A stretch of DNA of 46,703 nucleotides. It comes from an uncultured Bacilli bacterium (GTDB taxonomy: Bacteria; Bacillota_I; Bacilli_A; RF39; UBA660). The first letter of the stretch is position 1, and every line of letters begins with the position of its first letter. The notes below the pieces were generated by a model. It was not told the origin of the DNA, searched no databases, and saw nothing but the letters and a program-made list of their open reading frames with translations. The stretch is from positions 1-46,703 of the forward strand of contig CALVVT010000044.1 in NCBI GenBank assembly GCA_944363935.1. Reading direction: 5' to 3'. A program made the position numbers and the translations under genes. Below, one piece after another: positions 1-46,703 of the stretch.

Positions 1-1
1 A

Positions 2-538
2 GGAAAAAATAAAACAGAAAAATTGTATTTTAGTCATTTTAATAAGCGAAATAGTGATTATAATTTAATAATTGCTAAAGGAAATGTTACTGACCCAGTT
101 AATATGGTTAGAGCTTTAATCATTGAAATAAATAAGCGAGGTCTTAATTTTGAACATGGAGATAAGGTTTATTGTGTATTTGATGCTGATGACAACAAAA
201 CAAAAGATAAACAAATTAAAGATGCTATAACAGTAGCTAAAAATTATGGAATTGAAATAATTATTTCTAATCCTTGTTTTGAAGAGTGGATACTTTGTCA
301 TTTTGAAAAAAGTACAGCTAAACTAACTAATAATGAGGCATATAATAAAGTAAAAAAATATATTAAAGATTATCATAAAAGTTATGATGTTTATCCTATT
401 TTAGTAGATAAAACTAGTATAGCATTTAAAAACGCTAAAATAAAAGAAAAATATCATATAAATCAAGGCCGAAATATTTATTTAACAACTTCTAATCCTT
501 CTTCCCTTGTATATAAAATAGTTGAAAATTTAAAGTAG
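2..538 (+). CDS. RloB-like TOPRIM-type protein, 5' truncated by window edge
   Basis: The frame is open to the left edge and begins inside G-K-N-K-T-E-K-L-Y-F, which matches the EGxxTE start of the RloB family; the true start lies outside the window. A DxD-like motif (VFDADDN) follows about 50 residues later, then NPCFEEWILCHFE, also typical of RloB. These acidic motifs suggest a TOPRIM-like metal-dependent nuclease. RloB proteins usually sit beside an AAA ATPase (RloA or relatives) and are associated with restriction or abortive-infection islands, so the ATPase is expected just upstream, out of view. A terminator follows directly, making this the last gene of its operon. The family call rests on motifs; the nuclease role is inferred from the family. 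Confidence 0.72.
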   Translation, partial: GKNKTEKLYFSHFNKRNSDYNLIIAKGNVTDPVNMVRALIIEINKRGLNFEHGDKVYCVFDADDNKTKDKQIKDAITVAKNYGIEIIISNPCFEEWILCHFEKSTAKLTNNEAYNKVKKYIKDYHKSYDVYPILVDKTSIAFKNAKIKEKYHINQGRNIYLTTSNPSSLVYKIVENLK

Positions 539-557
539 AGAAATCTACTTTTTTTTA
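533..557 (+). terminator. Rho-independent terminator of the RloB-like gene
   Basis: AAGTAG (533-538) pairs with CTACTT (545-550) across a 6-nt loop and is followed by a run of T. The left arm includes the stop codon region. Confidence 0.75.
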
Positions 558-572
558 CTTCATTTTTCATAA

Positions 573-607
573 TTCGACAAAATCCGACAATATAGTAGTT
601 ATATAAT
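573..607 (+). promoter_or_regulatory. Two Spo0A-box-like sites and a -10 element upstream of the KinB-like kinase
   Basis: TTCGACA at 573-579 is the exact reverse complement of the Spo0A box TGTCGAA. TCCGACA at 583-589 is one base off and lies 10 bp, one helical turn, downstream. A TATAAT follows at 602-607 with no good -35. This fits a promoter controlled by phosphorylated Spo0A. Binding is inferred; spo0A itself is not in the window. Confidence 0.5.
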
Positions 608-624
608 ATTTTTGAGGTGGTAAA

Positions 625-1854
625 ATGGAAGTTCTTTATTCTTTGTTTTTAAATTTAATGCATATTATGTTTCCAATATCTTTATATTTATTATATGTTC
701 TTTATAAAAAGACTTATGATAAAAAAGAAAATGATTTAGCTATTCTTTTAGTAATCGCATCAATATTATATATTACTTTAAAATTTAATACTTTAGTTTT
801 TACAAATATTCCATTTCTTATTATTAATCTAGGACTTATTATTGCTTATTTAAAACAAACTAAACTAGGAATTGTTTTTGCTAGTATTTTATGTATTAGT
901 TATTATACAAATTTTTATAGTAATTTTTTAATAATATTTATTTTAATTTATCTTTTATATTACTTTATATATTTAAAAGTTAAAAATATTTTTAAAGTAA
1001 CTTTAATTATAAGTATATTACAAACTATTTTAATTTATATATTATCGTTAATTACTAATGATATCAATTCATTTATTTTATTGTTTGAAATTATATTTAT
1101 TTCTGTTTATGTTTATATAATGATAACTATTATTATTTATATTATAAAAACATCAGAAAATATTTTAAAACTTCACATGTCATATAAAGAGTTAGAAAGA
1201 GAAAAACAAATAAAAAATAGATTATTTCAAATTACTCATGAAATTAAAAATCCAATAGCTGTTTGTAAAGGTTATTTAGATATGTTTGATGTTAATAATC
1301 CTAAGTGTGCGCGTGATTATATTCCAATTATGAGAGAAGAAATATCTAGAACTTTATATTTACTTGAAGATTTTTTAGCTATGAATAAAGTAAAAATTAA
1401 TAAAGATATAATCGATATTAATTTACTTCTTGAAGATATAATTAATCATTATTCACTTATTTTTGAAGAAAAAAATATTGATTTTGAAAATGATATAGAA
1501 GACGAAGAAATATATATTAATGGTGATTATAATAGGTTAACTCAAGTATTTTTAAATTTATTAAAAAATAGTGTTGAAGCTTTAAAAGATAAGGGGAAAA
1601 TAACTTTATCTTCAAAAGTTAAAAATGATAAAATTTATATTAAAATAAAAGATAATGGAGTAGGTATTGCTAAAGAAAATTTAAATAGATTAAAAGAACC
1701 TTTTTACACAACTAAAATTAGAGGTACTGGTCTTGGCGTTTCCCTTTCTAATGAAATCATTCTCGCCCATAATGGAAGTCTTACGTATGAATCAAAAGAA
1801 GGAGAATATACATTAGTTACTGTAATATTACCGATAAAAAAAGAGTTATCATAA
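625..1854 (+). CDS. KinB-like membrane sensor histidine kinase
   Basis: The N-terminal ~185 residues hold about six hydrophobic membrane segments with no obvious extracellular sensor domain. They are followed by a HisKA region with FQITHEIKNP (phospho-acceptor His205), an N box (QVFLNLLKNSVEAL), G1 box (DNGVGI), F-like segment (KEPFYTTK) and G2 box (GTGLGVSLS). This architecture matches the KinB/KinD sporulation kinases that feed the Spo0F/Spo0B/Spo0A phosphorelay. GAGGTGG lies 6 nt before the ATG. No response regulator is adjacent, as expected for an orphan phosphorelay kinase. Spo0A-box-like sites upstream suggest feedback. The kinase call is firm; the sporulation role is inferred from architecture and the presence of spore genes in the window. 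Confidence 0.85.
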   Translation: MEVLYSLFLNLMHIMFPISLYLLYVLYKKTYDKKENDLAILLVIASILYITLKFNTLVFTNIPFLIINLGLIIAYLKQTKLGIVFASILCISYYTNFYSNFLIIFILIYLLYYFIYLKVKNIFKVTLIISILQTILIYILSLITNDINSFILLFEIIFISVYVYIMITIIIYIIKTSENILKLHMSYKELEREKQIKNRLFQITHEIKNPIAVCKGYLDMFDVNNPKCARDYIPIMREEISRTLYLLEDFLAMNKVKINKDIIDINLLLEDIINHYSLIFEEKNIDFENDIEDEEIYINGDYNRLTQVFLNLLKNSVEALKDKGKITLSSKVKNDKIYIKIKDNGVGIAKENLNRLKEPFYTTKIRGTGLGVSLSNEIILAHNGSLTYESKEGEYTLVTVILPIKKELS

Positions 1855-1868
1855 TTTTGATAACCTTT
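1845..1868. terminator. Bidirectional terminator between convergent genes
   Basis: GTTATCA (1845-1851) and TGATAAC (1858-1864) form a hairpin with T-rich sequence on the right and A-rich on the left, so it can stop transcription of both the kinase and the convergent transglutaminase-like gene. Confidence 0.7.
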
Positions 1869-2810
1869 TTATTTAGCTTCAGGATAATAATTTTGTTTAA
1901 AATTATGACTACTTGTGTCTTGTTTTAACAATTCGTCAGTTGTTATTAAGAAAAATTTATGAAGAAGAAGATTAGATTTATCACTAGTTACTGGGTCATC
2001 CCAAGTTAAATCTAAATGAAGCCAAGTGCTATCAATATAAAGTAAATTCCAAATATGGTCGTTATTGGCAATTTTATAATTAGGGATATTTAACTGATCT
2101 AAAAATAATTTCATGGCATCACTATAACCACTACATAAAGCGTGACCTTCTAATAATGGGCCATTAGCTTTATGGGAATTATATTGGTAATCAGCTGTAC
2201 TACCTTTTTCGATATTTAAGGCTCTTTGTTCGTCATAAACAGAATGATTAATTATATAGTCATGGAAAGCTTTTATTTTATCTTTATCTGACATATTATC
2301 ATTAATAATTTCTTTTTTTATTTCTTCGATTTTGCTATTTATTTTATTTATATCTTCTTCACTATAAAGTTTTGTAATTTCGATATCTGTTTTACCATAG
2401 GTATTAGTAGTAATATATAATTTTTCATAACTATTATAAGGAGAGACCATATTATTAATTACGGAAAGTAGTTCTTGGTCTTTAGATATATTAGCTAAAT
2501 CATTACTACAATTTTTATAACTTACATCGCAGTAAAAAGTAAATTTAGTTTCCCCACTGTTTAAAACAGTATAAATAACATTTAAAATATCTTGCTTGTT
2601 TTTTACATGAAAATCATTTGTTGTTTGGACAAACTCAAAATCGTAATTAGTATGATACCCATTACTTTTAGGTTCATTTACTGTTTGATATTGAGCAATA
2701 TTACCCATTACAAATTTAACAACACCTTCTCTATTGATATAGCAAATTATTAATAAAGCAATTAAAGAAAAGGTTATAAGCCAACTTAAAATTTTTTTCA
2801 CTTTCATCAC
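1869..2810 (-). CDS. Membrane-anchored transglutaminase-like domain protein
   Basis: Residues ~8-25 form one hydrophobic anchor, so the body is probably outside the membrane. The C-terminal half has the transglutaminase-like triad layout: Cys226 in EGHALCSGYSDAM, His252 in NNDHIWNLLYID, and Asp267 in WLHLDLTWDDP. Such proteins act as cysteine peptidases or crosslinking enzymes on peptides or cell-wall proteins; the substrate here is unknown. The region between the anchor and the catalytic core (residues 50-170) has no motif I recognise. The start sits about 20 nt downstream of the rpsT terminator region, so it may have its own promoter or depend on read-through from rpsT. Confidence 0.8.
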   Translation of the reverse strand: MMKVKKILSWLITFSLIALLIICYINREGVVKFVMGNIAQYQTVNEPKSNGYHTNYDFEFVQTTNDFHVKNKQDILNVIYTVLNSGETKFTFYCDVSYKNCSNDLANISKDQELLSVINNMVSPYNSYEKLYITTNTYGKTDIEITKLYSEEDINKINSKIEEIKKEIINDNMSDKDKIKAFHDYIINHSVYDEQRALNIEKGSTADYQYNSHKANGPLLEGHALCSGYSDAMKLFLDQLNIPNYKIANNDHIWNLLYIDSTWLHLDLTWDDPVTSDKSNLLLHKFFLITTDELLKQDTSSHNFKQNYYPEAK

Positions 2811-2830
2811 CTAATTATATTTTACCACAA

Positions 2831-2862
2831 AAAAAAGTAAATTAGTCCATTTGATTTACTTT
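2831..2862 (-). terminator. rpsT terminator
   Basis: On the minus strand AAGTAAA (plus 2855-2861) pairs with TTTACTT (plus 2835-2841) followed by U residues. The stem overlaps the last codons and stop of rpsT. Confidence 0.6.
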
Positions 2863-3105
2863 TTTAGTTAATCTTGATTTTTTACGGGCTGCTGTGTTTT
2901 TAGCCACTACTTTTGCACTTACTGCTTTATCAATACGTTTAATTGCAGTTTTTAAATTACTACTAGCTTGTTCTTTATCTTTGTTAGCAATACTTTTTTC
3001 AACATTTTTACAAGCTGTTTTCATGCTCGCACTATAAGAATTATTACGTTCTTGTTTCTTTGCATTTACCAAAACTCTTTTTTCGGCATTTTTCATATTG
3101 GCCAT
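2842..3105 (-). CDS. rpsT: 30S ribosomal protein S20
   Basis: The product is small, Lys/Ala-rich and starts MANMKNAEKRVLVNAKKQERN, with SNLKTAIKRIDKAV and NTAARKKSRLTKKVNQ near the end, as in S20. I chose the ATG at 3105 because GGGAGGTG lies directly upstream at normal spacing; the GTG at 3114 is inside that Shine-Dalgarno sequence. S20 binds 16S rRNA early in 30S assembly. It is divergent from gpr, the same neighbourhood as in Bacillus subtilis. Confidence 0.95.
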   Translation of the reverse strand: MANMKNAEKRVLVNAKKQERNNSYSASMKTACKNVEKSIANKDKEQASSNLKTAIKRIDKAVSAKVVAKNTAARKKSRLTKKVNQMD

Positions 3106-3207
3106 AATTTTCACCTCCCAGCCATCAGTAAATATATTTTAGCAAAAAAAACAAGAAAATGCAAATAAAATTAGTTATTTTTGGCAAAATATTTATGGGT
3201 GATTAAA

Positions 3208-4197
3208 ATGAGTCATGAAATTGATTTAAAAAATTATGAAGTTTATACTGATTTAGCTATTGAACTTGTAAAAAAAGAAGTTAAAAAAAATGATTATGAA
3301 GATGTTAAAGTAACTAGTATTGATTTAACTGAAAAAGAAGCTTTAGAGATAAATAAAAAGGAAGGAACTTATGTAACTATTGAGTTTGAAGATATAACTG
3401 ATATAGATAATTTTACTAAAGTCAAAAAAGTGTTTATTAAAGAGTTAAAAAAACTATTAGAAAAATTTAAAAGTGATTTATATTTAATAATTGGATTAGG
3501 TAACCGTAAAACTGCTCCTGATGCCCTAGGACCTAATGTAATTGATAATGTTTTAGTTACCAATCATTTAGCTTTATATGGTAGTTTAGAGGAAGGTTTT
3601 AAAAGAGTTTCAGCTCTCGCACCTGGTGTAACTGGTGAAACAGGAATCGAAACAAGCGATTTAATTAAAAGTTTAGTCGATAAATTAAAACCTAGCTGTT
3701 TAATTGTTATTGATGCTTTAGCTAGTAGTTCAATTGAAAGACTTAATAAAACTATTCAAATGACTGATTCGGGGATTAATCCTGGTAGTGGTATTGGTAA
3801 CAAAAGAAAAGAAATTAGTAAAGATACTTTAAATGTTCCGGTTATTGCTTTAGGGGTACCAACTGTTGTTGGGGCTCCGGCTATTGTTAGTGATACGATT
3901 AATTATATGTATAAGCATTTCGCATATTCTAAAGCTAATATTAATAATCCAGTAAATAAACTTAAGTTAAATGTTAATTATTTAAAGGAGAATATTAAAA
4001 TTGATTTAAACGATAAAAAACATTTATTTGGAATTATTGGTTCTTTAAACGAAAACGATATTAAAAATTTAATTTATGAAGTATTAAATCCTATTGGTTA
4101 TAATTTAATGGTTACGCCTAAAGAAGAAGATTTTATTGTGGAAAAGCTAGGAAAATTAATAGGAGAAGGAATAAATGATACGTTACATGAAAAATAA
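3208..4197 (+). CDS. gpr: Germination protease (GPR endopeptidase)
   Basis: The protein contains IIGLGNRKTAPDALGP, APGVTGETGIETSD, VIDALAS, TDSGINPGSGIGNKR and IALGVPTVVGAPAIV, diagnostic of GPR, the protease that degrades small acid-soluble spore proteins at germination. Near the N-terminus NYEVYTDLAIE resembles the SASP cleavage site, as expected for the auto-processing site of the GPR zymogen, leaving a ~15-residue propeptide. The start is set at the ATG at 3208 behind GGGTGA; an upstream TTG at 3181 has no Shine-Dalgarno site. The rpsT-gpr neighbourhood matches B. subtilis, but spoIIP, which follows gpr there, is replaced here by a surface-protein gene. Confidence 0.95.
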   Translation: MSHEIDLKNYEVYTDLAIELVKKEVKKNDYEDVKVTSIDLTEKEALEINKKEGTYVTIEFEDITDIDNFTKVKKVFIKELKKLLEKFKSDLYLIIGLGNRKTAPDALGPNVIDNVLVTNHLALYGSLEEGFKRVSALAPGVTGETGIETSDLIKSLVDKLKPSCLIVIDALASSSIERLNKTIQMTDSGINPGSGIGNKRKEISKDTLNVPVIALGVPTVVGAPAIVSDTINYMYKHFAYSKANINNPVNKLKLNVNYLKENIKIDLNDKKHLFGIIGSLNENDIKNLIYEVLNPIGYNLMVTPKEEDFIVEKLGKLIGEGINDTLHEK

Positions 4198-4202
4198 AAA
4201 GT

Positions 4203-4217
4203 ACGCGAATCGCGTAA
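4203..4217. repeat. 15-nt GC-rich palindromic motif, copy 1
   Basis: ACGCGAATCGCGTAA stands out in AT-rich DNA and contains the dyad ACGCG-AAT-CGCGT. The identical 15 nt recur at 22621-22635, also just after a plus-strand gene. I found no other copy in the window. Confidence 0.6.
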
Positions 4218-4278
4218 AATGAACACAAGTTAAATTTTATAGTTTAAAATAGTATCAGAAAGTAGAGGTATCTAAAAA

Positions 4279-7200
4279 ATGTATAGAGAAAAACGGCGGA
4301 ACAAGATTATTATATTTATTTTAACAGGTATTTTATGTTTAATGGGGGTCGGTTATGCGGCTTTTAAAACCAGTATTAATATAACGGGGACAACCGATAT
4401 TAGTAGTACTTGGGATATAAAAATAATAAGTGCGGACGTAACTGATACAAATGGAACGGGAGAAAATGTTAAAAACACTTATAATGATTTAAGTGCGAGT
4501 TTAGAAGCTAATTTATATGAAAAAGGAGATTATGTAGAATATAGTATTATAGTAGAAAACAAAGGAACATTTGATGCGAAATTAGAAACTATTGGTATTA
4601 CTAATAGTAACAATGAAGCTGTTAAAATAACCAGTTCAGGTTTAACTAAAGGACAAACACTTTATAAAAATACAACAGCTACTTTAAAAGTAAAAATAGA
4701 ATATAATTCTTCCTATGAAGGAGATGCATCAGGAACTAGTGGAGAAGCTAAAATAGATTTAGATTTTGTTCAAAATAGTGGCGGAACAATAGAACCAGAA
4801 AAGAATCATTTAGTAACATATGATTATAGTATTAATGAAGGAACTAGTACTAATGCCGAAAACGAATATATAAATGAAGGAGAAAGTATTAATTTAAGTT
4901 ATACAGCAACTAAAGAAGGATATGAGTTTGTGGGATGGAATACGAATAAAGATGCAATTGAAGGACTTACAGAACTTACAATGGGAACTAGTGATATAAC
5001 TTTATATGCGATATTTAAAAAGCCCGATACAACTCCACCGATAATTGAAAATGTCAGTACTAGTTCAACAACTAATAGTATAACAGTAGTAGTAACAGCC
5101 AGTGACGAAGAAAGTGGAATAAGTAAATACGAATATAAAATAAATGATAATGAGTGGGTAGATAATGGAACTAGTAATACTTATACTTTTACAGGACTTA
5201 CTCAAAATACAGGATATGAGATAAGTGTTAGAGTCACTAATGGAGTAGATTTAACAGCTGAAGAAGAAGTAAGTGAAAGTATAAAACTTACAAATAATGT
5301 TGTAACAACTGGAGATGGCCTATATAAAGACAGTACTGAAGAAGGACGATATATTTATAAGGGCGCAAGCCCTAATAATTATGTAAGTTTTAATAATGAA
5401 TTATGGCGAATTATTTCTATTGAAACTGATGGAACAATGAAAATAGCAAATACTAAAGGTTTAAGTGAAAGAGCTTTTGATACTTCAGGAAATAGAAGTA
5501 GTACTTATTGTAATAATTCTAGTAATGGATGTAATGCTTGGGGAAGTAGCAGTACAACATATGATAAAGATAAAAATAAAGTCACAGCAATAAGTGATAC
5601 ATATTCTAGTTCAAGTACATATGCTTTACCAAGTAAAGAAGCAAGTTTAAATACTTATTTAAATGGTGATTATTATAATAGTTTAACTAGTGTAGCTCAA
5701 AATCAAATAGATAATCATTATTTTAATGTAGGAACAGTATCAGCATCAAGTAGCAATACTTTAGAGACTGATATGCTTGAAGAAGGAAAATATAAATGGC
5801 TTGGTAAAATAGGCTTATTAAATATAACAGATTATGTAAAAGCTAGTACAAATAGTGTTTGTGATAGTATATATGATTATGGTTCTAATACAAGTTGTTA
5901 TAATAATAGTAATAATCATAATTGGCTTTCAGTAACGAAAGCTAGTTATCCAAGATATATAAATGGAAGTTCTGGAAGTAGATATAATATATGGGGATTA
6001 AATCATACTTCATATAATATAGGAAGAAATGGAACAGCGTCAGCTAATAATTATGGTATATTACCAGCATTATATTTGAAAAATAGTGTAAGTATAGTAA
6101 GTGGAAAAGGAACAAGCACAGAACCTTATAATTTAGGGACAGGAGTAAGTACAAGTGTATTAGATGTTCCAACTTTTAGTGAAGAAAGAATCAATAATGG
6201 AATAACAGTTACTATAACTTACCCCGAAGGAGAAGGATTAACATATGAATATCAAAAAGATAGTGGAGAATGGCAAACAGCGACCCAAAATCAAGAAGTA
6301 GAGTTTACTGAAAATGGAACTTTAGTAGCCAGAGTAAGTGATGGAATTAATGAAGTAAATACAAGCACTTATACAGTAGAAATTGGGGCGTCTTTTGGTG
6401 GAGTAAATATTCCGCTTGTAGAAACAGGTGATGGATTATATAGAGATTTGTATGAAGAAAATGTTTACATATATCGAGGAAGTAACCCCAATAATTATGT
6501 AACATTTAATGGAGAAAGTTGGAGAATAATTAGTGTCAATACTTTAAATAATACTATAAAAATAATTAAAACGGAATTTATTGATAGTGAAAAAGTTTAT
6601 GATGGTTATCTTAATAGATCATCTGAATATTGTGATTATCCAACTTGGGGATGTAATATTTGGGGAAGTAGTAGCACATTATATGATGTAAATATGCATC
6701 CAATAACAGAGTTGGCGCGCGAAGTAAATGGAACAAAATATGCGTTACCAAGTAAAGAAGCAGAGTTAAATACATACTTAAATACCACATATTATAATGG
6801 ATTAAATGAGGTAGCAAGGAGTATGATAAAAGAAGATGCAGTGTATAAAGTAGGAGTATTAGATTATGGTGATGCAAGTATGAATCAAGATATAGAGCAA
6901 GTAAATGCAGTGAAATGGCTTGGTAAAGTTGCTTTAATTGATGTTACTGAATACGCGAGAGCCAGCACTAATAGTGCTTGCTCGAGAGTTAATAGTTATA
7001 ATGCGAACTTTGATTGCTATAATGATATACAAAATTGGATGTTTAATAATACTAGTTGGTGGACTATAACTCCTATTTCTAGTGATTCTACTAGTTATGT
7101 AAGACGAGTTGGATCTTTAAGTACAAGTACTGGGTCGTATCAGCCTTTGGGGTCTTCCCGAGTTAATGATACATTTAATAATACTCGTCCTGTAGTAACA

Positions 7201-7293
7201 TTATCTCCTGATGTTAAAATAACATCGGGTAATGGAAGTTCTAGATCACCGTATATGATCACTATAATAAATTTACATTATTTTTACATATAA
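4279..7293 (+). CDS. Large SipW-type surface protein with duplicated DUF6273-like domains
   Basis: The N-terminus has a basic stretch, a hydrophobic segment and MGVGYAAF, the signature of SipW-dependent signal peptides (TasA/camelysin group), followed by a beta-rich TasA-like domain to about residue 165. Residues ~171-247 resemble a Listeria-Bacteroides (InlB-type) repeat ending in TLYAIFKK. Residues ~248-335 form an Ig/FN3-like domain beginning DTTPPIIENVSTSS. Two copies of a ~280-residue domain follow, at ~340-620 and ~713-1000, separated by another Ig-like domain. Each begins TGDGLYxD..E...YIY and includes NNYVxFN-E-WRIIS; the second closes with RPVVTLS. I compare them to DUF6273 with moderate certainty. 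The gene is a likely client of the SipW-like peptidase at 20.3 kb. The C-terminal tail (ITIINLHYFYI) differs from the short PY-x-L ending of the homologue at 14.26 kb and may reflect drift or a frameshift. Confidence 0.75.
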   Translation: MYREKRRNKIIIFILTGILCLMGVGYAAFKTSINITGTTDISSTWDIKIISADVTDTNGTGENVKNTYNDLSASLEANLYEKGDYVEYSIIVENKGTFDAKLETIGITNSNNEAVKITSSGLTKGQTLYKNTTATLKVKIEYNSSYEGDASGTSGEAKIDLDFVQNSGGTIEPEKNHLVTYDYSINEGTSTNAENEYINEGESINLSYTATKEGYEFVGWNTNKDAIEGLTELTMGTSDITLYAIFKKPDTTPPIIENVSTSSTTNSITVVVTASDEESGISKYEYKINDNEWVDNGTSNTYTFTGLTQNTGYEISVRVTNGVDLTAEEEVSESIKLTNNVVTTGDGLYKDSTEEGRYIYKGASPNNYVSFNNELWRIISIETDGTMKIANTKGLSERAFDTSGNRSSTYCNNSSNGCNAWGSSSTTYDKDKNKVTAISDTYSSSSTYALPSKEASLNTYLNGDYYNSLTSVAQNQIDNHYFNVGTVSASSSNTLETDMLEEGKYKWLGKIGLLNITDYVKASTNSVCDSIYDYGSNTSCYNNSNNHNWLSVTKASYPRYINGSSGSRYNIWGLNHTSYNIGRNGTASANNYGILPALYLKNSVSIVSGKGTSTEPYNLGTGVSTSVLDVPTFSEERINNGITVTITYPEGEGLTYEYQKDSGEWQTATQNQEVEFTENGTLVARVSDGINEVNTSTYTVEIGASFGGVNIPLVETGDGLYRDLYEENVYIYRGSNPNNYVTFNGESWRIISVNTLNNTIKIIKTEFIDSEKVYDGYLNRSSEYCDYPTWGCNIWGSSSTLYDVNMHPITELAREVNGTKYALPSKEAELNTYLNTTYYNGLNEVARSMIKEDAVYKVGVLDYGDASMNQDIEQVNAVKWLGKVALIDVTEYARASTNSACSRVNSYNANFDCYNDIQNWMFNNTSWWTITPISSDSTSYVRRVGSLSTSTGSYQPLGSSRVNDTFNNTRPVVTLSPDVKITSGNGSSRSPYMITIINLHYFYI

Positions 7294-7362
7294 AAAAACA
7301 TAAATCTTTATTTTTAATTTAATTTTTGCTATAATTAGATTAAGAATAGGAGGGATTTAACA

Positions 7363-7878
7363 ATGAATGAAAATAAAGACGAATTGTTAAATAATACAAA
7401 TAATAATGATAATAATAATTTAAATTATAGTTTTGATTTTTCAGGTCAAGTACAAAGTACTCCAGCACCTGAACCAGCAGCTACAGAAGCTCCGGCACCA
7501 ACTATGGAACCTACACCTGCATTTTCTGAACCTGTTCAGCCAGAAGTTACGAGTGTTCCAGTAGAAACTCCGGTAGAGCCAGAACCAGCGCCAACAATGT
7601 CAGCTCCAGAAGAAACACAAGTAACTGTTATGCCTGAAGTTCAAACTCCGGTAGAGGCTGCTCAAACACCAGTAGAACCTGTTGTTAATAATGCTGAAAT
7701 TCCGGTAGAACAGAATGCTTCAGTACCTGAACAAACAGTAAATAATGAAACTACTACTGAACAAAATACTGAACCAGAAAAAGATAAAAAAAGTACAATT
7801 TTCTTTATTGTTTTATTATTTATTGTTATTGTTGCTTTTATAGTAGCATTACCATTTATTTGGTCGCAATTACAATAA
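7363..7878 (+). CDS. Pro/Glu/Thr/Val-rich protein with C-terminal membrane anchor
   Basis: The protein starts with an Asn/Asp-rich segment, followed by about 100 residues of low-complexity Pro, Glu, Thr, Ala and Val with short PVE/APEP-type units. A single hydrophobic helix at the C-terminus (IFFIVLLFIVIVAFIV) is preceded by KDKK. With no N-terminal signal it is predicted to be a tail-anchored protein whose disordered part faces the cytoplasm. No domain is recognisable and no function can be assigned. The start has a strong AGGAGGG site, a TATAAT lies at 7330-7335, and a hairpin terminator follows, so it appears to be transcribed alone. Confidence 0.75.
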   Translation: MNENKDELLNNTNNNDNNNLNYSFDFSGQVQSTPAPEPAATEAPAPTMEPTPAFSEPVQPEVTSVPVETPVEPEPAPTMSAPEETQVTVMPEVQTPVEAAQTPVEPVVNNAEIPVEQNASVPEQTVNNETTTEQNTEPEKDKKSTIFFIVLLFIVIVAFIVALPFIWSQLQ

Positions 7879-7880
7879 TT

Positions 7881-7900
7881 AACCGCAAATGCGGTTTTTT
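7881..7900 (+). terminator. Rho-independent terminator
   Basis: AACCGC, loop AAAT, GCGGTT, then T residues, immediately after the Pro-rich gene. Confidence 0.85.
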
Positions 7901-7922
7901 CTAAAAAAAGTTATATAAAAGC

Positions 7923-7951
7923 TTGACAAACATATAATAAAAATGTATATT
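7923..7951 (+). promoter_or_regulatory. Promoter of the infC-rpmI-rplT operon
   Basis: TTGACA (7923-7928), 17-nt spacer, TATATT (7946-7951): a near-consensus vegetative promoter. Confidence 0.85.
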
Positions 7952-7957
7952 ATTAGA

Positions 7958-8073
7958 GAAAACGAAAGAGGAAAGCAGAAGTATCCACTTCTCACCTGAT
8001 TACTTTAAGGTAATAGGTAAATGCCTAGGTGATATACTATAGCATAAGTGGATACATTTGTATCCACTTTTTT
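7958..8073 (+). promoter_or_regulatory. L20-type leader: transcription attenuator of the infC operon
   Basis: The 5' leader carries GTATCCACTT at 7981-7990. This can pair with AAGTGGATAC (8046-8055), which otherwise pairs with GTATCCACTT at 8060-8069 to form a perfect 10-bp terminator stem followed by T4. Two identical competing partners give mutually exclusive antiterminator and terminator folds. The layout and sequence (GCAGAAGTATCCACTTCTCACC) match the Firmicutes L20 leader, in which excess L20 binds and favours termination. Confidence 0.88.
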
Positions 8074-8088
8074 ATGGAGGTGTCTGGT

Positions 8089-8619
8089 ATCGCAAGTAAA
8101 AATCGAGACTTGTTTATAAACGAGCAAATAAAGGCTAAAGAAGTTATGGTTATTGGACCTAACGGAGAACAATTAGGTATTAAACCCCTTAATGATGCAC
8201 TAACACTCGCATCATATGCGGGTTTTGATCTTGTATTAATGAATCCTGGTGGTAAACCACCAGTATGTAAAATTATGGATTATAATAGATATAAGTATGA
8301 AAATAAGAAAAAACAAAAAGAAAATTTAAAAAAACAACGGGAAGCTAATTTAGATATAAAAGAATACCGTTTATCTGTTAATATCGATGTTCATGATTTT
8401 AATACAAGAGTTAATAATGCTAAAAAGTATTTAGCAAAAGGGCATAAGGTCAAAGTATCTGTGCGTTTTAAAGGAAGGGAACTCGTTCATACACATCTAG
8501 GAAAAGAAGTACTATTAAAGTTTGCTAGTTCTTTAGAAGATGTGGCCCAAATAGAAATGCAACCAAAACTTGAAGGCCGTTTTATGACAATGATGCTCGC
8601 ACCACTTAAAGAAAAATAG
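8089..8619 (+). CDS. infC: Translation initiation factor IF-3, predicted to start at a non-canonical ATC codon
   Basis: The product has the standard IF-3 layout: N-domain (INEQIKAKEVMVIGPNGEQLGI, KPPVCKIMDY), a Lys-rich linker, and a C-domain with HDFNTRVNNAKKYLAKGHKVKVSVRFKGRE. GGAGGTG occupies 8076-8082. The only codon at normal spacing in frame is ATC at 8089, giving the product (M)ASKNRDLFINEQI. The in-frame ATG at 8074 overlaps the Shine-Dalgarno sequence and sits in the terminator tail, and a GTG at 8080 is also inside it. IF-3 discriminates against rare start codons, and AUU/AUC-type starts on infC are the known basis of its autoregulation in other bacteria. Identity is certain; the start is inferred from position. 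Confidence 0.93.
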   Translation: MASKNRDLFINEQIKAKEVMVIGPNGEQLGIKPLNDALTLASYAGFDLVLMNPGGKPPVCKIMDYNRYKYENKKKQKENLKKQREANLDIKEYRLSVNIDVHDFNTRVNNAKKYLAKGHKVKVSVRFKGRELVHTHLGKEVLLKFASSLEDVAQIEMQPKLEGRFMTMMLAPLKEK

Positions 8620-8629
8620 GAGGATAGTT

Positions 8630-8827
8630 ATGGCAAATAAAATGAAAACACATAAGGGAACTGCTAAAGTATTAAAAGTAAGAAAAGGTGGTTCTATTAA
8701 ATATCAACCAGCTAATAAATTACATCAAACAGCTGGTCGTAGTAATGCTTCTCGTAGAAGAAGACATCACGAATCAGGTTTACACAAATCAGATTTTAAA
8801 AGATTAAAAACAATAATCAATAAATAA
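8630..8827 (+). CDS. rpmI: 50S ribosomal protein L35
   Basis: A 65-residue basic protein: [21 protein letters not shown] at the start, the conserved [17 protein letters not shown] segment and the C-terminal [17 protein letters not shown] lies just upstream of the ATG. It is the middle gene of the infC-rpmI-rplT operon and shares the attenuated leader. Confidence 0.97.
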
Positions 8828-8841
8828 AGGAGGAAAAAGAT

Positions 8842-9363
8842 ATGACAAGAGTTAAAGGCGGAACTATTAGCCGTGCAAGACATAAAAAAGTAATGAAAAA
8901 AGCCAAAGGATATTTTGGTAGTAAGCATAGATTATATAAAACAGCGCATGAACAAGTAATGCATTCTGGTAAATATGCTTATCGTGATAGAAGAAATAGA
9001 AAAAGAGATTTTAGAAAATTATGGATTATGCGTATTAATGCCGCATGTCGTCAAAATGAAATCAGTTACTCTAGATTTATAAATGGTTTAAACAAAGCTG
9101 GAGTTGAAATTAACCGTAAAATGCTTTCAGAAATTGCTGCTCGTGATCCTGAAACATTTACAGGTTTAGTTGAAACTGCTAAAGCAGCTTTAACTGGTAA
9201 AACTGTTAAAGAAGATAAAAAAGTTAAAGAAGTAAAAAAAGAAGAAAAATCAGAAGATTTATCTAAATTAACTGTGGCTGAATTAAAAAAATTAGCTAAA
9301 GAAAAAAACATTGAAGGTTATACTTCAATGAAAAAAGCTGAATTACTTGAAGCTTTAAAATAA
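8842..9363 (+). CDS. rplT: 50S ribosomal protein L20 with C-terminal Rho_N/SAP-like extension
   Basis: Residues 1-~118 are a standard L20 ([67 protein letters not shown]). L20 organises 23S rRNA domains early in assembly and represses its own operon through the leader. The protein continues for about 55 residues: a charged Lys/Glu linker, then [18 protein letters not shown] and a closing helix ([11 protein letters not shown]). That segment matches the helix-extended-helix pattern of Rho_N/SAP-like nucleic-acid-binding modules. Usual L20 is about 117-120 residues, so the tail is an addition. Its role is unknown; extra RNA contact is an inference. Confidence 0.95.
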
Positions 9364-9391
9364 TCCCCTAGAATTATCTACGGGATTTTTT
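9362..9391 (+). terminator. Terminator of the infC operon
   Basis: AATCCC/GGGATT and TAGA/TCTA form a stem with one C-C mismatch around an ATTA loop, followed by T6. It overlaps the stop codons of both rplT and the convergent lipid kinase gene. Confidence 0.8.
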
Positions 9392-10312
9392 CTTGGGTAA
9401 AAGCATTTTAACTTTACCACTAGTTCTATAATTTAAACTGCGATTGTTTTCGTCTAATTTAATACTTGCCATATCGCCATCATTATCTAATGGTTTACTA
9501 GGAATTTCTTCGTTAAAAGTAATAGTTAAATCACTTGTTTTAAAGAAATCTAAATGTTCTTTATACTTAGTTAGATCAAAATCATTGTTTAAATAGTCAT
9601 GAAGTAAAGCTTTTACTAATTCGGAATTAATTTTTTTAATAATTAAAGCCTCAAATTTACCATCGTCAATATCAGCATCAGGGTAAATATCAATACCACC
9701 AAAACCTTTAGAATTAGAAATAGCCGCTAATAAACAGTCGTCAGTAATGGTCTTTCCATTTTTGTTATAAGTAATATTGTAAGTATGAATATTTCCTGTT
9801 AATAATTTTAATATTTCGGGAATTGCGGAAATAATATAACCGTTCTTGCCCAAATGTCTTTTAAGCGATAACTTTGTTTCATAAGGAATATTAGTTAAAG
9901 CCCCAAAACAAGAAACATAACCAAAAGCAGTATCGTTAACTGTTACAATATCCATTGTTTGTTCATTACCAGTAATAATTAAATCAGCGGCGGAAATGGG
10001 ATCGTTATCTAGGCCAAAATTGTTTAAAACATCGTTAGCAGTTCCTGTTGGAATATGACTGTATAAAGCATTTTGTTCACATTCTTGAAAACCTCTTACA
10101 GCTTCACCAATAGTTCCGTCTCCGCCTAAAGTAACAATTAAATCAGTACTTTCATTTTCTTCTTTAATTATTGTTGGAATATGCCCTGAAAATCTACTTC
10201 TAATTAATTTAGGTTTAAAACCTTTACCTTGAAATTTATTTTTAATACTATCTAAAATTAAAGGTTTAAAACCAGTTGAAACCGGATTATAAATAATTGT
10301 ACATCTTTCCAT
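9374..10312 (-). CDS. Diacylglycerol/lipid kinase family protein (DagK/YegS type)
   Basis: The sequence has IIYNPVSTGF at the N-terminus, the kinase signature VTLGGDGTIGEAVRGF, and PTGTANDVLNNFG, followed by the C-terminal beta-rich domain with DGKFEALII and PLDNDGD. The family phosphorylates diacylglycerol or related lipids with ATP, returning diacylglycerol to phosphatidate. The usual PxGTxND nucleotide loop is intact. I chose ATG at 10312 behind AGGTGA rather than the overlapping TTG at 10315. It is convergent with rplT and divergent from the next gene, so probably monocistronic. Confidence 0.88.
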   Translation of the reverse strand: MERCTIIYNPVSTGFKPLILDSIKNKFQGKGFKPKLIRSRFSGHIPTIIKEENESTDLIVTLGGDGTIGEAVRGFQECEQNALYSHIPTGTANDVLNNFGLDNDPISAADLIITGNEQTMDIVTVNDTAFGYVSCFGALTNIPYETKLSLKRHLGKNGYIISAIPEILKLLTGNIHTYNITYNKNGKTITDDCLLAAISNSKGFGGIDIYPDADIDDGKFEALIIKKINSELVKALLHDYLNNDFDLTKYKEHLDFFKTSDLTITFNEEIPSKPLDNDGDMASIKLDENNRSLNYRTSGKVKMLLPKKKSRR

Positions 10313-10365
10313 CAAATCACCTGATAATATTATACTACATATTGATAAAAATAATAAGAGTTTCG

Positions 10366-10394
10366 TTGTAACTTTTAAAAATGTATTGTATAAT
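10366..10394 (+). promoter_or_regulatory. Promoter of the HAD-family gene
   Basis: TTGTAA (10366-10371), 17-nt spacer, TATAAT (10389-10394), 18 nt before the start codon. Confidence 0.75.
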
Positions 10395-10411
10395 GACTAT
10401 AGGAGGACTGT

Positions 10412-10903
10412 ATGAAAAATTTATATATTGATTTTGATGGAGTTATTGTAAATACTATTGATATAACTTATAAAATGGCTAATAGTTTAGGGATAAAAAA
10501 AGATTATACGAATTATTTACAATTTTTTCAAAATTTAAACTGGGAAGAAGTATTAGAACAAGCGAAACCAATTAATGATAGTTTTAATGAAATAAAAAAA
10601 ATAATTAATTCACATAAATTTAATGTCTTTATTTTGACGCATGTTACATCTATTCATGAAGCTGAAGCTAAAATAAAATTAATTAATAGATATTTAGAAA
10701 ATATTACTATTATAACAGTTCCTAAATCTATTTCTAAAACTAAAGTTCTTAATACTAAAGACGCTATTTTAATTGACGATTTTCCACCTAATTTAGACGA
10801 TTGGGAAAAAAGTGGCGGAATAGGAATTAGGTTTGATTTAGATTTAGATGGTAAAGGACATCAGGTAATCGATAGATTGAGTCAAATTATTTATTTTTTC
10901 TAA
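10412..10903 (+). CDS. HAD-superfamily phosphatase, 5'-nucleotidase-like
   Basis: The N-terminus carries the HAD nucleophile motif DFDGVIVNT. The middle has ILTHVTS (motif II position), and LIDDFPPNLDDWEKSGGIGIRF supplies the acidic motif IV. At 163 residues with a small helical cap it resembles the 5'(3')-deoxyribonucleotidase/YqfW-like subgroup. The substrate cannot be read from the sequence. AGGAGG precedes the ATG. Located just upstream of rnhB but separated by another likely -10 (TATAAT at 10913). Confidence 0.72.
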   Translation: MKNLYIDFDGVIVNTIDITYKMANSLGIKKDYTNYLQFFQNLNWEEVLEQAKPINDSFNEIKKIINSHKFNVFILTHVTSIHEAEAKIKLINRYLENITIITVPKSISKTKVLNTKDAILIDDFPPNLDDWEKSGGIGIRFDLDLDGKGHQVIDRLSQIIYFF

Positions 10904-10938
10904 AAAAATTGGTATAATATATCTAGGACAGTGATAAT

Positions 10939-11565
10939 ATGAATTTATGGGAATATGAAGATGCTTTAAATAAAGAAGGGTATAAAGTTATTGCCGGAAC
11001 TGACGAGGCTGGAAGAGGCCCACTTTATGGACCAGTTGTTGCTGGCTGTGTTGTTTTACCGAGAGACTTTAAGTTAGAAGGCTTAACTGATTCTAAAAAA
11101 TTATCCGAAAAAAAACGAGAAAAATTTTATGATTATATAACTAAAAATACCATATGGGCAGTTGGTATTGTATCTGCTAAAGAAATCGATAAAATTAACA
11201 TTTATGAAGCTAGCCGTAAAGCTATGATTATGGCCATTAACGAAGTTCGAAAACAAATAAATGTTGATTATGTTATTACTGATGCGATGCCTATTGATTT
11301 AGATATTCCGGTAAAAGATATTATTAAAGGTGATGCGAAAAGTATAACTATAGCGGCAGCTAGTGTAATTGCTAAAGTGACTAGAGATAGAATGATGCTG
11401 GAAATTGATAAAAAGTATCCTGAATATGGTTTTAAAAATCATAAAGGCTATCCTACGAAAAAACATTTGGAAGCTTTAGAAAAATATGGATTAATTGATG
11501 GTTATAGATTAACTTATAAACCAGTAGAAAAAATAAAGGAGAAAAATTATGAAGTGGTTAAATAG
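10939..11565 (+). CDS. rnhB: Ribonuclease HII
   Basis: The protein has GTDEAGRGPLYGPVVAGCVVLP (first catalytic Asp-Glu pair), LTDSKKLSEKKRE, a third acidic site in YVITDAMPI, and DAKSITIAAASVIAKVTRDR, with GFKNHKGYPTKKH near the end. RNase HII cleaves RNA of RNA-DNA hybrids and removes single ribonucleotides from DNA. A length of 208 residues is typical. The last 17 nt overlap the next gene, implying translational coupling. Confidence 0.95.
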   Translation: MNLWEYEDALNKEGYKVIAGTDEAGRGPLYGPVVAGCVVLPRDFKLEGLTDSKKLSEKKREKFYDYITKNTIWAVGIVSAKEIDKINIYEASRKAMIMAINEVRKQINVDYVITDAMPIDLDIPVKDIIKGDAKSITIAAASVIAKVTRDRMMLEIDKKYPEYGFKNHKGYPTKKHLEALEKYGLIDGYRLTYKPVEKIKEKNYEVVK

Positions 11566-11752
11566 AGGTTTTAATAAAAGTCCTGGAGAAATAGGTGAAG
11601 AAATATTTAAACAAACACATAAAAAAATAGAATTTCGTGATGAAAAAAAAGAATTAAATGATTATTGTCAAAAAAAAGCAAATGATTCTAGTAAAGTTAT
11701 TTCTAATATGACAAGAATGAATACTTTAAATAATTTAAGAAAATTTAAATAG
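11549..11752 (+). CDS. Small basic protein of unknown function coupled to rnhB
   Basis: A 67-residue charged protein (MKWLNRGFNKSPGEIGEEIF start, KIEFRDEKKELNDYCQKK middle) with no signal, membrane segment or recognised motif; one Cys. AAAGGAG inside the end of rnhB precedes its ATG and the two frames overlap by 17 nt. The next gene follows 9 nt later behind GGAGG, so three genes form one operon. Predicted cytoplasmic; function unknown. Confidence 0.6.
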   Translation: MKWLNRGFNKSPGEIGEEIFKQTHKKIEFRDEKKELNDYCQKKANDSSKVISNMTRMNTLNNLRKFK

Positions 11753-11761
11753 GAGGAATAT

Positions 11762-12670
11762 ATGTTTGAAGGAACTGGCAAGTATTTTTTACTGATATTT
11801 TTAGTTTTACTAATAGTTTACATTACTAAAAAAATATCTTTATATTTTATATTTAAAAAGACTAAAACAGAGCCATATAAGGCTTTAATTCCAATTTATA
11901 CGACAATCTCTTTAGTTGATATGCTTGATATGAAAAAAAAGGTATTTTATATGTGTTTAATTCCTGGAATTAATTTATTTTACTATTATCAAATATATAA
12001 ACAGTTACTACTAGCGTTTGGTCAAGATGATAGAGATGCTATTTGGTATGTTTTAATTCCAATGTATAAGTTTCCTGAATTAGCGTTTAAAAATCCTCAT
12101 TTTATTTTAAATGAATATGATTTAACTAGTGGTTTTATTCAAAGTCAAAACGCTTTATTTGAAACGGATAAAGATAAACTTCCCGATAAAATAGAGCTAG
12201 TTAATCTTCAAGATAAAGTTGACGAATATCATGATAAAAAAGCTAATCATGAAACAATAATTACCCCAAATAATTATGAACAAGTACCAAAAATATTTAA
12301 CGAAGGAAGTGATCCTATGCCTGAAAAATCATTATTTAATTATGGCGAAACTAATACAAATACTGATCCTAATGAAGTTTGGAATACTTCAAATGAACCA
12401 GAAAAACCTAAAGAAGAACCTAAAATAATGCCTGAACCAACAATTTCTGAAGATACACAAAATTTTGGGGATTCGGTTTTTACCAATAAAAGTTTAGAAC
12501 CAGATAAAAGGCATGAAAGAGTTGTTGTTCCGGAAAAACATGAAGAAGAAGTAAAAAATCCCGTTAATCCTTATAACGATGGAAGACCAAAACTTTGTCC
12601 TAATTGCGGGGCTAGACTCGCCCATGATGCTACAACATGCTTTTTATGCGGAACTAAAATAGGCAGTTAA
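11762..12670 (+). CDS. Membrane protein with C-terminal zinc ribbon
   Basis: Residues ~8-110 contain about three membrane segments with KALIPIYTTISLVDMLDMKKK and LIPGINLFYYY, resembling the DUF5684-type small membrane proteins often found near signal peptidases. A long hydrophilic Glu/Pro/Asn-rich linker follows. The C-terminus is a zinc ribbon, CPNCGARLAHDATTCFLCG, with two CxxC pairs. The ribbon should be cytoplasmic. I infer a scaffold or regulatory role but cannot name one. It is the last gene of the rnhB operon, followed by a short GCAG/CTGC hairpin and T6. Confidence 0.65.
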   Translation: MFEGTGKYFLLIFLVLLIVYITKKISLYFIFKKTKTEPYKALIPIYTTISLVDMLDMKKKVFYMCLIPGINLFYYYQIYKQLLLAFGQDDRDAIWYVLIPMYKFPELAFKNPHFILNEYDLTSGFIQSQNALFETDKDKLPDKIELVNLQDKVDEYHDKKANHETIITPNNYEQVPKIFNEGSDPMPEKSLFNYGETNTNTDPNEVWNTSNEPEKPKEEPKIMPEPTISEDTQNFGDSVFTNKSLEPDKRHERVVVPEKHEEEVKNPVNPYNDGRPKLCPNCGARLAHDATTCFLCGTKIGS

Positions 12671-12686
12671 TACCTGCTTTTTTGAT
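12661..12686 (+). terminator. Possible weak terminator before dinB
   Basis: AGGCAG and CTGCTT (one G-T wobble) flank a 7-nt loop and are followed by T residues. It overlaps the end of the membrane zinc-ribbon gene and the dinB leader, so it may only partly stop transcription. Confidence 0.45.
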
Positions 12687-12696
12687 AAGGAAAAAA

Positions 12697-13911
12697 ATGA
12701 ATAAAATAATAATGCACATTGATGTTAATAATGCTTTTCTTTCATGGAGCGCGGTTTTACTTTTAAAACAAGGTTATAAAGAAGATATAAGAAATACTTA
12801 TGCTATTATAGGTGGCGACGAAAAATCAAGACATGGTATTGTTCTAGCTAAATCAACACCAGCTAAACAGAAAGGAATTGTAACTGCTGAAACGATATTT
12901 TCAGCTAAAAAGAAATGCCCAAACTTAAAAATATATCCCCCTAATTATAATTTTTATAAAAAAATGAGTGATAGTTTATTTAATTTAATTAGTAAATATA
13001 CACCAGATATAGAGAAAATGAGTATTGACGAATGTTTTATTGATTACACTCCCGTTAAACATTTATATGGTAATGAAATAGATTTTGCCTATAAGTTAAA
13101 AAAAGAAATAAAAGATACTTTAGGTTTTACCGTTAATATTGGTATTGCTAATAATAAAATATGTGCGAAAATGGCTTCTGATTTATCTAAACCTGATAAA
13201 GTTCATACTTTGTTTTCTAATGAAATTAAAACTAAAATGTGGCCACTTCCTATTAATAAATTATTTGGAATAGGTAAAAGAAGCACGATAAAACTTCAAA
13301 ATTTAGGGATTAAAACCATAGCCGATTTAGCAAGTTTCCCGGAAAAAATTCTTTATAAAACTTTTAAAAATCAAAGTATTGATATGATAAATGCAGCTAA
13401 TGGAATTGGTTCTGATTTTGTTGATAGTAGTTATCTAGAACCTAAAGGTATTGGTAATGAAACAACTTTAAAAAACAATATTTATACTAAAGAAGAACTT
13501 TATCCTTATTTATTAGCTTTATCAGAAAATGTTACCTTAAGACTTCGTAAACAAGATAAATATGCTTATGTAGTAGTTGTTACTTTAAAAGATAAATTTT
13601 TTAAAAGAAAAAGCCATCAAAAAAAATTAGTAAATGCTACTAATATTACCGAAGAAGTTTATCAAACAGCAGTAAATATTTTAAATGAAATGGATATTGG
13701 TGAAGGAGTTAGATTAATAGGGGTTAGACTTAATAATTTAACTGATTACTCTAACCATCAAGTTTCTTTATTTGAAAATATTGATAAAAGAGATAATAAT
13801 TCTTCTTTAGAAAAAGCTGTGGATAATTTAAAAGAAAAATATGGTTTTAAAATTATCGATAAAGCATCTTTATCAGATGTTAAAGTAGGAAAAAAGTATT
13901 TAAATAAATAA
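12697..13911 (+). CDS. dinB: Y-family DNA polymerase IV
   Basis: Y-family motifs are clear: HIDVNNAFLSW (first metal-binding Asp), the YPPNYNFYKKMS segment, SIDECFIDYT (catalytic Asp-Glu), NIGIANNKICAKMASDLSKPDK, and helix-hairpin-helix-like LFGIGKRSTIKLQNLGI. QVSLFE near residue 365 is a sliding-clamp binding peptide. Pol IV copies past lesions with low fidelity. The chosen ATG at 12697 follows AAGGA; a TTG 15 nt upstream lacks a site. I see no SOS (LexA) box directly upstream, so it may not be SOS-regulated from its own promoter. Confidence 0.93.
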   Translation: MNKIIMHIDVNNAFLSWSAVLLLKQGYKEDIRNTYAIIGGDEKSRHGIVLAKSTPAKQKGIVTAETIFSAKKKCPNLKIYPPNYNFYKKMSDSLFNLISKYTPDIEKMSIDECFIDYTPVKHLYGNEIDFAYKLKKEIKDTLGFTVNIGIANNKICAKMASDLSKPDKVHTLFSNEIKTKMWPLPINKLFGIGKRSTIKLQNLGIKTIADLASFPEKILYKTFKNQSIDMINAANGIGSDFVDSSYLEPKGIGNETTLKNNIYTKEELYPYLLALSENVTLRLRKQDKYAYVVVVTLKDKFFKRKSHQKKLVNATNITEEVYQTAVNILNEMDIGEGVRLIGVRLNNLTDYSNHQVSLFENIDKRDNNSSLEKAVDNLKEKYGFKIIDKASLSDVKVGKKYLNK

Positions 13912-13912
13912 T

Positions 13913-14149
13913 TTATATATCTTTTCTATCTAAATCTTTAGCATTAAACTTTTCACCTGTTATATTATTTTTAAAATATATAGTATAGCCACATAAATTG
14001 GCTATTTTTTCTATTGTTTCAAAATTTACATCAGTTGTTTCTGTTTCATACCTAGAAAGGGTATTTTGTTTAATATTTATAGCTTTTGCAATATCTTTTT
14101 GATTTAAATTTTTATTAGAACGCATATATTTTAAAACTTTTCCTATCAT
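13913..14149 (-). CDS. Xre-family helix-turn-helix regulator
   Basis: The protein, from MIGKVLKYMRSNKNLNQKDIAKAI, has a Cro/C1-type helix-turn-helix: LNQKDIAKAINIKQNTLSRYETETTDVNFETIEKIANLCG, followed by a short C-terminal tail. I chose the ATG at 14149, which has GGTGA upstream; the frame stays open for 25 more codons without a site. It stands divergent from the SipW-type gene at 14257 with about 100 nt between them, so it may regulate that gene or itself. Ligand and targets unknown. Confidence 0.8.
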   Translation of the reverse strand: MIGKVLKYMRSNKNLNQKDIAKAINIKQNTLSRYETETTDVNFETIEKIANLCGYTIYFKNNITGEKFNAKDLDRKDI

Positions 14150-14256
14150 GTTATCACCAATTAAATTATCTAACAAACGAATAAAATTGTCTGACATATC
14201 CAAAAACATGATATATAATTTCAATATAATATCCCAATATAGGATAGGTGATAATT

Positions 14257-15267
14257 ATGAGAAGACATAGAAGTAGAAGAAGAAATAAGCAAAGAAATAT
14301 TATTATAATTAGTGCATGTACAATTCTTCTTTTTATGACAGTAGGTTATGCGGCTATGAGTACTAATTTAGAGATAAATGCTAAAGGGAATGTTATTAAA
14401 CAAGATACATTAGGAGAAGATTTAATTGAAAGTGCTGGAGTAGTAAGTAGTGGAGATGGTCTTTATAAAGATGCCTATGAAGATAATGTATATACCTATA
14501 GAGGAAGTAATCCCAATAATTATGTTACATTTAATAATGAACTTTGGCGAATAATAAGTGTCAATACCGCAGATAATACAATGAAAATATTAAAAGAAGA
14601 GCCATTGGAAAATAGAGCCTTTGATACAAGTAGTAATGGAAGATATGATGGTCAGTATTGCAATGATAGTGGTGGATGTAATATCTATGGAAGTACAAGT
14701 ACATTATATGATATAAATTTAAGCCCAATTACGACGTTAGCGAGAGAAGTTGGAAAAACAGCTTATAACCTACCTATTAAAGAGGCGTCATTAAATACAT
14801 ATTTAAATGAAACGTATTATAATAGCTTAAATGATATAGCGAAAGAAATGATTGTAGTTGGAATATATAAAGTTGGAATATTAGAATATAATAGTCCTGA
14901 TATGACAACAGATATAAATCGGGTAAATTCAGTAAAATGGAAAGGTAAAGTTGCTTTGATTGATATTACAGAATATGTCAGAGCCAGTACGTATAGTAGT
15001 TGTGAAAATATACATAGTTTGTGGCCACAAAACACACCTTGCGGAAATCAAAATTATATGTTTAGTAATTTTGCGTGGTGGACAATATCACCATATTCTC
15101 ATTTATATTCGAATCGAATATGGTATATTGATAATAAAGGAATATTTTATGGTAGTTATGAAACAGATTATGATTACGGCGTCCGTCCTGTAGTAACGTT
15201 ATCAGGAGAAGTAAAAATAACTTCGGGTGATGGCACGCAAAATAATAGCTACCAATTAAGTTTATAA
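14257..15267 (+). CDS. SipW-type exported protein with one DUF6273-like domain
   Basis: The N-terminus is strongly basic (MRRHRSRRRNKQRN), then a hydrophobic segment and MTVGYAAM, a SipW-type signal peptide. After a short spacer comes SSGDGLYKDAYEDNVYTYRG, NNYVTFNNELWRIIS and a C-terminal RPVVTLSGEVKITSGDG. This is the same domain as the second one in the protein at 4279-7293, with close similarity along its length (LYDINLSPITTLAREV versus LYDVNMHPITELAREV). It lacks the TasA-like, InlB and Ig-like parts, so it is a short version of that protein. ATG 14257 follows GGTGA; a TATAAT lies at 14225-14230. Probably exported and cleaved by the SipW-like peptidase. Confidence 0.78.
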   Translation: MRRHRSRRRNKQRNIIIISACTILLFMTVGYAAMSTNLEINAKGNVIKQDTLGEDLIESAGVVSSGDGLYKDAYEDNVYTYRGSNPNNYVTFNNELWRIISVNTADNTMKILKEEPLENRAFDTSSNGRYDGQYCNDSGGCNIYGSTSTLYDINLSPITTLAREVGKTAYNLPIKEASLNTYLNETYYNSLNDIAKEMIVVGIYKVGILEYNSPDMTTDINRVNSVKWKGKVALIDITEYVRASTYSSCENIHSLWPQNTPCGNQNYMFSNFAWWTISPYSHLYSNRIWYIDNKGIFYGSYETDYDYGVRPVVTLSGEVKITSGDGTQNNSYQLSL

Positions 15268-15278
15268 AAAAATATATC

Positions 15279-15307
15279 TTGTATAAATTTATAAGATATG
15301 GTATATT
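15279..15307 (+). promoter_or_regulatory. Promoter of antisense RNA, type I TA-like element copy 1
   Basis: TTGTAT (15279-15284), 17-nt spacer, TATATT (15302-15307). The same promoter with identical hexamers and spacing heads copy 2. Confidence 0.7.
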
Positions 15308-15313
15308 TTATTT

Positions 15314-15390
15314 AAGGAGGGGCTTCACCTTGTGGTGTTTGCAATGGGTTTGGCAAGCACAGATTATTTAATTGTAACTGTGCTTTTTGT
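15314..15390 (+). ncRNA. Predicted antitoxin RNA, copy 1 (about 77 nt)
   Basis: Transcription from the upstream promoter should start near 15314. It would end at the hairpin AAGCACAG (15355-15362)/CTGTGCTT (15378-15385) followed by TTT. A small CACC-TTG-TGGTG hairpin lies in between. The RNA is fully complementary to the 3' part of the minus-strand toxin transcript, including its stop codon. Size and placement resemble cis-antisense antitoxins of type I systems. Expression is inferred. Confidence 0.6.
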
Positions 15391-15456
15391 TATTAAAATT
15401 AATAACAATATGATAATTATGAAATTATAAAATGAAAACTCATTATTATGTTTCAT
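15364..15456 (-). CDS. Predicted type I toxin-like hydrophobic peptide, 30 residues
   Basis: The minus-strand ATG at 15456 follows AGAAAGGA at acceptable spacing. It encodes a 30-residue peptide: MKHNNEFSFYNF, then the hydrophobic run IIIILLLILI, then a short tail TKSTVTIK. The start codon lies inside a perfect 12-bp inverted repeat (ATAATTATGAAA with TTTCATAATTAT, plus 15413-15424 and 15451-15462), so initiation should be masked by a hairpin. The transcript's ends can also pair (GAGGGGC with GCCCCTC, plus 15528-15534 and 15317-15323; TTTGGCAA with TTGCCAAA). A TATAAT lies at plus 15543-15548 (minus strand). The arrangement is that of membrane-acting type I toxins; I recognise no named family. 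Confidence 0.6.
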   Translation of the reverse strand: MKHNNEFSFYNFIIIILLLILITKSTVTIK

Positions 15457-15542
15457 AATTATTATTCCTTTCTGTGGTTTGGTTTGCCAAAATCCCCAGA
15501 AATAGGCAGGCACAGAAGGTATAAGAGGCCCCTCTATATATA

Positions 15543-15548
15543 ATTATA
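15543..15548 (-). promoter_or_regulatory. -10 element of the toxin-like transcript, copy 1
   Basis: On the minus strand TATAAT is followed by TATATATA and then GAGGGGC; copy 2 has the same TATAAT-TATATATA followed by GGGGGAC. The -35 is poor. Confidence 0.5.
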
Positions 15549-15579
15549 TTATTTTTATAAAAAATAAAAAAAAAACATC

Positions 15580-15608
15580 TTGTATAATTTCATACAATAT
15601 GGTATATT
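15580..15608 (+). promoter_or_regulatory. Promoter of antisense RNA, copy 2
   Basis: TTGTAT (15580-15585), 17-nt spacer, TATATT (15603-15608), as in copy 1. Confidence 0.65.
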
Positions 15609-15614
15609 CTAAAC

Positions 15615-15695
15615 CAAGGGGGACTTTAATTTTTGAACTCGCAGAATATTTGGTGGAAGTACAGCTTACATAATTATAGTTATAATTATGTTTGT
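15615..15695 (+). ncRNA. Predicted antitoxin-like RNA, copy 2
   Basis: The predicted RNA starts near 15615 and reaches the perfect 11-bp hairpin ACATAATTATA/TATAATTATGT (15668-15678 and 15681-15691), followed by a T-rich stretch like that of copy 1. Its 5' end AGGGGGAC (15617-15624) is complementary to GTCCCCCT (15841-15848) on the same strand. Confidence 0.5.
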
Positions 15696-15850
15696 TGTTA
15701 TTAATTTAATCATTAAGACTATTAAGTAACATGATAATTATAGAATGAAAATTCATTATTATGTTTTACAGTTGCTACTCCTTTCTATCGTAACTGTTTT
15801 TAAGGACACTTATGTATTTTTTGAAGGGAAAATATAAAAGGTCCCCCTAT
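15690..15850 (-). pseudogene. Decayed toxin-like gene of copy 2
   Basis: The minus strand keeps AGAAAGGAG (plus 15778-15786), but the ATGAAACAT of copy 1 aligns with CTGTAAAACAT, so the start codon is lost. The remaining hydrophobic coding potential is split between two frames: a 16-codon frame from 15756 and another beginning MIKLITTNIII. It looks like an inactivated paralogue of copy 1. Whether the antisense RNA is still made is unknown. Confidence 0.5.
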
Positions 15851-15939
15851 ATATAATTATATTAAAAGTCAGTTTATGGCTTTTTTTCTTTTAAAAAAAA
15901 GTGTATAATTATAAAAGAAAATATAAATAGAGGTGTATT

Positions 15940-16389
15940 ATGAAAAAAAGAATAATTTTTATTAGTTTATTATTAATAATTGTATTAATAATTATTTTGT
16001 TAATGGTTTTTAATCAAAGAAAAACTGGAAAAGTTGAAATTACTGATATTGAAATCAGTAATACTGAAGGTAATGCTGTTAATGAAAAGAAACCTAGTTT
16101 TAATGATTTAACTGCTACTTTTAACGTTGATTTAAAAGAGGCTAGTGATAGTCTTACCTATTTAATTAAAGTTAAAAATAATGGTAATAGTAAAGTAAAA
16201 CTATATAACGTTGAAATGGATATTGCTAATAATTCTAATATTACTGCTGAAGTTTTAGGAATTGAATCTGGTGATTCTTTAAATGAAAATGAAGAAGCTT
16301 TAATACCAGTTAAAATTGGTTATTTAGAAGATGTTTTGGAAGAAGAAAACGGTAGTTCAGAAATTAAAGTTACATTAATATACAAGTAA
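15940..16389 (+). CDS. Membrane-anchored TasA-like beta-domain protein
   Basis: A strong hydrophobic N-terminal segment (residues ~5-24) anchors or exports a ~120-residue beta-rich domain. The domain (FNDLTATFNVDLKEASDSLTYLIKVKNNGNSKVKLYNV) resembles the camelysin/TasA fold of the SipW-type proteins in the window (sodium-like pattern LxSPGDSITYTVTVxNxGN). The signal lacks the GYAAF motif, so it may remain anchored rather than being SipW-cleaved. TATAAT at 15904-15909 and GAGGTG give a clear start. It ends 10 nt before tex and may be cotranscribed with it. Confidence 0.65.
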   Translation: MKKRIIFISLLLIIVLIIILLMVFNQRKTGKVEITDIEISNTEGNAVNEKKPSFNDLTATFNVDLKEASDSLTYLIKVKNNGNSKVKLYNVEMDIANNSNITAEVLGIESGDSLNENEEALIPVKIGYLEDVLEEENGSSEIKVTLIYK

Positions 16390-16399
16390 GGAGATAAGC

Positions 16400-18538
16400 A
16401 TGAATAAAGAAATAATTGAAAACATAAGTAAAGAATTAAATATAAAGACTACGCAAACAGAAAAAACTTTAAAATTGTTAGAAGAAGGTAATACCATACC
16501 TTTTATTGCGAGATATCGTAAAGAAGTAACAGGTAATTTAAATGAAGAAGAAATTAGACAAATAAATGAAGTTTATATGTATGAAGTAAACTTATTAAAA
16601 AGAAAAGAAGATGTTATTAGATTAATTGACGAAAAAGGGTTATTGACAGAAGATTTAAAAAATCAAATAATGAAAGCTAGTAAACTTGTTGAAGTTGAAG
16701 ACTTGTATCGGACTTTTAAAAAAAAGAAAAAAACAAAAGCTACTGAAGCTATAAAAAATGGTTTAGAGCCTTTAGCTAAACAAATAATGGCTTTTACTAC
16801 TAAATCATTAGAAGAATTAGTAACGCCTTATTTAAATGATAAAGTAAAAACTAAAGAAGATGCTCTTACTGGAGCTGGTTATATAATAGCTGAATGGATA
16901 AGTGATAATGCTTTTTACCGTAAATGGATAAGAAAGTATATGTATAATGAAGGAATTCTTGTAACTAAAAAGAAAAAAAATGCTGAAGACGAAAATAAAG
17001 TATATGAAATGTATTATGATTTTAGTGAAAGAATAAAATACGCTAAAGAGTATAGAGTAATGGCTATTAATAGAGCCGAAAAAGAAAAAATAATCACAGT
17101 TAATATCGATATTGATAAAGATAAAATAATAAATTATTTGGAAAATAAATTGATAAAGAAAGAAGCTCCTTTTAATTATATAATTGTAGATAGTATTAAA
17201 GATAGTTTAAAAAGATTAATCTTACCATCAGTAGAAAGAGAAATAAGAAGTGAACTAACTTTAAAAGCTGAAGACGAAGCTGTTAAAAATTTTGGGCTTA
17301 ATTTAGAAAACTTGTTAATGCAACCACCAATGAAAGAAAAAATGGTATTAGGTTTTGATCCTGCTTATAGAACTGGTTGTAAACTTGCCGTAGTTGATTA
17401 TACTGGAAAACTTATAGATATTAAAGTTATTTATCCTCATGAGCCTAAAAATGAAAAAGAAAAAAGCAAAAAAATATTATTAGATTTAATTGATAAATAT
17501 AAAATAGATATTATTGCTATTGGTAATGGAACCGCATCTCGTGAAAGTGAAGCTTTTGTAGCGGAAACAATTAAAGAAGCTAAACATAAGTGTGAGTATG
17601 TAATTGTTAGTGAAGCTGGAGCTTCTGTTTATTCAGCTAGTAAACTTGCTATTAAAGAATTTCCTAATCTTCACGTCGAAGAACGAAGTGCGATAAGTAT
17701 TGCTAGAAGACTCCAAGACCCGCTTTCAGAACTCGTTAAAATCGACCCTGAAAGTATTGGTGTTGGTATGTATCAGCACGATGTAGCTAATAAAAAATTA
17801 ACCGAATCATTAGACTTTGTTGTGACAAAATCTGTAAACAATGTTGGGGTTAATATTAATACAGCCAGTCCTAGTTTACTTAAATATGTATCAGGTTTAA
17901 CTAAAACAAATATCGATAAAATAATTAAGTACCGAGATACTCATGGTAAGTTTTTAGATAGAGACGAAGTAAAAAAACTCCTTTCAAGTAAAACATATAC
18001 GCAGGCTATTGGTTTTTTAAGAATATTAGAAGGAAATAATATATTAGATGCCACTGATATTCACCCAGAAAGTTATAATATTGTTTTGCGCCTTTTAAGC
18101 TTGTTAAATCTAAATATTAAAGATATAGGAACCCCTGATTTTAATCAAAAATTAAATATCGATATTAAAGAATATGCAGCTAAATTAAATACTGATATTT
18201 ATACATTAGAAGATATTATTAAATCGTTAAAAAAACCTAATAGAGACCCTAGAGACGAAATGCCAAAACCAATTTTGAAAAGCGATATTTTGCATTTGGA
18301 AGATTTAAAAAAAGGAATGAAATTACAAGGAACAGTAAGAAATGTTACCCCATTTGGAGCTTTTATCGATATAGGACTTAAAAATGATGGCCTTGCCCAT
18401 ATTTCTAAACTTACAGATAAATTTATTAAACACCCTAGTGAAGTAGTTAATGTCGGCGATATTGTCGATTGCTATGTTGACGAAGTTAATTTTGATAAAA
18501 AGAAAGTATCTTTATCTTTAACCGAGGTTAAAGCATGA
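16400..18538 (+). CDS. tex: Tex-family S1 RNA-binding protein
   Basis: Full-length Tex/YhgF (712 residues). The N-terminal helical region has EGNTIPFIARYRKEVTG. The YqgF-like RNase H-fold domain begins near residue 313 (VLGFDPAYRTGCKLAVVDYTG), with IAIGNGTASRESE and SVYSASKLAIKEFP. Helix-hairpin-helix motifs follow (VNINTASPSLLKYVSGL, KYRDTHGKFLDRDEVKKL), then a C-terminal S1 domain (GTVRNVTPFGAFIDIGLKNDGLAHIS). Tex is a cytoplasmic nucleic-acid-binding protein linked to transcription and RNA processing. Its TGA stop overlaps the next ATG by 4 nt. Confidence 0.95.
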   Translation: MNKEIIENISKELNIKTTQTEKTLKLLEEGNTIPFIARYRKEVTGNLNEEEIRQINEVYMYEVNLLKRKEDVIRLIDEKGLLTEDLKNQIMKASKLVEVEDLYRTFKKKKKTKATEAIKNGLEPLAKQIMAFTTKSLEELVTPYLNDKVKTKEDALTGAGYIIAEWISDNAFYRKWIRKYMYNEGILVTKKKKNAEDENKVYEMYYDFSERIKYAKEYRVMAINRAEKEKIITVNIDIDKDKIINYLENKLIKKEAPFNYIIVDSIKDSLKRLILPSVEREIRSELTLKAEDEAVKNFGLNLENLLMQPPMKEKMVLGFDPAYRTGCKLAVVDYTGKLIDIKVIYPHEPKNEKEKSKKILLDLIDKYKIDIIAIGNGTASRESEAFVAETIKEAKHKCEYVIVSEAGASVYSASKLAIKEFPNLHVEERSAISIARRLQDPLSELVKIDPESIGVGMYQHDVANKKLTESLDFVVTKSVNNVGVNINTASPSLLKYVSGLTKTNIDKIIKYRDTHGKFLDRDEVKKLLSSKTYTQAIGFLRILEGNNILDATDIHPESYNIVLRLLSLLNLNIKDIGTPDFNQKLNIDIKEYAAKLNTDIYTLEDIIKSLKKPNRDPRDEMPKPILKSDILHLEDLKKGMKLQGTVRNVTPFGAFIDIGLKNDGLAHISKLTDKFIKHPSEVVNVGDIVDCYVDEVNFDKKKVSLSLTEVKA

Positions 18539-18948
18539 AAAAAATAATTGTTATTTTAATGCTTTTTCTTTTAACTGGTTGTGATAGTACGGAAGTTTTT
18601 AATAAAAAATGTACGCAAAATATTAATACGCCAGATTTAAATTTTAAACAAAATATTAATTTTACTTACAATAATAAAGATGAATTATTAAAAATAAAAG
18701 TTATCAATAATTATAATGGTGAAGACATTAAGGATATTAAAGATAGTGCTTATGACTATAATAATACTTTAGCTAAAGAATCTTATGCGAAAATAGAAGT
18801 TCTTAATGACGAAGATAATATATACCGTGTAAAGTATATTTTAGATGTTTCTAAAATGGAAAACGAGGATTTAGAACGGTTTAATTTACAAAGAAATTGG
18901 ATAAAATTAAATAATAAAATTAATCAAAGCAATTTTACATGCAAATAA
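18535..18948 (+). CDS. Small lipoprotein, possibly DUF1307/YehR-like
   Basis: A short signal peptide ends in the lipobox LLTGC, predicting lipidation at Cys15. The mature part is about 120 residues (NINFTYNNKDELLKIKVINNY, AKIEVLNDEDNIYRVKYILDVSKM), similar in style to YehR/DUF1307 lipoproteins; I give that comparison with low certainty. It overlaps tex by 4 nt (ATGA), so the two are translationally coupled. Two further Cys residues, one of them at the C-terminal end (TCK), could form a disulfide. Confidence 0.7.
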   Translation: MKKIIVILMLFLLTGCDSTEVFNKKCTQNINTPDLNFKQNINFTYNNKDELLKIKVINNYNGEDIKDIKDSAYDYNNTLAKESYAKIEVLNDEDNIYRVKYILDVSKMENEDLERFNLQRNWIKLNNKINQSNFTCK

Positions 18949-18977
18949 AAAAATATCAAAAAATTTTTTATAACATC

Positions 18978-19006
18978 TTGAAAAAATTAATTTATTGTGC
19001 TATCCT
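18978..19006 (+). promoter_or_regulatory. Promoter of the TasA-like gene pair
   Basis: TTGAAA (18978-18983), 17-nt spacer, TATCCT (19001-19006). A ~55-nt untranslated leader follows, including CTTGCCA (19031-19037), which recurs before the second gene. Confidence 0.6.
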
Positions 19007-19064
19007 ATAGTTAATGGTAGGGAATGTGTACTTGCCAAATATTTAAATAGAAAGGACGAAGAAA

Positions 19065-19607
19065 ATGGACGGAAAACGTGAATCAAGAAACAAGAATATT
19101 TTAATAGGAGCTTTAATCGCTGTAGTTCTTATTATGGGAGTAGGTTATGCCGCATTCGCACAACAACTTACTATCAATGGTAGTGCTAACATTACATCTA
19201 CTTGGGATGTACATATCCAAAGTATTGAACCAGGTGAACCAGTTGGAACTGCTTCAAATGTGAGTGCTACTGTTAATCCATCAGATAATACTAAAGCAAC
19301 ATTTAGTGCTAACTTAAAAAGTCCAGGTGACAGCATTACTTATACTGTAACTGTTGTTAATGCCGGAAATATCCCAGCTATGGTTAATACTGATGGTATT
19401 ACATTTACTGAAGGTGAAAACCAAGGTGCTATTAGTTATAGCTATGCTGGAATTAACGATGGTACTAAAGTAGCTGCTAATAATGGAACAGCAAAGTTTA
19501 CAGTAACCGTTACTTATGACGATACTGTAACAAGTCAACCTGCATCTGAAGATTTAACAAATACTATTACTATGGCTCTTGATTTTGTTCAAGACACAAC
19601 AGCTTAA
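19065..19607 (+). CDS. TasA/camelysin-like matrix protein 1
   Basis: The protein has a basic N-terminus (MDGKRESRNK), a hydrophobic segment, MGVGYAAFAQQLTINGSANI and a ~145-residue beta-sandwich domain of the TasA/camelysin type (ATFSANLKSPGDSITYTVTVVNAGNIPA; a closing TITMALDFVQ strand). In Bacillus such proteins are cleaved by SipW and assemble into extracellular fibres or stay at the surface. AAAGGACG provides the start site. It is followed by a paralogue, a SipW-like peptidase and a DUF5305 protein, supporting an export locus. Acidic, with no Cys in the mature part. Confidence 0.83.
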   Translation: MDGKRESRNKNILIGALIAVVLIMGVGYAAFAQQLTINGSANITSTWDVHIQSIEPGEPVGTASNVSATVNPSDNTKATFSANLKSPGDSITYTVTVVNAGNIPAMVNTDGITFTEGENQGAISYSYAGINDGTKVAANNGTAKFTVTVTYDDTVTSQPASEDLTNTITMALDFVQDTTA

Positions 19608-19625
19608 TAAAGTTAAAAAATTATC

Positions 19626-19657
19626 TGGCAAGTGTTATTCTTTAACTAGTCTTGCCA
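19626..19657 (+). promoter_or_regulatory. Hairpin in the leader of the second TasA-like gene
   Basis: TGGCAAG (19626-19632) and CTTGCCA (19651-19657) form a 7-bp stem with an 18-nt loop, followed by AAAA rather than T, so it is not a classical terminator. It may stabilise or separate the two coding parts of the mRNA. Confidence 0.45.
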
Positions 19658-19695
19658 AAAACATTACACATGAAAAAGTAGAAAGGAAGATATAA

Positions 19696-20223
19696 ATGAA
19701 CGCAAAAACAAAAAATGCTTTAATTGGTGGATTACTTGCAATTGTCTTTGTTATGGCCGTAGGTTATGCTGCATTCGCACAACAACTTACTATTAATGGA
19801 ACTGCTACAGTAACATCAAACTGGCAAGTAGAAATGACTGATATTGAAGCAACTAGTACTAATGGAACTGGTACTGATATTCCTTATGTTGAAACTACAG
19901 CTGAAGATGGTACTCAATTAATTAATGCTTCAACTGCCAAGTTTAAAGCTGATTTAAAAAGCCCAGGAGATTCAGTTACTTATACTGTAACTGTTGAAAA
20001 CAAAGGTGATATTAATGCTAAAGTTGCAAGTATTAGTTTTGAAGAAGGAGACAGTACAGCACCTATAAGTTACACGTATAGTGGTATTAATCAAGACGAC
20101 GTTTTAAATGCTAGTGATAATACTACATTTACAGTAACTGTAACTTATGACGCTACTGTTGAAGGTCAACCTGAAACAACTAGTAATACTTTAACAATGC
20201 ATGTTAATTACAAACAAGCTTAA
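19696..20223 (+). CDS. TasA/camelysin-like matrix protein 2
   Basis: A paralogue of the preceding gene: NALIGGLLAIVFVMAVGYAAFAQQLTINGTATV followed by KFKADLKSPGDSVTYTVTVENKGDINAKV and a C-terminal TLTMHVNYKQA. The signal peptide, the AQQLTING segment after cleavage and the SPGDSxTYTVTV core are nearly shared, so the pair arose by tandem duplication. It differs by an insertion (EATSTNGTGTDIPYVETTAEDG) near the N-terminal strand. Predicted to be exported and processed by the SipW-like peptidase encoded next. A strong terminator follows, so the peptidase gene probably uses its own promoter. Confidence 0.83.
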   Translation: MNAKTKNALIGGLLAIVFVMAVGYAAFAQQLTINGTATVTSNWQVEMTDIEATSTNGTGTDIPYVETTAEDGTQLINASTAKFKADLKSPGDSVTYTVTVENKGDINAKVASISFEEGDSTAPISYTYSGINQDDVLNASDNTTFTVTVTYDATVEGQPETTSNTLTMHVNYKQA

Positions 20224-20250
20224 TAGTACTTTAAAAGTACTATTTTTTTT
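20222..20250 (+). terminator. Terminator after the TasA-like gene pair
   Basis: AATAGTACTT, loop TAA, AAGTACTATT, then a T run. Confidence 0.88.
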
Positions 20251-20346
20251 CACTATGGTATTGCCATATTTTTTCACTTATGCTATAATTATTATAGTAG
20301 TAAAGAAGTGCTTTTAAGCATTAAATCCATAAAAAGGGGTAATATT

Positions 20347-21486
20347 ATGATTAAGTTAATATTATTATATGGACTACTAATAGGATATTTATTTTTAGAT
20401 GTTTTAATCTTATCACCAGCAGAAATACCTTATTATAATTCTTTATTAAATCCTTTAATATTATTAGCTATTACTGGCCTTGCTTATTATTTTAGTAAGG
20501 ACGAGCAGGTTAGAATAGCCGAAAAAAACAATAAATTTCAAAGTATGTTAATTGTTTTATTCTTTTATATTATTGGATATTATGCATTAGGTTTTATCTT
20601 TGGTTTCCAAAGAACACCATATTCTAAAGATATTTTAAGCATTATAAGTAATATATGGATATTTGGCAATGTTATTTTCTTCCAAGAAATAATCAGGAAT
20701 GCTATGATTAAAATGGAAAAGAAAAGCATGCTTAATTTTATTTTAATTACCGTATTATTTATTTTCTTAAATATAAATTATAATAATTTAGTGGATAATT
20801 TTGAAACATTTAAAGACGGATTTACTTATGTTTCTTCGGTGATAATACCTTTAGTGGTTTCAAATGCTGTAATGACATATTTATCTTATGTTGGTGGAGC
20901 TAAATTTCCGATTGTTTACCGGTTATTTGTTTTATTACCGGAATTAGTAATGCCAATCATCCCTGATTTAGATTGGTTTGTAACAGCAATTGTTGGTGTA
21001 GTTTTACCAATGGTAGTATTTATTTATATAAATTATGTTCATGTTAAAAAAACTGAAAGATTATCTAGAAGGGCAAGTAAAAATTATAATCCAATAGTTT
21101 ATATTCCAGTTTTAATTTTAATTGCTTTATTAGCCGGATTTGTTATTGGATTATTTAAATATCAACCAATTGCCGTTTTATCAGGTAGTATGTCACCAAC
21201 CTTTAATAGAGGTGATGCGGTAGTTGTTCGTAAATTAAACAAATATGAAAAACAAAACCTTGAAAAAGGAGATGTTATCCAGTATACCAGTGGTTCTAAA
21301 TATGTTGTTCACCGAATTGTCGAAATAACAAATGACGAGTTTGGTAATATTCAGTATATTACTAAAGGAGACCACAATAATACAAGAGATACAATGCCAG
21401 TTTCTCTAGACCAAATTGTCGGTAAAGTTTCTTTCTCAATACCATATATCGGTTATCCTTCAGTTTGGCTTAGTGGCGCAATATAA
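20347..21486 (+). CDS. SipW-like (ER-type) signal peptidase I with long membrane N-terminus
   Basis: The first ~240 residues contain about six or seven hydrophobic segments, far longer than the single anchor of a usual SipW. The catalytic domain follows: PIAVLSGSMSPTFNRGDAVVVRK holds the Ser nucleophile, YVVHRIVEI supplies the His that replaces the Lys of ordinary bacterial signal peptidases, and TKGDHNNTRDTMPV holds the conserved Asp. This Ser-His form is the SipW/archaeal/ER class. It is expected to cleave the GYAAF-type signal peptides of the TasA-like proteins next to it and elsewhere in the window. ATG 20347 follows AAGGGG; the frame is open 13 codons further upstream without a site. Confidence 0.87.
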   Translation: MIKLILLYGLLIGYLFLDVLILSPAEIPYYNSLLNPLILLAITGLAYYFSKDEQVRIAEKNNKFQSMLIVLFFYIIGYYALGFIFGFQRTPYSKDILSIISNIWIFGNVIFFQEIIRNAMIKMEKKSMLNFILITVLFIFLNINYNNLVDNFETFKDGFTYVSSVIIPLVVSNAVMTYLSYVGGAKFPIVYRLFVLLPELVMPIIPDLDWFVTAIVGVVLPMVVFIYINYVHVKKTERLSRRASKNYNPIVYIPVLILIALLAGFVIGLFKYQPIAVLSGSMSPTFNRGDAVVVRKLNKYEKQNLEKGDVIQYTSGSKYVVHRIVEITNDEFGNIQYITKGDHNNTRDTMPVSLDQIVGKVSFSIPYIGYPSVWLSGAI

Positions 21487-21501
21487 AAAGGGGAGAATAA
21501 T

Positions 21502-22584
21502 ATGAAATTAAAAAATGAAAACAAACTAATATTAAAACAGTGGGTTCGCGTATTTTTTCTAATTGTTATTGTTGCTATGATAGCACTATCCGTTTTCTTA
21601 ATTGTAAAGTCAATGAGTAAGGATACAAGTAGAGAAGAACTTTATAATTATAACTATAATAGTAATTTAGACTATAAAGTTTATTTAAAAAACAATGCTT
21701 TCTTTACAACTCCTTATTTAGGAATGAATAAACAATATATCGCATCTTTAATTGATCATATTGATGTTGATACTAGTTTTGATTTACAAAGTAGTGCGGA
21801 TTTAAATTATACCTATACTTATCAAATAATTGCTCAAGTTAATGGTGCTTATCAATCAGCTGAAGGAAAATCAATAAATATTTGGTCAAAAGATTATACG
21901 GTTGCTCCAGCTGAAACGCAAAGTGGTAGTGGTAATAAAATTACCATTAATAAAAATATTAGTTTAAATTATGACGAATATAACCGTATTATGACAGAAT
22001 TTAGAGATGCTTTTGGTTTATCAATTGATGCTTCTGTTGATTTAATTTTAAAAGTTGATGTTAATGGTAAAATGAAGGACGAAGAGACAGAATCTTTACA
22101 TGAAAGTAATGAGTTTACTTTAAATATTCCACTGCTTGAACCAACAATTCAAATAAAACCAGATTATGTTAATAATGGTAGAGAAGTTGTCTATGCTGCT
22201 GAAGATACTAGTAAAACTATTAATATTCCATTATTAGTTGTTGGAGTAGCATTATTACTATTATCATTAGTTATCTTAAAAACATTATGGTCTAGTTTGA
22301 TTAGAATTACTAAAAAATCAGAATATGTTATCGAACTTAATAAGATATTAAAAGAATATGCTGATATTATTGCTGAATCTACAAACTTACCTGATTTATC
22401 ACAATATGATGTTGTTAACATTAAACACTTCCGTGATTTAGTTGATATTGAAGAAGAACTTCGAGTACCAATTCTTTATACAGAAGTTCGTGAAGACTTT
22501 GAAAGTTGGTTTATCATTATTACTGAAAATACCGCTTATAAGTTTGTTTTAAAACAAAGTGATTTAATTGTATTTCAGAAATAG
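21502..22584 (+). CDS. DUF5305-like bitopic membrane protein
   Basis: One membrane helix near the N-terminus (VFFLIVIVAMIALSVFLIV) and one near residue 250 (INIPLLVVGVALLLLSLVIL) bracket a ~200-residue extracellular beta-rich domain (LDYKVYLKNNAFFTTPYLGMNKQYIASLIDHI). A cytoplasmic tail of ~100 residues follows. This layout matches DUF5305, a family that sits beside SipW-type peptidases in Firmicutes and archaea. Its role is unknown; accessory function in export or assembly of TasA-like fibres is inferred from the neighbourhood. It starts 15 nt after the peptidase gene behind GGGGAG and is cotranscribed with it. Confidence 0.75.
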   Translation: MKLKNENKLILKQWVRVFFLIVIVAMIALSVFLIVKSMSKDTSREELYNYNYNSNLDYKVYLKNNAFFTTPYLGMNKQYIASLIDHIDVDTSFDLQSSADLNYTYTYQIIAQVNGAYQSAEGKSINIWSKDYTVAPAETQSGSGNKITINKNISLNYDEYNRIMTEFRDAFGLSIDASVDLILKVDVNGKMKDEETESLHESNEFTLNIPLLEPTIQIKPDYVNNGREVVYAAEDTSKTINIPLLVVGVALLLLSLVILKTLWSSLIRITKKSEYVIELNKILKEYADIIAESTNLPDLSQYDVVNIKHFRDLVDIEEELRVPILYTEVREDFESWFIIITENTAYKFVLKQSDLIVFQK

Positions 22585-22622
22585 GGCTTAAAAAAAGTCC
22601 TATTTTTTTAAAAAAATAGGAC
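22579..22622. terminator. Overlapping terminator hairpins, including a perfect 26-bp palindrome
   Basis: ATAGG (22581-22585) can pair with CCTAT (22599-22603) ahead of T7. Alternatively GTCCTATTTTTTT (22597-22609) pairs fully with AAAAAAATAGGAC (22610-22622). The two hairpins share the CCTAT segment and exclude each other. The first is a normal terminator for the DUF5305 gene. Confidence 0.7.
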
Positions 22623-22635
22623 GCGAATCGCGTAA
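22621..22635. repeat. 15-nt GC-rich palindromic motif, copy 2
   Basis: ACGCGAATCGCGTAA, identical to 4203-4217. It begins inside the preceding palindrome and ends next to a Spo0A-box-like TTCGACA. Confidence 0.6.
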
Positions 22636-22636
22636 T

Positions 22637-22643
22637 TTCGACA
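22637..22643 (+). promoter_or_regulatory. Spo0A-box-like site at candidate small RNA promoter
   Basis: TTCGACA is the exact reverse complement of TGTCGAA. It lies where a -35 would be for the TATATT at 22663-22668, with a long spacer of about 19-20 nt, as can occur at activator-dependent promoters. Confidence 0.4.
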
Positions 22644-22673
22644 TTTTTTGTTTACTATATGATATATTATATT

Positions 22674-22744
22674 TGTATGAGGAAATTCCTCATACCACGG
22701 TTAGAAAATTCACGTCGCATAATATACCCTAACCGTGTTTTTTT
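22674..22744 (+). ncRNA. Candidate structured small RNA (about 70 nt)
   Basis: Two adjacent perfect hairpins with no reading frame: GTATGAGGAA/TTCCTCATAC (22675-22684 and 22686-22695), and CACGGTTAG/CTAACCGTG (22696-22704 and 22729-22737) with a 24-nt loop and then T7. The second is a strong terminator. The loop contains the GC-rich CACGTCGCAT, which stands out. It does not match SRP RNA, 6S RNA or RNase P. Promoter weak, as noted for the adjacent site. Confidence 0.6.
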
Positions 22745-22747
22745 ATG

Positions 22748-22777
22748 TAAAAAAGTTGGATTAGTTTATTCCAACTT
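22748..22777 (-). terminator. Terminator of the U32 peptidase gene
   Basis: On the minus strand AAGTTGGA and TCCAACTT (plus 22770-22777 and 22753-22760) form an 8-bp stem ahead of U residues, overlapping the stop codon. Confidence 0.75.
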
Positions 22778-24896
22778 CTTTTAGAATATCGTTAATTTCT
22801 TTAATACTCTCGTCATAAAAATCTAGTCTGATGTTAGTATTTGGTAAATTATTTAATTTATTAACTGGTTTATAATTTAATATTTTATTATGACAGTTAT
22901 TACCTATAACCGTAAATTCTTGATTTTCGTTATTTTTAATTTTAATATTATGTTTACAGTATTTACAACCTAAATTTTCTTTAATTAAGCAGTAATTTAA
23001 TATCATATTTTCTATTTTTCCATAAACAAGAACATCGATATTTCCTCTAAAATTATATAATTCTTCTTTGCTTTCTACTGAAGCAGTAATTTTTTTAACA
23101 TTATATTCTTTTAATAAATCATAACTAAAACTATTAGTTATATTTAAAGTATAATCAGTTATAATATTATTATTTTTATGATATTTGTATACTTGTCCTA
23201 GAGTAGTTACTAGTAAATTTTCATTCTTATAATCTGGTAATTGATAACTATATCTATTTAACCGGTAATATACTTTATGACATTTATATTTTTGATATAA
23301 GTTAAAGTCTTCAGTATAAAGATAATCAATTTTATCAATTAAATATTTAAGTTGTTCTTCATTACTTACAAAAGCACTTATTTCTTTTTTATCATTATAA
23401 ATAGGTTTATTTACAATAATTTTAATCATTTTATCTCTTTTTATTTTAGTTTTTTCTTTCATAATTGTATTTATTAAATATCTTTTAGCGTCATTTAATT
23501 CTTTTATTCTAATAAAAATATTATTACTACTAGTTATTTTAATATCGTGAGTAATAAATGGTGAAAAACCAATTTTACTTAAATGTTCCTTAATACTTTC
23601 GTTCGTTAAAGGATTATTAATAGCTTTAGTTACAATGTTACCTATATAAGTACTAGTAATATTTAAATGAGTCATTTTTATTTTAAGGGGTTTATTTACT
23701 ATAGCTGTAACTTCATAACTAATCGGCATTTTAATTTCTTTAACATTTTTAATTTCTTCATTTAATTTATAATCAAATGTTTTAATTAAAGTAGTATCTT
23801 TTTTTAAATTAAATTTATTTTCTAAATAAATAATCTCGTTTTTATTAGCTTTATTTACTAATAACTTTTGTTTATTATATAATTTATTAACAATCATTCC
23901 TTTATTACTAGGGAGAAATCTAATTCCATCGTTTTGGTTTAAAGAATGCGATAGTTTGATTTTTAACATTTTCTTATTTTCTAAAAGTTGGCCAATAACA
24001 ATACCTTGGTGACCAGAACTATTACTGTTGATAATTTTATCTTTAAATAAATGGCCAGTTGTAAAAGAACGATTGTAAAGTTTTTTAAGATTAATTTCAT
24101 AGTTATCTATTTCTTTGTTGTCGATTAATTTTCTAAAAACTGAAGTGACATAACCGACATATTCGGGACTTTTCATTCGGCCTTCAATTTTTAAACTTTG
24201 AACATTACTGTTTAATATTTCTTTTAATTTAGGTAAAGTATTTAATTCTTTGGTACTTAATAAAAACCCTTTTTTAATTTCTTTATTATCTAATATTAAA
24301 GTATAAGGTTTGCGACAAGGCCCCGCACATTCTCCGCGGTTTCCACTTCGGCCTCCTAAAGAATAACTCATAAGACAGCATCCACTATAACAAATACATA
24401 AAGCACCATAAACAAAGATTTCTTTTTCAATATCGGTTTTAAGATTATTAATTTCTTCTAATGAAAGTTCTCTAGCTAAAACGGCTCTTGTAAGACCTAG
24501 TTTTTTAAAAAACATTAAATTTTCGTCACTATTATTATGGCACTGGGTTGATGCGTGAATTTCTAATTTGGGAATTAATTTTTTTATTAAATAAATCATA
24601 CCAATATCCTGCATAATTACAGCATCAACACCATTTAAATATAGAAAATGTAAATAGTTTATAAAATCCTTAATTTCATTTTCATGAATAATAGTATTTG
24701 CACTTATGTATATTTTTACACCATATAAATGCGCATAATTAATAGCTTCTATTATTTCTTCATTAGTAAAATTTTCCGCATAAGCTCTTGCTCCATATTT
24801 TTTTCCTGCTAAATAAACCGCATCAGCGCCATTTTTAATAGCTGAAATTAAGCTTTCCATATTGCCAGCTGGTGCGAGTAACTCTGGTTTTTTCAT
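22761..24896 (-). CDS. U32 family peptidase-like protein, long form (RlhA-like)
   Basis: The N-terminal domain starts KPELLAPAGNMESLISAIKNGADAVYLAG and contains EIHASTQCHN and ARELSLEEI. The cysteines of the U32 iron-sulfur site are clear: ALCICYSGCCLMS and NRGECAGPCRKPY. SLKIEGRMKSPEYVG follows. The C-terminal ~400 residues are the DUF3656-like extension of the long family members, with CKYCKHNIKI near the end. E. coli RlhA, a long U32 protein, is needed for hydroxylation of a 23S rRNA cytidine; whether this protein does the same is inferred. Start behind GGTGA. It is convergent with the DUF5305 operon and divergent from the RNHCP-obg pair. Confidence 0.87.
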   Translation of the reverse strand: MKKPELLAPAGNMESLISAIKNGADAVYLAGKKYGARAYAENFTNEEIIEAINYAHLYGVKIYISANTIIHENEIKDFINYLHFLYLNGVDAVIMQDIGMIYLIKKLIPKLEIHASTQCHNNSDENLMFFKKLGLTRAVLARELSLEEINNLKTDIEKEIFVYGALCICYSGCCLMSYSLGGRSGNRGECAGPCRKPYTLILDNKEIKKGFLLSTKELNTLPKLKEILNSNVQSLKIEGRMKSPEYVGYVTSVFRKLIDNKEIDNYEINLKKLYNRSFTTGHLFKDKIINSNSSGHQGIVIGQLLENKKMLKIKLSHSLNQNDGIRFLPSNKGMIVNKLYNKQKLLVNKANKNEIIYLENKFNLKKDTTLIKTFDYKLNEEIKNVKEIKMPISYEVTAIVNKPLKIKMTHLNITSTYIGNIVTKAINNPLTNESIKEHLSKIGFSPFITHDIKITSSNNIFIRIKELNDAKRYLINTIMKEKTKIKRDKMIKIIVNKPIYNDKKEISAFVSNEEQLKYLIDKIDYLYTEDFNLYQKYKCHKVYYRLNRYSYQLPDYKNENLLVTTLGQVYKYHKNNNIITDYTLNITNSFSYDLLKEYNVKKITASVESKEELYNFRGNIDVLVYGKIENMILNYCLIKENLGCKYCKHNIKIKNNENQEFTVIGNNCHNKILNYKPVNKLNNLPNTNIRLDFYDESIKEINDILKEVGIN

Positions 24897-25011
24897 AATA
24901 TCACCAATTATATTGTATCACATATTAAAAGTAAAGTAGACATAATTGTCAAAAAAAGTAAGTCTTTGGATAATCTTACCAACTTAAAAATAAAATAGAA
25001 AAAATTATAGT

Positions 25012-25041
25012 TTGACTAAAGGGATAATTATTTTATATAAT
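25012..25041 (+). promoter_or_regulatory. Promoter giving an apparently leaderless mRNA
   Basis: TTGACT (25012-25017), 18-nt spacer, TATAAT (25036-25041). The predicted start of transcription, 6-8 nt downstream, coincides with the ATG at 25048. Confidence 0.7.
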
Positions 25042-25047
25042 ATAGAC

Positions 25048-25374
25048 ATGGAAAAGAAATTTAAAATGATTGACGAAGCTTTTACCTGCGCAGTTTGTGA
25101 TAGTGAAGTAAAACCACTTGGTTATAGTGCGAGAGATCACTGTCCAAACTGTTTATCTTCTAAACATGTTGATAATAATCCAGGTGATAGAAAAGCTGGT
25201 TGTAATGGAATCTTAAAACCAATAGCTATTGAAAAATTTAAAGATACATTTAAAATAATATATAAATGTGAAAAATGTGGCCAAATAAAAAAGAATATCA
25301 TGGCTAACGACGATAATTTTGATTTAATTTTAAAAATTATGTCAAACCCAATAGAAATAAAGAAGGTGAGTTAA
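25048..25374 (+). CDS. RNHCP domain protein
   Basis: The protein has a four-Cys/His zinc-binding core: FTCAVCDSEVKPLGYSARDHCPNCL, then SKHVDNNPGDRKAGCNGILKPIAI and CEKCGQIKKN, which define the RNHCP family (a small zinc-ribbon family of unknown function). I set the start at ATG 25048: the upstream TTG at 25012 is the -35 hexamer. No Shine-Dalgarno site precedes the ATG, and the promoter spacing implies a leaderless mRNA. The stop overlaps the obg start by one base (TAATG), so this gene and obg are coupled. Confidence 0.82.
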   Translation: MEKKFKMIDEAFTCAVCDSEVKPLGYSARDHCPNCLSSKHVDNNPGDRKAGCNGILKPIAIEKFKDTFKIIYKCEKCGQIKKNIMANDDNFDLILKIMSNPIEIKKVS

Positions 25375-26639
25375 TGTTTGTCGATGAGGCGATAGTAGAA
25401 TTATATGCGGGAACCGGTGGGAATGGCTGCCGAGCGTTTAGAAGAGAAAAAGGTGTACCATTGGGTGGTCCTTTTGGTGGTAATGGTGGTAAAGGAGCCG
25501 ATATAATATTTAAAGTTGATAGTGGCTTAAATACTTTACTTGATTTTAAATATAATAGAATTATTAAAGGTAGTAATGGCGCTAATGGACTGGGTAAAGG
25601 AATGCATGGTAAAAATGCTGAAAATATCGTTGTTTTAGTTCCCCCGGGAACAGTTGTTACTGATTTAAGTACTAATTTAATTATAGCTGATTTAACTGAA
25701 AATGGAGAAGAATCTGTAATTGCTAAAGATGTTAGAAGTAAACATGGTAATATTGCGTTTTTTACCAAAACTAATCCCGCCCCAGATTATGCTGAAAATG
25801 GTGAACCTGGTGAATATAAAAAAATAAAAATAGAGCTTAAATTAATGGCTGATGTTGGCCTTGTTGGTATGCCATCAGTAGGTAAAAGTACTATTATTTC
25901 AAAGTTATCAGCTTCTCGTCCGAAAATAGCTGATTATCCATTTACAACTTTAAAACCTAATTTAGGTGTTGTAAGAGTACCAGATGGCCGTTCTTTTGTC
26001 CTTGCGGATCTTCCAGGACTTATAGAAGGAGCTTCATTAGGTAGTGGCCTTGGCGATAAATTTTTAAAGCATGCGGAAAGGACAAGAGTTATTGTGCATG
26101 TAATTGATATGAGTGGTTTATATCGTAATCCTTATGATGATTATAAAATTATTAATAATGAGTTAAAATCATATAGTGAGAAATTTTTAGAAAAACCACA
26201 AATAATTGTTGCTAATAAAATGGATGCACCAGAAGCTAGTAAAAATTTAAAAGAATTTAAAGAAAAAGTTAAAGAAGAAGTAATAGAAATTACAGCTATA
26301 AATGGTAAAGGATTAGATAAACTTGTTTATAAAGTAGCTGACTTACTTGATAAATTACCTAAAGAAGAGTTAAAAAATGAGAATTTTGAAAGTCATGTTG
26401 TTTACAAATATAAAGAAGAAGTTCCTTTTACTATTACTAAAGAAAACGATGCATGGGTAATTAAAGGCGAAAAAGTAGAAAAGTTATTACTTATGAGTAG
26501 GTTTGATACTGACGAAGCTGTTTTAAGGTTTGCTAGTAAATTAAAGAAAATGGGAATTGACGATGAGCTTCGAAAACTTGGGGCTCTAGAAGGCGATACT
26601 GTAAAAATACTTGATTATGAATTTGAATATAAAGAATAG
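25374..26639 (+). CDS. obg: GTPase Obg/CgtA
   Basis: The glycine-rich Obg fold fills the N-terminus (MFVDEAIVELYAGTGGNGC, GGPFGGNGGKGADIIF). The G domain has GLVGMPSVGKST (P-loop), DYPFTTLKPNLG, DLPGLIEGAS and ANKMD. The C-terminal OCT domain is also present, giving 421 residues. Obg acts in 50S assembly, stress response and, in Bacillus, sporulation initiation. A Shine-Dalgarno site (GGTGAG) within the RNHCP gene precedes the ATG. Confidence 0.96.
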   Translation: MFVDEAIVELYAGTGGNGCRAFRREKGVPLGGPFGGNGGKGADIIFKVDSGLNTLLDFKYNRIIKGSNGANGLGKGMHGKNAENIVVLVPPGTVVTDLSTNLIIADLTENGEESVIAKDVRSKHGNIAFFTKTNPAPDYAENGEPGEYKKIKIELKLMADVGLVGMPSVGKSTIISKLSASRPKIADYPFTTLKPNLGVVRVPDGRSFVLADLPGLIEGASLGSGLGDKFLKHAERTRVIVHVIDMSGLYRNPYDDYKIINNELKSYSEKFLEKPQIIVANKMDAPEASKNLKEFKEKVKEEVIEITAINGKGLDKLVYKVADLLDKLPKEELKNENFESHVVYKYKEEVPFTITKENDAWVIKGEKVEKLLLMSRFDTDEAVLRFASKLKKMGIDDELRKLGALEGDTVKILDYEFEYKE

Positions 26640-26665
26640 TACTAACGGTTAATTAGTACTATTTT
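26635..26665 (+). terminator. Terminator of obg
   Basis: AATAGTACTAA, 7-nt loop, TTAGTACTATT, then T residues: an 11-bp perfect stem that overlaps the stop codon. Confidence 0.85.
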
Positions 26666-26820
26666 TAAATGCTACCATAATTTCCCATATTTTTATCAAA
26701 TTATTTCCATAATTATAGTGTACAATGTATCTAGAGTTAGGAAATAACTCTTGGAAAGGTTGTGATAAATGCTAGCAGACATTAGAAAATAGTGTTATAC
26801 TATAACTAGAGGCGATGATA

Positions 26821-27474
26821 ATGTATAAAGTTTGTTTAGTTGAGGACGAAAAAAATTTAAACAATTTAATAAAAACTTATCTTGAAAACGCTGGTTATGA
26901 AGTAGTTCAATATTATGATGGACAAAGTGCTTTAAATCACGTAACTGATAAAGTTCATTTATGGATATTAGACATTATGCTTGGAGACGAGGTAAGTGGC
27001 TATGATATCATAAAAAAAATAAGAGAAAGAGAAGATGTTCCAGTAATATTTACTTCTGCTCGTGATCAAGATTTAGATAAAATAATTGGTTTAGAATTAG
27101 GAAGTGATGATTATGTTACTAAACCATATTCTCCTAAAGAATTAGTACTCCGAGTTAACAATATTATTAAAAGAACTTATAGTGCGCAAACAGAAAAAGT
27201 TCATTATGAAAATTATGAAATTGATTTAGATAAAAGAATTGTTACTGAAAATTTTAAAGACATTCCTCTTACTACTTTAGAATTCGATTTATTAATCCTA
27301 CTACTTAAAAATAAAAATAAATCTTTTAGTCGTAGTCAGATACTTGAAAATGTGTGGGGTGACGATTATTTTGGTAGTGACCGAGTTGTCGACGATTTAG
27401 TTCGTCGTCTTCGGAAAAAAATGCCAAAATTAAGATTAAAAACAATTTATGGATATGGGTATAGATTATCATGA
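26821..27474 (+). CDS. OmpR-family response regulator
   Basis: The receiver domain has the acidic pocket VEDEK, the phospho-acceptor Asp51 in LWILDIMLGD, Thr/Ser in IFTSARDQ and Lys in YVTKPYSPKEL. The DNA-binding winged helix follows (IPLTTLEFDLLILLLKNKNKSFSRSQILENVWG, VVDDLVRRLRKKM, TIYGYGYRL). It looks closest to CssR-type regulators, which sense misfolded secreted proteins in Bacillus, but this is only a resemblance. I chose the second of two ATGs (26821) because it lies 9 nt after GAGG. The 26666-26820 leader has a GAGTTA/TAACTC hairpin and a TATACT -10. Overlaps the kinase gene by 4 nt. Confidence 0.92.
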   Translation: MYKVCLVEDEKNLNNLIKTYLENAGYEVVQYYDGQSALNHVTDKVHLWILDIMLGDEVSGYDIIKKIREREDVPVIFTSARDQDLDKIIGLELGSDDYVTKPYSPKELVLRVNNIIKRTYSAQTEKVHYENYEIDLDKRIVTENFKDIPLTTLEFDLLILLLKNKNKSFSRSQILENVWGDDYFGSDRVVDDLVRRLRKKMPKLRLKTIYGYGYRLS

Positions 27475-28739
27475 AGTTAAAACATAATTTATATCGGCAA
27501 ATTATTACGATTGTGTTAATAATGTTTGCTATTATATATGTAAGTGTAGCTATTATTTTACCTAAAGTATTAGCGCCAATATATGAAAAAAATATCTATT
27601 TAAATTTAAAAACTCCATTAAATGTTATCCAGCACAATTTATCTGATAATGAAATAGACGACGATATCGCATATATATACATAAAAAACGGAACACTGGA
27701 GAAATCTAATAATTTAGAGAGTATTATCGATTTAAAAGCTGAACAAATTTTAGAAAAAATAAAGGATAATTATGGTAAATTTACTTATCATGGAAAAACC
27801 TATTACTATAATACAAAAACAGATACGTATAGTTATAAAGTAGCTATTACTAATGACAATTATGTCAAAGAAATGAAATCCGATATATGGAAGTCATTGT
27901 TTCCAATTCTCATAATTACACTATTATTTATGTTGATAGTTGTGGCTATTTGGTCACAAGTATTAGCTGAAAAAATAAAAATATTAAAAGATAAAGTTGA
28001 TAACCTCGATAATGAAAATTATAGTCCGAAAACACCGTTTAATCCATTTAGAGCTGAAGACGAATTGAAAGTTTTATCAGAAGCAATTGATAAAATGAAA
28101 ATGACGTTAAAAACTCAAGACGAGTACAAAAATCAAATGTATCAAAATATTTCTCATGATTTTAAAACCCCTCTCACCGTTATAAAATCTTATATTGAAG
28201 CTATTGAGGATGGTGTTGAAAACGAAAAAGATGGACTTAAGGTTATCAAACAAGAAATCAAAAAATTAGAAATAAAAGTACACTCCTTACTATACTTAAA
28301 TAAATTAACTTATATAAAAGATATGGATGCCTATAAAAATGAAACCATTAATATTGTGGATATTTTACCACCAGCTGTTCAAAAGTTTAAATTAACCCGA
28401 CCAGATGTTAAATGGGAATTAAATATTGCCGATAAAAAAACAATATTTAAAGGAACTGAAGACATGTGGGAAGCTATTATTGACAATATTTTAAGTAACT
28501 TCATAAGATATGCTAAAGAAAATGTTAAAATAACAGTTAGGGGTCATAAAATAACTTTATTTAACGATGGTGAAGCTATAGACGAAGCAATATTTAATGA
28601 TATATTTACTCCTTACAAAAAAGGCATCAAAGGCGAATTTGGCCTTGGCTTATCCATAGTTAAAAAAACTCTATCCCTACTAGGCTATGAGATAAGTGTT
28701 AAAAATGAAAAAAACGGAATAAGTTTTATAATAAAATAA
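27471..28739 (+). CDS. Sensor histidine kinase paired with the response regulator
   Basis: Two membrane helices (residues ~12-34 and ~142-165) enclose a ~105-residue extracellular sensor. A HAMP-like linker, QNISHDFKTPLTVIKSYIEAIEDG (His229), the N box (WEAIIDNILSNFIRYAKENV) and GLGLSIVKKTL complete the kinase. The G1 region is short (NDGEAI). The ATGA overlap with the regulator gene implies coupled translation. With so many exported proteins nearby, a cell-envelope or secretion-stress signal is plausible but not shown. Confidence 0.9.
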   Translation: MKLKHNLYRQIITIVLIMFAIIYVSVAIILPKVLAPIYEKNIYLNLKTPLNVIQHNLSDNEIDDDIAYIYIKNGTLEKSNNLESIIDLKAEQILEKIKDNYGKFTYHGKTYYYNTKTDTYSYKVAITNDNYVKEMKSDIWKSLFPILIITLLFMLIVVAIWSQVLAEKIKILKDKVDNLDNENYSPKTPFNPFRAEDELKVLSEAIDKMKMTLKTQDEYKNQMYQNISHDFKTPLTVIKSYIEAIEDGVENEKDGLKVIKQEIKKLEIKVHSLLYLNKLTYIKDMDAYKNETINIVDILPPAVQKFKLTRPDVKWELNIADKKTIFKGTEDMWEAIIDNILSNFIRYAKENVKITVRGHKITLFNDGEAIDEAIFNDIFTPYKKGIKGEFGLGLSIVKKTLSLLGYEISVKNEKNGISFIIK

Positions 28740-28764
28740 GAGAAATCCCCATCTCTTATTTTTT
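28735..28764 (+). terminator. Terminator of the two-component operon
   Basis: AATAAGAGA, loop AATCCCCA, TCTCTTATT, T run. Confidence 0.85.
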
Positions 28765-28816
28765 CTTTACATTAAAGCTTTCTTTTGATACAATTATTAT
28801 AGGATAGGTGAAAGAT

Positions 28817-29140
28817 ATGAAAAATGGATTTACATTAATGGAATTACTAGGTGTTATTGTTATTTTGTCACTATTAATTTTACTTATTGTCCCTAATATT
28901 CTAGAACAAGTAAGTAATAAAGAAGAAGACGTTAATGAGGCTTATCAAGAAGCTGCTGTGGCTGCGGCCCAGTTATATTTAGACGAAAACCCTACCGCTA
29001 AAGGCTGTATTCCGATTGATGTATTAGGATTAGATAAAAATACTGAAGAAGTTCTTGGTAAAGCATATGATAATGCGGGTGTTAATATAACTGTTGATGG
29101 TTCTAAAAAGACATTTACATTTGCAGAGAGTTGTTCATAG
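28817..29140 (+). CDS. Type IV-like prepilin (ComGC-like)
   Basis: MKNGFTLMELLGVIVILSLL is a classical prepilin N-terminus: short basic leader, cleavage before Phe, Glu at position 5 of the mature protein, and a hydrophobic helix. The mature part is about 104 residues, with two Cys (KGCIPIDV and the C-terminal ESCS) that could form a disulfide. ATG 28817 is preferred over the GTG at 28808, which is part of the GGTGA site. No assembly ATPase, platform protein or prepilin peptidase is nearby, so machinery must be encoded elsewhere. Confidence 0.8.
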   Translation: MKNGFTLMELLGVIVILSLLILLIVPNILEQVSNKEEDVNEAYQEAAVAAAQLYLDENPTAKGCIPIDVLGLDKNTEEVLGKAYDNAGVNITVDGSKKTFTFAESCS

Positions 29141-29159
29141 TTTGGACAATTCTTTTTTT
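29128..29159 (+). terminator. Terminator of the prepilin gene
   Basis: GAGTTGTTC pairs with GGACAATTC (two G-T wobbles) around a 7-nt loop, followed by T7. The left arm is inside the coding sequence. Confidence 0.72.
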
Positions 29160-29192
29160 GCGTGCTATAATACTTACCTAGAGGTGATTTAG

Positions 29193-30317
29193 ATGCATGA
29201 AAAAGTTATTTTACCTTTAAAAAGTAATGAACCTTTATTTTATAACAAAGATAAATTAGAAGCTTTAAAAGAAGAATTAGAAGAATTTTTAAGTGATAAA
29301 TCAAATAGTTATATGAATAATAAAGATTTTGCAAAAAAATTTATGGGTATTCAAGAAATCCAATCAAACAATAGTGTTGAAGGTTATAATGACGATGTTA
29401 AAAAAATTATTAGCGTAACTTCTAAAGAAAAAAACAGTGCCAAAGGTGAGCACATCATAACTAATTTATATAATGGTTATAACATGATATTAGGTAATCC
29501 AGAAATTAATAAAGAAAATTTAAAAAAATTATATGATATTCTATCTGAAGGTTTACTATCAGCTGACGATAAAAACAATATGGGAAATTATTATCGAATG
29601 GCGCCAGTATATATTTATTTTTCAAGAGTAATGTGGGCTAAACCCGATGAAGGAGTTCCTTATGAACTTATTAATGAGTATATGGAGTCTTTATTTTCTT
29701 ATTTAAATGATAATTCTTCTTCTTTAAGTGCTACTGATAATTTTATAAAATCACAAATCGCCCATTATTATTTTGTTTATGTTCACCCTTATTTTGATGT
29801 TAATGGCCGAACAAGTAGAACAGTTAGTATGTGGCATTTGTTAAATAATAAGGCATATCCTTATATTATATTTAATAGAGCTATTCCGCTTACTTTAAAA
29901 ACTTATTATAAAATAATTAGAGAAGTTAAACTATTTAATAATGCTACCTTTTTCTTAAATTATATGCTTGGTAATGTAAAGTTAGAATTAGAAAAAGAAA
30001 GCGTTATTTCGTCAATAGAAGAAAGCATTAAAGGAAGTATTACGCCAAGTGAATATCAAACTTTACTTTATATTCTTTCCTTAAATGGCCTTAAAACTTG
30101 TAAAGATTTTGCTAGTTTCTATAATAGAATTAATGAAAAAACTCCAGTGACAACAATTAGAGACGAAATGTTAATGCCACTTATCGATAAAAATGTTTTA
30201 AAAGTTGTAAGAAAAACAGATAGTCATTTAAATGATGGAACAAGTAACTTTGTTTTTGATTTAAATAGAGATTTTATCGATAATGATCCAGTTAAAATAA
30301 AAAGATTAAAAATATAA
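29193..30317 (+). CDS. Fic domain protein, predicted AMP-transferase
   Basis: The Fic motif is HPYFDVNGRTSR (His198), matching HPFx(D/E)GNGRxxR except that the Gly before Asn is Val. An inhibitory-helix-like NNSVEGY lies at residues 59-65 (Glu63), N-terminal to the Fic core, as in class II Fic proteins; Asn stands where Ser/Thr is usual. A C-terminal winged-helix-like segment follows (~residues 285-350). Fic enzymes transfer AMP from ATP to a protein hydroxyl; the target here is unknown. The gene has its own start signals (GAGGTGA) and stands alone, without a visible antitoxin gene. Confidence 0.85.
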   Translation: MHEKVILPLKSNEPLFYNKDKLEALKEELEEFLSDKSNSYMNNKDFAKKFMGIQEIQSNNSVEGYNDDVKKIISVTSKEKNSAKGEHIITNLYNGYNMILGNPEINKENLKKLYDILSEGLLSADDKNNMGNYYRMAPVYIYFSRVMWAKPDEGVPYELINEYMESLFSYLNDNSSSLSATDNFIKSQIAHYYFVYVHPYFDVNGRTSRTVSMWHLLNNKAYPYIIFNRAIPLTLKTYYKIIREVKLFNNATFFLNYMLGNVKLELEKESVISSIEESIKGSITPSEYQTLLYILSLNGLKTCKDFASFYNRINEKTPVTTIRDEMLMPLIDKNVLKVVRKTDSHLNDGTSNFVFDLNRDFIDNDPVKIKRLKI

Positions 30318-30320
30318 AAA

Positions 30321-30347
30321 AATAGACTCTTTTTGAAGTCTATTTTT
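30321..30347. terminator. Bidirectional terminator between fic and rpmB
   Basis: AATAGACT (30321-30328) and AGTCTATT (30337-30344) form an 8-bp stem with A-rich left and T-rich right flanks. Confidence 0.8.
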
Positions 30348-30516
30348 AAGCAGCTTTTTTATTTAAAGTTCTTATTTCACGTGCACTCATTTTAACTTTT
30401 TTACCATCGATAGTAACAGTTTGTAAATTTAATTTATATTGATGTTTAGTAGCATTAAGCGCATGTGAACGACGATTACCGGATAAAGGTTTTCTATTTG
30501 TAACTTTTTTTGCCAT
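30346..30516 (-). CDS. rpmB: 50S ribosomal protein L28
   Basis: A 56-residue product: [40 protein letters not shown] and [16 protein letters not shown]. The [16 protein letters not shown] core and the SAREIRTL end are diagnostic of L28. AAGGAGGG stands upstream of the ATG at 30516. It lacks the N-terminal CxxC of zinc-binding L28 forms. Convergent with fic and divergent from dnaE. Confidence 0.95.
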
Positions 30517-30656
30517 TTGTATCCCTCCTTTAAAATTTCCTTTGCTTTATAACTTTATCATATTAACGCGAAAAAGTCAAATATTTACTACAAAATTATA
30601 TGTTTAAAAGTTTAAAAAAATCAAAAAATATAGTAAAATGGTAATGGGTGAGAATA

Positions 30657-33500
30657 ATGACTTACGTTCCTTTAAATATAAAAACGGATAATTATTTACT
30701 TAAAAGCATGATAAAAATAGACGATTTAATTAGTTTCGCATTAAAAAATAAAATAAATACTTTAACTATTACTGATAATAATCTTTATGGAGCTATAGAA
30801 TTTTATAAGAAATGTCTTAAAAACAACATTAAACCAATAATTGGTTTAGAAGTAAGTATCCCCGAAACTATAATTTTATATGCGCGAAATTATCAAGGTT
30901 ATCAAAACTTAATGAAATTATCTACTTTAATTAGTGAAAAAGACCTTGGAATAAATGATTTAATTAATTATGCTGATAATTTAGTTTGCATTACACCTTA
31001 TAATAGTTTAACTAGATATAATGAATTAAAGAAAATATTTCCTTATATCTTTATTAGTTATCAAAATGAAGAAGAAAAAAATAAAATAAAAGATAATAAT
31101 AAAGTATACATGCATGAAATTCGTTGTTTAACTAAAGAAGACGAAAAGTATTTAGATGTTTTAGTTCAAATAGGTGATAGTAAAATAGATGTAAAAAATA
31201 CAAGTTTAATGCCTTTACCTACTGAAAATAATGAAAATAATCAACTAATAAGTGACTTATGTGATGTAAAATTATTATTCTATCAAGATTTACTGCCCAA
31301 GTTTAGTGAAGATAGTTATAATTTATTAAAACAAGAATGTATGAAGGGAATGCGCAAAATATTTGGTTCTTCAGCTTCAAGAATGTATATTGATAGATTA
31401 AAATATGAACTTGAAGTTATTAATAAAATGGGTTATTGTGATTACTTTTTAGTTGTAGCTGATTATATTAATTATGCTAAAACAAATAATATATTAGTTG
31501 GTCCAGGTAGGGGAAGTGCTGCGGGGTCTTTAGTTTCTTATGTTTTAGGAATAACAACCATAAATCCTTTAAAATATAATTTACTATTTGAAAGATTTTT
31601 AAATCCTGAAAGAGTAACTATGCCCGATATCGATGTTGACTTTGAAGATACTAGACGGTCTGAAGTAATTAATTATTGTATTGAAAAATATGGAGAAAAG
31701 AAAGTAGTTCCAATTATTACTTTCGGAACTCTTGGACCTAAACAAGCTATTCGTGATGTAGCTAGAGTATTAGATGTTTCTCTAAAATTAACTGATAATT
31801 TGTGCAGGAAAATAAATGCTGGAATTAGTTTAAAAGATAATTATAAAAATATCGAAACATTGTTAACTAATCCTATATTAAAAGAAGTTTACGAAATAGC
31901 TTTAAAATTAGAAGGTGTAAAAAGACATACTTCGCTTCATGCGGCAGGAATTATTATGTCAAAATACGATTTAGACGATTATATTCCGCTTGATAAAAGT
32001 CATGGAGATTTCTATCGTTCTGGTTATTCGATGGAATATTTAGAAGAACTAGGACTATTAAAAATGGACTTTTTAGGTCTTAAAAATTTAAGTTTAATTG
32101 CGGGAATTTTAAAAGATGTAAACTTAAAGTTTGACGAGATTCCCGAAGACGATAAAAAAGCTTTACAAATATTTACAAATGTTAAAACTATTGGTATTTT
32201 TCAGTTTGAATCGGCGGGAATGAAAAGCTTTTTAACTAGATTTAAACCTGAAACTTTTGAAGAAATAGTATCAGCTTTGTCTTTGTTTAGACCTGGGCCT
32301 ATGAAAAATATTGATCTTTATATTGCTAGACGTAATGGTAAAAAAGATGTTGATTATATGCATCCTGATTTAGAAAAAATATTAAAACCGACTTATGGAA
32401 TTATCATTTATCAAGAACAAATAATGCAAATAGTAAGTCTTATGGCTGGTTTTAGTTATGGTCAGGCTGATATTTTAAGAAGAGCCATGAGTAAGAAGAA
32501 AGAAGAAATATTAAAAGCCAAAAGAGATTCTTTTATTAAAGGTAGTGTTAAGAATGGTTATTCAGAAAAATTAGCTAATGATATTTACGATTTAATCTTT
32601 CGCTTCGCAGATTATGGTTTTAACCGTTCGCATGCTGTTTCTTATGCAATGATATCTTATCGGATGGCTTATTTAAAAGCTCATTATCCCGAAGTATTTA
32701 TGAAACATTTATTAACTAATGTTCAAGGTAGTGAACAAAAAACTAAAGAATATTTAGACGAATGTCGAAGCCTTGGGCTTGTAGTTAAAAGACCAGATAT
32801 TAATATCAGTACCAAAGAATATTTAATCAAAGATAAAAGAATTGTATTGCCCCTTACCACTATAAAATCAATTGGAAGTGTTGTTGCCGGCGAAATTATA
32901 AAAAAAAGAGGAAATGTGCCTTTCAAAGACATTTTTGATTTTACTAAAAGATGTGATATTGGAATCAAGAGTTTAGAAACTTTAATTTTAGCTGGTTGTT
33001 TTGATAATTTAGGATTTAACCGAAAAACTTTAATAAATAATTTAGAAGCTATTAATAATTATGCTGATGTTGGAGCTTTACTTGAAGACGATGTTTTTAA
33101 GCCAGAACTCGATTTAACTAAAGATTATACAGATATCGAAAAAACTAAACTTGATTTAGACTTATTTGGTTTTTGTGTTAATACTAGTCCAGTACTTCAG
33201 TATAAAAAAAGATTTTCTAAAATTAGTGGTTTAAATACAGTTCCAGAACATTTTGATAAAAGTATTGAAGTAGTTGGTCAAGTTACAAAATTAAGAATTA
33301 TTAAAACTAAAACAAATGAAGAAATGGCTTTTGCCGAAATTACTGACGAATTGGCTAAAGCTGAAGTTGTTGTTTTCCCGCAAATATATAAGAGAATAAA
33401 ACCTTTAAATAAAAATGATCTTGTTTATATTGTCGGTAAAGTAAAAAAAAGATTTGCTAATTATCAAATAGAAGCAAATGCTTTTCAAAAATTAGATTGA
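30657..33500 (+). CDS. dnaE: DNA polymerase III alpha subunit, DnaE type, with degenerate PHP domain
   Basis: The polymerase signatures are intact: VGPGRGSAAGSLVSYVLGI, MPDIDVDFEDTRR (catalytic Asp residues), KRHTSLHAAGIIMS, IGIFQFESAGMK, and YQEQIMQIVSLMAGFSYGQADILRRAMSKK. A helix-hairpin-helix and an OB-fold region (VVGQVTKLRI, AEVVVFPQIY) close the protein. At 947 residues it is shorter than the ~1100 of typical DnaE. In the N-terminal PHP domain the usual HxHS and TDHGN metal-binding motifs read PLNIKTDNY and TDNNLYG, so metal ligands are missing and proofreading there is unlikely. ATG 30657 follows GGGTGA. It is the replicative or lagging-strand polymerase; polC is not in the window. Confidence 0.93.
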   Translation: MTYVPLNIKTDNYLLKSMIKIDDLISFALKNKINTLTITDNNLYGAIEFYKKCLKNNIKPIIGLEVSIPETIILYARNYQGYQNLMKLSTLISEKDLGINDLINYADNLVCITPYNSLTRYNELKKIFPYIFISYQNEEEKNKIKDNNKVYMHEIRCLTKEDEKYLDVLVQIGDSKIDVKNTSLMPLPTENNENNQLISDLCDVKLLFYQDLLPKFSEDSYNLLKQECMKGMRKIFGSSASRMYIDRLKYELEVINKMGYCDYFLVVADYINYAKTNNILVGPGRGSAAGSLVSYVLGITTINPLKYNLLFERFLNPERVTMPDIDVDFEDTRRSEVINYCIEKYGEKKVVPIITFGTLGPKQAIRDVARVLDVSLKLTDNLCRKINAGISLKDNYKNIETLLTNPILKEVYEIALKLEGVKRHTSLHAAGIIMSKYDLDDYIPLDKSHGDFYRSGYSMEYLEELGLLKMDFLGLKNLSLIAGILKDVNLKFDEIPEDDKKALQIFTNVKTIGIFQFESAGMKSFLTRFKPETFEEIVSALSLFRPGPMKNIDLYIARRNGKKDVDYMHPDLEKILKPTYGIIIYQEQIMQIVSLMAGFSYGQADILRRAMSKKKEEILKAKRDSFIKGSVKNGYSEKLANDIYDLIFRFADYGFNRSHAVSYAMISYRMAYLKAHYPEVFMKHLLTNVQGSEQKTKEYLDECRSLGLVVKRPDINISTKEYLIKDKRIVLPLTTIKSIGSVVAGEIIKKRGNVPFKDIFDFTKRCDIGIKSLETLILAGCFDNLGFNRKTLINNLEAINNYADVGALLEDDVFKPELDLTKDYTDIEKTKLDLDLFGFCVNTSPVLQYKKRFSKISGLNTVPEHFDKSIEVVGQVTKLRIIKTKTNEEMAFAEITDELAKAEVVVFPQIYKRIKPLNKNDLVYIVGKVKKRFANYQIEANAFQKLD

Positions 33501-33542
33501 TATAAAGTTTAAAATATGTTATGATTATACTAGGTGATAAGA

Positions 33543-34244
33543 ATGAAAAGTGAACGGGCAAGAGTAAGTATGATTTATGTTTTAACAGGGGTTATTTTAT
33601 TATTAGTTGTTTATTTACTTTTATTTACTTATAAAACTTTAAATCCAGAAGAAAAAGAAGAAACGAAAAAAAATGTGGTTAAAATGCCAGAAGTAGCTGC
33701 TAGTTGTACTTTTGACATGACAGCATCTACTTTTGATAGCCTTGAAAATCAAGAAAATTTATGTAGTTCTTTAAATAGAATAAATATTTCTGGTGTTGAA
33801 GTTCAAAATAAAAAAATGAACATTATTGTTTTTTACCGGCCAGGTATTAGTAGTAAAAATACTGGTGTTTATATTAATGATAATAAAATAACTAATATTG
33901 CTAATGAAAATGTTAAGTATAATTTTATCTCAAAAAATGATCATTTATTTATGACAACTATTACTAATGATAGAGTTAATATTGTTGCTTACAGTAAAGA
34001 TGTTATGCCTTCTTATAATCTAGAGCAAACACTTAATAATTTACAAATAGAAGACATTGTATTAAATACTGTTTTAAGCACTAGTAATATCGATGGTAAT
34101 AGTATTCAAATAACTGACGAAGCTATTAGTTTTAATAGTACATCTAAAACTTGTACGAATAATGTAAGTGGTGTTAATTACAATATTAAGTTTACCGATA
34201 ATACATTTGAAAATCCAGTAGCTATAGCTAATGTAGCATGCTAA
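33543..34244 (+). CDS. Membrane-anchored protein of unknown function
   Basis: A short basic N-terminus and one hydrophobic helix (~residues 10-30, MIYVLTGVILLLVVYLLLF) are followed by a ~200-residue outward-facing domain. That domain has four Cys residues, two early (ASCTFDM, ENLCSSL) and two late (KTCTNN, NVAC), which could form disulfides. No domain is recognised. ATG 33543 follows GGTGATAAG; it starts about 40 nt after dnaE. A shared terminator separates it from the convergent sspI. Confidence 0.65.
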   Translation: MKSERARVSMIYVLTGVILLLVVYLLLFTYKTLNPEEKEETKKNVVKMPEVAASCTFDMTASTFDSLENQENLCSSLNRINISGVEVQNKKMNIIVFYRPGISSKNTGVYINDNKITNIANENVKYNFISKNDHLFMTTITNDRVNIVAYSKDVMPSYNLEQTLNNLQIEDIVLNTVLSTSNIDGNSIQITDEAISFNSTSKTCTNNVSGVNYNIKFTDNTFENPVAIANVAC

Positions 34245-34268
34245 AAAGTTGTGAAAATCACAACTTTT
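34244..34268. terminator. Bidirectional terminator between the unknown gene and sspI
   Basis: AAAAGTTGTGA, loop AAA, TCACAACTTTT: an 11-bp perfect stem with T-rich sequence following on the plus strand. Confidence 0.85.
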
Positions 34269-34467
34269 ATTTTAGACTTTTTTCTAAAGTTTCTAGTATT
34301 TCATTTTGTAAATTACTATTTTGCCATAATATTTCAAAGAAAACGCCAAACCCTGGTAAAGCTAGTTCTTCTTTGTCGTTAATATTTCCTTCAATTGATG
34401 CTTTTAATTCATTAATATTTGTATTTTTAAAATTACTTTTAATATGATTTCTAATACTTATATTCAT
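34267..34467 (-). CDS. sspI: Small acid-soluble spore protein SspI
   Basis: The 66-residue product aligns with SspI along its length: an N-terminal ISIRNHIKSNF, the conserved LPGFGVFFEILWQNS (LPGLGVLFEVIWKNA in Bacillus) and the C-terminal EILETLEKSLK. SspI is a minor spore-core protein made in the forespore. AAAGGATGG precedes the ATG. The opposite-strand frame at 34238-34447 is an antisense shadow. I looked for a sigma-G promoter; GTATA with a -10-like TTATAAT is present at wide spacing, too weak to call. Confidence 0.88.
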   Translation of the reverse strand: MNISIRNHIKSNFKNTNINELKASIEGNINDKEELALPGFGVFFEILWQNSNLQNEILETLEKSLK

Positions 34468-34566
34468 ATTACCATCCTTTCATTATTATAATTACCGATA
34501 AGTAAAAAAATATACTATATTTTTCTTCAAAAATAGTGTATAATTAAAATAGATAGGAGGAAAAGA

Positions 34567-35118
34567 ATGATAGCATTAATTATTATTGGTGTTATAGTAT
34601 TAATATTAGTTATTTATGTTATCGCAACTTACAATGGACTAGTAAACTTTAAAAATAGAGTTCAAGATAGTTGGGCTGGAATTGAAGTTCTTTTAAAAAG
34701 AAGAAACGATTTAATTCCTAATTTAGTTGAAACAGTAAAAGGTTATGCTGGTCATGAAAAAAGTACTTTAGATGCCGTTATTACAGCTCGTAATAATGCC
34801 GTTAATGCTAAAGGAAAAGAAGAAGAAATGAAAACTTCTAATATGCTTACTGATGCTTTAGGAAATTTATTTGCTCTAGCAGAAAATTATCCTGATTTAA
34901 AAGCTAATACTAACTTTTTAGATTTACAAAATAATTTAAGAACAACTGAAGATGGAATCGCATCTTCTAGACAAGCTTATAATGATACCGTGTTAGCTTA
35001 TAAAAATAAATTAGAAATGTTTCCATCTAATATAGTTGCTAGTATATTTAACTTTAAACCAGAAGCTTTCTTTGAAGCTGAAGAAACTGAAAAAGAAACA
35101 CCAAAAGTTAGTTTTTAA
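34567..35118 (+). CDS. lemA: LemA family protein
   Basis: An N-terminal membrane helix (IALIIIGVIVLILVIYVI) is followed by the LemA core: YNGLVNFKNRVQDSWAGIEVLLKRRNDLIPNLVETVKGYAGHE and NLFALAENYPDLKANTNFLDLQNNLRTTEDGIASSRQAYND. Length 183 is usual. LemA proteins have an extracellular N-terminus and a cytoplasmic helical bundle; the function is poorly defined. TATAAT at about 34541 and AGGAGG give clear signals. A GTCA/TGAC terminator follows, which is duplicated further downstream. Confidence 0.92.
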   Translation: MIALIIIGVIVLILVIYVIATYNGLVNFKNRVQDSWAGIEVLLKRRNDLIPNLVETVKGYAGHEKSTLDAVITARNNAVNAKGKEEEMKTSNMLTDALGNLFALAENYPDLKANTNFLDLQNNLRTTEDGIASSRQAYNDTVLAYKNKLEMFPSNIVASIFNFKPEAFFEAEETEKETPKVSF

Positions 35119-35120
35119 AG

Positions 35121-35146
35121 GTCATTTATTTGACTTTTTTTCTTTA
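35121..35146 (+). repeat. 26-nt direct repeat (terminator hairpin), left copy
   Basis: GTCATTTATTTGAC followed by T7, C and TTTA is identical over 26 nt to 36331-36356. The GTCA/TGAC hairpin and T tract make it a short terminator. The two copies bracket the HipA-like module. Confidence 0.75.
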
Positions 35147-35177
35147 AGTAAATATAATTAAGTTAGAGGAGGACTAT

Positions 35178-35414
35178 ATGGAAAAGAAAGAATTATATGA
35201 TCATAGTATAAAATATGATACTTCACATTTACCTAAATTTTTACAAGAGGAAATAAAATTATTAGAAACTTATGATAAAAATAACGATTTTATAAATTAT
35301 GATGCTCTTTCTTCAGCTATGGAAGGTCATTTAAAAAATTATTTGCTTAATAAAAGAATAACTGAAAGAGATTTTAAAATTATGATGCGAAAATATGGGG
35401 GGTATGTTGATTGA
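35178..35414 (+). CDS. Small protein encoded upstream of a HipA-like kinase
   Basis: The 78-residue acidic protein (MEKKELYDHSIKYDTSHLPKF, FINYDALSSAMEGHLKNYLLN, FKIMMRKYGGYVD) has no helix-turn-helix or membrane segment. Its frame ends TTGA, overlapping the kinase start, so the two are coupled like partners of a toxin-antitoxin or regulator-kinase pair. It may bind the kinase; it does not resemble classical HipB. A TATAAT (35152-35157) and AGGAGG precede it. Confidence 0.65.
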   Translation: MEKKELYDHSIKYDTSHLPKFLQEEIKLLETYDKNNDFINYDALSSAMEGHLKNYLLNKRITERDFKIMMRKYGGYVD

Positions 35415-36331
35415 TAAATATAGATAATTTTGAAAAATATCCGGCTAGCGGATTAAGTTATGGTGGCCATGGGGGAAGTAAAAAAGGAATAATAATTGAT
35501 GGTGAAAAATGGTTTTTAAAGTATCCCAAGTCTACTAAAAGTATGGAGGTTAAAGGTATTTCTTATACTACAACGCCTTTATCAGAATATTTGGGTTCTA
35601 ATATATATGATTTAATTGGAATTCCTGCTCATGAAACTAGACTTGGCGTATATGATAATAAGTTAGTTGTTGCCTGTAAAGACTTTTTAAAAAACGATGA
35701 GATAATTTTAGATTACAACATGATAAAAAATAATTATGACGAAAAATTAGAACTTACTTTATCCTCATCATTTATATCAGATAATGATATTGACGAGCTT
35801 TGTATGATTATGGATAATAATATATATTTTAAAGAAAATCCTCTTTTAAAAGAAAGGTTTTGGGATATGTTTGTCATTGATGCTTTAATCAGCAATAATG
35901 ATCGTAACGAAGGAAATTGGGGACTTATATTTAATAGAAGAACAGGAAATACTAGATTAGCTTTAGTATTTGATAATGGAGCTGCTTTTTATAATAAAAC
36001 AGGTAGAGAAAAATTTGAAGAATATTTAATTAATGATTTTAAATTTATGCAGGTAGCTTATGATAGTTCTATTTCTATATTTTCTCAAAATGAAAAAACA
36101 ATTAATCCTTTAAAATATATTGAAAGTATGAAAAACAATGATTGTAATGAAGCTATAAAAAGAATTGTTCCTAGAATAAATCTTCAAAAAATAGAAAAAT
36201 TTTTTGAAGATATTCCTGAAGAATATCAAGGAATAATAGTTATGTCTAAAAATCAAAAAGAATTTTATTTAAAGGTTTTGAAATATCGCTATGATAATAT
36301 TTTAAAATCTGTTTACAATAAATTAAATTAG
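35411..36331 (+). CDS. HipA-like Ser/Thr protein kinase
   Basis: Kinase motifs of the HipA/CtkA group are present: a glycine-rich start GGHGGSKKGIIIDGEKWFLKYPK with the ATP-binding Lys, catalytic WDMFVIDALISNNDRNEGNWGLI (Asp164 in NDRNxxN), and metal-binding ALVFDNGAAF in place of DFD. At 306 residues it lacks the separate N-terminal subdomain of E. coli HipA. The start is TTG at 35411, overlapping the previous stop, behind GGGGGG. Targets in relatives are tRNA synthetases or other proteins; here unknown. The two-gene module lies between two identical 26-nt repeats, suggesting insertion or duplication. Confidence 0.78.
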   Translation: MINIDNFEKYPASGLSYGGHGGSKKGIIIDGEKWFLKYPKSTKSMEVKGISYTTTPLSEYLGSNIYDLIGIPAHETRLGVYDNKLVVACKDFLKNDEIILDYNMIKNNYDEKLELTLSSSFISDNDIDELCMIMDNNIYFKENPLLKERFWDMFVIDALISNNDRNEGNWGLIFNRRTGNTRLALVFDNGAAFYNKTGREKFEEYLINDFKFMQVAYDSSISIFSQNEKTINPLKYIESMKNNDCNEAIKRIVPRINLQKIEKFFEDIPEEYQGIIVMSKNQKEFYLKVLKYRYDNILKSVYNKLN

Positions 36332-36356
36332 TCATTTATTTGACTTTTTTTCTTTA
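36331..36356 (+). repeat. 26-nt direct repeat (terminator hairpin), right copy
   Basis: Identical to 35121-35146; it begins at the stop codon of the HipA-like gene and also serves as its terminator. Confidence 0.75.
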
Positions 36357-36384
36357 TCTGGTATGATTATAAAAGGTGATTATT

Positions 36385-37356
36385 ATGCAGTGGAAAATTG
36401 GCGATGTTGAAATAAAAAATAGAGTTGTTCTTGCTCCTATGGCTAGTATTTCTAATAGTGCTTTTAGAAAAATAGCTAAAGAAATGGGAGCTGGTCTTGT
36501 AGTTGCTGAAATGGTTAGTGATAAAGCTATATATTATAATAGTCAAAAAACACTTGATATGCTTTATATGACTGACGAAGAAAGGCCTATATCCCAGCAA
36601 ATATTTGGAGCAGATAAAGATACTTTTGTTTATGCAGCTAAATATATTTATGAACATATGCATCCTGACATTATCGATATCAATATGGGTTGTCCTGTTC
36701 CTAAAGTTGCTTTAAGAGCTCAGGCAGGTAGTGCTTTACTTAAAAATCCTGATAAAATATATGAAATAGTCAAAGCAGTTGTTCAAAGTGTTCCTATCCC
36801 TGTAACTGTAAAAATTAGAAGTGGTTGGGATAATAATAGTATAAATGCTAAAGAAGTAGCTAAAATATGTGAAAAAGCTGGCGCTAAAGCCATTACAATA
36901 CATGGAAGAACTAGAAGTCAAGGATATAGCGGTAAAGTTAATCTAGATGTTATTAAGGAAGTTAAAGAAAGTGTAAATATTCCTGTAATTGGTAATGGAG
37001 ATATTAAAACTCCGGAAGATGCCAAAAAAATGCTTGATTATACAGGTTGTGACGCTATTATGATAGGTAGAGGTGTTTTAGGTAATCCTTTTTTAATTAG
37101 AAATACTATTAATTATTTAGATGGTAAGGAAATAATTCCTGTTACTAATATTGATAAAATAAATATGCTTATTAAACATTTTAATTATTTACTAGAAATC
37201 AAGTCTGAAAAAACCGCACTTTTAGAAATGAGAACAATAGCTAGTTATTATTTAAAAGGTCTTCCAGCTAGTAGTTTAGTTAAAGAAAAAATTTTTAAAT
37301 GTCAAACCAAAGAAGAGTTTTTGGAGCTTATTCAAACCTATTTTCAAAGTCTTTAG
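36385..37356 (+). CDS. tRNA-dihydrouridine synthase (DusB-like)
   Basis: The FMN-binding TIM barrel is recognisable: NRVVLAPMASISNSAFRKIAKEMGAGLVVAEMVSD, DINMGCPVPKVALRAQAGSALLKNP (catalytic Cys in NMGCP), VTVKIRSGWD, ITIHGRTRSQGYSG, and VIGNGDI with IMIGRGVLGNPF. It reduces uridine to dihydrouridine in the tRNA D-loop or elsewhere. ATG 36385 sits behind AAAGGTGA. The closest characterised group is DusB, but the exact target uridine cannot be read from the sequence. Confidence 0.93.
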   Translation: MQWKIGDVEIKNRVVLAPMASISNSAFRKIAKEMGAGLVVAEMVSDKAIYYNSQKTLDMLYMTDEERPISQQIFGADKDTFVYAAKYIYEHMHPDIIDINMGCPVPKVALRAQAGSALLKNPDKIYEIVKAVVQSVPIPVTVKIRSGWDNNSINAKEVAKICEKAGAKAITIHGRTRSQGYSGKVNLDVIKEVKESVNIPVIGNGDIKTPEDAKKMLDYTGCDAIMIGRGVLGNPFLIRNTINYLDGKEIIPVTNIDKINMLIKHFNYLLEIKSEKTALLEMRTIASYYLKGLPASSLVKEKIFKCQTKEEFLELIQTYFQSL

Positions 37357-37359
37357 TTC

Positions 37360-37388
37360 TTGACCTCATATTATATGTGGGGTATAAT
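37360..37388 (+). promoter_or_regulatory. Promoter of the phosphatase-ackA-nrnA operon
   Basis: TTGACC (37360-37365), 17-nt spacer, TATAAT (37383-37388). Confidence 0.82.
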
Positions 37389-37415
37389 TAAATAAGAAAG
37401 TAAGGCAGGTGAAAA

Positions 37416-37946
37416 ATGGTTTTATATCTTATTAGACATGGAGAAACAGCTTGGAATAAACAAGGATTACTTCAAGGACAGTCTAATATTTCTTTAAATA
37501 ATGAAGGGAAAAAAGAAGCTTTAAAATTAAAAGAATATTTTCAAGATAAAGAAGTTAATGTTTGTTTATCAAGTCCTTTAAATAGAGCTTATGAAACTGC
37601 TAAAATTATTTTCCCCAATCTAGAAATAATTAAAGACGATTTATTAATTGAAAGATATTTAGGTGACTTTGAAGGTAAAAGTCATAAAGAGTATCATTTC
37701 TATGATTTTTGGGATTATCAAGCTAATAATCAAGATGGAAATGTTGAAAGTGTTCGGCATTTACTTAAAAGAAGTGAAATGTTTTTAAATAAAATAAAAG
37801 AAAAATACTCTAATCAAACGGTAGCTATTGTTTCTCACGGAGCCTTTTTAAAAGCTTTACATTATTCAATAATTGGTTATAATGAAAATACTGATTTTAG
37901 TAAATTTTCCTTAAATAACTGTGAGTTTAATAAATACGAATTATAG
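37416..37946 (+). CDS. Histidine phosphatase family protein (phosphoglycerate-mutase-like)
   Basis: The N-terminal LIRHGETAWNKQGLLQG contains the catalytic RHGE; SSPLNRAYETAKII, ERYLGDFEGK and the second catalytic His in AIVSHGAFLKAL complete the family signature. At 176 residues it is a small-molecule phosphatase of the GpmB/CobC/PhoE type rather than a full glycolytic mutase; substrate unknown. First gene of an operon, ending 9 nt before ackA. Confidence 0.88.
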   Translation: MVLYLIRHGETAWNKQGLLQGQSNISLNNEGKKEALKLKEYFQDKEVNVCLSSPLNRAYETAKIIFPNLEIIKDDLLIERYLGDFEGKSHKEYHFYDFWDYQANNQDGNVESVRHLLKRSEMFLNKIKEKYSNQTVAIVSHGAFLKALHYSIIGYNENTDFSKFSLNNCEFNKYEL

Positions 37947-37955
37947 GAGGTGTTT

Positions 37956-39149
37956 ATGAAGGTACTATCAATTAATGCAGGCAGTTCGTCTCTTAAATTT
38001 AAACTATATGAAATGCCGGAAGAGAAGGTTTTAATCGAAGGTTATGTTCAAAAAATAGGTAGTGATGGACTAATTGAAATGACAATTAATGGTGAAAATA
38101 TAAGCTATGAAATTGATGTTAAAAATCACGAAGAAGCGGCAAGTTTTTTAATTGATGCTTTAGTTAGATATAATGTTATTGATGCATTAGACGAAATATC
38201 AGTTATTGGTCATCGAATTGTTCATGGTGGGGGTAAATATCTACCACAAATAATTTATCGTAATGATTTAACGAGATTAGAAAAATTAACTTATTTATCA
38301 CCAGTCCATATGAAAGCTAATATTGCCGGAATAAAAGCTTTTATGAAAATTTTACCTGATGCGAAAGAAGTTGTAGTTTACGATACTGCTTTCCACCATA
38401 CAATTCCTAGAGAAAATTATTTATATCCTGTTCCTTTAGAATGGTATGAAAAATATGGAATTAGAAAATTTGGTTTTCATGGTATCAGTTGTAATTATAT
38501 AACTATGGAAATGGAAAAACATTTTGGAAAAAAAGTTAATTTAATTATATGTCATATTGGAGCTGGCGCTAGTGTAACAGCTGTTAAAAAAAGTCGTTCT
38601 TATAATAATTCTATGGGATTTACGCCTAATGCTGGTTTAATGATGGCAACTCGTAGTGGAGATATTGATTATACAATTTTACCTTTTTTATCCCAAGTAA
38701 CAGGTATGAGTTTAGACGAGCTTAACGATGCTTTAAATAATAAAAGTGGATTAGAAGGTTTTGTTCCAGGATTAAGTGATAATAGGGACTTAATGAAAGC
38801 TATTAAAAATGGTAATGAGTTAGCTATTTTAGCTAATAAAATGTATATTAATAGAATTGTTAGTTATATAGCTTCTTATTATATGCAGTTAAAAACAGTT
38901 GACGCGATTATTTTATGTGGCGGAGTTGGTGAAAATGCTTTAAGGTTCAGAACAGATTTACTTGAAGCTTTAAAACCACTTGGTATAAGTATTGACGAAC
39001 AAAAAAATGAAAAAATTCATAAATTAAAAGATTTACAATTTGGGGTTATTACTAATAGATTCTCAAAAATTCCTTGTTATGTTGTACCAACTGACGAAGA
39101 AGTTATGATTGCTAGAGAGGCTTATAAACAAGTAGAAGGTGTAGTATAA
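37956..39149 (+). CDS. ackA: Acetate kinase
   Basis: The protein has MKVLSINAGSSSLKFKLYEM, VIGHRIVHGGGKY, VVYDTAFHHTIP, RKFGFHGISCNY, ICHIGAGASVTAV, GFTPNAGLMMATRSGDID and CGGVGENA, all diagnostic of AckA. It interconverts acetyl phosphate and acetate, making ATP, as expected for a fermenter. ATG 37956 lies behind AGGAGG; the GTG at 37950 overlaps that site. The stop overlaps the nrnA start by one base. No pta gene is in the window. Confidence 0.97.
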   Translation: MKVLSINAGSSSLKFKLYEMPEEKVLIEGYVQKIGSDGLIEMTINGENISYEIDVKNHEEAASFLIDALVRYNVIDALDEISVIGHRIVHGGGKYLPQIIYRNDLTRLEKLTYLSPVHMKANIAGIKAFMKILPDAKEVVVYDTAFHHTIPRENYLYPVPLEWYEKYGIRKFGFHGISCNYITMEMEKHFGKKVNLIICHIGAGASVTAVKKSRSYNNSMGFTPNAGLMMATRSGDIDYTILPFLSQVTGMSLDELNDALNNKSGLEGFVPGLSDNRDLMKAIKNGNELAILANKMYINRIVSYIASYYMQLKTVDAIILCGGVGENALRFRTDLLEALKPLGISIDEQKNEKIHKLKDLQFGVITNRFSKIPCYVVPTDEEVMIAREAYKQVEGVV

Positions 39150-40105
39150 TGACTATTTACAAAAAAATATATAAGTTAATTAAAAAATACAATAAAATTG
39201 TTATTGCTAGACATATTGGACCTGATCCTGATGCTTTAGGAAGTAGTTTAGCTTTAAGAGATATTATTTTAAATACTTTTCCTCATAAAAAAGTATATGT
39301 AGTTGGTTCTCCAGCTAGTAAATTTAAGTATTTAGGTACTTTAGATAAGTATAATGATAGTGGGGATGCTTTATTAATTGTTACCGATACACCTAATTCT
39401 AGTAGAGTAGATGGTGTAGATGTTAAAAATTTTAAAAAAAGTATTAAAATAGATCATCATCCTTTTTTAGAAGAATTTTGTACTGTAGAATGGATAGACG
39501 ATAAAGCTTCAAGTGCAAGTCAAATGATTATTGAGCTTATTTTAAATACTAAATTAAAATTAACTAAAGAAGCTGCTTTTAAATTATATACGGGGATTAT
39601 TGCTGATAGTGGAAGGTTTATGTATGCTTATACTAGTCCTAAAACTTTAAGACTAGCTGCTTATTTAATTGCCGAAACTAATTTAGATTTTACTAAAGTT
39701 TATGAAAAATTATATGAAAGACCTTATAAAGAAATTAAGTTTAAAGGATATTTATCTCAAAACTTTATAATAACTAATAATGGAGTTGGTTATATTAAAG
39801 TAACTGACGATATTTTAAAAGAGTTTAATGTTGATGTTGCTACTCCAGGTAATATGATTAATGAGTTTAATTATATTAAAGAAATGTTAGTTTGGGTAAC
39901 TTTTACTGAAGATAAAGAAAATAATAATTACCGTGTTTCTATTAGGTCAAGAGGACCAATTATTAATAAAATTGCTGAAAATTATGGTGGTGGAGGCCAT
40001 ATATATGCTTCAGGAACTAAATTAAAAGATATAACAGATATCGATAATTTAATTAATGATTTAGATAATTGTACTAAAGAATATATAGAAAATAAGGAGT
40101 TTTAA
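39149..40105 (+). CDS. nrnA: DHH-family oligoribonuclease / pAp phosphatase (NrnA-like)
   Basis: DHH-type motifs are complete: VIARHIGPDPDALGSSLAL, VTDTPN, KIDHHPF (the DHH motif), GIIADSGRF, and the C-terminal DHHA1 domain ending IAENYGGGGHIYASG. NrnA degrades short RNA oligonucleotides and hydrolyses pAp to AMP. The start overlaps the end of ackA (TAATG). In Bacillus nrnA lies near dnaE, and here both are within 10 kb. Confidence 0.92.
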   Translation: MTIYKKIYKLIKKYNKIVIARHIGPDPDALGSSLALRDIILNTFPHKKVYVVGSPASKFKYLGTLDKYNDSGDALLIVTDTPNSSRVDGVDVKNFKKSIKIDHHPFLEEFCTVEWIDDKASSASQMIIELILNTKLKLTKEAAFKLYTGIIADSGRFMYAYTSPKTLRLAAYLIAETNLDFTKVYEKLYERPYKEIKFKGYLSQNFIITNNGVGYIKVTDDILKEFNVDVATPGNMINEFNYIKEMLVWVTFTEDKENNNYRVSIRSRGPIINKIAENYGGGGHIYASGTKLKDITDIDNLINDLDNCTKEYIENKEF

Positions 40106-40110
40106 CTTTT

Positions 40111-40194
40111 GTTAGAATTTGTGATGGACTTGGAATTACTTTAGAAGAGTTTTTTAGCGATAAACTATTTTATAATTTAGATAGAGAAGACTAA
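40111..40194 (+). pseudogene. C-terminal remnant of an Xre-type regulator
   Basis: Immediately after nrnA a 27-codon stretch reads VRICDGLGITLEEFFSDKLF and on to LDRED-stop. This matches the closing helices and tail of Cro/C1-type regulators (CxGLGITLEEFF). No start codon or helix-turn-helix precedes it in frame; the frame closes upstream at a TAA within the end of nrnA. It looks like the 3' end left after a deletion. Confidence 0.6.
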
Positions 40195-40230
40195 TTGACA
40201 GTTTTCTTTTTTTATTGATTAGTTTTTTTA
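40189..40230 (+). terminator. Terminator after the nrnA operon
   Basis: ACTAAT and ATTAGT flank a T-rich ~22-nt loop and are followed by T7. Confidence 0.65.
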
Positions 40231-40328
40231 CCAAAAAAGTTTAAATTATAAATGTTAAAGTTAAAAAGTCATAACTTTAATAGATATTTATATTAAAATG
40301 ACTATAAACTCCATTTGAATGTATATAA
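40231..40328. other. Intergenic AT-rich stretch
   Basis: About 100 nt between converging terminators. I see no reading frame, promoter or repeat in it. Confidence 0.5.
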
Positions 40329-40346
40329 AAAAACTGCTTTTAGCAG
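40326..40346 (-). terminator. Terminator of spoVS
   Basis: On the minus strand ACTGC, loop TAAAA, GCAGT, then a U run, just after the spoVS stop. Confidence 0.8.
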
Positions 40347-40607
40347 TTATCTAGATTCAACAATTAATTTAATAGCAGTACGTTCTTCACCATCGATAAC
40401 AATATCAGTAAAAGCAGGAATGCATATTAAATTTTTACCACTAGGGGCTACAAAACCTCTAGCTATTGCTATAGCTTTAATTGCTTGATTTAAAGCTCCA
40501 GCTCCAATTGCTTGAATTTCTACAGTTCCTTTTTCACGAAATACATTAGCAAGTGCTCCTGCTACTGAATTAGGATTAGATTTTGCTCGTACTTTAAGTG
40601 TTTCCAT
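40347..40607 (-). CDS. spoVS: Stage V sporulation protein S
   Basis: The 86-residue product is highly conserved SpoVS: LKVRAKSNPNSVAGALANVF, EIQAIGAGALNQAIKAIAIAR, GFVAPSGKNLICIPAFTDI and the closing ERTAIKLIVESR. SpoVS is an Alba-like nucleic-acid-binding protein needed for coat completion and spore development in Bacillus, but it also occurs in some non-sporulating bacteria. AAGGAGG precedes the ATG at 40607. Confidence 0.96.
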   Translation of the reverse strand: METLKVRAKSNPNSVAGALANVFREKGTVEIQAIGAGALNQAIKAIAIARGFVAPSGKNLICIPAFTDIVIDGEERTAIKLIVESR

Positions 40608-40650
40608 AATTTTTTCCTCCTTCTATATAGTAAAATATATGTTTTAAAAT

Positions 40651-40678
40651 AAAAAAAATACCAGTTTTTTAACTGGTA
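40651..40678 (-). terminator. Terminator of the SipW-type/carboxypeptidase-regulatory-domain gene
   Basis: On the minus strand TACCAGTT, loop AAAA, AACTGGTA, U run. Confidence 0.85.
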
Positions 40679-41454
40679 CAAACTGGAGTAGTAACACCTT
40701 CGGTAATATGAATATCAGAATTAAATGGAGTAGAAGTAACAGTAATTATTTGTCTAGTTCCATAATAATCTTTAGTTCCATAAAGGCTATAATTACCTGG
40801 ATTAACATTAGTTAAAGTATAATTTCCTTCAGCATCAGTAGTTGTTTCATATAAAGCAACACAGTCTTTGTAAATAGTTACTAAACATTTCGCACAAGGA
40901 ACGTCATTATAATAAACTTTTCCTGATACAGTAGTTGGGTTTTCTCCGGGAGCTTCAGCTTGTTCATACTGTAAATCAACAGTTAAAGAAGCTTCAGTTC
41001 CTGGCCCTGCACTTTTGACATATTCGGCTTTAACATTTAAAATTCGGCTTTCTCCAGCTTTTACAACATCACCAACGTAAAAACCAGAAGTTGTAAATTT
41101 AATGGCATCGTTTTCGTCATAATTTAAAACTAAACTACTTAAACTAGCATTAATAGTTCCAGTATTAGTTATTTTAACTGCATATTCAATACTATCACCA
41201 ACTTGTATAAAATTACAGTTAAAAGTAGCTGAATTAGCAGTAAAGGAAGGTTCTATAATATTAGTCGCACTACCTATAGTTTGACTAGTATTAACATCAG
41301 TAATTTTAATTCCCCATGAACCATTAACATAACCTTTAGCGTTAATTTTTAAATTAGTTGAAAAAGCCATATAAGCTACTGCCATAAAACAGATTAAAAC
41401 AAGTAATATTGTAATAACTAAACCTTTTTTCTGTGATTTTGTCATTGTTTTCAT
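40669..41454 (-). CDS. SipW-type exported protein: TasA-like domain plus carboxypeptidase-regulatory-like domain
   Basis: The N-terminus (MKTMTKSQKKG, then a hydrophobic stretch and FMAVAYMAFSTNLKINAKG) is a SipW-type signal with a variant GYAAF motif. A TasA/camelysin-like domain follows (ATFNCNFIQVGDSIEYAVKITNTGTINASL) to about residue 165. The C-terminal ~90 residues begin TVSGKVYYNDVPCAKCLVTIY and contain TTTDAEGNYTLTNVNPGNYSL, the pattern of carboxypeptidase-regulatory/CnaB-like beta-sandwich domains. Cys residues may pair. A good promoter lies directly upstream, and it is probably secreted or surface-bound. Confidence 0.78.
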   Translation of the reverse strand: MKTMTKSQKKGLVITILLVLICFMAVAYMAFSTNLKINAKGYVNGSWGIKITDVNTSQTIGSATNIIEPSFTANSATFNCNFIQVGDSIEYAVKITNTGTINASLSSLVLNYDENDAIKFTTSGFYVGDVVKAGESRILNVKAEYVKSAGPGTEASLTVDLQYEQAEAPGENPTTVSGKVYYNDVPCAKCLVTIYKDCVALYETTTDAEGNYTLTNVNPGNYSLYGTKDYYGTRQIITVTSTPFNSDIHITEGVTTPVCTS

Positions 41455-41471
41455 ATTCTCACCCTAATATA

Positions 41472-41500
41472 ATAATATCATTATTTAAAGTGATTGTCAA
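41472..41500 (-). promoter_or_regulatory. Promoter of the SipW-type gene at 41.4 kb
   Basis: On the minus strand TTGACA (plus 41495-41500), 17-nt spacer, TATTAT (plus 41472-41477), close upstream of the start codon. Confidence 0.8.
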
Positions 41501-41502
41501 AG

Positions 41503-42345
41503 CTATTCGGCTAATAATTTTTCTAAACTGTCAAGGTTATATCCTTTACTTTGAATGTAATTAATAATATTTATAAGTTCATTTTCTAGTTTACTATTAA
41601 TTTTATAAGCTATCATAGCCCCTGATTTTACATATTTTTTAGTTTCAATTAAAGGATATTTTTCAATTATTTTAGAAGGAATAATTGTTCTAGAATTTTG
41701 ATTTTTACAAATGTCTAATATTTTAGTATTTTTGTTTTTGGCTAAACAATAATTATTCTGCATACTAGCATTAGTAATAATAGTTTTCATCCAAATAAAA
41801 TCAGGACTATTATAATTTTCATTATCACTTAAATTACCAATAGTATGTCCTTCATTTAATAAAGCTAAAACAAGTTCATTATTCTTTTCCATAAAAGTAC
41901 TAGTAATAAAAAAAGTTCCTTTTATTTTCTTTTTATTTAAAATATTAATTATTTTATCAATATTATCATTACTATTTACTTTAAAAATTAAAGCAATTTC
42001 TTTTTTATCTTCATTGCCATTAATAATAAATTTATCTAAATTTTTATTGATAGGGTATTCTATTTCTATTTTTTTATAAACCAAAAGTTTTTCATTAAAA
42101 TACCCAATCTCTCGCATATTATTATAACTTCTATTTATATCAACCCTTCGGCCATTAGTTCCTGGAATAATTGTATTTTCATTAATGATTGGTTCAGATG
42201 GTTTAATTATATAATTATCGCTTTTATTTTTAATTTCCATAAGTAAACTGTCACTGTTTTTAGCAGCTAGACTAACTTTATCTGAATAGATAAAGCTGCC
42301 AATAATAAGCGCTAAAATACCAATAATTTGAAATAAATATTTCAT
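41503..42345 (-). CDS. NodB-like polysaccharide deacetylase homologue lacking catalytic motif
   Basis: The N-terminus has a signal/anchor helix (YLFQIIGILALIIGSFIY). From about residue 115 the fold of a NodB-type deacetylase is visible: KKEIALIFKVNSNDNIDKIINILNKKKIKGTFFIT aligns with the KIALTFDDGP...ILDILKKxxVKATFF start of active enzymes, and NEGHTIGNLSDNEN matches xGHxIGNHT. The first motif reads FKVNSN instead of FDDGP and the HxxxH is reduced to NLSDN, so metal and catalytic residues are missing. This resembles the inactive deacetylase-like proteins of sporulation operons. ATG 42345 follows AGGTGA. Confidence 0.72.
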   Translation of the reverse strand: MKYLFQIIGILALIIGSFIYSDKVSLAAKNSDSLLMEIKNKSDNYIIKPSEPIINENTIIPGTNGRRVDINRSYNNMREIGYFNEKLLVYKKIEIEYPINKNLDKFIINGNEDKKEIALIFKVNSNDNIDKIINILNKKKIKGTFFITSTFMEKNNELVLALLNEGHTIGNLSDNENYNSPDFIWMKTIITNASMQNNYCLAKNKNTKILDICKNQNSRTIIPSKIIEKYPLIETKKYVKSGAMIAYKINSKLENELINIINYIQSKGYNLDSLEKLLAE

Positions 42346-42435
42346 TAAATCACCTGTTATAAATATATGTTTAAAAAGCATTATTATCACGGTTTAGTTA
42401 ATTAAACATATGATATTATGAAAGGGGGCTATAAT

Positions 42436-42645
42436 ATGAATCAAGGCTTTAGAAGGCCAATGGGTCCAGGGCCAGGACCAAGGCCAAATGGACCAGGATC
42501 TAATAGATTTGGTGGTGGCTTTTTAGGACCATTTATTTTAGGTGGAATTACTGGAGGCCTTGTTGCTCCAATATTTAATCGTCCTTATTATGGACCTTAT
42601 CAACCTTATCCAGTTTATCCACCATACTACTACCGGCCATATTAA
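42436..42645 (+). CDS. Gly/Pro/Tyr-rich small protein
   Basis: The product (69 residues from ATG 42436 behind AAAGGGGG) starts MNQGFRRPMGPGPGPRPNGPG. A glycine-rich hydrophobic stretch follows (GGGFLGPFILGGITGGLVAP), then a Tyr/Pro tail (YYGPYQPYPVYPPYYYRPY). No catalytic domain. Tyr/Pro/Gly-rich small proteins often occur in spore coats, and spoVS is nearby, but a coat role is only a guess. A strong terminator follows. Confidence 0.6.
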   Translation: MNQGFRRPMGPGPGPRPNGPGSNRFGGGFLGPFILGGITGGLVAPIFNRPYYGPYQPYPVYPPYYYRPY

Positions 42646-42676
42646 AAGAAGCTACTGGTATTTAGCTTCTTTTTGA
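42643..42676 (+). terminator. Terminator of the Gly/Pro/Tyr-rich gene
   Basis: AAAGAAGCTA and TAGCTTCTTT form a long stem around an 8-nt loop, followed by T residues. Confidence 0.85.
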
Positions 42677-42765
42677 ATTAAATATTTAAAAAGTTTGTTA
42701 AGGAAATATTTATTATAATAAGCGTATTAATTATTTTTGGTGGTATCATTAAAATGTTTTGTTTG

Positions 42766-42793
42766 TTGACAAATGGTAAAAATGTTGTATAAT
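42766..42793 (+). promoter_or_regulatory. Upstream promoter of antisense RNA, locus 3
   Basis: TTGACA (42766-42771), 16-nt spacer, TATAAT (42788-42793). The RNA from this start could form AATACATCC/GGATGTATT with sequence near 42921-42929. Confidence 0.75.
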
Positions 42794-42837
42794 ACTAATA
42801 CATCCTTAAGTTTATGCATTAATAATTTGTTTTGTTA

Positions 42838-42866
42838 TTGTATAAAATATTTAAAGATGTTATAAT
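42838..42866 (+). promoter_or_regulatory. Second promoter of antisense RNA, locus 3
   Basis: TTGTAT (42838-42843), 17-nt spacer, TATAAT (42861-42866); the same -35 as in the two elements at 15.3-15.6 kb. Confidence 0.65.
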
Positions 42867-42872
42867 AATGAT

Positions 42873-43057
42873 AGAGGAAAAGCTCATTGTGTAGACTTTG
42901 TGTTCTTCTCTATTGCAACTTGGATGTATTTGCAAGAATAATTTTTATTTTCTTGTGCAAACTAAAAAAGAGATAGACCTAATTATTGCCGTTAGGTGCT
43001 TATCTCCACATTTTGTGAGTGCACCATAACTCGTTAGTTGAGTTAGGTGCTTTTTTT
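42873..43057 (+). ncRNA. Predicted antitoxin RNA, locus 3 (about 185 nt)
   Basis: The predicted RNA begins near 42873 (or near 42800 from the upstream promoter). It contains hairpins formed by ATAGAG/CTCTAT and TTTGCAAGAA/TTCTTG-GCAAA. It ends at a strong terminator, GCACC/GGTGC plus ACTC/GAGT (43021-43050) followed by T7. Its last ~95 nt (42963-43057) are fully complementary to the 3' untranslated part of the minus-strand toxin transcript, ending at the toxin stop codon. Confidence 0.65.
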
Positions 43058-43161
43058 ATTGTCCTTTGGCTTCTTTTAACAGTAATAATAATATAATTAA
43101 TATTACTGCGAATATTACTAAAAACTCCATCAAGAGTTCCTTTCTTAATAAGAATCTTCAT
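43000..43161 (-). CDS. Possible leader reading frame overlapping the toxin-like peptide
   Basis: ATG at 43161 follows GGAGGTGG, the strongest Shine-Dalgarno site in the transcript. It opens a 53-codon frame (MKILIKKGTLDGVFSNIRSN start, ELWCTHKMWR end) that runs through the whole toxin-like frame in a different register. It resembles no protein I know. It could be a translated leader that couples to the inner peptide, as mok does for hok, or the real product. Confidence 0.35.
   Translation of the reverse strand: MKILIKKGTLDGVFSNIRSNINYIIITVKRSQRTIKKAPNSTNELWCTHKMWR
43056..43130 (-). CDS. Predicted type I toxin-like hydrophobic peptide, 24 residues
   Basis: ATG at 43130 follows AAAGGA by 7 nt and encodes MEFLVIFAVILIILLLLL followed by KEAKGQ: a single membrane-spanning helix with a short charged tail. 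The size and composition fit type I toxins (Fst/Ldr, TisB, AapA style), but the sequence is not one of those families. The stop codon touches the end of the antisense RNA's terminator, so the antisense RNA covers only the 3' untranslated region. Confidence 0.65.
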   Translation of the reverse strand: MEFLVIFAVILIILLLLLKEAKGQ

Positions 43162-43242
43162 GTGGACCACCTCCTATCATAAAATATTTTAAATAAATTA
43201 TGTGGAGGCAAGCACCTAACATTTTAAGTCTATCTCTTTGTC

Positions 43243-43271
43243 ATTATATCAAAATAGGGTAATAGTTTCAA
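43243..43271 (-). promoter_or_regulatory. Promoter of the toxin transcript, locus 3
   Basis: On the minus strand TTGAAA (plus 43266-43271), 17-nt spacer, TATAAT (plus 43243-43248). Confidence 0.8.
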
Positions 43272-43303
43272 TTATTCTCTATAACAAAGTTAAAAATTAT
43301 TTT

Positions 43304-43322
43304 AGGAGTTTTTCAAAATTAA
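43304..43322 (+). repeat. Direct repeat flanking the mobile-element area, left copy
   Basis: GGAGTTTTTCAAAATTAA is repeated at 45250-45267. GCATATAAAAACC, found at 43374-43386, is repeated at 45269-45281. Confidence 0.6.
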
Positions 43323-43420
43323 AATCATAATATTTAGTTAAATATAAATTTTTAATTTGTTCATATTTATTTAGCATATAAAAACCTTTTTTAAATACAA
43401 GGAAGTATTTTATCAAAAAC

Positions 43421-43516
43421 CTGACATTTTTACTATTTATTACTATTTTTGTTATTGTAAAAAAGTACTGACATTTTTACTAATAATTCATTTTTAAATT
43501 TACTGACATTTTTATT
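43421..43516 (+). repeat. Three iteron-like repeats
   Basis: CTGACATTTTTA followed by CTA, CTA and TTA occurs at 43421, 43468 and 43503, in the same orientation with gaps of 47 and 35 nt. The region 43272-43590 has no gene. Confidence 0.6.
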
Positions 43517-43555
43517 ATTTTTTCACATTTATCCTGGCCCATAAAAATCAATTCC

Positions 43556-43584
43556 TTGTAAATTTTGTTAAAAAATGTTACGAT
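43556..43584 (+). promoter_or_regulatory. Promoter of a candidate small RNA
   Basis: TTGTAA (43556-43561), 17-nt spacer, TACGAT (43579-43584). Confidence 0.55.
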
Positions 43585-43590
43585 TAGGGT

Positions 43591-43677
43591 ATCACAAAAG
43601 AACGTATCTCTTATGATACTTCTAATTGTGTTTGTTAAGTTTAGATAGCTAACTTTGGTGAGGGAGCTATCTTTTTT
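43591..43677 (+). ncRNA. Candidate structured small RNA next to the Bro-N gene
   Basis: A hairpin pairs ATTAG and GTATCA (from 43583) with TGATAC and CTAAT (to 43625). A terminator follows: GATAGCT (43644-43650)/AGCTATC (43665-43671) and T6. No reading frame is present. The RNA ends at the stop codon of the convergent Bro-N gene. With the repeats upstream, it could be a copy-control or antirepressor RNA of a former replicon (inference). Confidence 0.5.
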
Positions 43678-44509
43678 ATTCTATATATTTTTTATTCATG
43701 TTATTCTCTTTAGAAATAACTGTATCTCCTAATTCTTTTTCTAAATTATTTCGTGTATTTTTTGCTATATTACCTCCACGTCGTGCAATTTTTTTGTTTT
43801 GTTCCAAACCTATGGGATTATATTTTTTTGCCAATTCTTTAGTGGCTGTTTCTCCTATATCGGTTAATAATATTTCTAAATCGCTCATATTATCTCTTAA
43901 AGATTCTTTTCTTAACCCTTTATATGCTTTGTATTCGTTGGCTTTCATCCCAGACCATGCTTTATATATTTCATTTGTCAATATACCATATTCAATAGGT
44001 TCATTAATACCTCGTTCTTTCCAAGTGTCTGTTAATTGAAATCTATGTAGTATTCCTTTTAAACGTTTTTCTATCCAAGCATCATTAAAGCCTTGAGCTT
44101 TATATACTATGATAGCTCTATCTACGGCTTTAGAAGGGTCAAATGTTTCATCTATTCTTTCACTTCCTACTTTTGCAAGCCATAGTTTAAAGGGCTCTGC
44201 TTTTGGGCTAGGAATAGACTGTATTAACCTTAAAATTCCTTTTGTATCAAGGACATCAGTTTTATAAAACTTTCCATCTTTTGATTGCATTTTCAGTTGA
44301 CTACAAATTGTAGTCAACTCACTTCCTTCCTGTTTTAAGCGGTTTTTTAATACAGACCAATATTTTCTGGGATTAGAACTGTCAGTCAGCACTTTAACTA
44401 CATCAACTACACTAAAATAATAATCTTCCTTTTCACTATCCCAAACTGTTCTAATATTTTGATTTTCAAAGATTTTAATAGTATTTTTTTTGCTAGATGT
44501 TTTTTCCAT
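43676..44509 (-). CDS. Bro-N domain protein (phage antirepressor/DinD-like)
   Basis: The N-terminal ~110 residues form a Bro-N domain (IRTVWDSEKEDYYFSVVDVVKVLTDSSNPRKYWSVLKNRL, DTKGILRLIQSIPSPKAEPFKLWLAKVG). The C-terminal part (IYKAWSGMKANEYKAYKGLRKESLRDNMSDLEILLTDIGE) is the tail common to these chromosomal Bro/DinD-like proteins. Such proteins occur in phages, integrative elements and islands and probably bind DNA. It starts behind GGTGG with a dyad site upstream, and is surrounded by remnants of mobile DNA. Confidence 0.82.
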   Translation of the reverse strand: MEKTSSKKNTIKIFENQNIRTVWDSEKEDYYFSVVDVVKVLTDSSNPRKYWSVLKNRLKQEGSELTTICSQLKMQSKDGKFYKTDVLDTKGILRLIQSIPSPKAEPFKLWLAKVGSERIDETFDPSKAVDRAIIVYKAQGFNDAWIEKRLKGILHRFQLTDTWKERGINEPIEYGILTNEIYKAWSGMKANEYKAYKGLRKESLRDNMSDLEILLTDIGETATKELAKKYNPIGLEQNKKIARRGGNIAKNTRNNLEKELGDTVISKENNMNKKYIE

Positions 44510-44532
44510 ATAATTACCACCTTTTTACGTAA

Positions 44533-44558
44533 GTAGTGTGAATAGTTTATTACACTAC
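44533..44558. promoter_or_regulatory. Dyad upstream of the Bro-N gene
   Basis: GTAGTGT (44533-44539) and ACACTAC (44552-44558) are perfect inverted halves separated by 12 nt, in the promoter region of the Bro-N gene; a likely operator. Confidence 0.45.
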
Positions 44559-44715
44559 CCATGCTTTTCTCTTTATATTTAAAGGCTTTTTCTAACATTT
44601 TGCTAATGACTCCCTTTTTGAAGTATTTTTTTGCTAAAATTTGCCTTTTCCTCTATCAAAAAATGACAAATACCTCTATAATAATTTTAGAACATATAGA
44701 AACGAGGTATCTGTC

Positions 44716-45012
44716 ATGTCTAAAATTATATCAGTTTTTATTGGATTTTTAAATAGAATTAATAAAATTATTTGGAAATTTATCGTTTTCTTATCTAAAT
44801 TTATCAAAGTTGACGATGTTGTTATTAATAATAAGCCTACTAATGAACGTTATAAACAATTTAAAGTTGACGGAGAAGCTTTAATTGAACCTTTTGTTAA
44901 AATAGAACATAAAAACTATAAAAAACTTATTAAAGAAAATAATATCCAGCCTATTAATCGTCGTGGTAAATCTAAAATTTCAGATAACATTAAATGTCCT
45001 TGTTGTTCTTAA
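44716..45012 (+). CDS. N-terminal fragment of a transposase
   Basis: The product from ATG 44716 (behind CGAGGT) starts MSKIISVFIGFLNRINKIIW and continues to HKNYKKLIKENNIQPINRRG and a terminal NIKCPCCS. I recognise this as the start of a Firmicutes transposase in which the CPxC pair opens a zinc ribbon that continues into a DDE catalytic domain. Here it stops right after the first Cys cluster, and no catalytic domain follows in any frame. TATAAT at 44676 supplies a promoter. Probably a broken insertion-sequence gene; the family name is uncertain. Confidence 0.5.
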   Translation: MSKIISVFIGFLNRINKIIWKFIVFLSKFIKVDDVVINNKPTNERYKQFKVDGEALIEPFVKIEHKNYKKLIKENNIQPINRRGKSKISDNIKCPCCS

Positions 45013-45272
45013 TTCTATTGTCATAGATCATTTTTCTCTGTCTTTTTGATAGATTTATATCAAGATTTTCGTCTTAATATCTTTTTCTTTTTGTATGTCT
45101 AGTTTTCCATAAAACTTTTCACACTATCCTTTTTGATTACATATACATTACATCACACTTCGTACGCGGTGTCGATAATTTTTTGAAAAAAAGTGAAAAA
45201 TTCAGTTTTTGGTCTTGTTTTTGTAAATAGACTTTTTAGGAGTGTTTTGGGAGTTTTTCAAAATTAATGCAT
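45013..45272. other. Gene-free remnant between transposase fragment and tRNA-Gly
   Basis: About 260 nt of AT-rich sequence with no convincing reading frame. It includes one GC-richer patch, CACACTTCGTACGCGGTGTC (45151-45170), and the right copy of the GGAGTTTTTC repeat (45250-45267). Probably decayed insertion-sequence DNA. Confidence 0.45.
45250..45267 (+). repeat. Direct repeat flanking the mobile-element area, right copy
   Basis: GGAGTTTTTCAAAATTAA, identical to 43305-43322, followed 1 nt later by GCATATAAAAACC (45269-45281). Confidence 0.6.
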
Positions 45273-45300
45273 ATAAAAACCCTTGACATAACAAGGGGTT
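45273..45300 (-). terminator. Terminator of tRNA-Gly
   Basis: On the minus strand CCCCTTG, loop TTATGT, CAAGGG, then TTTTTAT. Confidence 0.75.
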
Positions 45301-45311
45301 AAATTCTATAA

Positions 45312-45385
45312 TGGAGCAGGTGAGGAGAATCGAACTCCCGTGGTTAGCTTGGAAGGCTAAAGTTCTACCATTGAACTACACCTGC
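45312..45385 (-). tRNA. tRNA-Gly (anticodon UCC)
   Basis: The minus strand reads GCAGGTG (acceptor), a D-arm with AGTTCAATGGTAGAAC, anticodon arm TTAGC-CTTCCAA-GCTAA with anticodon TCC, T-arm GGGAGTTCGATTCTCC, and CACCTGC closing the acceptor, followed by TCCA. The CCA end is encoded. All four stems pair. It lies at the edge of the mobile-element area, a typical neighbourhood for integration. Confidence 0.95.
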
Positions 45386-45460
45386 AATTAAATAGGCAAT
45401 TATAATTATACTTAAGATTTTGTTAAATGTCAAGTAATATTTTAAAAAAAGAGGTGTTTT

Positions 45461-45892
45461 ATGAATAGTATTGAAAAAAGAAAGTTAATGATGGATAATT
45501 ATTTAAATCCTTGTAATAAATGTGAGGTAAATGATAGTAGTTACTTAGTGGGGGATGCAAATAACAATAGCTGTATTGACGAAGTAAAAGTTATGATAAA
45601 AATGGAAAATAATGTTTTAAAAGATATAAAATTTACTGGTGAAGCCTGCGCTATATGTACAAGTTCAGCTTCAGTAATGACAAAATTATTAAAAAATAAA
45701 ACAGTGAATGAAACTAAAAAAATAATGGATAATTTTAGTAAAATGATTAATAATGAAAAATACAATCAAAACATTTTGGAAGAAGCCTTAATTTTTGACG
45801 AAATATATAAACAACCAAATAGAAAAATATGCGCTATGTTACCTTGGAAAGCTACAGAAAAAATAATTAATACTCTTGATAAAGATTTATAA
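45461..45892 (+). CDS. sufU: SufU-type iron-sulfur/zinc sulfurtransferase scaffold
   Basis: The product aligns with SufU: LMMDNYLNPCNKCEVNDSSY at the N-terminus, DANNNSCIDEVKVMIKMENN (first Cys), DIKFTGEACAICTSSASVMTKLL (second Cys) and NRKICAMLPWKATEKI (third Cys). Zinc-bound SufU accepts sulfur from the SufS cysteine desulfurase for Fe-S assembly in Gram-positive bacteria. No sufS, sufB, sufC or sufD is seen in the window, so they lie beyond the edge or elsewhere. The NPRNKG of most SufU is NPCNKC here, adding two Cys. GAGGTG gives the start. Confidence 0.88.
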   Translation: MNSIEKRKLMMDNYLNPCNKCEVNDSSYLVGDANNNSCIDEVKVMIKMENNVLKDIKFTGEACAICTSSASVMTKLLKNKTVNETKKIMDNFSKMINNEKYNQNILEEALIFDEIYKQPNRKICAMLPWKATEKIINTLDKDL

Positions 45893-45935
45893 ACATGATA
45901 AAATGTTAATAGTTAAAAATATGGAGGCCTAGATT

Positions 45936-46268
45936 ATGAAAAAAGTTGTTGGTGCGATTATCGTACTTGTTATTTTAGCGTTAGTTGTTGGAGGAGTATT
46001 TTTATTTTATAATAAAGAGCAAAACAATAAAGAATTAGAAAATGCAATTACTCCTTTAGCTGAAGATTATTTTGATAAATATATGAGTGCAAATACTGGA
46101 AGTAATACTTATACAGTTACTTTAGAAGATTTAAAATCAGCTAATAAAAATGGAGAAGAATACGACTTATCAAAATTAAATAAATGTAGTGATAAAACAT
46201 CAGTTGATATTACAATTGATTATAAAACTGGTAAAGTAAAACAAACAAAAGTCAAACTAGATTGTTAG
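45936..46268 (+). CDS. Small membrane-anchored protein of unknown function
   Basis: One N-terminal hydrophobic helix (VVGAIIVLVILALVVGGVFLFY) is followed by an ~80-residue outward domain (LEDLKSANKNGEEYDLSKLNKCSDKTSVDITIDYKTGKV) with two Cys, one at the very C-terminus (KLDC), perhaps forming a disulfide. The fold resembles the globular part of prepilin-like proteins but lacks the prepilin leader. ATG 45936 lies behind TGGAGG. A strong terminator follows. Confidence 0.68.
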   Translation: MKKVVGAIIVLVILALVVGGVFLFYNKEQNNKELENAITPLAEDYFDKYMSANTGSNTYTVTLEDLKSANKNGEEYDLSKLNKCSDKTSVDITIDYKTGKVKQTKVKLDC

Positions 46269-46281
46269 TTTGACTTTTTTA
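46252..46281 (+). terminator. Rho-independent terminator
   Basis: GTCAAACTA, loop GATTGT, TAGTTTGAC, T6; the left arm lies within the coding end of the previous gene. Confidence 0.9.
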
Positions 46282-46322
46282 TACAATAGGAAAGTCATAC
46301 TTAATTTTATTAAAAAAGCATA

Positions 46323-46351
46323 TTGACAAACATTAGTTCGTATGATATATT
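46323..46351 (+). promoter_or_regulatory. tnpB promoter overlapped by a LexA-box-like site
   Basis: TTGACA (46323-46328), 17-nt spacer, TATATT (46346-46351). Between them CAAAC-ATTA-GTTCG (46327-46340) differs at one base from the Gram-positive LexA box CGAACNNNNGTTCG. Confidence 0.6.
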
Positions 46352-46371
46352 TGTCACAAGAGGTGATAGCT

Positions 46372-46703
46372 ATGAAAATTTTAAAAGGTTATATGTTTAG
46401 ACTTTATCCAGATAAAAACCAAGAATTATTAATTAATAAAACTATTGGCTCTTCAAGACTTGTTTATAATTACTTTTTAGCTGATAGAATTAATTATTAT
46501 AAAAACACTAAAAAAGGAAAAACAGCTTATGAGCAAATAAAAATGATACCATTTTTGTTAAAAGAATATCCATTTCTAAAAGAAGTAGATAGCTGCGCCT
46601 TAAGAAATAGTGTATTTATCCTAGATAATGCTTATCAAAACTTTTTTAATAAAAGTGGTTTCCCTAAATTTAAAAGGAAAGGAATTAATGGAAGTTATAA
46701 AAC
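46372..46703 (+). CDS. TnpB-type protein of the IS200/IS605 group, truncated by window edge
   Basis: The frame from ATG 46372 (behind AGAGGTGA) reads MKILKGYMFRLYPDKNQELL, GSSRLVYNYFLADRINYYKN, then LKEVDSCALRNSVFILDNAYQNFFNKSGFPKFKRKG: the N-terminal helix-turn-helix/wedge region of TnpB proteins. The RuvC domain and any right-end RNA lie outside. TnpB proteins are RNA-guided nucleases associated with IS605-group elements. No tnpA is seen to the left, so this may be an IS1341-type or isolated tnpB. Confidence 0.85.
   Translation, partial: MKILKGYMFRLYPDKNQELLINKTIGSSRLVYNYFLADRINYYKNTKKGKTAYEQIKMIPFLLKEYPFLKEVDSCALRNSVFILDNAYQNFFNKSGFPKFKRKGINGSYK

What the first reader, a model, noticed from the sequence alone, without database searches (positions are those of the whole stretch)
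35121..36356. HipA-like kinase module bracketed by identical 26-nt terminator repeats
The two-gene module lies between two copies of a 26-nt sequence that is itself a terminator. Either the module was inserted with duplication of the site, or homologous terminators mediated its gain. Recombination between repeats would delete the module cleanly and still leave a terminator after lemA.
Basis: partly seen in the sequence, partly recalled or inferred. Interest (0 to 1): 0.57.

Follow-up and report, generated by a model that had tools for sequence, protein, structure and literature searches.

The report
Kinase cassette between duplicated terminator repeats
A two-gene toxin-like kinase module sits between two identical copies of a short DNA switch that ends one gene and helps start the next; a related species has the same place with one copy and no module, and similar kinase genes elsewhere sometimes show the same bracket, which suggests small cassettes that insert at gene ends by copying the site.

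Summary
Confirmed: the 26-nt sequence occurs at 35121-35146 and 36331-36356 and nowhere else in this genome within 3 mismatches. It brackets a small 3-helix protein gene plus a CtkA-type HipA-superfamily kinase gene. Of 20 close lemA loci examined, three have lemA next to dus: the window; G020, with the same module, kinase internally deleted, and two mutually identical repeats that differ from the window's; and G061, the predicted empty site with one repeat. So the module sits at a duplicated site, and the two copies look homogenised within each species. The repeat is more than a terminator: its right arm TTGAC(T) is a -35 element, so each copy ends one transcript and helps start the next. Bracketing repeats of at least 18 nt recur at CtkA loci (6 of 54, against 5 of 361 control genes; 4 of 52 without the window and G020) and at another HipA-like group (4 of 15), sometimes including a tRNA 3' end or last codons. 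The window unit encodes no recombinase; four host genomes show only two tyrosine recombinases each. Insertion with site duplication is the best explanation; the enzyme is unknown and clean excision was not seen.

The parts
34567..35118 (+). lemA (LemA family), upstream flank of the site
   Evidence: Pfam LemA E 3.6e-59
35121..35146 (+). repeat copy 1: hairpin/T-run terminator after lemA whose right arm supplies the -35 (TTGACT 35130-35135) for the module
35153..35158 (+). -10 TATAAT, 17 nt after TTGACT (11 of 12 consensus bases, the best in the region)
35178..35414 (+). 78-aa partner (putative antitoxin), three helices predicted
   Evidence: model pLDDT 91.6
35411..36331 (+). CtkA-type HipA-superfamily kinase, 306 aa, TTG start overlapping the partner's stop; catalytic residues K37, D164, N169, D188 present
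36331..36356 (+). repeat copy 2: terminator after the kinase (its first base is the last base of the TAG stop) and -35 (TTGACT 36340-36345) for dus
36362..36367 (+). -10 TATGAT with TG before it, 16 nt after TTGACT, in front of dus
36386..37356 (+). dusB-type tRNA dihydrouridine synthase, downstream flank of the site
   Evidence: NCBIfam TIGR00737 above cut-off

Best explanation
The module is a horizontally acquired toxin-antitoxin-type cassette (CtkA/HipA-superfamily kinase plus small partner). It inserted at the terminator/-35 hinge between lemA and dus in a common ancestor of the window species and G020, and the insertion left a copy of the 26-nt hinge on each side. The upstream copy ends lemA and gives the module its -35; the downstream copy ends the kinase and gives dus its -35 back, so insertion disturbs neither neighbour and loss through the repeats would be nearly scarless. 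The copies have since been kept alike within each species by gene conversion or by cycles of excision and re-insertion. Shown: the repeats, the shared position in two species, the empty site in a third, within-species identity, recurrence at other HipA-family loci. Inferred: direction (gain), the insertion event, the homogenisation mechanism, promoter and terminator activity, toxin-antitoxin function. Not known: the enzyme.
For: Empty site G061: lemA stop, one hinge (AGTCAATTATTTGACTTTTTTTT), then dus. G020: same order with partner gene intact, kinase reduced to residues about 1-35 plus 273-305, both hinges AGTCAAGTTATTTGACTTTTTTTCTT. Window and G020 partner proteins are sisters (99/97 support), so one ancestral insertion is likely. 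Between the two species lemA is 479/552, dus 798/969, the partner gene 179/252 and the leaders 18/30 and 22/35 identical, while the two copies inside each genome are 26/26. All five copies at this site carry TTGACT with a -10-like hexamer 16-18 nt on; hairpins with a TTGAC right arm before a T run were only copies at this site (3 of 208 terminators found in 1.16 Mb; the window copies have a shorter perfect stem and are not among the 3). Bracketing repeats: 6 of 54 CtkA loci vs 3 of 249 genus control ORFs, p 0.0014; vs 5 of 361 pooled controls, p 0.0010. Second HipA-like group 4 of 15, p 2e-4 vs 3 of 249 (L015 and L017 look like one orthologous insertion). Repeats include host 3' ends: last codons, stop and terminator (L082), tRNA-Met 3' end (L085), stop codons (L018, L131).
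Against: 48 of 54 testable CtkA loci show no such repeat; of the eight 60-62% relatives found in genome contigs only one has repeats (L043, a 243-column, 79% duplication of a different look). Without the window and G020 the enrichment is weaker: 4 of 52 vs 5 of 361 (p 0.017) and, against class-wide controls only, 2 of 112 (p 0.08). Repeat lengths vary widely (18 to about 240 nt), unlike one transposase. No recombinase lies between the window repeats; four host genomes (G022, G390, G241, G234) show only two tyrosine recombinases each, presumably the housekeeping pair. Only one empty site was found.
Confidence: 0.6

Rival explanations
1. The module came in by ordinary homologous exchange of the lemA-dus interval (a minimal-mobile-element style replacement), and the second hinge was later copied from the first by gene conversion or slippage, with no insertion machinery.
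For: Copies are clearly homogenised, so copying between them happens. The permease 3' end in the same genus carries different accessory genes in different species (RhuM in G022; a different 276-aa gene in G025, G034, G035), as expected for interval replacement.
Against: It does not explain why repeats at L082, L018 and L131 begin inside the upstream gene's 3' end or stop codon, or L085's tRNA 3' end.
Confidence: 0.2
2. A conventional tyrosine-integrase element that lost, or never had, its integrase: the repeats are attL/attR and the integrase acts in trans. The hairpin arms would be its core binding sites.
For: tRNA 3'-end duplications of the classic kind: 18 nt at tRNA-Met around the L085 kinase and 63 nt at tRNA-Pro around a 1.28-kb unit in the own genome. 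The own genome has seven integrase-family matches.
Against: G022, G390, G241 and G234 carry bracketed cassettes but only two tyrosine recombinases each; no integrase between the window repeats; core sequences differ from site to site.
Confidence: 0.15
3. Convergence: each copy is kept because terminator plus -35 function constrains it, and the identity is selection rather than duplication.
For: The TTGACT and T run are kept in all five copies.
Against: Loop bases and the run after the Ts are also identical within, and different between, species; only this site in 1.16 Mb uses a TTGAC arm.
Confidence: 0.05

Closest known systems
Microcystis ParE/ParD-like TA pair fenced by 152-bp direct repeats containing inverted repeats (PMC7935541, section 23 read)
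   Same: A TA gene pair downstream of a gene, between two identical direct repeats that contain an inverted repeat; patchy in strains
   Different: Different TA family and organism, 152-bp repeats; the section read does not describe terminator/-35 dual function, empty sites or within-species homogenisation
CtkA of Helicobacter pylori (PDB 3akj) and PADLOC candidate PDC-M03A
   Same: Sequence relatives of the kinase over nearly the whole length
   Different: The H. pylori protein is tied to the tfs3 element (PMC5536186, title and start of abstract seen in the listing); here the kinase is paired with a small upstream gene in a 1.2-kb unit
HipBA and HipBST toxin-antitoxin modules (PMC8262856, passages read)
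   Same: HipA-superfamily kinase encoded after a small gene
   Different: No HipB or HipS match was found for the 78-aa partner; 'CtkA' does not occur in that paper's main text
Minimal mobile elements of Neisseria (recalled; only a search listing seen)
   Same: Small accessory units between conserved genes that differ between relatives
   Different: Spread there by homologous flanks (recalled); here the site is duplicated
Integrase elements at tRNA 3' ends (recalled)
   Same: Short direct repeats that restore the 3' end of the target gene
   Different: No integrase, 1.2-kb unit, targets also protein-gene terminators

Membership tests
HipA-superfamily / CtkA kinase | Sequence homology to CtkA/HipA kinase fold | tested here: met
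   PDB 3akj E 3.2e-38 over residues 16-287; PADLOC PDC-M03A E 1.7e-29; Pfam HipA_2 and HipA_C only below cut-off
HipA-superfamily / CtkA kinase | Catalytic lysine, catalytic-loop D and N, metal-binding DxG | tested here: met
   K37, D164, R165, N169, D188 and G190 conserved in 30 of 30 aligned relatives, window included; the assignment of roles is recalled kinase knowledge
Type II toxin-antitoxin module | Small antitoxin gene next to and usually upstream of the toxin in one operon | tested here: met
   4-nt ORF overlap; the pair is conserved in relatives in other contexts
Type II toxin-antitoxin module | Partner related to known antitoxin domains | tested here: inconclusive
   Partner family vs HTH-bearing partners: hhalign probability 68.5%; no Pfam or NCBIfam family
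Type II toxin-antitoxin module | Kinase toxic and neutralised by the partner | not testable with these tools
   Needs expression in a laboratory strain
Tyrosine-integrase element | Encodes a recombinase | tested here: not met
   Only the two ORFs lie between the window repeats
Tyrosine-integrase element | Identical short direct repeats at a gene 3' end, with an empty site of one copy | tested here: met
   Window 26/26; G061 single copy
DDE transposon with target-site duplication | Short duplication of fixed length and a transposase gene | tested here: not met
   Repeats from 18 to about 240 nt at different loci; no transposase between the window repeats
DDE transposon with target-site duplication | Terminal inverted repeats | not tested
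   Not specifically examined
Repetitive extragenic element / MITE | Many copies per genome | tested here: not met
   Two copies in the own genome within 3 mismatches

The most novel reading that the evidence does not exclude
In these uncultured Bacilli, HipA-superfamily kinases and some other accessory genes (RhuM, Bro-N) travel as tiny recombinase-free cassettes that enter at gene 3' ends and intrinsic terminators by an undescribed route that copies 18 to 63 or more nt of the target, leaving both neighbours transcriptionally intact; at lemA-dus the copied piece is a combined terminator and -35 element, so the cassette gains a promoter and insulation in one step and can be lost without a trace.
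Probability: 0.3. Interest if true: 0.75.

Novelty: new variant of a known kind. Interest (0 to 1): 0.5.

Why it matters
How toxin-antitoxin and single accessory genes without any recombinase move between core genes is poorly explained. A defined site with filled, decayed and empty states in one genus, and repeats whose within-species identity suggests continuing exchange, gives a concrete case in which gain, loss and homogenisation can be tested. It also shows an economical design: one 26-nt piece acting as terminator and -35 element on both sides of an insertion.

Tried and rejected
Common genome-wide terminator or MITE: rejected. Pure chance: rejected. Independent acquisition in G020, suggested by the larger divergence of the module than of lemA: not supported, since the neighbouring gene 'memb' and the dnaE end are about as diverged (65% and 66%) and the partner proteins are sisters. 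L091's 16-nt repeat: set aside, under the 18-nt threshold and in coding sequence by my reading. A general lineage habit of terminators doubling as -35 elements: rejected, the TTGAC arm occurs at this site only (a first version of that scan was faulty and found none). Phage or plasmid carriage: no relative in viral contigs by that pattern scan, 5 distant plasmid records and 1 phage record. An empty site for L082: only one genome of its genus is held. An empty site for the RhuM cassette: of the six other genomes with the permease none gave a copy that I could read as empty. Rows dropped before the 54-locus count: 3 near-duplicates of 64 loci, then 7 with short flanks. Of the four straddled control ORFs, one was the window kinase itself and one lay in a tandem gene duplication that the later intergenic rule removed; one search has three control hits and two, all left in the count. 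No fold search was run on the partner model: three helices are too plain to be informative.

Full report
Observation. It is unique to this site: two copies in the own genome within three mismatches, and two 3-mismatch look-alikes in the other 43 genus genomes. Both copies form a hairpin with a T run; the stems are short, and the simple terminator scan does not list them.

What is between. The 78-aa gene and the 306-aa kinase gene overlap by 4 nt. The kinase is a relative of CtkA (PDB 3akj, E 3e-38) and of PADLOC's PDC-M03A, with catalytic residues conserved in 30 of 30 aligned relatives. The small partner is predicted as three helices (pLDDT 91.6, nine sequences). In relatives the small upstream gene comes as a lone domain, with an HTH part, or with what looks to me like a ribbon-helix-helix part (the motif names are my reading). 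The lone domain of a second kind (L120 set) matches the C-domain of the HTH kind at 98.4%, the window kind only at 68.5%. A toxin-antitoxin pair is therefore likely but not tested.

The site in relatives. Of 20 lemA loci above 60% identity that were read downstream, three have dus next (some contigs end early). G020: lemA - hinge - partner - kinase remnant - hinge - dus. The kinase has lost roughly residues 36-272 in frame, and the partner is intact, the pattern expected if the kinase is the harmful half. The window's kinase gene has an 11-nt direct repeat, AAGGAATAATA, at the two corresponding places (reading), so deletion between short repeats is plausible; the intact G020 ancestor is not known. 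No partner-gene relative was found in G061, and no kinase above the threshold.

Homogenised copies. Window pair: GTCATTTATTTGAC..., G020 pair: GTCAAGTTATTTGAC..., G061 single: GTCAATTATTTGAC.... Between window and G020 each copy differs by about two to three changes, while within each genome the pair is identical over 26 nt; flanking leaders are only 18/30 and 22/35 identical. The partner proteins are sisters. If the duplication predates the split, about five changes in all would be expected between the paired copies and none is seen (roughly e^-5, my estimate from few sites). Gene conversion, or excision and re-insertion, is the likely cause.

A double-use element. The promoter scan puts TTGACT of copy 1 17 nt before TATAAT (11 of 12, the best site in the region) and TTGACT of copy 2 16 nt before TATGAT with TG. 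The right arm of the hairpin plus the first T is the -35. G020 shows TTGACT-18-TATAAT and TTGACT-16-TAAAAT, G061 TTGACT-17-TAAATT. So each copy ends the upstream gene and contributes the -35 of the next. This would explain why both copies are needed and why the empty state is viable. Promoter use is inferred, not measured.

Is it more general? I counted exact direct repeats of at least 18 nt, mostly outside ORFs, one on each side of the gene. CtkA-family loci: 6 of 54 (64 loci, 61 after removing near-duplicates, 7 with too little flank). Controls: 3 of 249 ORFs of 250-450 aa in 40 genus stretches plus the window and 2 of 112 in 20 stretches of other genomes of the class. Pooled p is 0.0010; without the window and G020, 4 of 52, p 0.017 pooled and 0.08 against the class controls alone. 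A different HipA-like group, 14 loci of the genus and one of another genome: 4 of 15, where L015 and L017 appear to be one event. Repeats appear only at CtkA loci that have an upstream partner gene (6 of 30 against 0 of 24, p 0.028; grouping by hand). The genus control hits are RhuM (PF13310), Bro-N and PDDEXK genes, accessory genes too.

Where the repeats lie. L082: 34 nt covering the last codons and stop of the upstream gene and its terminator, repeated after the kinase. L085: 18 nt including the 3' end of tRNA-Met. L018 and L131: the repeat contains the upstream gene's stop codon. L081: 67 columns, 87%, covering a terminator. L043: 243 columns, 79%, probably another kind of duplication. L016: 28 nt that reads as coding sequence of a neighbouring gene (my reading). 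Own genome C50: 63 nt at tRNA-Pro around two small ORFs. Lengths vary, so no single transposase fits.

Enzyme. Nothing between the window repeats encodes a recombinase. Tyrosine recombinases: G022, G390, G241 and G234 have two matches each, the own genome seven. A resident dedicated integrase is thus not general; one supplied in trans by a passing element, or a homology-driven route, remains open.

Verdict. The clean-deletion idea is plausible and agrees with G061, but the only loss seen went another way. The architecture is a new variant of the known 'TA pair between direct repeats' (Microcystis, PMC7935541, section 23 read). In my ten literature searches no listed title or abstract start described this site type; most subscription papers are not in that library.

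Noticed in passing
L114 (lysS end at oriented 1453), L121, L116/L117, L079/L080: CtkA kinases without a partner gene lie directly downstream of aminoacyl-tRNA synthetase genes: lysS twice (one with an ATGA stop/start overlap), gltX (18 nt to the ATG), ileS (30 and 224 nt to the aligned start). HipA and HipT inactivate synthetases (PMC8262856, passages), so kinase and possible target may share an operon. At an assumed 2% of genes, 4 of 24 has binomial P 0.0012.
   Followed up: partly
window 43305-43322 and 45250-45267: 18-nt direct repeat around a Bro-N gene (43676-44509, minus) and a 123-aa ORF, beside the 3' side of tRNA-Gly (45312-45385, minus): a second candidate cassette in the window.
   Followed up: partly
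G000:C50 8667-8729 and 9947-10009 (L148; also L005): 63-nt repeat of the tRNA-Pro 3' end plus terminator around a 1.28-kb unit with two small ORFs (113 and 88 aa) that match no Pfam family.
   Followed up: partly
L131:12466-13614 (G022) and orthologous permease ends L191-L195: An ABC-type permease gene's 3' end is a hotspot: RhuM between two identical terminators in G022, a different 276-aa gene in G025, G034 and G035, and a diverged RhuM relative in G020.
   Followed up: partly
G000:C7:960-3298: Three tyrosine-recombinase matches in a row on one strand, resembling a recombinase-in-trio element (name recalled).
   Followed up: no
window 34267-34467, minus: Small acid-soluble spore protein I gene (Pfam SSPI E 1e-15) just upstream of lemA: a spore gene in a genome assembled at about 1.27 Mb.
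   Followed up: no
L043:5427 onward and L081 (minus strand, below 1225): Both bracketed CtkA units are followed by a gene for an ATPase of similar look (my reading).
   Followed up: no
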